This document shows, piece after piece, positions 1 to 34,273 of a stretch of DNA of 34,273 nt. The DNA is taken from the IMG/VR virus record IMGVR_UViG_3300032236_000187, positions 1 through 34,273 of that record, one strand, 5' to 3'. Positions within the stretch are counted from its first letter, which is position 1. The number at the start of each line of letters is the position of its first letter. A program made the position numbers and the translations under genes. This stretch comes from a virus. The notes beneath the pieces are model-generated. The model searched no databases. It had not been told where the DNA came from and saw only the letters and a list, made by a program, of their open reading frames with translations.

Positions 1-114
1 ATGATGGGGATGAAGACAGATACAACAAAATCAACTCCTTCAGAAGAACAGCCAGCAAAGGATGACACAGCAGAAAAATTATCCGATAAGGCAGAAGAGA
101 AGAACGAAGAATAA
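1..114 (+). CDS. C-terminal end of an unidentified plus-strand protein (partial)
   Basis: An open frame enters from the left edge and ends at TAA 112-114. The visible 37 residues are almost entirely Lys, Glu, Asp, Ser and Thr (ending EEKNEE), a disordered charged tail. ATG codons at 1, 4 and 10 could be starts, but the gene more likely begins upstream of the window. It lies 32 nt before the Nudix gene on the same strand. No function can be assigned. Confidence 0.45.
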   Translation: MMGMKTDTTKSTPSEEQPAKDDTAEKLSDKAEEKNEE

Positions 115-133
115 ACGCAATCGACCTGCATGG

Positions 134-141
134 TGTAAATA
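134..141 (+). promoter_or_regulatory. T4-late-like promoter box (TGTAAATA), 5 nt before the Nudix ATG
   Basis: TGTAAATA matches the T4 late consensus TATAAATA at 7 of 8 positions. It is followed by five bases (CATGT) and then the ATG at 147. T4 late boxes cover about -13 to -6, so transcription would start at the A of the ATG. There is no Shine-Dalgarno sequence. The same string with one change precedes the terminase start near 32051. Confidence 0.45.
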
Positions 142-146
142 CATGT

Positions 147-566
147 ATGTCGAACCAAGCTGCCGGTGTTTTCTTTTATAGCAAATCGACTAGTCGATAC
201 CTTTATCTCCTTAGGTCGGAGATAAGAAATCCTACGTGGAGTATTCCAGGGGGAAAGATTGAAGATAATGAGACATTATTTGAAGGTATACGACGCGAGT
301 GCAATGAAGAGATAGGCTTCTTCGATTCAAATCTAAAATTGATTCCTATTCAGAAATTTGTGAATAACACATTTGTGTATCACACCTTCTTTTGTGAAGT
401 GGCAGAAGAATTTATTCCTGAATTAAATGATGAACACGTAGGTTATGCTTGGGTAGGTAATGATTTATATCCAAAGCCATTACATCCTGGTTTATTTAAT
501 ACAGTAAATATTGATGTAGTTCAGGAAAAACTCGATACACTAACTAGTAGTGTATCACATTCCTAA
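147..566 (+). CDS. Nudix hydrolase
   Basis: 139-residue single-domain Nudix protein, expected to hydrolyse a nucleoside diphosphate linked to another moiety in the cytoplasm. The Nudix box is complete at residues 36-58: G36, E42, the R50-E51 pair, E54-E55 and G57, fitting the GX5EX7REUXEEXGU pattern with Cys at the first U. The PGG just before the box and a Trp at 31 are typical of the fold. Substrate cannot be read from sequence; phage members include T4 NudE (ADP-ribose/Ap3A) and MutT-like enzymes. It is one of few plus-strand genes here and its 3' end overlaps the convergent coiled-coil gene by 12 nt. No ribosome-binding site is seen upstream; a late-type box sits 5 nt before the ATG. An alternative ATG in another frame at 143 is rejected. 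Confidence 0.93.
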   Translation: MSNQAAGVFFYSKSTSRYLYLLRSEIRNPTWSIPGGKIEDNETLFEGIRRECNEEIGFFDSNLKLIPIQKFVNNTFVYHTFFCEVAEEFIPELNDEHVGYAWVGNDLYPKPLHPGLFNTVNIDVVQEKLDTLTSSVSHS

Positions 567-872
567 TAATTTAGATAGGGTAGTCCAACCCATTGCTCCT
601 GCTAGCACACCTGCGCCCATGAGCATCCATTTCCATTTTTCTAATGCAGAAATTTTCTTGTCAACTGCATCATGCTGTTTTTTGTTTTCTTCTTGAAATT
701 CTTTTAAGGATTTTTTCATGTCAGACATATGATTGTTGATCATGTCTTGCATGTCCTTCAGGTCAGTTTTAATACCATCAACTTTTTCATTGAGATATCC
801 ATACTGTACCTGAAGGACCGCAATCTCGGTCTCAGTCTGCTTAAGTTTTTCAACTGCTGAAGTCTGAGCCAT
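555..872 (-). CDS. Coiled-coil protein with C-terminal membrane segment
   Basis: 105 residues. Residues about 5-75 are strongly heptad-like and charged, predicted coiled coil. Residues about 82-100 (WMLMGAGVLAGAMGWTTL) form one hydrophobic, glycine-rich segment, so the protein is probably membrane anchored at its C-terminus. This plan resembles XhlA/haemolysin-type and similar small phage proteins with a helical stalk and one TM helix; a role in lysis or host membrane interaction is possible but only an inference. It lies 10 nt downstream of the 469-aa structural gene and should be co-transcribed from that gene's late promoter. AAGGT about 10 nt before the ATG can serve as ribosome-binding site. 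Confidence 0.8.
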   Translation of the reverse strand: MAQTSAVEKLKQTETEIAVLQVQYGYLNEKVDGIKTDLKDMQDMINNHMSDMKKSLKEFQEENKKQHDAVDKKISALEKWKWMLMGAGVLAGAMGWTTLSKLLGM

Positions 873-882
873 TGTTTATACC

Positions 883-2292
883 TTATGCTTTGCCGATAGT
901 TACGAGTGGGAAAGGAATGCCGCTGAGTGAAGCTGTTCCTGTTCCAGTACCTGCACCTGTAGCAACAAATGTTGTACCTACAGTATTATTGGCTGCACCG
1001 ATCAATGTGAAGTCAGTTGAACCAACGCTAACAATAGTATAAGTGCTACCAGTGACAAAACTACCTGCAACGACATAACCAAATGCAGTGTTGAATGTAG
1101 TAAATGCAGGGGATGCATTTTCAAATACAATGTTACCTGTTGCGACTGGACCAGAAGTTGCAGTGAACAATTCAGCAGTATGATCGCTCAAGCTCTGTAC
1201 CTTGACAGTAGTTGTGTTTGCATAAGTTGCAGTGATTGTCATTGTGTTTGGAGTCAATGCTGTATTGGCAAGGTTCGCAGTATAGGCTGCACTAACAATA
1301 CCAGTTGTAGTACCCTTAACGAGATACTTTTGCTTGCCCTTCTGACGAACAATGTAGCCAGCTTCTGGAAGAACTTGAATGAACGGATCACCTAAGCCAG
1401 TTGCACCAGTAGAGTTGCTTACTGAGTTAGCAGCTAAAACAATACGATTCTGAATAGCATATGCAGTCACGCTTGCATTTGAAGACAACCCAACGTTAGG
1501 ACCACCGCGTGTAGTAGAAACAGTGAATGCTGCTGCGTTAGCGATTGTACCTACGAAGTAAGTAGCACCTGCAGTCAATCCACCGAATGAAGTATCAAAA
1601 ACAACCGGAGTATTTGCAACAAGAGTCTGTGCATTGCCTGAAGTACCGATAATGTTTCCTGTTGCTGTTGTATTTGCTATAGCAACATTCAAGTTACCCT
1701 TAGTTGAAGTTGTAGTACCTAACAAGTGTTGCGTGCTATCTGCATATATAGCATACAGAATAGTACCAGTTGCAACATTTGCGAAGTCAGTACCTAACCC
1801 AACAACGACGTTGCTTGTAGTTGATGCAAACTCAGTACCAGTTCCGTTAACACCGAAGCCTACATTGCAGAGAACTGTATTACCATAAAGTGAAGTATTA
1901 CCACCAACTACTGAGTATGTGTTTGAGTTAGTTGCTGGCCAACCAGCACTACCGTTTGGATTATTGAAGTACATGTCGACAGGAGCAACTGTAGCTGATA
2001 CAGTTTGTCCAGATGCATTAGACAATGGTACTGATGTGTAAGTTGGGTTAGCATTTAGCGGAGTAGCAGATGCTGTAAAAGTGCTATTGTTTCCTGCATT
2101 AATTACTTTTAGAATCCAATACATAGTTCCACCAGTCAATCCACCGACAGTAGAAGCAGGTACGAACGGCATTCCTGCAATGATACCTAAAGTAGTGAAG
2201 TTAGCTGAAGTAGTGACTACGTTAGTAGTGACTGCTGTATCCGTAATAGTTACGACTGCCTGTGCTTTAGCAATCTTTAGAGGGCGTCCCAT
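883..2292 (-). CDS. Repetitive virion structural protein (fibre/neck-appendage type)
   Basis: 469 residues dominated by Ala, Thr, Val, Asn and Gly with almost no Cys or His, a composition typical of beta-rich exposed phage structural proteins. Near the C-terminus (residues about 410-455) is a segment of the type GSTYTIVSVGSTDFT followed by a GTTFVATGAGTGTGTAS-like run, a module I recognise from many marine phage structural proteins. Alternating Asn/Ala/Thr segments in the middle resemble those of the 185-aa gene upstream. It has its own late promoter (2376-2383), an approximately 80-nt structured leader and a good AAGGAG before the ATG, suggesting high late expression. The exact location in the virion is unknown. 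Confidence 0.8.
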   Translation of the reverse strand: MGRPLKIAKAQAVVTITDTAVTTNVVTTSANFTTLGIIAGMPFVPASTVGGLTGGTMYWILKVINAGNNSTFTASATPLNANPTYTSVPLSNASGQTVSATVAPVDMYFNNPNGSAGWPATNSNTYSVVGGNTSLYGNTVLCNVGFGVNGTGTEFASTTSNVVVGLGTDFANVATGTILYAIYADSTQHLLGTTTSTKGNLNVAIANTTATGNIIGTSGNAQTLVANTPVVFDTSFGGLTAGATYFVGTIANAAAFTVSTTRGGPNVGLSSNASVTAYAIQNRIVLAANSVSNSTGATGLGDPFIQVLPEAGYIVRQKGKQKYLVKGTTTGIVSAAYTANLANTALTPNTMTITATYANTTTVKVQSLSDHTAELFTATSGPVATGNIVFENASPAFTTFNTAFGYVVAGSFVTGSTYTIVSVGSTDFTLIGAANNTVGTTFVATGAGTGTGTASLSGIPFPLVTIGKA

Positions 2293-2311
2293 TTGTTTCT
2301 CCTTATAAAAC

Positions 2312-2367
2312 AGCGGGTTCTAGCCGCTACGCAGTGGGAAGACTGCATAAACTCACCGAATGTGAGT
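2312..2367 (-). promoter_or_regulatory. Three consecutive stem-loops in the 5' leader of the 469-aa structural gene
   Basis: Reading along the minus strand from the late promoter, the leader holds ACTCAC-ATTCG-GTGAGT (2367-2351), GCAGT-CTTCCC-ACTGC (2346-2331) and AGCGG-CTAGAAC-CCGCT (2328-2312), followed by TGTTTTATAAGGAG and the ATG. Three perfect 5-6 bp stems in about 60 nt is far more structure than in neighbouring leaders. They could stabilise the mRNA 5' end or regulate translation; the last one, followed by a short T run, could instead be a weak terminator. Confidence 0.5.
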
Positions 2368-2375
2368 GTACAAAG

Positions 2376-2383
2376 TATTTATA
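2376..2383 (-). promoter_or_regulatory. T4-type late promoter, perfect TATAAATA
   Basis: The minus strand reads TATAAATA, identical to the T4 gp55-dependent late consensus. It is 83 nt upstream of the ATG at 2292 in the gap after the 185-aa gene. Transcription would begin about 2370, at the first leader hairpin. Confidence 0.75.
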
Positions 2384-2402
2384 CTTTTTACGAAAAAAGC
2401 GG

Positions 2403-2960
2403 TTATTGGTTAGGGCCACCGTTTGATGGGCTAGGATTTACTCCTGAACTACCAGTGTCTGGATAAGTAGCACCCAGTTCAGTTATACTGAATGGTGCTG
2501 CTGTTGCACCCGACACATTTAGATAAGAAACGATATTGCCTTTACCTACAATGAAATTATTATCAACTGTATTAGCAGGAATGATCATACTATTCGCAGT
2601 AGCCACAGTATATGGGACTCCATATGGATTGTAAGTAGCACCGGCTCCTGTGATGGCCACATTCGCATTTGCAGTGAGTGTTAAGCTTGTAGCATTGGCA
2701 ATGGCTTTAATGATTCCTACTGTAACCCCAGTAGCATTGCCTACCCATGCGCCCACATTCAGTTGAGTTAAAAATGAAGTACCTGAACCGGTCATCACTG
2801 CACTTCCTGTAGTGCAAGTCACTGTCCCGGTAACTGCAACATTAGGAAAACTAGATACTACTTGAATAGGTGAAGAAGTAGTAGCAATTCTAACCTTACT
2901 AGTTGTGATATTTGCTGATGCATTTGCAGATGAACCTGCAGTATATACATATGAAGTCAT
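2403..2960 (-). CDS. Ala/Thr/Val-rich virion structural protein
   Basis: 185 residues, beta-rich composition. The middle contains a phage structural module of the form TGSGTSFLTQL ... VGAWVG ... GIIKAIANATSLTLTANANV, seen in fibre and neck proteins of many phages. The C-terminus is a Pro/Ser/Asn/Gly-rich tail. It starts 14 nt after the tail-fibre stop with AAGGA before the ATG, so it belongs to the same late transcript as the fibre. Function beyond a probable accessory fibre or baseplate component is not known. Confidence 0.75.
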   Translation of the reverse strand: MTSYVYTAGSSANASANITTSKVRIATTSSPIQVVSSFPNVAVTGTVTCTTGSAVMTGSGTSFLTQLNVGAWVGNATGVTVGIIKAIANATSLTLTANANVAITGAGATYNPYGVPYTVATANSMIIPANTVDNNFIVGKGNIVSYLNVSGATAAPFSITELGATYPDTGSSGVNPSPSNGGPNQ

Positions 2961-2974
2961 TTTATTATTCCTTG

Positions 2975-5900
2975 TTAATATTTAATGATTGGTAGCAATG
3001 CTACGTTTATAGGTCTTGTTTCAGACGCTGTTCTAGGAATACCATTCGATCCATCTGAAACTGGGCTACCGGTTGTCCTGTTAAGATAATATCCGCCGCC
3101 GCCGGTTGGACGACCCTGCTGCGGACCGCCACTAGCATCACCCCAAAACGTAGTCTGATTAGTAAGAGGTACATGATAGTGACCTTGGAAGGCATCTGTT
3201 TGTGTAGTTCCGAATCCGCGACTCGGATCAACACCTCTACCATTATCAATGCCTCGAATGAATTGTCCACGTAGATCAGGAATAGCAAAGCTACTACCTG
3301 TTCCACCATACGCATATCCTATAACTGCAAAGAGATTAGCATATGTCGTGGTGCTGACTAAAGAACCATCTGCAATCAGATATCCAGACGGTGCAATATT
3401 TGCTGCTCTCCAGAACACAGTACCTACCGGAATAGTAGAAGCATTTATGGCATTCAATGCATTTTGAATATATGTAACTATCGCCTGTTGAGTAGCAAGA
3501 TAGTTAGCTGAGTTTGCAGCCATCGTGCTATCATTATCAATTTTAGTTATAGGATATCCGAAATTGTCTTTTAGTGTACCAAAGATAGATGTTGCCGCAG
3601 TAGCATTTTGGAATATTGCATTACCAGTAGAATTGAGATTACTTACATTAGCAGTTCCAGTTACATTCAAGTTTCCATTAATACCTAGATTGCCTGCAAA
3701 ATTGGATGTTGCACTACCAGTAACATTCAAGTTACCTTGTACTGTAGTCGATCCGCCTATTGTAGTATTTCCTCCTACTGAGAGAGTAGAATATACAGTA
3801 GAATTTGCTGCAAATGAATTAGAAGCAATGTTGATATTTCCACCTACTGTAATATTTCCCCCTGCAGAAATATTCCTTGATGATGAAATATTACCACCTA
3901 CTGATGTTTCTTGGGAAACATTCAAGATACCCGATAGATTCGTAACACCAGTAACATTAGCTATACCGTTTATGCTAAGATTACCAATAACATTTGCGTT
4001 GCCGCCGATATTAGCATTGAATACACCAATATTTCCACCAATAGAAACATTACTAGCTATATTAGCATTACCTAATACGATTAAATTTGCACCTATGTTA
4101 GCATTACTATATGTATCGATGTTTCCAACAACAGTGAGAGTATTACCTACAGTTGCTTGACTACTAACATTGAGGTTGTTAGATGATAGATTAGCAGGAA
4201 CAATCAAACTAGTATTGATTGATAATGTTCCAAGTACTGTAACATTTCCTCCTAATATAGTATTACCTGTAACATTAAGATTTGATGATACATTAGCATT
4301 ACCTGTCATATTGGTGTTGCCGGTAACAGTCAGTATTCCTCCAACTGAGGCATTTCCGATAGAGGTCAATCTATTCGTAGAAATATTTCCTGAGATATTC
4401 GCGTTTCCACCAATAGTAGTATCACCTGCAATAATAGCATTGCCGCTCACGAGCAAGTTTGCTCCGACATTTGCAAAATATCCAATAGAAATATTATTAG
4501 CTATAGCATTGCTTGTTGTCTTGATGGTACCTAAGATATTCGCATTTCCAGATCCAACCAAATCACCGGTAAGATTGAGAGCTAAACCAACATTAGCATT
4601 TCCGTTGATTACTGCATCATTCGCAACCCGCAAGGCTGCTTGAATATTTGCATTATTTGAAATAGTGAGGTTGTTACCTGTTATATTTCCATTTGCAATC
4701 AATCCATTTGCAGAAAGAATTCCAGTAGATGCATTGAATGAAATAGCAGAATTCGAAGATAATGTATAGTTACCAGTTGTGTTACCCCCGACGAACACCG
4801 GATAGATCGTTCCTGTACCGGTACTTGAGATTCCAACATAGTCTGATGTATTAGCTCTAGCTACGTTTAAGTTAGCAACACGGGTTGTAGAATTAACTAT
4901 GAATGGAGCAGTGCCGGTTGTTATATTTGAGATGAACTGCGGTGCAACCATATCAACAGATGCTAATACTTGAGTAGCACCCAAATTACCTGCGTTAGCA
5001 TTACCGGTCACGTTCAATATTCCTGAGGAAATCAAATTACCACCAGTAATATTACCTGTCGCAGTGACTTGACCTGCTGTTGTTATATTACCACCAGTAA
5101 TATTACCTGTTGCAGTGACCAATCCAGCAGTACCTAGATTACCTACATTAGCATTACCAACAACATTGATCAACCCGCCGGCATAGATATTTCCGTTTAG
5201 ACCTATACCACCTAGAATCTGCAATGCACCCGTTGTCGTGCTAGTCGAAACTGCACCACTCTGAATGACGAGTTCAGTGTTTGGTGTAAAGATTACATCC
5301 CCAGTGCCGTCTGGATTAATAGTTAGATTGCTGCTTGATCCTGCAGCCGTGATGATCGAATTAGCAATCACGTTTCCTGAAATGGTAGCATTAGCTGCTA
5401 CAGTTAATGCAGGTACAGTGAATAGCCCTGTTGCAGCATTGAAGGATATATTAGCATTTGAACCAAGCTGATAATTTCCGCTAGTGTTTCCGCTGACAAA
5501 AACAGGATAGAATGTTCCTGAACTCTGTGCAACCACATTTCCGTAATCTGATACGTTAGAGTAAGATACGTTCAAGTTAGGAACACGGGTTACTGATGTA
5601 ACCTGAATAGGAGTTGTTCCGTTAGCAACATTGGAAACCAATCTTGTTCCAGTTACTATGCCTGTCGCATTTAGATTTCCGACATTCGCATTTGCATTAA
5701 GCGTTAGTACTTTAGGAGAGACACCAAAGTTGTAAGCAAAATCTGAATCCCCCGCCAACAAGCCGCCGCTGTTATATTGAACTTGTGTGTTTGCGCCTGA
5801 TGCGACACCGAAACCATTAGCTCCACCGACGTTAGAAATAATTCTACCACCTTGTTGATAGACGTTTGCAGTCAATCCTGTTGTAGTTTGAAGTGAAAGA

Positions 5901-6736
5901 ATATTAGATGCATTTCCATCAGCCGATGTTGCGATTCTTAAGGTAGTTGAAGTAGGAGCATCATATACGTAATAGGTTGTGTTTGCAACGATACCGCTAG
6001 TTGATAGACTTCCGATAAATGTCACTGCTGCATTTGCAGTAAAGGGTGCAGAATTACCGACTGTGACGCGATTAGTAGAAACTGTTGTTCCGGTCACACT
6101 CGTATAAGCATACGCATTATATCCTGTAGAGTTTATCGGCGTAGATAATCCAGAATCAGAATAGAGCGAGAATGAATTAGATGAGATCACATTTGCATAA
6201 TAAGCATTACCATTCAACTGGGTCATACCCTGTGCATTAGTGATGGTTACTCTTGCACCTTCAGTGAAATAGTTATTTCCTATAGTAGTAACAACAGCAG
6301 GATTGGCCTGAGTTACGCTCTGAATATTAGCAATGATCGTTGCTTTAGGGGTCCAGGATAGATTTCCTGTACCGTCTGTTTGAAGAACATATCCCGTAGC
6401 ACCACCGGTGATCTGAACATTAGACACATCACCTAAAGTTAACAGTCCACCTGCATTGCCACCGCGATTTACCCAATTCGTACCATCAAATGCTAGAACC
6501 TGCCCGTTAGCAGCAGATAATGCAGTGATGTTTAGATTTCCTACAGCACCGTCGATCTGACTAAAACTAATATTTGAGTATGCAGTTAGGACTTCAACAT
6601 TTTCATTCGGTGTTATTTTACCAATGAAAAGTCTTTTTGCATCTGACGCCCAACCGAACTCGGCTTCGTCTAACTGCGGTAGGTCTACTAAATTACCTGA
6701 ACGCTGCTGAATCTTTGAAATTTGTAAAATTGCCAT
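2975..6736 (-). CDS. Long tail fibre with Mtd-like N-terminus, Asn/Gly repeat shaft and C-terminal tail-collar domain
   Basis: 1253 residues from the ATG at 6736. I chose this start rather than an in-frame GTG at 6751 because MAILQISKIQ... LPQLDEAEFGWASD... RLFIG is the N-terminus widespread in phage fibres (similar to the N-terminal domain of major tropism determinant). Residues about 440-1070 are a shaft of dozens of degenerate GNANVxGNLxVxGN repeats, expected to form a trimeric beta-helix. From residue 1102 a phage tail collar domain follows (IPVGTVFWRAANIAPSGYL, then IPDLRGQFIRG), with a GHYH motif at 1185-1188 like the metal-binding HxH of T4 gp37 and gp12 tips. The end, TASETRPINVALLPIIKY, is typical of receptor-binding tips. 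It should attach to the baseplate and recognise the host surface. A late-type box lies 30 nt upstream. Confidence 0.9.
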   Translation of the reverse strand: MAILQISKIQQRSGNLVDLPQLDEAEFGWASDAKRLFIGKITPNENVEVLTAYSNISFSQIDGAVGNLNITALSAANGQVLAFDGTNWVNRGGNAGGLLTLGDVSNVQITGGATGYVLQTDGTGNLSWTPKATIIANIQSVTQANPAVVTTIGNNYFTEGARVTITNAQGMTQLNGNAYYANVISSNSFSLYSDSGLSTPINSTGYNAYAYTSVTGTTVSTNRVTVGNSAPFTANAAVTFIGSLSTSGIVANTTYYVYDAPTSTTLRIATSADGNASNILSLQTTTGLTANVYQQGGRIISNVGGANGFGVASGANTQVQYNSGGLLAGDSDFAYNFGVSPKVLTLNANANVGNLNATGIVTGTRLVSNVANGTTPIQVTSVTRVPNLNVSYSNVSDYGNVVAQSSGTFYPVFVSGNTSGNYQLGSNANISFNAATGLFTVPALTVAANATISGNVIANSIITAAGSSSNLTINPDGTGDVIFTPNTELVIQSGAVSTSTTTGALQILGGIGLNGNIYAGGLINVVGNANVGNLGTAGLVTATGNITGGNITTAGQVTATGNITGGNLISSGILNVTGNANAGNLGATQVLASVDMVAPQFISNITTGTAPFIVNSTTRVANLNVARANTSDYVGISSTGTGTIYPVFVGGNTTGNYTLSSNSAISFNASTGILSANGLIANGNITGNNLTISNNANIQAALRVANDAVINGNANVGLALNLTGDLVGSGNANILGTIKTTSNAIANNISIGYFANVGANLLVSGNAIIAGDTTIGGNANISGNISTNRLTSIGNASVGGILTVTGNTNMTGNANVSSNLNVTGNTILGGNVTVLGTLSINTSLIVPANLSSNNLNVSSQATVGNTLTVVGNIDTYSNANIGANLIVLGNANIASNVSIGGNIGVFNANIGGNANVIGNLSINGIANVTGVTNLSGILNVSQETSVGGNISSSRNISAGGNITVGGNINIASNSFAANSTVYSTLSVGGNTTIGGSTTVQGNLNVTGSATSNFAGNLGINGNLNVTGTANVSNLNSTGNAIFQNATAATSIFGTLKDNFGYPITKIDNDSTMAANSANYLATQQAIVTYIQNALNAINASTIPVGTVFWRAANIAPSGYLIADGSLVSTTTYANLFAVIGYAYGGTGSSFAIPDLRGQFIRGIDNGRGVDPSRGFGTTQTDAFQGHYHVPLTNQTTFWGDASGGPQQGRPTGGGGYYLNRTTGSPVSDGSNGIPRTASETRPINVALLPIIKY
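3560..5470. repeat. Degenerate repeats encoding the tail-fibre shaft
   Basis: On the plus strand, short words such as acattagcattacc, accacctactgt and ttaccagtaacatt recur continuously; on the coding strand they give GNANV, NVTGN and GGNIT motifs. At 5030-5110 a longer copy pair encodes two successive TGNITGG segments. The repeats are imperfect, so they look like shaft evolution by duplication rather than a recent tandem expansion. Boundaries are approximate. Confidence 0.7.
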
Positions 6737-6766
6737 AAGAGTATTCTTCACCCATTGATATACTCT

Positions 6767-6774
6767 TATTTATG
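6767..6774 (-). promoter_or_regulatory. T4-late-like promoter (CATAAATA) for the tail fibre
   Basis: CATAAATA on the minus strand, 7 of 8 to TATAAATA, 30 nt before the fibre ATG. The resulting leader is about 25 nt and contains GGTGAAGAA as a weak ribosome-binding site. Confidence 0.6.
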
Positions 6775-6793
6775 CTTTACGCATTCTAAATCT

Positions 6794-7507
6794 TCACAGG
6801 AATTTGCTATAATATTGTTCTAGGCGTTTGTACCATAACTGCGTATAATGATCAAACTCATTACCTTCAACAATGAATTCTAGATATTGAGGTGTAGCCC
6901 ATGCTCCGTCAACTAATTCAGGTTTGACGCACATGAAAATCACACCCTTGCGAATGCTTGTATTGTACACTTCGTTATGTGCTAATGCGTATGCAGCGAT
7001 CTGAACGAAATAATCTTCGATCCACTCACGTTTCTTTGGTTTGTTCGATTGCTTGTGATCCATGATAGCTTCTGCTCCATCATGTATGCCACATAAGTCA
7101 GTCGTTCCTGCATAGACCTCAGGAAAATATAATGAGACTTCAGTGCCCCAGAATTCATTGCATTTAGTAAGACCTTGCTCAATAATCTGGGTAGCCATCA
7201 AATGACTCTGTTGACTATAAGGATTACTTCCTGGTTCTCCCCGTTTGTCTTCTTTGATAAAATCTTCTATCCACTTGTGCATACGGGTGCCGCGTCCTGC
7301 AGCTTCAGTCGTGATTTCTTGTGCTTGCTTATATCCTACACGCTTGCGCCAGTTCTCTAATGCTTGTTTAGATTCTTCTGATTTAGTTGCGTCTAAGACT
7401 GTAGTTACACTAGGAACTTTGAATCCGTCCGGGGTAACATACTTGCGTGAACCATCTATATTGGTCCTGTTTAGTTGTTGATAAGGATACTTATTTGTTA
7501 TGGCCAT
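6794..7507 (-). CDS. PD-(D/E)XK exonuclease, MGME1/RecB-like
   Basis: 237 residues. The sequence carries the ordered motifs of the mitochondrial genome maintenance exonuclease/RecB-type nucleases: RGTRMHKWIEDF (residues about 72-83), a GTTDLCG strand supplying the first catalytic Asp, then IMDHKQSNKPKKREWIEDY with the D-x-K catalytic pair, and QIAAYALAHN downstream (motif QxxxY). Related proteins occur in many T4-like marine phages, where they presumably process DNA ends in recombination or replication. The protein is expected to be cytoplasmic and metal dependent. It follows the 110-aa gene but seems to have its own promoter: an extended -10 TATAAT lies 5 nt before the ATG and no SD is visible. 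It is not part of the structural block around it. Confidence 0.85.
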   Translation of the reverse strand: MAITNKYPYQQLNRTNIDGSRKYVTPDGFKVPSVTTVLDATKSEESKQALENWRKRVGYKQAQEITTEAAGRGTRMHKWIEDFIKEDKRGEPGSNPYSQQSHLMATQIIEQGLTKCNEFWGTEVSLYFPEVYAGTTDLCGIHDGAEAIMDHKQSNKPKKREWIEDYFVQIAAYALAHNEVYNTSIRKGVIFMCVKPELVDGAWATPQYLEFIVEGNEFDHYTQLWYKRLEQYYSKFL

Positions 7508-7512
7508 ATTTG

Positions 7513-7540
7513 ATTATATCAAAATACTTCCTGAATACAA
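7513..7540 (-). promoter_or_regulatory. sigma70-type promoter abutting the exonuclease ATG
   Basis: Minus strand: TTGTAT (7540-7535), 16 nt, then TGA-TATAAT with a perfect extended -10 (7518-7513), then CAAAT and the ATG at 7507. The predicted start of transcription is at or next to the A of the ATG, giving a leaderless mRNA. The -35 is weak (3 of 6). Confidence 0.5.
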
Positions 7541-7550
7541 ACTATAATGG

Positions 7551-7883
7551 TTACATTTTCTGTGCGTGTTTGGCCATCTTAGCAACAGTTTTCTTGTTAT
7601 CAGGAGTTGATGGCATATCTAGTTTTTCTTCTTTTTGACCCTTGAATACAACACGGTCTCCTTGAATATTCTTGATGACATCTTTGAGAGGAGGAACTTT
7701 GATCATATTGTATAGGTCTTTGACATCAAGTATAATGTCATATTTTTGAAAGTAATCCAAAAGTTTATCTACGGTATAATCATCACTGATCTTACCATTA
7801 TCCAGGTCATCCTTTAATTGATTAGTCAGAGCAACAATCTTCGTTGCGATTGCATTGTCCTGATCGAATTCAAAGAGGCGCAT
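7551..7883 (-). CDS. Conserved phage protein of unknown function, 110 aa
   Basis: Starts MRLFEFDQDNAIATKIVALTNQ; the first half is acidic and helical and the C-terminus is a basic Lys-rich tail (KKTVAKMAKHAQKM). It is separated by only 2 nt from the upstream 255-aa gene, so the two are translated from one late transcript. I recall similar short MRLFEF-type proteins in marine T4-like phages next to the same partner, but no function is known to me. Confidence 0.7.
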   Translation of the reverse strand: MRLFEFDQDNAIATKIVALTNQLKDDLDNGKISDDYTVDKLLDYFQKYDIILDVKDLYNMIKVPPLKDVIKNIQGDRVVFKGQKEEKLDMPSTPDNKKTVAKMAKHAQKM

Positions 7884-7885
7884 GA

Positions 7886-8653
7886 TTATCTTTTTGAACG
7901 TCCTACGCTACCTGTTGGAGTTTCTGGTTCTTCTTCCGGAGCAGGAGGAAGTCCTGCCATTTCGTCGCTGCCCATTTCATCACCAGCACCAGCGTCCATG
8001 CCTGCCATTTCGTCGCCGCCCATTTCATCACCAGCACCAGCGTCCATGCCTGCCATATCGCCGCCCATTTCATCACCAGCATCCATGCCTGCCATATTGC
8101 CGCCCATTTCATCACCGAATCCAGGACCACCTTGACCAGTCATTGCATTTAATGCAGACTGAAGGGTTTGTCTAGTCTGTAACAGGGTAGTATTTAAGGA
8201 AGTGAGTGACTGTGAAACCTGTTGATTGAATTGATCGCTCTCATTGGCACCGATCTCTGATTGAATAGAATCAACGAGTGCAGGTAATTCTTTAACCAGC
8301 ATGTCATTAACGTCTTCGTACATCTTTTGCACAGAATCAACCATATCCTGAGCAGCGAGAATTACCTGTGACTTATCTACTTCTTCATTTTCTAAAACAA
8401 TACGAGAAGGTTTGAAATTATTGATATGTTTAGCCAATGCCTGTTCCATGAAAACAGCCTTCATATATGAAGGACTATTTTGTGTCTTATAGAAATTAGC
8501 TGACTTTTTTGATTCTCTGATAAGGGTGGATACTTTCTTATGCATCACCTTTGCAGTTGTTTTATCTAATCTAGATACATCAAAGTCAAGAGCAAAATTT
8601 TCCTTTAGTGCTCTGGCTGCAACATTTTTGTTTTCTAGGTCATTAAGTTTCAT
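7886..8653 (-). CDS. Late phage protein with helical N-terminus and acidic Met/Gly/Asp repeat tail
   Basis: 255 residues starting MKLNDLENKN. Residues 1-165 are mostly charged and alpha-helical (an AAQDMVDSVQKMYEDVND segment and a Gln-rich helix). Residues about 175-240 are low-complexity repeats of GDEMGG(D)EMAGMDAGA, followed by a Pro/Glu stretch and a basic GSVGRSKR end. The acidic disordered tail and late promoter (GATAAATA at 8680-8687) suit a virion, scaffold-like or core protein, but that is inference only. The repeat region is encoded by near-perfect 48-nt units, so tail length may vary between relatives. Confidence 0.75.
   Translation of the reverse strand: MKLNDLENKNVAARALKENFALDFDVSRLDKTTAKVMHKKVSTLIRESKKSANFYKTQNSPSYMKAVFMEQALAKHINNFKPSRIVLENEEVDKSQVILAAQDMVDSVQKMYEDVNDMLVKELPALVDSIQSEIGANESDQFNQQVSQSLTSLNTTLLQTRQTLQSALNAMTGQGGPGFGDEMGGNMAGMDAGDEMGGDMAGMDAGAGDEMGGDEMAGMDAGAGDEMGSDEMAGLPPAPEEEPETPTGSVGRSKR
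7953..8125. repeat. Tandem repeat, units of 48, 48, 39 and about 38 nt
   Basis: Plus-strand units start CCTGCCAT(T/A)TCG at 7953, 8001, 8049 and 8088. The first two are both 48 nt and nearly identical; the third has lost 9 nt and the fourth diverges at its end. All lengths but the last clearly keep the reading frame of the minus-strand gene, so it is a coding minisatellite encoding the acidic tail. Confidence 0.85.
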
Positions 8654-8679
8654 GAATTGGCTCTTCCGTTTTGTTTATG

Positions 8680-8687
8680 TATTTATC
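8680..8687 (-). promoter_or_regulatory. T4-late-like promoter (GATAAATA) for the 255/110-aa pair
   Basis: GATAAATA on the minus strand, 26 nt upstream of the ATG at 8653. The same variant precedes the genes at 14828, 16875 and 32619, which suggests a real variant used by this phage. Confidence 0.6.
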
Positions 8688-8705
8688 ACAAATAGCTAAA
8701 TCTTA

Positions 8706-9167
8706 TTACTTTGTTACATTGAACTTATTAATTAAGATTGTCTTACAACTATTTATGTGAAATTTGATTTCATTTAGGATAGACTGTTTCTTTATGAGGT
8801 CTTCCTGTAGCTTGTTAACATAGATCCACTTTGATTCGCGTCCCTTATGCTTACGTAGCATGTGACGATGGACTAATAAATCAGTATCAATACTGCATAA
8901 TTTCAAATCTAATTGTTCTATCTTACCGGCTTCTCTATGACGTTTTGCATTATGCAGAGTACACCATGCAACTGCATTCTTTACGGTTGAAAAATCAATT
9001 TTGTTTCCATTACCTGATGCCCTGTACAGTCCATTGTTAATAGGAATGATCGTGTATTTACCATATAAAGAATATTTGCCGGTATGGTCACGAGTGATCA
9101 GCACATCTTTAAGATCAGACTGCAATTCATTTTCAAAAAACTGATTTAGCTTAATTTCTGTTTTCAT
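8706..9167 (-). CDS. Conserved phage hypothetical protein, 153 aa
   Basis: The protein is basic and begins MKTEIKLNQFFENELQ. A central segment IDFSTVKNAVAWCTLHNAK is the most distinctive part, and the C-terminal half is rich in Lys, Leu and Ile and probably helical. No catalytic or metal-binding motif is evident. The ATG overlaps the stop of the upstream gene by 4 nt (ATGA), so translation is coupled. I recall similar AVAWCTLHN-containing proteins in marine myophages, with no function known to me. Confidence 0.7.
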   Translation of the reverse strand: MKTEIKLNQFFENELQSDLKDVLITRDHTGKYSLYGKYTIIPINNGLYRASGNGNKIDFSTVKNAVAWCTLHNAKRHREAGKIEQLDLKLCSIDTDLLVHRHMLRKHKGRESKWIYVNKLQEDLIKKQSILNEIKFHINSCKTILINKFNVTK

Positions 9168-9610
9168 ATGACCTCAAAGTAAATGTTTCTTAGTTCTTCT
9201 GTAATGTCTATCAAAGCAGGCAAACTATTTATTTGATCTGTGCATTGTATCATAGGAACTCCGGCACAGTCACTATATAGGGCACCTAATGAGGTTAATC
9301 CATTCTCAAACACACTGGAATGTTGAACTTCAAATTCGAACTTCCAGCAGTAATCAGTTTTGTCTTCATTCGATTTATACACAAAACCAAATAGGTTAAA
9401 TTCATCAGGTGTCATTTCTACCTTAACAGGCATTTTTACGACTTCAGGCTGTGAACGTAGAGAAATAATCTGTAGTATCGTATCGAAATTACATTGCGTG
9501 TTGCGCTTGTTCAACCAATCCTGAATATCATTCTGATTTGGTTTGGTACGATTCATCACTCCTGTATAGGTAATATTGAATAACGTACAACAGCGGATAC
9601 GATGTGACAT
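9164..9610 (-). CDS. Conserved phage hypothetical protein, 148 aa
   Basis: I start it at ATG 9610 (MSHRIRCCTLFNITYTGV). A longer frame to 9661 would run through the strong terminator at 9628-9658, so it is rejected. The protein has an N-terminal Cys pair, an Asn/Gln-rich middle (NQNDIQDWLNKRNTQCNFDT) and an acidic C-terminus (ITEELRNIYFEVI). It is coupled to the downstream 153-aa gene by ATGA. There is no SD; a late-type box TCTAAATA lies exactly 5 nt before the ATG. No function is recognised. Confidence 0.7.
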   Translation of the reverse strand: MSHRIRCCTLFNITYTGVMNRTKPNQNDIQDWLNKRNTQCNFDTILQIISLRSQPEVVKMPVKVEMTPDEFNLFGFVYKSNEDKTDYCWKFEFEVQHSSVFENGLTSLGALYSDCAGVPMIQCTDQINSLPALIDITEELRNIYFEVI

Positions 9611-9615
9611 ATGTT

Positions 9616-9623
9616 TATTTAGA
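9616..9623 (-). promoter_or_regulatory. Late-type box (TCTAAATA) 5 nt before the ATG at 9610
   Basis: TCTAAATA is 7 of 8 to TATAAATA and is followed by AACAT and the ATG. It lies just after the terminator of the upstream gene, so a new promoter is needed exactly here, which supports the call. The mRNA would be leaderless. Confidence 0.5.
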
Positions 9624-9627
9624 GCAA

Positions 9628-9658
9628 TAAAAAACCCGGGAAGAAAACTTCCCGGGTT
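9628..9658 (-). terminator. Rho-independent terminator after the 142-aa structural gene
   Basis: Minus strand: an 11-bp perfect stem AACCCGGGAAG / CTTCCCGGGTT with a TTTT loop, directly followed by T residues. It lies 26 nt after the stop at 9684. It is one of only three strong terminators in the window. Confidence 0.92.
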
Positions 9659-9683
9659 CATATTTGGTGTTAATCACTCAGTA

Positions 9684-10112
9684 TTAGTTATCTGAGCCAG
9701 AAACGAAAGTTGCGCCGATTGCACCAGTAGTAGTGTTTGCAACAGAAGCATTAGTCAATGCAGTGTTGATTGAAGCTACTAGGTTTGAAGCAGAACCGTT
9801 TGGACCGCTGTTGTCGATGTACCATGCACCTGCTGGGTAGATACCTAATGCAAGTGTGTCTGGACCAGTAGCAGTGTACTGATATAGATAAACAGTAGCA
9901 AGTTGCTGAACAGTCTGAACCATAACGTTTACCTGAGTACCAGAGAAGCTAGAAGAACCACTTGCAGTGATTGTGAAGAAGTCTAGCTTTGGGCCCTGAG
10001 GCTGAACTGCTACGTTAGAAGTGATTGCATTGATACCGGTGTTGGTATATGCTGGAGTATCCAAGTGCATTACTGGTTTATAGTCACCATTAGTTTTAGT
10101 AAACTGTGCCAT
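9684..10112 (-). CDS. Small virion structural protein, probably abundant
   Basis: 142 residues, Ala/Thr/Ser/Asn/Val rich, one domain, no Cys. It starts MAQFTKTNGDYKPVMHLDTP and ends in an AIGATFVSGSDN tail. Composition and neighbours indicate a virion component. It is flanked by its own late-type promoter (ACTAAATA, 10157-10164), a 5' leader with a GAGC/GCTC hairpin and AAGGA site, and a very strong terminator, so it forms a separate, probably highly expressed late unit. This fits a decoration or tail-tube-associated protein, but location is not established. It is not recognisable as any numbered T4 head or tail protein. Confidence 0.75.
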   Translation of the reverse strand: MAQFTKTNGDYKPVMHLDTPAYTNTGINAITSNVAVQPQGPKLDFFTITASGSSSFSGTQVNVMVQTVQQLATVYLYQYTATGPDTLALGIYPAGAWYIDNSGPNGSASNLVASINTALTNASVANTTTGAIGATFVSGSDN

Positions 10113-10156
10113 TTTTTAATTTCCTTATAATATGTGAGCGTCAATGCTCATATAAA

Positions 10157-10164
10157 TATTTAGT
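10157..10164 (-). promoter_or_regulatory. Late-type promoter ACTAAATA with leader hairpin
   Basis: ACTAAATA (6 of 8 to the T4 late consensus) on the minus strand, 44 nt before the ATG at 10112. The leader then reads GAGC-ATTGAC-GCTC, a small hairpin at 10150-10137, and AAGGA before the ATG. The same ACTAAATA box occurs 20 nt upstream of the gene at 11587. A plus-strand TATAAATA (10151-10158) overlaps the site because it is nearly palindromic. Confidence 0.5.
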
Positions 10165-10191
10165 CCTATATGAAAAAAAATCGGTTTTGGT

Positions 10192-11352
10192 TTATGTATT
10201 TGGTGGTGTAGTATTATTTGGAGAAGGTTGAGTAGTCTGAACGTTCCGGTCTCTACGGGTTTTGGTATGTGTGGTAGCATCAGAACTACCGGGCTTGCCT
10301 TGTTGCTTGACTCTTTCTACTGCATTTGCTAGTCCGTCAGGTAACTGATCGCCTGTGCTGGATATAGCAAACATTGCATTACCAAGGCTTATCAGTGCAT
10401 CTCTTGAATGTTCAGGATAAGTATTCTGAACTTGCTGTATTATTGCGTTAACCTTAGGTGCAGCAGGAGAATCTTTCCATAGAATCGGATGCATATACTT
10501 GTCAAGCCATAGAGTAATAAAATCTGCAATACTCATTTTTGTATTTGAAGGGTTGACTTGCGAGGTCCCCTGATCTGATGGTTGATCTTCTTCATCAATA
10601 TTCATGATATTTTCAAAAATTCTATTTAATTTTTTGAATTCTTCGGTTGTGATAGGTGTTGGCGTGCACCGAGATAAACATGCTACTGAATTTTTCGAGC
10701 TTTCATACAATCTAGCACGAAGTCCCAGATTAGTCCAAGTTAATTTATATTCGTTTAACAATTTAGAAATTCCAAGACAGACACTTTGAGTCAAGAAATA
10801 TCTATTGTTTTTCTTATCAGCAGTTGCGAATTTCAAGATTTTATTTACAGCAGCAATTCTACTTTCATTATCACCTTCAGCAAGCCTATCCAGGTCAACT
10901 CTCAAACTTCGTATTATAGGTGAAGCACTTCTTTCATTTATGCGAATCGGATATCGGAAATGTTCATGTTCAATATCCCACATACGTGAATTTGATGATT
11001 GAGGTGGTTTTTGTTTAGGATTTTTAGGTGTTATGATGGCCGATTCAGTTGACGTTTGTTGGGTATTAGGGCCGTGATTATCCGGAGCAGGTGGGCTGTT
11101 ATCTGTTGTCTTAGCTGAGGTACTAGGTGCATTTTTATTAGTATTGAGTACTCCAGATTTTAATGCAGCATCAAGTGATGCTGTCGCGTCACCCACAAAA
11201 TCCTTAATAAAAAAATCTTTGGATAGTTGAGACTTAATAGTCATTCCCGGGGTAGCCATACTCCTAATCGCAGCAGCACCGTAATCACCTATAACATTCT
11301 CTAATCCTTCATCAACCGGTGACTTAGGGTTCTTTAACTCATTTATTTTCAT
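10192..11352 (-). CDS. Conserved phage protein of unknown function, 386 aa
   Basis: It starts MKINELKNPKSPVDEGLENV, the MKINEL-type N-terminus common in marine myophage proteins. Residues about 35-70 (SQLSKDFFIKDFVGDATASL) look like a helical module. Long Pro/Ser/Thr/Asn/Gln-rich linkers occur at about 75-120 and at the C-terminus (TTQPSPNNTTPPNT), with a helical domain between them. It overlaps the upstream 82-aa gene by 14 nt. It may be a virion-associated protein but nothing decisive is visible. Confidence 0.7.
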   Translation of the reverse strand: MKINELKNPKSPVDEGLENVIGDYGAAAIRSMATPGMTIKSQLSKDFFIKDFVGDATASLDAALKSGVLNTNKNAPSTSAKTTDNSPPAPDNHGPNTQQTSTESAIITPKNPKQKPPQSSNSRMWDIEHEHFRYPIRINERSASPIIRSLRVDLDRLAEGDNESRIAAVNKILKFATADKKNNRYFLTQSVCLGISKLLNEYKLTWTNLGLRARLYESSKNSVACLSRCTPTPITTEEFKKLNRIFENIMNIDEEDQPSDQGTSQVNPSNTKMSIADFITLWLDKYMHPILWKDSPAAPKVNAIIQQVQNTYPEHSRDALISLGNAMFAISSTGDQLPDGLANAVERVKQQGKPGSSDATTHTKTRRDRNVQTTQPSPNNTTPPNT

Positions 11353-11587
11353 TTTTCTTCCTTAGACTTTTCGAGAATCTAGTTTGATCCTTACCCTTGA
11401 TCGCACTCAAGAGTTTCTTTTCAAGAAGCTCGGCCTTTTCAGAAGAATAGTGTTTCTGCATCAATTCAATAAGATGGATAGCGCTGGCAATCACATTTGA
11501 AGCGCGGTTCTCTATGACATGATTAATATCACGAGTATCACCGAGAGATTGTAATTCTTCTAAAAGGCTCTTAGTCTTTCTTTGCAT
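11339..11587 (-). CDS. Small conserved helical protein, 82 aa
   Basis: It begins MQRKTKSLLEELQSLGDTRD and is helical throughout, ending in a basic SLRKKNENK tail. The segment HVIENRASNVIASAIHLIEL is the kind of motif I recall from short proteins in cyanophage and other marine T4-like genomes. No function is known to me. AGGAT 9 nt before the ATG and an ACTAAATA box 20 nt upstream support the start. Confidence 0.7.
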   Translation of the reverse strand: MQRKTKSLLEELQSLGDTRDINHVIENRASNVIASAIHLIELMQKHYSSEKAELLEKKLLSAIKGKDQTRFSKSLRKKNENK

Positions 11588-11607
11588 TATTTTTGATCCT
11601 ATAATGT

Positions 11608-11615
11608 TATTTAGT
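11608..11615 (-). promoter_or_regulatory. Late-type promoter ACTAAATA for the 82/386-aa pair
   Basis: Same octamer as at 10157-10164, here 20 nt before the ATG at 11587, giving a leader of about 15 nt that still includes AGGAT as a ribosome-binding site. Confidence 0.45.
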
Positions 11616-11627
11616 CTAAGAACCTAA

Positions 11628-13034
11628 TTATTTCTTCAAGGAACTCAATAATGACTTTAGCTTAGCTGATTGAATATCTGCGGCTACCGGTTTTTCAGTC
11701 TGATCAATAGTATTTTGTACTACTTCGTTTACTGCTCCCACTTGACTTGTAGTCTTGATCTTAGTCATGAGTTGAGAAGGAGTAGAGTGAGACTGCTTAT
11801 CCTCTTCTGGATTTTCATCAGTGATACGCATCGTTTCGATATCATACTCTAGATCGATCTTCATACCGACGCCAGTCGAACTACGTGACTTCATGCACTG
11901 GATTTGATACTTGCCTCGTTCACGCATAGACCTAGAAGTAAAGATACCAAACACATAATCCGCAGTATTGATCTTTGAGATACCGCCTGCAATATGACTA
12001 TGATCGAATTCGATCTCTTCCACTGCTGAACGATTCAACTGAGATGCAGTGATCATCAGAACTCCGAGTTCTTTCGCTAGGTTTCGCAATTCTTCTGAGA
12101 CATACTTATCCTTGATGAACTGATCGCTAGGATTGACTTTGACACTGACCGGCATGACGAGATCAAGATAATCAATCATCACAAAATCGATCTTGATCCC
12201 TGTCTGAATCTGCACCTCTTTGATATATGCTCGAATTGCGTTCACATTAGATTGTGCGGGTAATCCCTTGACACGATACTGACCCATCTTTTTACTAGCC
12301 ATCTTGACTTTGAGTTCAGCGTCATCAAGATTTTTTCGAATATCCTTGGTGCTCATGCTTGTGAGCATGGCGTCAGTACGAAGCGATGTCAATTCTTCTG
12401 AGAGTTCTAGCGTGATATAGACCCCACTGAGGCCTTGCTGTAGCCAATTCAGTGCGATGTTCATCATGACTAGAGACTTACCTGAACCCGAACCACCTGC
12501 GAAGATATTCAACTCTCCGCGAGACATTCCCCCATACATGACACGATCAAGCTGAGGCCATCCAGTAGAGACTTGCCCGCCTTGATTGAAATACTTATTC
12601 AGTCGTTCCTTAGGATCAGCAAAATAGTCAGTACCCATGTCACGTTGCAATGAGATTTGTACTGCATCCTTGATGATCTTTTCCACTGGATCAAACTCAC
12701 CCTTCTCAAGCAGGTCTGCTGCCTTGAGAATAGCTCGTTCTAGCTCTTGCCTTTTAGTGAATTGTTCGAACTCTTCAAGAAACCAATCATAGTGTCCATC
12801 ATCTAATTCAGGAATGACTTGAATGTCTTCCCCAGTCGTAGCCCTGATCTGAATCGGATCCGGCATGATACTGTATTTTGTGGTATGCTCTATGATAAAC
12901 TCTGCGACTGGTCGTAGAGTCCTATCAAAATTTTCTGGGTTCATGATGTTCATGACCCGGGTATACAACTCAGCATTAGTGACCATCATTCTCAAGAACA
13001 ATGATTGTACTTCAGTGTTGTAATCTTTTATCAA
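11628..13034 (-). CDS. gp41: Replicative DNA helicase, T4 gp41-like (DnaB family)
   Basis: 468 residues, close to T4 gp41 (475). It should form a hexamer that unwinds the replication fork 5' to 3' and pairs with the gp61 primase. Walker A GGSGSGKS is at residues 180-187, the Walker B strand FVMIDYLDLV at about 284-293, and the RecA/DnaB-type segments TASQLNR and GISKINTADYV follow. The N-terminal 130 residues are the helical primase-interaction domain. The C-terminus (about 400-468) is a disordered Gln/Thr/Lys linker ending KLKSLLSSLKK, as in gp41 tails. The start overlaps the primase gene by 23 nt, so the two are translationally coupled and made in step. Confidence 0.96.
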   Translation of the reverse strand: MIKDYNTEVQSLFLRMMVTNAELYTRVMNIMNPENFDRTLRPVAEFIIEHTTKYSIMPDPIQIRATTGEDIQVIPELDDGHYDWFLEEFEQFTKRQELERAILKAADLLEKGEFDPVEKIIKDAVQISLQRDMGTDYFADPKERLNKYFNQGGQVSTGWPQLDRVMYGGMSRGELNIFAGGSGSGKSLVMMNIALNWLQQGLSGVYITLELSEELTSLRTDAMLTSMSTKDIRKNLDDAELKVKMASKKMGQYRVKGLPAQSNVNAIRAYIKEVQIQTGIKIDFVMIDYLDLVMPVSVKVNPSDQFIKDKYVSEELRNLAKELGVLMITASQLNRSAVEEIEFDHSHIAGGISKINTADYVFGIFTSRSMRERGKYQIQCMKSRSSTGVGMKIDLEYDIETMRITDENPEEDKQSHSTPSQLMTKIKTTSQVGAVNEVVQNTIDQTEKPVAADIQSAKLKSLLSSLKK

Positions 13035-13995
13035 GTTTCACCTTTGCCATTTGTAACTTAATTCTATTGTTTGTTGCTGATTGCAGTATACTTAATAATG
13101 CAGGTAATCTACCGTATTTTAAAAGGGCATCATTAGCATCTTTTATTCCTTCTCCCCAGTTAGGAAGAGAGACGTAGAATCCTAATTCTAATGCCCTATC
13201 AATAATCGATAATCCTGTTTTATCCATATCAGGAACTACGATAATTTTTCGATTCAAGCTATGCAGTATCTGTGCTTGTTCATCACTTATCGTGTCATGT
13301 GTCAATGCGCATCCATCAAATGATAGAGCATCGAATATACCTTCGAATACCAAACATACTTCCCACTCAGGCTTTTGCAAGTCATATCCAAAGACATAAC
13401 CAGGTTGCTGATCTTTGATATACTTTGGAACACGATTGTCAAGATAGCGACTTATATGTCCTACGATCTTGTTATCGTGCGTGTATGGAACAATGATTCT
13501 GTTTGCGTTCCTACCTTCATCTTCAGGTGTGATCATGAATGGATAATCATATATATCCAATCCACGACTATGAAGGTAATCAACAAACTTCTTATGATCA
13601 GGATTTCCTGAACAAATCATTTCTACATTTTCAGGTAGTGTTGCTTCTTTGAATTTTACCTTCAGCTTTTGCTTTTTGATCTTGACATATTCAATCAAGT
13701 CTTTGTGTTGCAGGCTTTCTAGATTCCATTTGTTAATCTGAGAATCATCAACACCACACCATTGCAAGAACCTTCTAGTATTCCTGCTTAGCTGCTTACC
13801 TAAAACGAATCCACACTTGAAATCACAATTAAAGCAATGATATGTCCAGTTATGATCTCCATCAAGCCTGATACCACCGCGCATTCTTTTGTCTGGCTTA
13901 TGTCCACGGTGATGGCAGCACGGAGCATTCATGCTCTGCCATCCACTCTGCGTCAGTTTCTTTTTACCAGGTATGACTGTTAGTATGTCAAACAT
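13012..13995 (-). CDS. gp61: DNA primase, T4 gp61-like
   Basis: 327 residues from ATG 13995 (MFDILTVIPGKKK); an ATG two codons earlier (14001) is also possible. The N-terminal zinc-binding domain has a Cys pair at the start (APCCHH) and CFNCDFKCG about 25 residues later. A Toprim domain follows, with VCLVFEGIFDALSFDG carrying the catalytic Glu, and IIVVPDMDKTG with the D-x-D metal site. It would make RNA primers for the lagging strand together with gp41. It heads a two-gene primase-helicase operon. No SD is visible; an extended -10 (TGA-TACAAT) is placed 6 nt before ATG 13995. Confidence 0.94.
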   Translation of the reverse strand: MFDILTVIPGKKKLTQSGWQSMNAPCCHHRGHKPDKRMRGGIRLDGDHNWTYHCFNCDFKCGFVLGKQLSRNTRRFLQWCGVDDSQINKWNLESLQHKDLIEYVKIKKQKLKVKFKEATLPENVEMICSGNPDHKKFVDYLHSRGLDIYDYPFMITPEDEGRNANRIIVPYTHDNKIVGHISRYLDNRVPKYIKDQQPGYVFGYDLQKPEWEVCLVFEGIFDALSFDGCALTHDTISDEQAQILHSLNRKIIVVPDMDKTGLSIIDRALELGFYVSLPNWGEGIKDANDALLKYGRLPALLSILQSATNNRIKLQMAKVKLDKRLQH

Positions 13996-14001
13996 GTACA
14001 T

Positions 14002-14029
14002 ATTGTATCACCGTTGTCACAAATAACAA
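14002..14029 (-). promoter_or_regulatory. sigma70-type promoter abutting the primase start
   Basis: Minus strand: TTGTTA (14029-14024), 16 nt, TGA-TACAAT (-10 at 14007-14002), then six bases and ATG 13995. The predicted +1 is the A of that ATG. Confidence 0.5.
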
Positions 14030-14042
14030 GTGATAAGGACAA

Positions 14043-14828
14043 TTAACGGGATAGAATATTAGTAACGGAACCTGCATTACTTGTAAAGGTCATGCGAACG
14101 AATGGATGAAAACCTTTTACTACATATCCTACCGTATCAGTTAGATTGGCTAGATCAGTATATGTTTGAATAGGATACCAATCTACATCAGGTTGGCAGG
14201 AACCTTCAATAACTACATTACCGTAATAACCATCATACTGAGCCTGAATAGTTAGGATAGGATTATCTTCAGTATTAATTACGCTCGTACTATAACCCAC
14301 AGTGTTGCCATTACCAAAGTACTCTAGATTTGCTTGACTTAGATTGGGGAATGGTTGACCAGTTGGAATAGTTACTGTAGATGACGGAACGAATGATGGT
14401 AAAACCGAATTGACGATATTCATGTCACCGCGGGCACCGCCGTTTTGATCTACGAAGACAGGATAATCAAACTGACCTACTGGAATCTCTAGCGAATAGT
14501 GTGCTTTCTGTGGATCGATATCTTCGATATCAGCAGGAGATAGATTTAGTGTCGCAATACCAGTGAGCGGAAGCTGTAAATCTAATGCTTTATTCAGCAG
14601 AACAGCACTTCCGTTATAATTTATCAGCCTGAACGTGATGACCTTGCCGGTAATGTCTACTGGCTTCTGTTCTTGATTAAGGAACTGAAACTGAATTTGA
14701 TTATCTACACCCTTGTTTAGGGTCAACGTCTTAGCATACTGCGGCATGTAAATCCTCGGTGAATTACCTGAAAGGAGAACAACAATCTGACGCTGAACAT
14801 AAATGAAAACTGACGTACTATAAGCCAT
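14043..14828 (-). CDS. Virion structural protein with BppU-like N-terminal domain
   Basis: 261 residues beginning MAYSTSVFIYVQRQIVVLLSG. Residues about 30-130 (LTLNKGVDNQIQFQF, DITGKVITFRLIN, LNLSPADIEDI, YSLEIPV) follow the pattern of the immunoglobulin-like BppU N-terminal domain of phage upper baseplate proteins. The C-terminal part is beta-rich (TIQAQYDGYYGNVVIEGSCQ, VKGFHPFVRMTFTSN). A baseplate or fibre-attachment role is therefore likely, but not proven. It has a GATAAATA late box 28 nt upstream and sits between replication genes, a structural gene outside the structural clusters. Confidence 0.8.
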   Translation of the reverse strand: MAYSTSVFIYVQRQIVVLLSGNSPRIYMPQYAKTLTLNKGVDNQIQFQFLNQEQKPVDITGKVITFRLINYNGSAVLLNKALDLQLPLTGIATLNLSPADIEDIDPQKAHYSLEIPVGQFDYPVFVDQNGGARGDMNIVNSVLPSFVPSSTVTIPTGQPFPNLSQANLEYFGNGNTVGYSTSVINTEDNPILTIQAQYDGYYGNVVIEGSCQPDVDWYPIQTYTDLANLTDTVGYVVKGFHPFVRMTFTSNAGSVTNILSR

Positions 14829-14856
14829 GCAGAGTTGTTATCCCTTAGTGATCTTG

Positions 14857-14864
14857 TATTTATC
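14857..14864 (-). promoter_or_regulatory. T4-late-like promoter (GATAAATA) for the 261-aa structural protein
   Basis: GATAAATA on the minus strand, 28 nt before the ATG at 14828. It points left, away from the divergent plus-strand gene at 14936. Confidence 0.6.
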
Positions 14865-14917
14865 ATGTCCGCATGTATTAGATCCAAATAGTAAAATATT
14901 ATATTTTGGTAATGCAC

Positions 14918-14925
14918 ACTAAATA
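14918..14925 (+). promoter_or_regulatory. Possible late-type box (ACTAAATA) before the plus-strand 125-aa gene
   Basis: ACTAAATA, as used at 10157 and 11608, lies 10 nt before the ATG at 14936; a transcript would have only about 5 nt of leader. No strong SD is seen. The intergenic region also contains a 15-nt A/T palindrome (AAAATATTATATTTT, 14894-14908). Low certainty. Confidence 0.3.
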
Positions 14926-14935
14926 AGCTAAGATC

Positions 14936-15313
14936 ATGAGTAACGATTTTTTTAAAAAACTGAGCGAGAATCACCCCTTTATTTCTATCTGTTCCTATGC
15001 CGGTCAAGACTATGTAGGTATCATTCAAAACCGTGACGATCTAGTAACTTCTATCTATGATTACGGTGCGATTGTTCCAAATGACCTAAGAACAAGATTC
15101 TTAGAATTAGGGGATATTTGGTGGTGGGAATCCAACCGAACAATTCCTATCAATATCTTTCTAAAAGAAGAATGGACTATATTCAAGCCCTACATCAGAA
15201 CCTTCAACAATAAAAGTCTAGATATTGTTCATGGTCCAATAGTGAGTATGACAGACTTTACTAAAAAGAGATCGAAAAGACGCTCAATCACACTAGTTAA
15301 ACGGATGCCTTAG
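14936..15313 (+). CDS. Conserved phage hypothetical protein, 125 aa
   Basis: It contains distinctive conserved-looking segments: GQDYVGIIQNRDDLVTSIYDYG (22 residues starting at about 23, an SH3-like strand pattern), FLELGDIWWWESNRTIPINI with three consecutive Trp, and a basic C-terminus (KKRSKRRSITLVKR). I recall similar IWWWESNR proteins in marine T4-like phages but know no function. It is plus-strand, divergent from the structural gene at 14828 and convergent with the polymerase-like gene, whose stop it overlaps by 17 nt. Confidence 0.75.
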   Translation: MSNDFFKKLSENHPFISICSYAGQDYVGIIQNRDDLVTSIYDYGAIVPNDLRTRFLELGDIWWWESNRTIPINIFLKEEWTIFKPYIRTFNNKSLDIVHGPIVSMTDFTKKRSKRRSITLVKRMP

Positions 15314-15917
15314 GAGCATCCTGTTGTTCTTTGAGCAGGTTCATATGGACTACTACTAATTGTGAGTAAGCCAGGCTATGCGACCGTTTGAATGCATATC
15401 CGCTAGGATCTTTGTCCCATACTGTTTCATTAACTTCTTTCCAAGTCTTACCTAATAGATGTCTCTTAGCAGGACGGATCATTGCAAGAAACATAGCGAG
15501 TCGAGGAATACTATCGATTGGCTCAGGTAGTTTATGCATCAAAGAATATGAATTATTCAAATGCAAGAGATTCTCTACCGTCTCCTTATCCTTCAGCATA
15601 GACCAATCTGGTTCTCGCATGAGTTCAAAGAGATGTTCTTCGTCCCTGATCTGATTATAGATACGCAGGTTCAGCAAATCTAGTTTAAAGTAACCGCGCT
15701 TCTCTGCTTCTTTGTAATCAATAGCAGCCATATCATATACAGGATTATACGGAATATCTGTGATATATACGCCGGTTGCATGTTTACGTATCGGAGAAGT
15801 ATGATCGATCTGCTTTGACACTCTTGCATTATACATGGCTGCAGGAATATGCTTGATCACTGCTAACAGTTTATCACGATCTCCTAGATCGATATCAATG
15901 TCACTATCTATTCTCAT
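15297..15917 (-). CDS. Miniature protein resembling the core of C-family DNA polymerase (DnaE/PolC)
   Basis: 206 residues. Five blocks match, in the same order, landmarks of the bacterial DNA polymerase III alpha core as I remember E. coli DnaE: SDIDIDLGDRD at 5-15 (DnaE PDFDVDF, two catalytic Asp); KHATGVYIT at 45-53 (KHAGGVVIA); EKRGYFKLDLLNLRIY at 72-87 (AGLVKFDFLGLRTL, third catalytic Asp = D80); RLAMFLAMIRPAKRHL at 139-154 (ALVALFRPGPL); GYAFKRSHSLAYSQL at 173-187 (GYGFNKSHSAAYAL). The equivalent DnaE span is about 370 residues, so inserts are lost, but catalytic D8, D10 and D80 remain. There are no PHP, beta-binding or OB domains. It lies in a tight operon behind DexA and a 91-aa protein. 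Whether it polymerises, binds primer-template or is a regulatory relic is unknown. I recall similar ORFs in cyanomyoviruses. Confidence 0.75.
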   Translation of the reverse strand: MRIDSDIDIDLGDRDKLLAVIKHIPAAMYNARVSKQIDHTSPIRKHATGVYITDIPYNPVYDMAAIDYKEAEKRGYFKLDLLNLRIYNQIRDEEHLFELMREPDWSMLKDKETVENLLHLNNSYSLMHKLPEPIDSIPRLAMFLAMIRPAKRHLLGKTWKEVNETVWDKDPSGYAFKRSHSLAYSQLVVVHMNLLKEQQDAPKASV

Positions 15918-16193
15918 TCAAGCCCACTTCAACAGAAAATATACGTATAGCTTTTCATCTACGATCTCGTACTTATCGGTGATACGACCATTAACTAAAT
16001 TCATCTTGATACCATATTTTGATTCTACAAATTTTGCAAAATCTCGGATATCAAATGCTGCTAGTTCTTGAGAAGGTTCATATTCTTCACGAACCTTCTT
16101 CAATGCGCCCCAATAGTCCCAGCGTTTCTTGCGAAACTCAATCTCAGGATCATCAGGATCAAAGTCCTCAAATCTTTCGATTGGGACTTTCAT
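15918..16193 (-). CDS. Small acidic/aromatic protein of unknown function, 91 aa
   Basis: It begins MKVPIERFEDFDPDDPEIEF, then FRKKRWDYWGALKKVREEYE, and ends EKLYVYFLLKWA, an aromatic C-terminus similar in style to the small proteins at 17458-18178. The ATG overlaps the dexA stop (ATGA) and its stop is directly followed by the ATG of the polymerase-like gene (TGAATG), so these three proteins are co-translated and probably work together. No known domain is recognised. Confidence 0.75.
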   Translation of the reverse strand: MKVPIERFEDFDPDDPEIEFRKKRWDYWGALKKVREEYEPSQELAAFDIRDFAKFVESKYGIKMNLVNGRITDKYEIVDEKLYVYFLLKWA

Positions 16194-16741
16194 CGAATAT
16201 GGGTCATACCTGCTTTAATAAGCTTATGATATGCCTTCTGCACTACGATTGCCTGACGCTCAGCATCCTCTACTGCTTTGTGGCTCGTAACATGTCCGCC
16301 GTCCTTGAGCGAGACGCCAGCAATATCATAGATCGTGCGGCAGTCGCGGATATCCCAGAAGTTCCAAGGAAACTTCATATCCAGTTCACGGAATGCATTT
16401 TCAGCTACCATGATATCAAACACTGAACCGTTAGACCAAACCTTATCTCGCTGCCAGCAGAACTTGTATAGCTTCTCCATACAATCTCTGTATGAGATTC
16501 GACCTTGATCACCCATCGCTTCATTGATAGCATCGGGACTCTGTTCGCTCCACCAACGGAGCGTATCATCACTGATGGTACGACCATATGTATCGGTCTG
16601 TTCATCAATCGTGGGACGAAGTTCAATCTTATCGACTACTCCTGTTCCGCGAGGATCGAACAGAACTGCACCAATTGTCAAAATAACAGTTGACGGCGCA
16701 GTGTCAAGTGTTTCCATGTCTAGCATTATATGGAGAACCAT
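16190..16741 (-). CDS. dexA: 3'-5' exonuclease, T4 DexA-like (DnaQ fold)
   Basis: 183 residues (T4 DexA 227). The DEDD exonuclease motifs are complete: LDMETL with D8 and E10 (Exo I), WSNGSVFDIMVAENAF with D109 (Exo II), and HKAVEDAERQA with H154 and D159 (Exo III, DEDDh type). DexA-type enzymes degrade single-stranded DNA from the 3' end; related Rv2179c-like enzymes act on RNA. Here it leads a three-gene unit with a 91-aa protein and the polymerase-III-like mini protein, an unusual pairing of an editing-type nuclease with a polymerase-core relic. AAAGG lies about 11 nt before the ATG, and a consensus-quality sigma70 promoter lies 33 nt upstream, giving an early transcript. Confidence 0.9.
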   Translation of the reverse strand: MVLHIMLDMETLDTAPSTVILTIGAVLFDPRGTGVVDKIELRPTIDEQTDTYGRTISDDTLRWWSEQSPDAINEAMGDQGRISYRDCMEKLYKFCWQRDKVWSNGSVFDIMVAENAFRELDMKFPWNFWDIRDCRTIYDIAGVSLKDGGHVTSHKAVEDAERQAIVVQKAYHKLIKAGMTHIR

Positions 16742-16773
16742 AAAAGTATTTTACCTTTCTAAATGTTGATTAC

Positions 16774-16802
16774 ACTATACAGGATAAGATGTCTGTTGTC
16801 AA
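16774..16802 (-). promoter_or_regulatory. Strong sigma70-type promoter for dexA operon
   Basis: Minus strand: TTGACA (16802-16797), 17 nt, TATAGT (16779-16774). The -35 is perfect and the -10 is 5 of 6. It ends only 7 nt before the divergent late-type box of the HNH gene, so the two promoters sit back to back. Confidence 0.88.
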
Positions 16803-16809
16803 GAAAAAA

Positions 16810-16849
16810 GATAAATAGTGTAGTTCGCGGGACGGCAATCCCCAACTAC
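16810..16849 (+). promoter_or_regulatory. HNH-gene leader: late-type box GATAAATA plus 5'-terminal hairpin
   Basis: GATAAATA (16810-16817) is followed by a stem GTAGTT (16820-16825) / AACTAC (16844-16849) and an inner stem GGGA (16829-16832) / TCCC (16839-16842), then an AAGGAG site (16862-16867) and the ATG at 16875. The same array precedes the GIY-YIG gene at 32619; stems are identical in both while the loop differs (CGGCAA here, TTGGCG there). Confidence 0.75.
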
Positions 16850-16874
16850 TCTAACGCTTTGAAGGAGCATCAGC

Positions 16875-17405
16875 ATGACTATTTACACCAGCAAGAACTA
16901 CCGCAAAATATACGAGCAACACTACGGTCCTATTCCCAAAGATAGTGATGGTAGAACATATGAGATACATCATATTGACGGAGACCGAAATAACAACGAT
17001 CCAAGCAATCTGCTATGTATTTCAATCCAAGAACATTATGATATCCATTATCAACAAGGTGATTGGGCTGCATGTCTCGTGATGGCCGGAAGAATGAAAA
17101 TATCTCCGCAATTAAAATCAGAATTGTCACGCAAAGCACAGTTAAACCTCGTAGAGCAAGGTATTCATCCTTCTTCTCGCCGCACATCATCTGACTTTAC
17201 ACCTGAATGGAAGGCTAGAATTTCTGCTGCTAAAATCGGAAAGAAAACTTGGAACAAAGGAATTCTAAGAACAGAAGAAGAAAAAGCTAAAATGCGGCAA
17301 GGACATAACAAAAGAGAACGATTAGAATGTCCTCATTGCAAAAGAAGTATAGACAAACCTAACTATACTAGATACCACGGGGACAAATGCAGTTCTAGGA
17401 GTTAG
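16875..17405 (+). CDS. HNH homing endonuclease with C-terminal zinc finger
   Basis: 176 residues. The HNH core is at about 28-62: YEIHHIDGD with H32-H33, NNNDPSNLL with the central Asn, and EHYDIHYQ closing the metal site. Residues about 110-145 hold NUMOD-like DNA-binding segments (WKARISAAKIGKK, TWNKGILRTEEEKAKM). The end is a zinc finger with C152, C155, H168 and C172 (ECPHCKRSID ... YHGDKC), matching the tail of the GIY-YIG enzyme at 32044-32619. It is a free-standing homing endonuclease expected to nick or cut related phage genomes and spread itself. It is on the opposite strand to its neighbours between dexA and a small-protein operon, typical of insertion. AAGGAG lies 8 nt before the ATG. 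Confidence 0.93.
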   Translation: MTIYTSKNYRKIYEQHYGPIPKDSDGRTYEIHHIDGDRNNNDPSNLLCISIQEHYDIHYQQGDWAACLVMAGRMKISPQLKSELSRKAQLNLVEQGIHPSSRRTSSDFTPEWKARISAAKIGKKTWNKGILRTEEEKAKMRQGHNKRERLECPHCKRSIDKPNYTRYHGDKCSSRS

Positions 17406-17457
17406 AACGTTGTCTATATCTTTAATTTCACTGACTATATTACCATTGGTAAGTTCC

Positions 17458-17745
17458 TTATTCACAGAGTTTCCAATGAACATAGGTCTTTTCATCTAGC
17501 ACGATGTATCCGGAAATTTTGAACCAATTACTAAGGTACTTCGGTTCCTTATAATGTTCGCGACACCATTTCTCTAACGGGCTAGTACCAGTACCGTATC
17601 GGTCTGGAGGAATTGGAATACGAATGAACATGCGATCTTCCCATTCATTACCTACTTGAATCTTCTTTTTAATCTTCAAAGTTTGCGGGACTACATCAAT
17701 TATTTCATCTTGGTATGAATTCATGACCATAGGAGTCTGAACCAT
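17458..17745 (-). CDS. Small hypothetical protein, 95 aa, of an F/W-rich C-terminus family
   Basis: The core has KIKKKIQVGNEWEDRMFIRI and LEKWCREHYKEPKYLSNWFK, and it ends YIVLDEKTYVHWKLCE. The end resembles those of the next two upstream genes (…WFRLLWS, …WFKLRWE), suggesting a diverged paralogous group. I keep the ATG at 17745 because AAGGGA lies 8 nt before it; an internal ATG at 17724 would give a neat ATGA overlap but has no SD. No function known. Confidence 0.6.
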   Translation of the reverse strand: MVQTPMVMNSYQDEIIDVVPQTLKIKKKIQVGNEWEDRMFIRIPIPPDRYGTGTSPLEKWCREHYKEPKYLSNWFKISGYIVLDEKTYVHWKLCE

Positions 17746-17969
17746 ATAAAATCCCTTTCATATCTAAACTTGTAGTGTAAATCATTTACAGCATAATACC
17801 ATCTACAATGATATTCATATTTTCCTATATTAGTTTGAATCCAATCTAAAATTTCCGAATGCTTCTTGATACTCTTGATCGGATCAGGCTCATAAATGTG
17901 AACTTCATACCAACCCGGCTTAGTTAATTCCCAGCCATTCTTTAAATCATAATGAGTCAGTTCTATCAT
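17721..17969 (-). CDS. Small hypothetical protein, 82 aa, ending WFRLLWS
   Basis: I start at ATG 17969 (MIELTHYDL), which overlaps the upstream stop as ATGA; a GTG at 17990 and an ATG at 17975 are alternatives. The middle has KPGWYEVHIYEPDPIKSIKK and an aromatic stretch YEYHCRWYYAVNDLHYKF; the end YERDFIWFRLLWS matches the pattern Y-x-F-x-x-E-x-D-x-x-x-F-x-L-x-W common in small phage proteins. It is probably a paralogue of its neighbours. Confidence 0.6.
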   Translation of the reverse strand: MIELTHYDLKNGWELTKPGWYEVHIYEPDPIKSIKKHSEILDWIQTNIGKYEYHCRWYYAVNDLHYKFRYERDFIWFRLLWS

Positions 17970-18178
17970 TCCCATCTTAATTTGAACCACAGCATACTTT
18001 TTTCGGTTTCAAATAGATATTCATATTTTGCACCTATGACATTCGATCTATCAGATATGTCTGTGACTACATATCCGATGAAATCAGGTATATACCTAGC
18101 CCATTCTTCAATCACATTCGGATCAGGAAGATCAAAGAGTATGGCAGAGTAAGGGCCGGAATGGTCAAATGCTGACAT
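17966..18178 (-). CDS. Small hypothetical protein, 70 aa, ending WFKLRWE
   Basis: It begins MSAFDHSGPYSAILFDLPDP and includes EEWARYIPDFIGYVVTDISD; the tail YEYLFETEKSMLWFKLRWE has the E-K-x-x-x-W-F-x-L-R-W signature. The start overlaps the upstream stop (TAATG). It is the clearest member of the three-gene cluster of short aromatic-tailed proteins. Function is unknown. Confidence 0.65.
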   Translation of the reverse strand: MSAFDHSGPYSAILFDLPDPNVIEEWARYIPDFIGYVVTDISDRSNVIGAKYEYLFETEKSMLWFKLRWE

Positions 18179-18879
18179 TAGTATCCTGCAGTTTTTAACA
18201 ATTCTTTTACTTGAACTACAATCGAAGGATCACGCTTGAACTTGATTGCCCATTGTTCTGGATTGATATAGTCAAGGATCATCTTCTGTTGTGACTCATC
18301 CAAATCTTCAATCAACTTGATTCCGCTCTCGCTATGATACAGCATCCAAGGACTAATCTTACCATTAGTGATCGCATAGACAAGCCTATTTCGATTTGCA
18401 TATCGAAGACAGTCCTTCGTTTCGATTCCTGCATCCTTTGCAAGCTCAATCGTATTCTCAATACTACGAGCAACAGCATCCATCGGATCTTCATCCTTCA
18501 GATACTGAATCAAAAACTTAGTATAGTTAGTATCACTACACCAACTATCAATTTTTATACTGTTCTTGAGCAACCAATCAGTATATCGAAGTACATTGAT
18601 ACAATGAATGTTTACGCAGTAATGTCCAAACTTAACAAATGCGAGATAATAAGCAGACTTAGTAAAATCCAAGTAAGTTTTTTGTTTCTTTGAAGTGCTA
18701 TTTTTTGCATAAAAATTAATCCATGATTGAAAGCCAATACGATTTCCCGGCAAGTCTTTATCTTGCCATCTGCGCTTATTTTCACAAAGATGTTTCACCA
18801 TGGTTGTCTCACGCTGAAATGATCTATTGCAAAAATCGCAACTAAAATCTGAAGCCTTAGTTACCCCAGTCTTCTTCAT
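18178..18879 (-). CDS. Zinc-finger protein conserved in T4-like marine phages, function unknown
   Basis: 233 residues from ATG 18879 (MKKTGVTKASDFSCDFC); a GTG at 18912 is possible but would lengthen the overlap with the gp62 gene. Residues about 14-36 form a C2HC finger: CDFCNRSFQRETTMVKHLC. The rest is helical and contains NRIGFQSWINFY, FVKFGHYCVNIHCINV, and GKISPWMLYHSESG. I recall the same architecture (N-terminal finger, then a KFGKY/ISPWVLY-type body) in many cyanophage genomes, annotated only as hypothetical. It follows gp62 directly and may bind nucleic acid. Confidence 0.75.
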   Translation of the reverse strand: MKKTGVTKASDFSCDFCNRSFQRETTMVKHLCENKRRWQDKDLPGNRIGFQSWINFYAKNSTSKKQKTYLDFTKSAYYLAFVKFGHYCVNIHCINVLRYTDWLLKNSIKIDSWCSDTNYTKFLIQYLKDEDPMDAVARSIENTIELAKDAGIETKDCLRYANRNRLVYAITNGKISPWMLYHSESGIKLIEDLDESQQKMILDYINPEQWAIKFKRDPSIVVQVKELLKTAGY

Positions 18880-19444
18880 ACTGTTTAATATCTTCGTCTG
18901 TAATAAGGTCACTTAATAACTCAATCTCATCAAATTTAAGGCTAGAAAACTTGTTAGCAAGATACATCTTACGCTTGTGATTGTCAACATAAACTTCACT
19001 GAGAAGTGTTAGGTCGCCGTCACTCGTTTTAGGATAGACCTTCTTGAAGTATTCTTTGATTTCTTTCTGCTTTGGGCTCTCTCGCAACTTTGTCACACGA
19101 TCCTTGATATGCGGAATCCACTGATGGAACTGCTTACCAAGACCAGGACTAGCTGCACATAGCATCAACCATTGCAGTTTGGGGTGCTTCTGTACGTTCT
19201 CGTTGAATAGATACTTGTTAGCATGGTATTCGGTGCTTTGAAGATAGTATGACTGAATGTCTGTACTAGCTTTCACCGCACTGATCCAATGAAGCATCAT
19301 GAACGGAATGAACTTCTTTTGTTGTTCTGGTGTCAATCTATCATAGTACGAGTAGTCCTTCTTGTCGATAGCTAATAGGGCATCGAACAAGTCAAAGTCT
19401 TGCTTCTCAAACTTCTCGTCTGCTGATAGTTTCTCTTTAGCCAT
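18857..19444 (-). CDS. gp62: Sliding-clamp loader small subunit, gp62-like
   Basis: 195 residues (T4 gp62 187). The pattern FDLFDALLAIDKKDYSYYD, FIPFMMLHWISAVK, YHANKYLFNENV and KHPKLQWLMLCAASPG ... QFHQWIP is the one I associate with the phage clamp-loader A subunit family of T4-like marine phages. The partner ATPase gp44 is not in this window. It would help load the gp45 clamp onto DNA for gp43 polymerase. The acidic C-terminal tail (TDEDIKQYEEDWGN) is unusual for T4 itself. It starts in a TAATG overlap with the upstream gene and is in the long operon from 21040. The family call rests on memory of related sequences and is less certain than for uvsX or gp41. Confidence 0.72.
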   Translation of the reverse strand: MAKEKLSADEKFEKQDFDLFDALLAIDKKDYSYYDRLTPEQQKKFIPFMMLHWISAVKASTDIQSYYLQSTEYHANKYLFNENVQKHPKLQWLMLCAASPGLGKQFHQWIPHIKDRVTKLRESPKQKEIKEYFKKVYPKTSDGDLTLLSEVYVDNHKRKMYLANKFSSLKFDEIELLSDLITDEDIKQYEEDWGN

Positions 19445-19713
19445 TACGACTTCAATGCATCCAAAGTGAGGATATGCTCAACAGCAGTACCAATACTATC
19501 ACCGTTATTAACGATTGTCAAGGCAGGGCCGTCTTCAAGCCGATCAGTCCTAGATCGATAATGCTCAATAACATATCCGCCTGAAGCCGGATAGATAGTG
19601 AATCGCGTATTGTTTCGAGGACCTAGGCTTTCACTCATTGTGACATGATCAGCACGAGAATTTTCCCATGCTTCACGTGACCATTTTGCAAACAATCTCT
19701 TGAACCAATTCAT
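19444..19713 (-). CDS. Conserved small phage protein (MNWFKRLF type), 89 aa
   Basis: I start it at ATG 19713, preceded by AAAGGAG at a good distance; an upstream in-frame ATG at 19794 also has AAGGA and would give 116 residues. The product begins MNWFKRLFAKWSREAWENSR, then FTIYPASGGYVIEHYR and DGPALTIVNNGDSIGTAVEHI, ending TLDALKS. I recall this plan (basic amphipathic start, S/T-F-x-Y-x-A-x-G-G-x-V-x-E-x-R, final T-x-E-x-L-K) in many T4-like marine phages, with no known function. The basic, aromatic N-terminus could associate with membrane or RNA. Confidence 0.75.
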   Translation of the reverse strand: MNWFKRLFAKWSREAWENSRADHVTMSESLGPRNNTRFTIYPASGGYVIEHYRSRTDRLEDGPALTIVNNGDSIGTAVEHILTLDALKS

Positions 19714-19795
19714 TTTCTTTTCTCCTTTGGTTGCGTGATTTTGATAATATGGTTTAATTACTGCGGCTTGTCCAGAACTCGGGTAGCGTGACATT

Positions 19796-20392
19796 CTAAT
19801 CCTTCTCTACCAAATTTATACTGAAGCAAGAACCATTACTATCAGTAAAAAGTTCTCCTAAATCTTCTAACTCTGCTTCGGCATATCTAGCATCAACAAT
19901 GAGTTCCCACCCATCGATATTGATAGTCTGCAAGACTAGCTTTGTCAAATCAAAGGTGTCTGCTTCTAGTTCAAAACTATAAAAGAATCCCTTTTCAAAA
20001 CTCTGCCCAACGAAATAAACGTCTCCGTCTTCAAGCATTTGTTCCGGATAAAATTCATCTACGCAGTCTGAACGTGCACCTGCGGAAAGTAATGCAGTAT
20101 ATTCCACATTATCAAACAATATATCATTGCCCTGAGATACGGTAATGAATGAAGATTCTACATCAGGACCGCATTCATGAATCATGCTGGTACAGTTATA
20201 CCATTCACCCGGATCGAATGGACGGATATCTTCCGGAATCAACACGCCTGTGTTTTCTTCAAAGAAGTCTTCGTTCCATGCATACTCTTCTATATCGATA
20301 GCGTTGTCTTCGATAATATCGTAGAACTCACGCTTGACTTTACCAACTAGGACTTCACCACCGCGACCACTAATCTCAATACGAAACTTCAC
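19796..20392 (-). CDS. Acidic hypothetical protein, 198 aa
   Basis: It uses a GTG start overlapping the TGA of the 45-aa gene (GTGA) with AAGGAG 9 nt before. It is strongly acidic: EYAWNEDFFEENTG, PEQMLEDGDVYFVGQSFEKG, LEDLGELFTDSNG. The N-terminal strand MKFRIEISGRGGEVLVGKV is the most conserved-looking part, and FEKGFFYSFELEADTFDLTKL suggests a beta-rich fold. I have seen similar FEISGRGGE-type starts in marine phages. No function assigned. Confidence 0.7.
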   Translation of the reverse strand: MKFRIEISGRGGEVLVGKVKREFYDIIEDNAIDIEEYAWNEDFFEENTGVLIPEDIRPFDPGEWYNCTSMIHECGPDVESSFITVSQGNDILFDNVEYTALLSAGARSDCVDEFYPEQMLEDGDVYFVGQSFEKGFFYSFELEADTFDLTKLVLQTINIDGWELIVDARYAEAELEDLGELFTDSNGSCFSINLVEKD

Positions 20393-20526
20393 TTCTTTTT
20401 CTCCTTAGTCTTGCGCTTAATAAAAACCTTATCCCCAATCATATCATAATTAGGATACAATGTTCGTATCACGCCGAGAACATCATTCTTCTCTGTACTT
20501 TGATAAATGTCAAAAAGTGTATTCAT
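20389..20526 (-). CDS. Small protein, 45 aa
   Basis: ATG 20526 to TGA 20389, product MNTLFDIYQSTEKNDVLGVI followed by a YPNYDMIGDKVFIKR core and a KTKEKKK tail. GAGGAG lies 8 nt upstream of the ATG and the stop overlaps the GTG start of the next gene, so position and signals support real translation although the gene is short. It sits in the operon between the 169-aa and 198-aa genes. Function unknown. Confidence 0.7.
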   Translation of the reverse strand: MNTLFDIYQSTEKNDVLGVIRTLYPNYDMIGDKVFIKRKTKEKKK

Positions 20527-20536
20527 GTTCTGCTCC

Positions 20537-21040
20537 TCAAAAAGCCTGGCTATAGTCTACGATCTCACAATTTCTACTGATTTCTTTAACAAAGTAAACA
20601 CATCTGGGCTTTTCACCCTCATCGATAGGAACACATAAGAATTGCCCATTACGAAGTCTAGGTGCATACCAAGTAACATCTGGATAGATATCTAGAATTT
20701 CGATGGGCAAAAATGTAGGTGAAAATGAACTGAGCGGATTAAACTGAAATGCATGAAATCCCCTGTCATTTAAGCTTGATAGGGGCAGTGTTTCAAGATC
20801 ACCGTGGTCATGTTCTCCGATGAGAACTTGCCAATCGACTGGCATCTTGATTGTCCTATCCCCTATCCTAAGCACTAGTGCAGGAGAGTTAAATGATTCC
20901 AAGAAAATCAACGGGATGTAATGATAATCTACATTAGCTGGCGTAGAGTTATCAAGGATAGCAAACCGAAGGTCATCTATTTCTTCTGGAAGATACTCCA
21001 GATTATATGATTGATTGGTATCAAGATTAAGTATTCTCAT
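20537..21040 (-). CDS. Conserved phage hypothetical protein, 167 aa
   Basis: I start it at ATG 21040 (MRILNLDTNQSYNLEYLPEE); a TTG at 21046 is less likely. Distinctive segments are FNPLSSFSPTFLPIEILDIY, PDVTWYAPRLRNGQFLCVPI and CVYFVKEISRNCEIVDYSQ, the last two being a pattern I recognise from several marine T4-like phages. It is the first gene of the operon that runs to gp62 and the small proteins. No SD is seen, and a consensus -10 ends 6 nt before the ATG. Function unknown. Confidence 0.75.
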   Translation of the reverse strand: MRILNLDTNQSYNLEYLPEEIDDLRFAILDNSTPANVDYHYIPLIFLESFNSPALVLRIGDRTIKMPVDWQVLIGEHDHGDLETLPLSSLNDRGFHAFQFNPLSSFSPTFLPIEILDIYPDVTWYAPRLRNGQFLCVPIDEGEKPRCVYFVKEISRNCEIVDYSQAF

Positions 21041-21046
21041 ATTCAA

Positions 21047-21075
21047 ATCATATCTTTTCTGTTGTAAAAAGTCAA
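21047..21075 (-). promoter_or_regulatory. sigma70-type promoter abutting the start of the gp62 operon
   Basis: Minus strand: TTGACT (21075-21070), 17 nt, TATGAT (21052-21047), six bases, ATG 21040. The -10 is 5 of 6, the -35 is 5 of 6 and the spacer is ideal, so the promoter is convincing and the predicted +1 is the start codon itself. Confidence 0.75.
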
Positions 21076-21079
21076 CATT

Positions 21080-22537
21080 TTAATAATCTAATTTCTCCAA
21101 ACTGAACGGATAGTTGGCTTCATTATAAAATGCTTTCCGTTGCGTCAAATGGCGCTTAGCAAACTTACAAGTACTCGTAATATCCCAAATTTCTACGTGG
21201 TCCTTGTCTTCTGCTTTTCTGATTCCGCGCCCGATTGACTGAATAACCCGAACAAAAGATTTGCCTGGTTCGATGAGTACAAGATTAAAAATACGAGGAA
21301 TATTAATACCTACCGCGGCTACGCCATATGTCGCAACAATAATCTTGTCATCGCTAATTGCGACTTCATCATATTCTTCCTTTCGTTCAGTCAGCTTTGT
21401 ACCGCCGTTGACAAATACAGATCCCGGCATACGGCTGACTAATTCTTTACCTGCATTGACCCGATCAACAAGAACAAGCGTGTTTCCAGATTCATTAACC
21501 TTTAGGATGAGTTCAGCCATCTTGTCTAGTCGATGTGAATCTTCTAGCAAGTGTTTCAATTCACTCTGATAGTTAGTAAACTCAACCTTATCCTTAAGCT
21601 GCACGATGTTCACATGACACTTAGCCAGAACACCTCGATCTTGAAGTTCGCTTGCTGCTAGCTTACCAATAACAGGACCGAGTGACACGAGAAGGGACAC
21701 GCGGTCCATTTCTGCCTTAGGTATCGTACCAGTTAGTCCCCATCGGATCGGAACATTAGAGAGAACACCTGTCAACAATGTCTTGAGTACATCAGCCTTA
21801 GCCATGTGCACCTCATCAACGATGACACAGCTTACACCATCAAAAAAGACCTCTGCTAGTTCAGGATCACCGTCTTCTTCCCTTGAACCTTTGAGAAGAT
21901 TGTTGAGAGATTGCCATGTGCATATAGTGTGAGTCTTTCCGTGATCCTTTCGATCACCGAAGTAGACCCCTACATCTAGACCTAGGTTAATGTAGTCTGC
22001 TTCTGTCTGAACAACAAGAGACTTGTTAGGAACGATCACGAGTGACCTACCGTACGGTTCTGCACAGAGAGACAGAGCAGCAGTCATAACAGTCTTACCT
22101 GCACCTGTTGCGATCTCTTGCAATGCCTGTGGATTAGCTAGGAAATTGTTGATGATCTCTACCTGATAATCACGAAGGATTACAGGTTGTCCCTCACGCT
22201 CATGTCCCTTCGGCCATTTGATATGAGCAAATGTGTTTTCAGTTACCTGATCAAATTTAAGTTCAGGATGTGGCTGACGCATGTCTACTAGATCGATATC
22301 ATATCCCTTGTCATACAGATAGGGAATGATATCATCTAGCAGATTCAGATACGTGCTACCTGCTAGTGAGAAGTAGCTTATTTTTCCATTCCATCTTCCT
22401 AGACGGACCGCAGGAAGATATCTAGCACCTGGCTTTTCGTACTCAAACTTCTTCATCAATGCACGACGGTCACCTACTTCTAAATCGTGGATCCTAACGT
22501 TAACTTCATCTTTTATTTCTATTTTTACTTTGCTCAT
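21080..22537 (-). CDS. uvsW: UvsW helicase (recombination/replication switch)
   Basis: 485 residues (T4 UvsW 503). SF2 helicase motifs are intact: Q-region LRDYQVEIINNF, Walker A ATGAGKT at 143-149, DEVH box at 241-244, LTGT at 268-271, and SFVRVIQSIGRGIRK (motif VI). The N-terminal 100 residues match the small UvsW substrate-binding domain. In T4, UvsW unwinds R-loops and branched DNA and shifts replication from origin to recombination mode. It overlaps the upstream 334-aa gene by ATGA, and the two share the promoter at 23544. Confidence 0.96.
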   Translation of the reverse strand: MSKVKIEIKDEVNVRIHDLEVGDRRALMKKFEYEKPGARYLPAVRLGRWNGKISYFSLAGSTYLNLLDDIIPYLYDKGYDIDLVDMRQPHPELKFDQVTENTFAHIKWPKGHEREGQPVILRDYQVEIINNFLANPQALQEIATGAGKTVMTAALSLCAEPYGRSLVIVPNKSLVVQTEADYINLGLDVGVYFGDRKDHGKTHTICTWQSLNNLLKGSREEDGDPELAEVFFDGVSCVIVDEVHMAKADVLKTLLTGVLSNVPIRWGLTGTIPKAEMDRVSLLVSLGPVIGKLAASELQDRGVLAKCHVNIVQLKDKVEFTNYQSELKHLLEDSHRLDKMAELILKVNESGNTLVLVDRVNAGKELVSRMPGSVFVNGGTKLTERKEEYDEVAISDDKIIVATYGVAAVGINIPRIFNLVLIEPGKSFVRVIQSIGRGIRKAEDKDHVEIWDITSTCKFAKRHLTQRKAFYNEANYPFSLEKLDY

Positions 22538-23538
22538 TTAACCTCTACTGGTCTCGAATTTTTTAGTACAACTATCTTATCAATATTTGAATTGATACTA
22601 ATATTTAAGTGACTATGCAGCTGGAATAAAAAGGACCTCGGAAATAATTCCTTATTGTATTCACGGATATCATATTTGTTTACAGGAATCACCTCTATGC
22701 CGTCTAACATATTTTCGATTTCAGCCCGCAACTTTCTATCCAAAGAAAGAGACCTGTCTAATACCACCCGTTGCACTCGTAGTTTTCTCATCCATCTTGC
22801 CACGAGCGAAATACTGTCAATGTCTATTTCTGTTACATATTCATAGGCAAACTTTAATTCAGGATGAGCATCAAATGTTCCTGGATATACCGGAAACTGG
22901 TACTTGGATAATTTATATAAGCTATCAGAATTGAATTTCATATCAATATGTGAAATCAAGTCTGATGTCACGCTGTTCGCTGCACCAAGAATGAGGTTAT
23001 CATCTGACCTCACTATCGTGGGTTCCCACACCTTAGCTTCTAGCTCTTTCAGACCGTTGATAATGCTAGAGAGCTGGTCGCAGTAGCTCACTATTGAGAA
23101 GAATCTTGGCAGTGTCTTGTATACTGTTTTGAGGGCAAAGGTGCTGAACGGCGCTCTATAGAGTTTATGCTCCTTTATCCATTCGAACGGATTATCGCTG
23201 AGGTCCCTGAATGCAGCAATGAAGTTTTTGTTGAAGGGAACACGCAGTGTTATGATATCATCTTGTAGAGATACCGTTGCTCCTGTATAGTCAGGAGTGC
23301 TTTCAACAATCATTGATTTCCAAGGAAGTGACTTTAGCTCTTGATTGTTTAAGCCAGCCTTGGCTAATTGTTTAGCATATTTGCTAATCAACTTATCAAG
23401 TAGCGCAGCTTGGTTAGATGTTACCCGATAGTTCTTATGAATCATCATTTGAAGATTCGATATGAACTTATGGTCATACTGACTCAGGCTGATCTTTCCT
23501 TGCAGGAAAAAATAAAGTACATTTTCTTTGCAATCCAT
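22534..23538 (-). CDS. UvsW-operon partner protein, possibly HARP-like; function unknown
   Basis: 334 residues without helicase or nuclease motifs. The N-terminal half has YRVTSNQAALLDKLISKYAK and the segment VPFNKNFIAAFRDLSDNPFEW followed by IKEHKLYRAPFSTFALKTVY. The latter is reminiscent of HARP domains (…W…K.WraPys..a…), which in SMARCAL1 bind DNA beside a helicase core. Here such a domain would be separate from UvsW but co-translated with it (ATGA). That is inference. The C-terminal half is charged, with RWMRKLRVQRVVLDRSLSL. The ATG is 5 nt from the promoter's -10. Confidence 0.6.
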   Translation of the reverse strand: MDCKENVLYFFLQGKISLSQYDHKFISNLQMMIHKNYRVTSNQAALLDKLISKYAKQLAKAGLNNQELKSLPWKSMIVESTPDYTGATVSLQDDIITLRVPFNKNFIAAFRDLSDNPFEWIKEHKLYRAPFSTFALKTVYKTLPRFFSIVSYCDQLSSIINGLKELEAKVWEPTIVRSDDNLILGAANSVTSDLISHIDMKFNSDSLYKLSKYQFPVYPGTFDAHPELKFAYEYVTEIDIDSISLVARWMRKLRVQRVVLDRSLSLDRKLRAEIENMLDGIEVIPVNKYDIREYNKELFPRSFLFQLHSHLNISINSNIDKIVVLKNSRPVEVK

Positions 23539-23543
23539 ATTTT

Positions 23544-23572
23544 ATACTAGCACCTTATTGTATTTCTGACAA
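23544..23572 (-). promoter_or_regulatory. sigma70-type promoter abutting the 334-aa/uvsW operon
   Basis: Minus strand: TTGTCA (23572-23567), 17 nt, TGC-TAGTAT (-10 at 23549-23544), then AAAAT and ATG 23538. An SD-like sequence is absent between -10 and ATG, so a leaderless transcript is expected. Confidence 0.65.
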
Positions 23573-23582
23573 TCATAAAGGT

Positions 23583-23606
23583 AAAAAAAAGGGGGCCGAA
23601 GCCCCC
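23583..23606 (-). terminator. Rho-independent terminator after the AAA+ ATPase
   Basis: Minus strand: GGGGGC-TTCG-GCCCCC followed by TTTTTTTT, a perfect 6-bp GC stem with the exceptionally stable UUCG loop. It lies 24 nt after the ATPase stop and insulates the uvsW operon from upstream transcription. Confidence 0.95.
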
Positions 23607-23629
23607 GCATAGTTTAGGAGAGTAGTAAC

Positions 23630-24652
23630 TTAGTGCTTCATCACCGTGTTCTCAGCAAGAGCCCTCCACTTCATCGGAGACATCTTGATGAGATCAGCGA
23701 TCTTGAGAGCCATACGGATCGACAGTTCACGCAGACGGGACATGTTCTGTTCCATGAAAGTCAGAACCTGCTCACCTTCATCGTTGACAAAGCCGTAGTC
23801 AGCAAACAGACCACCGGTCATATCAGCATCACGATGCACCTGACGGATGCGCAGCATCTTGTCACGCTCAGAGTCAATCGTCAGATCGAGGAAGTGACAA
23901 CGCGACTGGAGGGCTTCAAGGTGATCCTGAAGCTTTTTAGAACGAACGTTCTGAAACTTGAGGTTCGTGATGAAGATAGCAGAACCATTAAAGTTGAAGC
24001 TGCTCGGAATACCTTCCTTGCGCAGCAAGCTAGAATCCGAGTTCCAGCAGATACGACGACGCTTGCCGCTGTCAAGCGCAGCCTTGAGAATGTTCAGAGC
24101 GAGTTCGTCAGCAAACACGCTATCGCAGTCATCGAACACGAGAATGTTCTTCTTGTCGCTGTACTGATACAGCTGGGCGTACAACCCGAGCGCAGTCATC
24201 GCACCCTTGATGACCTCATAGCGGGGACGATTGCCTGCGATCTGATCGAACAACGCAGCCTTTTCAAGCTGACGCTCAACACCAAACGACTTGCCGACAC
24301 CCGGAGGACCCGAGACGATCATCGCACGGACATCACCGCGAATGCAAGCAGCAGCCATTTCATCAAGGATCTCGAAACGAGTAGCGATGCGGTTCATCGC
24401 TTCTTCATCAGTCTCAGCAGGCTTAGTAACAGCAGCGGTTTCTACCATGGGTTCCCCTTCAAGAAATTCGATGTCATACAGTTCGTTAACCTTGATCTTG
24501 ATCTCATCGATAGCAACGGGGAAGTGTCCCTCGTTCTTGACAGTCACATAGCTGCCCTTCTTACCAGTCTGAAGGCCCTTGACGAGCTTGAACTGCTTGT
24601 TGATGACCGGCTGATTGCGATACTCACCGTTCTTAATGTTAACAGTAGACAT
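23630..24652 (-). CDS. AAA+ family ATPase
   Basis: 340 residues. An N-terminal segment (1-80) of unknown type, with KKGSYVTVKNEGHFPVA, precedes the AAA+ core: GPPGVGKS Walker A at 115-122, LVFDDCD Walker B at 171-177, sensor-1 region AIFITN ending at N230 and arginine-rich RRRICWN at 198-204. It is not gp44: it lacks the usual clamp-loader SRC box and sits apart from gp62. I recall the same protein in many marine T4-like phages as an unnamed ATPase. It has its own sigma70-type promoter and strong terminator, and a markedly higher GC content (about 52-55% in two 60-nt samples) than its neighbours (35% in one). A long antisense frame opposite is a by-product of this codon bias. Confidence 0.88.
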   Translation of the reverse strand: MSTVNIKNGEYRNQPVINKQFKLVKGLQTGKKGSYVTVKNEGHFPVAIDEIKIKVNELYDIEFLEGEPMVETAAVTKPAETDEEAMNRIATRFEILDEMAAACIRGDVRAMIVSGPPGVGKSFGVERQLEKAALFDQIAGNRPRYEVIKGAMTALGLYAQLYQYSDKKNILVFDDCDSVFADELALNILKAALDSGKRRRICWNSDSSLLRKEGIPSSFNFNGSAIFITNLKFQNVRSKKLQDHLEALQSRCHFLDLTIDSERDKMLRIRQVHRDADMTGGLFADYGFVNDEGEQVLTFMEQNMSRLRELSIRMALKIADLIKMSPMKWRALAENTVMKH

Positions 24653-24687
24653 TCTTGCTTCTCCGTCTCGTGCGACTCAATATAGAC

Positions 24688-24716
24688 ACTATAACTAAGG
24701 GCCGGACCGAAGTCAA
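24688..24716 (-). promoter_or_regulatory. sigma70-type promoter for the AAA+ ATPase
   Basis: Minus strand: TTGACT (24716-24711), 17 nt, TATAGT (24693-24688), 35 nt before the ATG with a GGAGAAG ribosome-binding site. A second TATATT lies just downstream. Confidence 0.85.
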
Positions 24717-24730
24717 GCCTTTTTTCAAAA

Positions 24731-24967
24731 TTATTTGAACAGGCCCTTCTTGGGCTTCACGGACTTTTCTTCTTTTTTGATCGCTTCCAGCTCATCCTTG
24801 AGACGAGAAACTTGATCTTGAAGATCATCACGCTGAGAGATGACATCCTCAAGGACGCTCAATGTCATGAAAAGAGAATTCACGAAGGTGTTGTTACGTT
24901 CATTGGCCGAAACACCACTGAGAATGCTCTTAATGGAAGTGATCAGAATGCGCTCTACGTTGGTCAA
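24731..24967 (-). CDS. Small coiled-coil protein, 78 aa
   Basis: It begins MTNVERILITSIKSILSGVS, continues as a helix, then a heptad-type coiled coil from about 44 to 65 (RDDLQDQVSRLKDELEAIKK) and a basic end KSVKPKKGLFK. It has its own promoter at 25009-25037 and lies directly before the ATPase promoter. The KKGLF tail could be a partner-binding peptide, such as a sliding-clamp motif, but the match is loose. Function unknown. Confidence 0.7.
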   Translation of the reverse strand: MTNVERILITSIKSILSGVSANERNNTFVNSLFMTLSVLEDVISQRDDLQDQVSRLKDELEAIKKEEKSVKPKKGLFK

Positions 24968-25008
24968 CGTATCAGTCCTTTGCTCTAGCTGTATGACTCA
25001 ATATAGTT

Positions 25009-25037
25009 AATGTATCGAAGTTTTGGGTAAGTGTCAA
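25009..25037 (-). promoter_or_regulatory. sigma70-type promoter for the 78-aa gene
   Basis: Minus strand: TTGACA (25037-25032), 17 nt, TACATT (25014-25009), 41 nt before the ATG. It overlaps the last codon of the 70-aa gene by 4 nt, showing tight packing of single-gene early units. Confidence 0.7.
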
Positions 25038-25246
25038 GCCTTGATCACATCAAAAACTGAATTTTTCATTTCGGCAGCTTCCTCATAGGACAGATAGAAG
25101 TCAGTGGTCGGATCCCAATATGCACCCTCCTTAGGGTCATAATATACGACCCGACCGTTAGGGTAGAAGAAAGGTCCTTCAAGTCCTTTCCGGGGCTGGA
25201 ACTTAGAGCGAAACTCTTGCGAGATATTCAAGACCTTGTAACCCAT
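25034..25246 (-). CDS. Small hypothetical protein, 70 aa
   Basis: The product starts MGYKVLNISQEFRSKFQPRK, has a Gly/Tyr/Pro-rich middle (PFFYPNGRVVYYDPKEGAYW) and a helical acidic end (YEEAAEMKNSVFDVIKA). GAGGAG 8 nt before the ATG and a consensus promoter support it strongly. No domain recognised; it may be an early host-takeover protein, which is only an inference from its early promoter and small size. Confidence 0.72.
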   Translation of the reverse strand: MGYKVLNISQEFRSKFQPRKGLEGPFFYPNGRVVYYDPKEGAYWDPTTDFYLSYEEAAEMKNSVFDVIKA

Positions 25247-25273
25247 CTTCCGCTCCTCACTGTTCAGAATACC

Positions 25274-25302
25274 ATATTAGCAAAATGGGTACCCATTGTC
25301 AA
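25274..25302 (-). promoter_or_regulatory. sigma70-type promoter for the 70-aa gene
   Basis: Minus strand: TTGACA (25302-25297), 17 nt, TAATAT (25279-25274). The spacer contains the palindrome ATGGGTACCCAT (25285-25296), a candidate operator. Confidence 0.82.
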
Positions 25303-25310
25303 CCTTTAAA

Positions 25311-26069
25311 TTAAAATTTTAGTACCCATTTAGGAGACCGATAGTATTCTAGCGTATCCTTACGTGCTGCCCTAAATTCACCCTTGACTGAAATATAAGG
25401 AGTGCTAGATAAATGATAATCGAAAAGGACAGACAAAGAATTTCGAGCTTCTACCGGTAACATGTATCTATTTCCAGTCTCATCATGAAACCAGTACTCA
25501 TACGGAGCATGACCTTTGCGATATGCTTTTACCTTATCAATAAAAATCAACTTCTTGTTTTCTGCATCAAAGTTAAGAACATTACTTTTGAGTGGATGAT
25601 ATTCACCATTAAACACCTTCTTTATTTCTAGATCATAATGATAGAAGTATGGAAGTTTATGTACCATTCCCAAGAACTTCTTAGGAAATTGATATCGTCC
25701 TTCCAGAGTCTTGTATTCATTATTCAAGAACTTAGAAAGATCAGCACGGAAATTAGTGATACGGTCACCGCGCAATGTAGTAAGCATGATCTTATTCAAA
25801 TAGTGAGTACGAATAGTCTGTGCTAACTGCTCGTCTTCATCCGTTATTTTTACCTGATTAAATGTAATCAAGTCAAGGATCGTCCAATGGCGCACAATAT
25901 CAATTGAATCCGTTGATTTTTCTTTTAGACGATATAATACACAACCAAGCAAAAGTGGATCAAAATCAGTGATCGTTTTTTCTTCTACTGATTCCAATGT
26001 ACTAAAGAGGGTATCATTGATTACAGGTTCAAGGTATTTTGGCAAAATATTAACTGTCATTTTCATCAT
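25311..26069 (-). CDS. Conserved protein of the uvsX-uvsY operon, function unknown, 252 aa
   Basis: It begins MMKMTVNILPKYLEPVINDT. The N-terminal half is acidic/helical (DPLLLGCVLYRLKEKSTDSI), the C-terminal half basic and beta-like (FRAARKDTLEYYRSPKWVLKF). It overlaps the uvsY stop (ATGATG), so it should act with UvsY and UvsX or gp32 in recombination. I considered the gp59 helicase loader (T4 217 aa, normally near gene 32) but saw no clear similarity. Proteins of this type occur next to uvsY in other marine T4-like phages, unnamed. Confidence 0.7.
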   Translation of the reverse strand: MMKMTVNILPKYLEPVINDTLFSTLESVEEKTITDFDPLLLGCVLYRLKEKSTDSIDIVRHWTILDLITFNQVKITDEDEQLAQTIRTHYLNKIMLTTLRGDRITNFRADLSKFLNNEYKTLEGRYQFPKKFLGMVHKLPYFYHYDLEIKKVFNGEYHPLKSNVLNFDAENKKLIFIDKVKAYRKGHAPYEYWFHDETGNRYMLPVEARNSLSVLFDYHLSSTPYISVKGEFRAARKDTLEYYRSPKWVLKF

Positions 26070-26524
26070 CCTATCGTGATATCTTCCATACCAGCAGTTC
26101 GAAGGCGAACCACATGTCCCAACATGAAATTTTTAGATTCGATTGCTTTTAGAATACCTAACCATTTATTACGCAGTAATGCAATCTCATTGATGATGAC
26201 TTCAAAGTCAATGACTTCTTGTTCACCATCAACATATTTTTCAGCATCACGGGAAGTCAATGCTCTAGCATATCCTTCAAGATATTTTTGAAAATGCTTC
26301 CTGCGAATCTTTCGTAGTTGAATATTAAGAAAATTGAGTACCGCCTCAATCTCTTGAAGCTGATTGAAACGGTACTCTGTAATACCTGGTAAATCTGCAA
26401 GATTCTTTTCAACCTTACCATACACTCTCACTTCATTCCTAGCCTTCTCTAATTCATTTTCATAAAAAACAATGAAATCAGGAAGTACACTCAAGTCATT
26501 CGTGATTTTGTTGTACCAGGTCAT
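26066..26524 (-). CDS. uvsY: UvsY recombination mediator
   Basis: 152 residues (T4 UvsY 137). In T4 it helps UvsX displace gp32 from single-stranded DNA. Recognisable parts are YFENELEK-like N-terminal helix (FIVFYENELEKARNEV), the DNA-binding segment RKIRRKHFQKYLEG, and the conserved C-terminal half ALTSRDAEKYVDGE, FEVIINEIALLRNKWLGI and ESKNFMLGHVVRLRTAGMED. It starts in a TAATG overlap with the 88-aa gene and is followed by an ATGATG overlap, so it is part of a tightly coupled recombination operon. Confidence 0.93.
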   Translation of the reverse strand: MTWYNKITNDLSVLPDFIVFYENELEKARNEVRVYGKVEKNLADLPGITEYRFNQLQEIEAVLNFLNIQLRKIRRKHFQKYLEGYARALTSRDAEKYVDGEQEVIDFEVIINEIALLRNKWLGILKAIESKNFMLGHVVRLRTAGMEDITIG

Positions 26525-26790
26525 TAATACTCTTCATCTTCGTCAGGTTCATCATAATCATATGGATCTTCATCTTCTTCATGATAAAGTCCGTCTTCTG
26601 GCTTCTCTAGATAAAACTCTAGAGCATCCTTGATATAAGAATCGCCCCTGAAAGCATTTTTGATTTCAGTCGAAGAATAGTCTTCATCGATCATATAATT
26701 AACAAGCATTTCTGCTGCATGTTCAGGGTCACCCGATTCGAGGTTGGGTCTAAGAATCTTCCAGATTTCGCTGATAAGTCCTATACTCAT
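26524..26790 (-). CDS. Acidic linker-gene protein between uvsX and uvsY, 88 aa
   Basis: It begins MSIGLISEIWKILRPNLESG and ends in a very acidic tail (HEEDEDPYDYDEPDEDEEY), so an ssDNA mimic or protein-binding tail, as in gp32's acidic C-terminus, is possible but unproven. The short helical front resembles proteins found at the same position in cyanophages. It overlaps uvsX (ATGA) and uvsY (TAATG), and such conserved coupling suggests a recombination-related role. Confidence 0.78.
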   Translation of the reverse strand: MSIGLISEIWKILRPNLESGDPEHAAEMLVNYMIDEDYSSTEIKNAFRGDSYIKDALEFYLEKPEDGLYHEEDEDPYDYDEPDEDEEY

Positions 26791-27857
26791 TCGATAACAT
26801 CCTCCTGTTCAGATACAGTACTTAGCTTAGGTTGTTCTCTTTTTCCGAACTCTTCCATCACAATGTCAAGGCATTTATCTGTATTTGCTTCCCATGCCTT
26901 ACGGAACTTTTTGATGATAGTTCCATCTAGTGTTGTATACACAAGGGAGTTACCTTCCTTTTTCACTAGATTCATTGCTTCAAACATATCAAGAAGGCCA
27001 GAATAAGGATTCATTCCAGTTTCGTAAGGGATCTTGATCTGAACAGATTCAAAGGGCTTAGCATAACGGGTCTTCATCACCTTGCAAGCTGACCGAATGC
27101 CTCGTACCTCGCTGACCTTATTACCGTCTTCATCTTCCTTGAGCTTGAGCTTACGCATAGCCACGACGATAGAAGATGCATAGATGAATCCTTGACCACC
27201 GCTGATCTTATCGTCAGGGTCAAACATGTCCTGTGATGCATACGTGTGATTAGTTGCAACAAGTCCGACATTGTGACTACCGAACATGTTCACGCAGTTG
27301 CGAACAAGAGCAGTCAGTGCCTTAGGCTTACGACCCATGTCACCCTTCATGTCACCGGATTCAAACTGATTAACATCAGTGGGAGTCAGCAACATTCCGA
27401 GTGAATCAATGATGAACAGAACCTTAGGCTTATCACCTTCTGTGATTGACTTGTATTCTTTCATAAACTCGCTGATAGTCTTAGCAACGTCATCGATCAT
27501 TGCCATGTTCAGCTTGAGGAGCTTTTGCTCGCTAGTGTCAACTCCTAGCGCATGAAGCCAAGCCTCATCAAGTGCATTTTCACTATCAATCAGAACAACA
27601 TAAATTCCTTGTTCCTGTGCATGCCGGACTAGATTGCCTGAACAGATGTAGGACTTTCCTGATCCTGATTCTCCTGCAAAGACAGTGACTTTTCCAAGAG
27701 GAATGCCCTTATTAAAGTCACCGCTAATGCGATGATTGAGTGCATAGTTACCTGTGCTCACCCAATCAGTCGGGTCATTGAATCCAATGCTAAGACCATC
27801 AATAGCCTTAGTAATACCCTTTCGAAACTTCGAAATGTCAAATGGTTTAGTTGTCAT
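26787..27857 (-). CDS. uvsX: UvsX recombinase (RecA family)
   Basis: 356 residues (T4 UvsX 393). It polymerises on single-stranded DNA and performs strand exchange. The RecA core is clear: Walker A GESGSGKS at 62-69, VVLIDSENALDEAW (catalytic Glu region) at 87-100, Walker B VLFIIDSLGML, and VGLVATNHTYASQ followed by SGGQGFIYASSIVVAMRKL (L2/ATP-cap region). A C-terminal region of mixed charge ends EEDVIE, an acidic tail. TAGGA before the ATG; it is the second gene of an operon starting at 28098. Confidence 0.97.
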   Translation of the reverse strand: MTTKPFDISKFRKGITKAIDGLSIGFNDPTDWVSTGNYALNHRISGDFNKGIPLGKVTVFAGESGSGKSYICSGNLVRHAQEQGIYVVLIDSENALDEAWLHALGVDTSEQKLLKLNMAMIDDVAKTISEFMKEYKSITEGDKPKVLFIIDSLGMLLTPTDVNQFESGDMKGDMGRKPKALTALVRNCVNMFGSHNVGLVATNHTYASQDMFDPDDKISGGQGFIYASSIVVAMRKLKLKEDEDGNKVSEVRGIRSACKVMKTRYAKPFESVQIKIPYETGMNPYSGLLDMFEAMNLVKKEGNSLVYTTLDGTIIKKFRKAWEANTDKCLDIVMEEFGKREQPKLSTVSEQEDVIE

Positions 27858-27864
27858 TATATTC

Positions 27865-28098
27865 CTATCTGTTTACTTGCTTCAAGACTCTATCAGCAAA
27901 TGAAACTTTATCAAGTAGTTCGGGACTATTAGAAGCAAGCTCATCCAATTCATAATCGGAAGGGAAGTGTCGAAGAATTCCTCTCGCACGATCACGAATA
28001 ATGCTAGGTACCCTAGGAGTTTTTCCTGGATCACATAGTTCTTCTAAAAGTTTCTTGCTCTGTTTTAATGCCCTATAACGTTCTTCTGGTAAGGTCAT
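27865..28098 (-). CDS. BPSL0761-like small protein, 77 aa
   Basis: I start it at ATG 28098 (MTLPEERYRALKQ) because AAGGAG lies 7 nt upstream; a TTG at 28104 is too close to it. TLPEERYRALKQ..LLEEL..P.KTPRVPSIIRDRARGILRH followed by FPSDYEL is the pattern of a short bacterial family of unknown function that I know as BPSL0761-like. The last 25 residues (LASNSPELLDKVSFADRVL) are additional. It heads the uvsX operon just after gp32's terminator, so it may be expressed by read-through or from a promoter within gp32 that I could not locate. Confidence 0.75.
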   Translation of the reverse strand: MTLPEERYRALKQSKKLLEELCDPGKTPRVPSIIRDRARGILRHFPSDYELDELASNSPELLDKVSFADRVLKQVNR

Positions 28099-28114
28099 GG
28101 CCAATCTCCTTCTG

Positions 28115-28140
28115 AGAAAAGGGGGAGGTTTCCCTCCCCC
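28115..28140 (-). terminator. Rho-independent terminator after gp32
   Basis: Minus strand: GGGGGAGG-GAAA-CCTCCCCC then TTTTC; an 8-bp perfect stem with a GNRA-type loop. It begins 7 nt after the gp32 stop and should make gp32 largely monocistronic. Confidence 0.93.
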
Positions 28141-28146
28141 GATTCA

Positions 28147-29133
28147 TTAGCCCTTGTTCTGTCTAGCCTTGATCATGGCTAGAATATCAGCAGCCTTGTC
28201 ACTTGACGTAGACTGAGGCTTGGGGACGATCACAGGTTCAGAAGTTTCGAACGGAGGTTCATCGTCTAGATTGGATTGAGTGTTCGTGCTAAGTGCAGGA
28301 CTATTGTCTGATGCACTAGTAGCTGCTGCACCTTCCGGTGCAGCAAGTCCATACGGACGATAATAAGCACCCCACTTATCATTGTCATAAGGACGACCAT
28401 CAACAGACGCTTCGAACATTTCCTTGATGACCCGGAGTTCAGCTTCAGACGGCTTCTTTGGCAAGAAGTCCTTGAGGTCAAACAGACCATGCGCTTCGAT
28501 TGCAGCTTGTTCCGCCTCGGTCAGTGAAGATTCCTTACGAGCCCAGTTGGAAGTTGAGTAGTCAGCATAACCGCCCTTGCTGGTCTTCTTGACGTTGAAG
28601 TCAAGACCGTGTACATAGTCAGTCGGCAGTTCTTCAAGTTCCGGATCCATCAACGAACTCTTGATAACAGTTTGAATCTGCGGACTGATGATGAAACGAC
28701 GAATAGGATTTGCAGGAGTGACATCATCACCGATTGGATTTTGCCGAACAAAACCCTGATAGATGTAAGACCGCTTCTTCCAATACTTATTAGCAAGGTC
28801 CTTGAGCGTTTCATCCTTATACCAAGGGCGAACTTCTGCGAGAATCGGACAGTTATCACCATACATTTCCACACACGGAACCTGAACAGTGAACTGCTTT
28901 ACGGTGGAATCACCCTTTACACCATTGAAGGGAAGCTTGATGATCTGACGTTCAACCCAAAAGAATGTGTTGTTAGTGTTGCCATCCGGAAGGAATCGAA
29001 CGGTTGCAGTGGAACCTTCGTCCATATTCCAGTGTGCATAGATTGCATTATCTGATTGAGTGTTTTGACCCTTAGTCTGGGTCTTATTTTCTTGTGCCGC
29101 AATGCGCGCACGGATTTCTGCTAGACTTGCCAT
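28147..29133 (-). CDS. gp32: gp32 single-stranded DNA-binding protein
   Basis: 328 residues from ATG 29133 (MASLAEIRARIAAQENKTQT), preceded by AAAGGAG; the in-frame codons upstream are leader. Domain order is as in T4 gp32: a basic N-terminal cooperativity region (RARIAAQ), the OB-fold core from about 30 to 240 (STATVRFLPDG, FFWVERQIIKLPFNG, KKRSYIYQGFVRQNP), and an Asp/Glu-rich, Ser/Thr-rich C-terminal tail. The usual zinc ribbon is only partly visible (PCVEMYGDNCPIL gives two Cys), so zinc binding may be altered. GC is higher than average (30 of 60 in a sample). It has its own promoter and strong terminator. Confidence 0.92.
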   Translation of the reverse strand: MASLAEIRARIAAQENKTQTKGQNTQSDNAIYAHWNMDEGSTATVRFLPDGNTNNTFFWVERQIIKLPFNGVKGDSTVKQFTVQVPCVEMYGDNCPILAEVRPWYKDETLKDLANKYWKKRSYIYQGFVRQNPIGDDVTPANPIRRFIISPQIQTVIKSSLMDPELEELPTDYVHGLDFNVKKTSKGGYADYSTSNWARKESSLTEAEQAAIEAHGLFDLKDFLPKKPSEAELRVIKEMFEASVDGRPYDNDKWGAYYRPYGLAAPEGAAATSASDNSPALSTNTQSNLDDEPPFETSEPVIVPKPQSTSSDKAADILAMIKARQNKG

Positions 29134-29230
29134 TTTAATTTCTCCTTTGTAAATGTGCCTAAGTTGAGCTTTGATATGTGTTTTATGTTTCGCTGTCGGA
29201 GACAACTAACACAGTCTGCATATTACATCC
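29134..29230 (-). promoter_or_regulatory. Structured leader of gp32, candidate autoregulatory site
   Basis: Near the expected 5' end the RNA reads ACACAG ... CTGTGT (29234-29229 with 29213-29208), then GTTGTC-TCC-GACAGC (a perfect 6-bp stem allowing one G-U), followed by about 60 nt of A-rich single strand up to AAAGGAG. T4 gene 32 mRNA has a pseudoknot plus an unstructured A/U-rich stretch where gp32 represses its own translation. The arrangement is similar, but no pseudoknot was established here. Confidence 0.4.
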
Positions 29231-29235
29231 TGTGT

Positions 29236-29263
29236 ATAGTATTTACAAGTTAATTGGGTGCAA
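29236..29263 (-). promoter_or_regulatory. Putative sigma70-type promoter of gp32
   Basis: Minus strand: TTGCAC (29263-29258), 16 nt, TACTAT (29241-29236). A second possible pair, TTGTAA with TAATAT 17 nt later, overlaps it. Transcription would begin about 29229 and give a leader of about 95 nt. Confidence 0.5.
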
Positions 29264-29303
29264 AATATAATATTACTTTGCATTTTAGAAGAAAAGGGAA
29301 ATT

Positions 29304-30479
29304 TTAAGGGCGATTGGCTTTTTTATTAGCTCTTGTAGAAAATGAACCTCTTCTTTGCATCTTAAAGTCTTTCATTTCGTTGCGTTTGTATGGTTCTGGT
29401 ATAGAGTCATTTTCAAACATATCTTCATCGAATGATGCCGAATGTTTTGTAGAGTCTAATTCTAATTTTTCACTGATGATATTATCGGCCCATTCAGCTA
29501 ATGAACCTACTTCAGCTATCTCAGATACTTTCTTCTGAAGGCGTGATAATATTGGCATGGCTGATTCAATGCGAGGATCCACTTTTCCTTGAACAAAAAG
29601 TTCATTCAATGCAGTAGCATCATTGTCGTCTTCCATAAGAGTAGGAGTCCATGATTCAAAATATGCATTATATCCGCGATGACCTGTCATTTTACCAAGT
29701 GATTCACGTAGCCTGATATAATGATTGATTCCTTCATTTACTAGTGACTGGGCAGATTCATTAAATTGCTTATTGCGAGTAGCACGAACAAAACCTGCCA
29801 TCTTGTTATATTCCTCACAGATTGACTTGATATGATTCCAACGTTCATCATTTGGAACTCCGCCTTCTGCAAGGTGACGAGCATATACACGAGCAAGTCC
29901 TGGACGGGTCGTAGGAGCTAAGAATCTCTCGCCTTCGGTGTTCTCTAAGAAAATCTTTGAGACATTACGAAAACGTTGCTCACCTTCTTCAATTGCACGG
30001 CTATGCTGTAAGATGATCTTCACGCTTGGCACTGCATCATTGTAGGACACTTTCTTACCCATTGGGTAATAACCTTCTGCGAGTCTTTCTTTCATCTTGT
30101 AGTACTCTCGTTGTCTCATATCATCACCTAGCCGATCTTTGTTCGATAGCTCAAAACTAAGTTGTCTACGCTGTGCCCATTTTTTCAGATGTTTTAGCAA
30201 ACCAGTCCAAGTGTCATCATATTCTACCCCTGGAGTAGGGCTAGAAGGACTATCTTGTTGTTCATTGCTATAATAGATAATGACATTCTGCACATCATCA
30301 ATCGTAGCCCAGACCTTACCATAATTTTTACCGTCTTTGTTGAACTCAAATTCGATAACGTCTGCTTGTTGTGAAGCCTTGACTCTTTGGTTTTGTGCAT
30401 TTAGCGGAACAGGTTTATAACCTCTTACTTTGAGAAGGTCATATAAATCACGATTAAAACTTTCGGTATCACTAGCCAT
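29304..30479 (-). CDS. Conserved phage protein downstream of terminase, 391 aa
   Basis: It begins MASDTESFNRDLYDLLKVRG and continues KPVPLNAQNQRVKASQQAD and FEFNKDGKNYGKVWATIDD, an N-terminus I recall from several marine phage proteins. The middle is basic and helical (KKWAQRRQLSFELSNKDR, MRQREYYKMKERLAEGYYPM), and the C-terminus is basic and low complexity (MQRRGSFSTRANKKANRP). It follows terL by 18 nt. A late-type box CATAAATA lies 5 nt before the ATG and no SD is seen. It could be a virion or packaging-associated protein; nothing decisive is visible. Confidence 0.72.
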   Translation of the reverse strand: MASDTESFNRDLYDLLKVRGYKPVPLNAQNQRVKASQQADVIEFEFNKDGKNYGKVWATIDDVQNVIIYYSNEQQDSPSSPTPGVEYDDTWTGLLKHLKKWAQRRQLSFELSNKDRLGDDMRQREYYKMKERLAEGYYPMGKKVSYNDAVPSVKIILQHSRAIEEGEQRFRNVSKIFLENTEGERFLAPTTRPGLARVYARHLAEGGVPNDERWNHIKSICEEYNKMAGFVRATRNKQFNESAQSLVNEGINHYIRLRESLGKMTGHRGYNAYFESWTPTLMEDDNDATALNELFVQGKVDPRIESAMPILSRLQKKVSEIAEVGSLAEWADNIISEKLELDSTKHSASFDEDMFENDSIPEPYKRNEMKDFKMQRRGSFSTRANKKANRP

Positions 30480-30484
30480 GATAA

Positions 30485-30492
30485 TATTTATG
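30485..30492 (-). promoter_or_regulatory. Late-type box (CATAAATA) 5 nt before the 391-aa gene
   Basis: CATAAATA followed by TTATC and the ATG at 30479, in the 18-nt gap after terL. The same octamer is the tail-fibre promoter, there with a normal 30-nt leader. A leaderless transcript is predicted. Confidence 0.5.
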
Positions 30493-30497
30493 CCAAA

Positions 30498-32051
30498 CTA
30501 GCCTAGAACAGCAAAGAAGGGTAACGGAGAAATCATATCGTCATGATCCCTAATCTGTGCCTCGAGATCACCGTGATAATCAGCAAGTTGTTGCATCATT
30601 CTCACTGCAAGCAATGCTGCCATTATCAAATCATCATGGTCACCAATCTTTGCTGCATAACTTCCACCATGAGCAACGAATGCTTTTAATTCACTAATCA
30701 ATGCGCGGCTATGAATAGTCATCTTTTTTGATTCTAGTAGTGTTTTGAATTTAGCACAAGCCGCTAATTTTGGTTTTTGACTTGTGTTAAATCCTTTACG
30801 CTTCTTGCCCGGCTCACTGATGAATGTTCCTTGAATGTTAGCTTCTCCGTATTCTGCAAGAGAGATAAGTGATGCTTCACCGATAGAATTATTTTCCACT
30901 GAATAATAGATGCTGTTTGGTTCGCCGGTAATATCAGCGATGTATTTTGTTATCTCAGCGATTAATTTGATTTGGCTAGGAATATCTGTTTTGTTATGTT
31001 TCCATTCACCTATCTGGGTCGTAGTGCTTGCTTCAAAAATTTGAATAGCGGCCGGATCTCCACCTGTACCTAAAGATGGATCAAGTGCTACGACATATAG
31101 CTTACCTTTCTCAGGTCTTTTATACCAGCGAACCTGTCCCATTCTATGAACCGGTTCTTGTCCTTCAAGCATTAGCAGCGTATTTGGATTGATGAGTGTT
31201 TCGTCTGCGATAATGAATTCACATCCGATCTCTCGACTAAATCTGTCATCACCTAATTGTGCCCGCATTTCATCCGCCCAGGCATCATCTCTACCTGGTT
31301 GTTCTCTCCAGTATGCACGATATGCTTTGAATCCGTTACGTCCTAATTCAGTCGTATTACCAAATTCATCTTCAGTCTTGTTAGCCATTTTCCAAATGAG
31401 AGCAAACTGATCTTCATCTGAGTTAGGTGTAGAAGTGATGATTGCCTTACCACCAGTTGACAGGGTAGGAGTGATAGAAGTCCAGAATTCAGTTGCGATT
31501 GAAGGACGCACGAATGCAAACTCGTCAAGATATAACAAGGTAATGGACATACCACGTCCTGTGTTTTCAGTTGTCGTAGCAGATACAATACGTGATCCGT
31601 TCTCGAAATCAAGAGAACCCTTGTTGTAAGTAGTTACACCAGCTTTAATGTGATCTGGACAATTTTCATACGCATAACGAATACGTTGCATGATTTCTTG
31701 TGCGCCAGTATATTTGTGCGCTGCGATTAGAATAGTGGAGTCTGGGTTGAACATGGCGTACCACAACAAATATCCTGCTGCCGATGTTGACTTTCCACTC
31801 TGCCTAGGCATCAATGAGATACTAAAGCGATATCTGTGGTAGGTATCAATCAGTCTTTCTTGATATTCCCAAGGATGGTATAACATAGAGCCTTTAGTTG
31901 GGTGTTGTATATAAAAATAGTTATCCATAAAGTAAAGATACCCGGTTTCAGGATCACAACATTTTATAAAATCGTCAAGGTCTTTCTGTGTTTTAAACAC
32001 AGTTTTCTTGTATGGATCTTTCACGAGAGAGGGGGTTGCATTATTAGCCAT
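30498..32051 (-). CDS. terL: Terminase large subunit, T4 gp17-like
   Basis: 517 residues from ATG 32051 ([16 protein letters not shown]); in-frame upstream codons lie inside the GIY-YIG gene. It powers DNA packaging and cuts concatemers at the portal. ATPase: Walker A MPRQSGKS at 81-88, Walker B LLYLDEF with D176-E177, and a coupling motif TSTPNS at 207-212. Nuclease: [12 protein letters not shown] (first Asp about 324), [12 protein letters not shown] and [13 protein letters not shown], the RNase H-like triad. Length and motif order match T4 gp17 (610 aa) without its longer N-terminus. The start overlaps the GIY-YIG stop by 8 nt, and a TGTAAATA box lies 5 nt upstream. Confidence 0.97.
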
Positions 32052-32619
32052 ACTTGTATTTACACGTTTCTCCGTGCCACCGTCTATAATTTCTGTCATC
32101 AAAAGACCTTAAACAATGAATACAATGTACCTTAGGTTTTAATTTTAGCGTTTCACTTATCTTTGCTTTATGGTCCTCACCTTTTGGTTTACCTTTCTGA
32201 TGTGCAGACATTCTATGTTTTGTTTCATCGGATTTAGTAACACCCTTTCTAAGTTTAGACATTTTTTGTTTAGTAGCATCCGATGCTTTAACTATACCAG
32301 TTACACCTTTATTCCAAGGTATTATCCCAGTAGAACCATCACCCCCATCTGTCTTATTTCTTAAAATACCTGTACCTAAATCTTTGCGGCCATACCACCG
32401 TATTAGTCTTCTTTCAATAGCTAAGGAGCCTATTTCGGATAGGTTCTGCTCTACAATAATTATTTTGGAAACATCTTGAGGAGGATGAACTTCTCCCTTA
32501 CCTTTATACCAAGCCCGACCATTCTTTCCTTTGCCGATATAATACGGAGTTCCGTCTGCTCTAATATAAGCGTAAACATAGAAACCTGATGGTAGGGAGG
32601 TTCTAGTGTAAATAGTCAT
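32044..32619 (-). CDS. GIY-YIG homing endonuclease with C-terminal zinc finger
   Basis: 191 residues from ATG 32619 ([12 protein letters not shown]), after AAGGAG. The catalytic domain has YVYAYI at 14-19 (GIY equivalent), YYIGKG at 26-31 (YIG), R35 and E69 ([11 protein letters not shown]). NUMOD-type DNA-binding repeats occupy about 100-160 ([39 protein letters not shown]). The last 30 residues form a zinc finger with C166, C169, H182, C186. It is inserted between the 93-aa gene and terL, overlapping the terL start by 8 nt. A longer in-frame start at 32691 begins inside the promoter box and is rejected. Its leader and zinc finger match the HNH enzyme at 16875. Confidence 0.94.
32057..32064 (-). 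promoter_or_regulatory. Late-type box (TGTAAATA) 5 nt before terL, inside the GIY-YIG gene
   Basis: Minus strand TGTAAATA-CAAGT-ATG. This 16-mer differs at one base from the sequence in front of the Nudix gene (TGTAAATACATGTATG). It codes for CKYKY of the endonuclease zinc finger, so endonuclease coding and terL promoter share bases. Confidence 0.5.
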
Positions 32620-32646
32620 AGCTGATAGCTCCTTCATAGCGTTAGA

Positions 32647-32689
32647 GTAGTTGGGGACGCCAATCCCGCGAACTACACTTTTATTTATC
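32647..32689 (-). promoter_or_regulatory. GIY-YIG gene leader: late-type box GATAAATA plus 5'-terminal hairpin
   Basis: GATAAATA is at 32689-32682. It is followed by GTAGTT (32676-32671) / AACTAC (32652-32647) with an inner GGGA (32667-32664) / TCCC (32657-32654) stem, then an AAGGAG site and the ATG. The array is the same as upstream of the HNH gene. Confidence 0.75.
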
Positions 32690-32696
32690 ATATATG

Positions 32697-32978
32697 CTAC
32701 TTCTTTGAGAAAGGGTCTTCGCCTGTAAGATGTGGTTTAGCGAACATCACTTTAAACCATTCGGGGTCGCCTGGCCTGATGTTGTTTTCACGCATATATT
32801 GCTGCTTTCTAGCATTCAACTCAGTGTCAATAGGTTGAGTAGTTTCACCTGTGATCTTTCCAGCGCCACTTAAACGCTTTAGTTCGTCTAATGTCATTTC
32901 CTTTAAAGGTGCAGGCTGAAAGTTACGCATATTTTGATGAGCGTTCATCAGTTTTGCTTGTTTAAATGGATCAAACAT
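32697..32978 (-). CDS. Small protein upstream of terminase, 93 aa
   Basis: I start it at ATG 32978 ([20 protein letters not shown]); the stop of the preceding fibre gene is 1 nt away. It is basic, with [20 protein letters not shown] in the middle and a C-terminus [20 protein letters not shown] followed by TGEDPF, a pattern I recall from small proteins next to terminase in marine phages. T4 places the small terminase gp16 just before gp17, and this protein has the right position, but it is much shorter and I see no helix-turn-helix; that identity is unproven. Confidence 0.68.
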
Positions 32979-32979
32979 T

Positions 32980-34273
32980 TTATGACCAAGTGCCGGCTGT
33001 AGTATTAGCACCTATTGCACCTAGTGGCATTAATCTAACATAAGAGCCTGCATTGATAGTCCAAGTAACTGGAGTATTTTGATCCTGACTTACCATAAAG
33101 TTAACATTGCCACCTGTAGTAACATCTATTGTTCCCTGTATGATGGTATGATTAAATGTGGCAGTATCTGCTACAGTCTGTGCTGTAGTGATTGCGGCGC
33201 CAGTAGCATTTTGACTCATCATGGTAATACCAGCAGAATATGCATCAATAGCTGTAGTTTTATTAGATATCACATTATAATTATGTTGTGCTACTACCGC
33301 ACCACCACCTAATGCTAGTGCATAACTTAATGTGCCAGCCTTACTACATTGAGAATTGAATAATATCTCATATTGATAACGAGTATTTGTTGCTAGTGCA
33401 ACACCGTTTGTTAATCCAAATAGACTGAGCAATGTGTTTTTAGCATTACCAATACTTTGTTGAGCATTCAATACAAATACGAGTTGATTGCCACCTACCC
33501 CGTTGACTGTACTGATACTAGCCCATGACAAGTTACCTGAACCATTAGTTAGTAGAATAGTGTTAGCACTACCGCCGGAGATATGTAAATTAGCTACTGC
33601 TCCTAGTGTGACATTGCTAGTATTAGCAAAGTTAATTACACCATTACTAGTAAATCCAGTTAGTGTGCCTACGCTTGTGATGTTTGGTTGGGCATTTGTG
33701 TAAACAGTACCTGCAACTAATGCATTTGCTACTTGTCCGCTAACATTAGCGCCTGCTACTGCGTTTGCTGTAGTTGCGTATGCGACTGCACCTGATACGT
33801 TGGCTCCTGCCACTGAATTAGCAATTGCGGCATATGCTACTTGTCCACTGACATTGGCGCCGGCGACTGCATTCGCTGTGTTAGCAATATTAGCATTGCC
33901 AGTGATGCTGATACCCCAAGTACCACTTGCGCCGGTACCATCTGCCTTTGGTGCGCCAACTGTATTGTAGCTTATTGTTACTGCACTACCACCGTTGAAT
34001 GTAGCACCACTGGCTGAACCAGTACCACTATTATTGATTGTCAATGAGTGAGTGACATTACCTGCATATGCAGCATAGTTTGCATTTGCGATAGTACCGA
34101 CAACATTTGAGACATTGATATTAGTTAGACCGTACCCGTTTCCAACAAAGTAGTTTGCTGTAGCAACATTACCTAAGTTAGCATTGCCACTGGTAATATT
34201 ACCTGAAACAGTAAGTGTGGTTAATGTACCAACTGATGTAATATTAGGCTGTGCATTTGTATAAACAGTTCCG
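32980..34273 (-). CDS. Repetitive fibre-type structural protein, C-terminal part (truncated by window edge)
   Basis: The frame is open from the right edge to the stop at 32980, so the gene starts beyond the window. The visible 430 residues begin TGNxTxGN-type and carry repeated blocks: GTVYTNAQPNITSVGTLT occurs twice (at the edge and about 33662-33715), and VAGANVSGQVAYA-type units occur three to four times at 33718-33870. The C-terminal 170 residues (NQLVFVLNAQQSIGNAKNTL, YQYEILFNSQCSKAGTLSYA, VSQDQNTPVTWTINAGSYVR) are a non-repetitive tip. It is similar in style to the long fibre at 2975 and may be a short tail fibre or whisker-like protein. It is directly followed by the 93-aa gene and terL. 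Confidence 0.85.
   Translation of the reverse strand, partial: GTVYTNAQPNITSVGTLTTLTVSGNITSGNANLGNVATANYFVGNGYGLTNINVSNVVGTIANANYAAYAGNVTHSLTINNSGTGSASGATFNGGSAVTISYNTVGAPKADGTGASGTWGISITGNANIANTANAVAGANVSGQVAYAAIANSVAGANVSGAVAYATTANAVAGANVSGQVANALVAGTVYTNAQPNITSVGTLTGFTSNGVINFANTSNVTLGAVANLHISGGSANTILLTNGSGNLSWASISTVNGVGGNQLVFVLNAQQSIGNAKNTLLSLFGLTNGVALATNTRYQYEILFNSQCSKAGTLSYALALGGGAVVAQHNYNVISNKTTAIDAYSAGITMMSQNATGAAITTAQTVADTATFNHTIIQGTIDVTTGGNVNFMVSQDQNTPVTWTINAGSYVRLMPLGAIGANTTAGTWS
33700..33885. repeat. Tandem repeats in the fibre gene (VAGANVSG units)
   Basis: On the plus strand, words like acattagcgcctgctactgcgt or close variants recur about every 50-60 nt from 33718 to 33870, encoding (A)NAVAGANVSGQVAYA units. 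The units differ by scattered bases, so the duplication is not recent. Confidence 0.7.

Follow-up and report, generated by a model that had tools for sequence, protein, structure and literature searches.

The leaders of two homing endonuclease genes in a viral DNA record are copies of one mobile module of about 75 nt, which serves at least three unrelated nuclease types: GIY-YIG, HNH, and PD-(D/E)xK. Its carriers are uncultured T4-like viruses. We consider it somewhat probable that the module is a self-contained control unit, in which a late promoter on the sense strand is combined with an antisense RNA that would lower translation of the endonuclease.

The window, by which we mean the whole stretch of DNA analyzed, is a virus record of 34,273 bases whose genes are T4-like by their translations; its large terminase shares 49% identity with those of T4-like phages such as PA5oct. 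The HNH leader lies at 16810-16885 (+) and the GIY-YIG leader at 32609-32689 (-), and the two form a 55-nt inverted pair that is 87% identical (16814-16868/32628-32682). As described in the earlier note on this DNA, both copies contain GATAAATA, GTGTAGTTCGCGGGA, a 6-nt loop, TCCCCAACTACTCTAACGCT, AAGGAG, and an ATG opening MTIYT, and the coordinates that it gave for both ORFs are correct (Table 1). This likeness is not due to chance, given 35 matches to the exact pattern in IMG/VR and covariance model scores of 85 to 87 bits for the two window leaders (E of about 1e-21). The HNH ORF matches Pfam HNH_3 (1.7e-13) and NUMOD3 (9.6e-6), and its nearest cultured relatives are I-TevIII-like. The domain of the GIY-YIG ORF falls below the Pfam cutoff and was assigned by motif, by matches to the homing endonuclease PHROGs 314 and 655, and by phage relatives, which are found in cyanophage S-SRM01. 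Both C-terminal fingers, one of which reads CPHCKRSIDKPNYTRYHGDKC, fit the patterns C-x2-C...H-x3-C and RSxDxxNYxRxHG.

Table 1. Coordinates of features of the two endonuclease cassettes in the window
Feature	Position	Strand	Remarks
T4-type late promoter GATAAATA, HNH cassette	16810..16817	+	TAAATA in 175/176 leaders; 2-nt spacer to H1
Hairpin H1, HNH leader	16820..16849		Arms 16820-16825 and 16844-16849
H1 interior, HNH leader	Pair 16827-16843; inner stem 16829-16832 and 16839-16842		
Hairpin H2, HNH leader	16854..16870		Arms ACGCT 16854-16858 and AGCAT 16866-16870; around Shine-Dalgarno AAGGAG 16862-16867
CAGC-N5-TATTTA, start codon region; candidate antisense late promoter TAAATA-N5-+1 (G)	16871..16885	-	
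Putative antisense RNA, about 60-70 nt	16815..16874	-	Across whole 5' UTR of HNH mRNA
HNH homing endonuclease ORF	16875..17405	+	HNH_3 domain about 16902-17036, NUMOD3
C-terminal zinc finger CPHC...HGDKC, HNH	17328..17390	+	Sequence pattern
T4-type late promoter GATAAATA, GIY-YIG cassette	32682..32689	-	5-nt spacer to H1; model match 32609-32687, 86.5 bits
Hairpin H1, GIY-YIG leader	32647..32676		Covariation, model match
Hairpin H2, GIY-YIG leader	32624..32642		Shine-Dalgarno AAGGAG 32629-32634 (-)
TATTTA/start codon/CAGC, GIY-YIG leader; candidate antisense promoter TAAATA-N5/6-G	32609..32623	+	
GIY-YIG homing endonuclease ORF	32044..32619	-	Catalytic part about 32320-32583
C-terminal zinc finger CIHC...HGETC, GIY-YIG	32062..32124	-	Sequence pattern
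Late promoter TAAATA-N5-ATG of downstream large terminase	32049..32062	-	Within 3' end of endonuclease ORF

Leader copies are numerous among uncultured viruses. Three relaxed patterns, each freeing another part of the leader, returned at least about 120 IMG/VR matches apiece, and IMG/VR holds more than 250 distinct copies; every leader count is a lower bound. When 2.56 Mb of fetched sequence was scanned by structure, there were 327 matches (257 distinct) and none in reversed sequences. Ten whole virus records searched with the covariance model contain 66 copies; three of the records, 333 to 361 kb long, have 13, 13, and 16 of them. The earlier note had named one recent local duplication as a possible trivial source of the likeness; duplication of a single leader is ruled out by the more than 250 distinct copies spread over many contigs. 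BLAST found no match to the leader in 50,697 records of cultured phages, and two cultured phages that carry related endonucleases had no covariance model match. A bacterial origin was rejected: one exact leader pattern returned no match in GTDB genomes (257 billion bases from bacteria and archaea). A group I intron or another RNA of known type was also rejected: the window leaders had no Rfam 15 match on either strand at E ≤ 5, and nine loci with variant leaders had no Rfam match at E ≤ 1.

Virtually every leader copy sits before a homing endonuclease. The nuclease classes of 233 complete ORFs behind the leader, assigned by motif, comprise GIY-YIG (145; types A, 70, B, 51, C, 19, and D, 5), HNH (at least 70; 33 HNH_3 and 37 HNH with HHIIP), and 18 others, among them further HNH proteins, NUMOD3 tails without a nuclease, and PD-(D/E)xK-like proteins, one of which is TnsA-like at 7.6e-21, above the Pfam cutoff. 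A domain scan of 150 of the proteins behind the leader returned chiefly NUMOD3 (50/150), HNH, HNH_3, HNH_5, GIY-YIG, and SegE-type domains, and homing endonuclease PHROGs matched up to 92 of the 150. In the ten whole records, each of the 66 copies stands at the front of an endonuclease cassette, one of them via an intervening ORF; this rules out a leader of ordinary genes, and the many nonendonuclease genes that the earlier note allowed for behind the leader did not appear. In the other direction, five of these records contain 20 strong HNH_3 genes, and 18 of them carry the leader. The intervening ORF (L397; record G005, about 103,335) is 106 codons long and lies between the leader and the nuclease, overlapping the next gene, a GIY-YIG.

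The module reads, in order, TAAATA, a spacer, hairpin H1, NCTA, hairpin H2, CAGC, 5 nt that include the start codon, and TATTTA. H1 has an outer stem of six base pairs and an inner stem of three or four, with an R-Y pair flanked by single bulges in between, and the Shine-Dalgarno sequence occupies the loop and 3' arm of H2. Conservation begins at the TAAATA box and the A preceding it and declines within two bases past TATTTA. TAAATA stands at the promoter place in all but one of 176 leaders, 29 of these 175 reading AC/GC-TAAATA. The spacer to H1 is 5 nt in 135 of the 176 leaders and 3 nt in 25; the HNH leader of the window deviates, with 2 nt instead of 5. In T4, the late TATA box occupies -13 to -6; phage Aeh1 has a/gC at -13/-12 (PMC2988020). 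When compared with these, the leader variants at -12/-13 (A or a/gC) match both T4 and Aeh1 late promoters; the leader has a TATAAATA box at -13 to -6, no -35, and a predicted +1 after 5 nt. By these features, the presence of a T4-type late promoter in the leader is strongly supported.

Among other genes of these viruses, TAAATA-N5-ATG is over-represented: 98 of the 472 TAAATA occurrences that precede ORFs of 110 amino acids or more in L001-L400 have this gap, and neighboring gaps have about 10. The window contains it before the terminase (Table 1) and at about 30485-30490 (-) and about 136-147 (+). The exact 5-nt gap suggests that viruses of this group make leaderless late mRNAs.

TATTTA, at the other end of the module, is constrained as nucleotide sequence, the ORFs reading it in all three phases. 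TA(T/C)TTA is present in 66 of 66 model matches that were not chosen for this motif. The leader is fused to the 233 complete ORFs in all three reading frames, TATTTA being read as MTIY (phase 2), MIF/MLF (phase 1), or MYL (phase 0), and several phases occur inside a single nuclease family. CAGC-N5-TATTTA is thus a fixed block across which the ATG position floats in three frames. The shared opening MTIYT of the two window proteins, as the earlier note had it, is real, but it stems from this motif and not from protein homology.

One explanation for TATTTA would make an antisense RNA unnecessary. In a lock of the I-TevI/mobE type, UAAAUA would pair with UAUUUA (a helix that we call H0) in read-through RNA and hide the start codon, whereas late transcripts begin past the first H0 arm and so would be free. 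Such a lock is known for I-TevI, I-TevII, I-TevIII, segB, and Aeh1 mobE (PMC2988022). Predicted accessibility of the start region is lower in read-through RNA (0.43) than in late RNA (0.57, p = 3e-22) and than with shuffled upstream sequence (0.50, p = 6e-7), and five MIF-type cassettes have an H0 of 14 to 15 bp with compensatory changes, all of them, together with L203 in the same promoter context, co-directional with the upstream gene. Yet H0 amounts to six A-U pairs in most copies, its own arms pair over 8.38 bp versus 8.04 bp for swapped arms, and its duplex energies equal those of swapped controls. TACTTA variants lack compensation, the Shine-Dalgarno sequence is not hidden in read-through RNA (its accessibility is unchanged), and most cassettes lie antisense to their neighbors. 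As a general reason for TATTTA, H0 is weakened because its own arms barely beat swapped arms; the lock also leaves the pairing asymmetry described below unexplained, and we consider it unlikely as the explanation of the module. At the level of single loci, a 14- to 15-bp inverted repeat with compensatory changes surrounds the promoter and start codon in L034, L158, L161, L164, L194, and L217, and five of these six, plus the similar L203, were scored as co-directional with the upstream gene.

Compensatory change supports both hairpins. Across 58 diverse leaders, all 16 pairs have changes on both sides (H1, 11/11; H2, 5/5). H1 cells are paired in 96% of cases, and cells of H1 and H2 together are paired in 89.9% in the sense direction, versus 69% after shuffling and 29 to 43% after sliding; the covariation score is 0.55, versus 0.17 shuffled and 0.04 to 0.13 slid. 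These leaders had been preselected partly by H1 pairing, and a second set was therefore searched with H1 left free. In this set, 54 variant H1 arms pair at 6/6 (39) or 5/6 (15) positions, versus mostly 3 to 5 for swapped arms.

The exceptions to pairing are one-sided. In 130 distinct H1 sequences taken with no pairing criterion, the sense strand has no G.U and 30 A.C combinations (outer stem, 0 and 14; R-Y pair, 0 and 15; inner stem, 0 and 1), and in H2 it has 1 G.U and 15 A.C. A.C exceptions in the sense strand are G.U pairs in the antisense strand, and the fold therefore appears to be selected on the opposite strand. The C.A pair at 16855-16869 in H2 of the window HNH leader, for example, is G.U on an antisense RNA. 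Standard pairs account for 89.9% of sense and 95.4% of antisense positions, and H2, which has one mispaired position in most sense copies, is paired there in antisense. Unguided consensus folding returns H1 alone in sense (-12.94) and both hairpins, H1' and H2', in antisense (-16.25), an excess of stability that is partly base composition, as shuffled sequences also favor antisense. A mutational strand bias is an unlikely cause of the asymmetry because cassettes occur in both orientations relative to their neighbors. Together, these comparisons strongly support selection for a folded RNA on the antisense strand, and the term "expression leader" used earlier is too narrow for the module.

This asymmetry also bears on the plainest alternative, in which the module is an ordinary late 5' UTR with H1 stabilizing the mRNA, H2 tuning translation, and TATTTA keeping the start codon unstructured. 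In most copies, the predicted +1 would coincide with the first base of H1, as this alternative would have it, and elsewhere in the window a freshwater-2 RNA (RF02980, 67 bits; 2290-2367, minus strand) likewise has its hairpin just past TATAAATA, before the ORF at 883-2292. Selection on a sense RNA, however, predicts G.U intermediates and not A.C, and would leave H2 mispaired at one position in most copies of the very strand on which it acts while that position is paired in antisense. Low structure, moreover, does not need an exact TATTTA whose distance from CAGC stays fixed whatever the frame. We therefore regard a plain 5' UTR as quite unlikely to be the whole account.

Read in antisense, as the reading that we favor requires, the module consists of TAAATA-N5-G, H2' with the loop CUCCUU, UUAGAG, H1', and a U-rich tail, e.g., ACUUUUAUUUA. 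The antisense TAAATA has a spacing of 5 in 169 of 226 copies, and in 164 of these 169 the predicted +1 is G. At antisense -12, 155 of 226 copies have A and 52 have G, versus G in 4 of 226 at sense promoters; at frame-0 junctions, this base is A in 3 of 30. The sense spacer is A-rich and T-poor relative to other late promoters, and the antisense strand is therefore U-rich after H1'. The U tail is interrupted, and a terminator scan did not list the antisense 3' end. By sequence, the candidate antisense promoter and terminator appear weaker than the sense promoter, and antisense repression alone does not explain the conservation of CTCTAA and CAGC.

The leader moves with its gene. Comparison of flanks at empty sites defines the cassette as running from TAAATA through the stop codon: in L284 versus L246, flanks that are 99.6 to 99.8% identical leave a gap of 6 nt, and the pairs L056/L115 and L294/L183 leave gaps of 1 and 5. 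The leader was thus inserted together with its ORF, as a mobile free-standing homing endonuclease cassette. Of 174 cassettes, 77 run antisense to both neighbors and 41 in the same sense; the prevailing antisense placement fits a need for a promoter of their own. In the window, the GIY-YIG cassette sits at the terminase gene's own late promoter, which reads GCTAAATAATACTATG in an empty-site relative (L071) and TAAATACAAGTATG in the window, there within the last codons of the endonuclease. These codons, the end of the finger, embed the terminase late promoter, and the stop codon of the endonuclease overlaps the start of the terminase. Three loci (L240, L274, and L287) have lost the endonuclease ORF and kept the leader, and L092 has a truncated leader.

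Leader, core, and finger were compared by distance and label-shuffle tests instead of separate trees because a leader of 75 nt is too short to resolve a tree well. Where leaders have identical H1, the nuclease family behind them is the same at a frequency of 0.29, versus 0.22 expected (p = 0.002); H1 is thus nearly random by family, and a leader tracking nuclease phylogeny was rejected as the main pattern. The nearest leader lies in the same genome for 27 of the 66 copies in whole records (10 expected), and across the ten records leaders are slightly closer to genome-mates than to family-mates. The proposal that the leader is a reusable module was borne out, as it precedes GIY-YIG, HNH, and PD-(D/E)xK genes almost at random and is fused to them in three frames. 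The accompanying claim that only the core had been exchanged did not hold: of 233 ORFs behind the leader, 81 carry the zinc finger, and every family is represented among them. Fingers from different families share 44% identity, little less than the 47% within families, which makes the finger a separately shuffled tail, shared but optional.

A further alternative is that the bottom strand folds as single-stranded DNA, in the manner of attC or IS200/IS605, and serves recombination or cassette exchange instead of RNA control. G.T is tolerated in DNA hairpins too, and leaders have been exchanged between nuclease types. The 6-nt apical loop of H1 occurs in both orientations in 18 of 44 distinct loops (257 distinct leaders), where shuffling gives 0.6, an observation that points to DNA hairpins at some time. 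Against this, the cassette has no partner hairpin at its 3' end, the empty sites show only the boundary of ORF plus leader, and no association with recombinases was seen; this alternative would also leave the promoter-like ends and the Shine-Dalgarno sequence unexplained. We judge this alternative very improbable.

In the reading that we prefer, with late promoter and antisense RNA combined, transcription from the module's own TAAATA, with +1 at the first base of H1, would give any nuclease ORF late expression independent of insertion site and orientation; this sense step is strongly supported. A second promoter, TAAATA-N5-G, overlapping the start codon, would read the same DNA in reverse and produce a short RNA of H2' and H1' ending in a U-rich tail. 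The H2' loop CUCCUU is complementary to the Shine-Dalgarno sequence, and the RNA, complementary to the whole 5' UTR, would lower translation of its own endonuclease; we infer both the antisense start at TATTTA and the translational repression. Because the modules are alike, the RNA would also partly lower translation from other copies in the genome. That the 13 to 16 nuclease genes of a large phage share a partly cross-acting antisense regulon, similar to plasmid copy-number control, is a tentative extension to which we give a little less than an even chance.

If this is true, homing endonucleases of several unrelated folds are under the control of a family of antisense RNAs encoded in an exchangeable start module. 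The leader adds to known structured RNAs a widespread one that has no Rfam family and is tied to the mobile endonucleases of large uncultured T4-like viruses, and it shows that the control region of these selfish genes is itself transferable and is combined with different nuclease folds. It could serve as a sequence tag for finding free-standing homing endonuclease genes of any fold, and the tolerance of phages for a dozen or more homing endonucleases becomes directly testable.

I-TevI, I-TevII, I-TevIII, segB, and Aeh1 mobE are known to have late promoters and hairpins that hide the ribosome-binding site (PMC2988022). The module resembles these leaders in its own late promoter immediately upstream of the endonuclease and in a hairpin at the ribosome-binding site. 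It differs from them, whose hairpins were described singly, in being one homologous, covarying module shared by at least three nuclease superfamilies, and in a fold that appears to be selected on the antisense strand. In the open-access literature, we found no shared leader or antisense RNA described for homing endonucleases. Modular homing endonucleases of the NUMOD3 kind, GIY-YIG and HNH proteins with shared DNA-binding tails, similarly shuffle catalytic domains and tails; here, unlike there, the shuffling takes in a 5' control module. The freshwater-2 RNA of the window, with which a late mRNA may begin, is likewise a cis-regulatory RNA close behind a late promoter box; it differs from the module in sequence and structure, and the ORF that follows it is not an endonuclease. 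RNA-OUT of IS10 and CopA of plasmid R1 are short folded antisense RNAs, made from a convergent promoter over a ribosome-binding site, whose target is the mobile element's own enzyme or initiator; RNA-OUT lowers translation of the IS10 transposase. The module shares with them a folded RNA selected opposite an mRNA leader, the antisense transcript here being a predicted one. Whereas RNA-OUT and CopA each belong to one element and one enzyme, the leader module would serve many endonucleases, in lytic phages and from T4-type late promoters.
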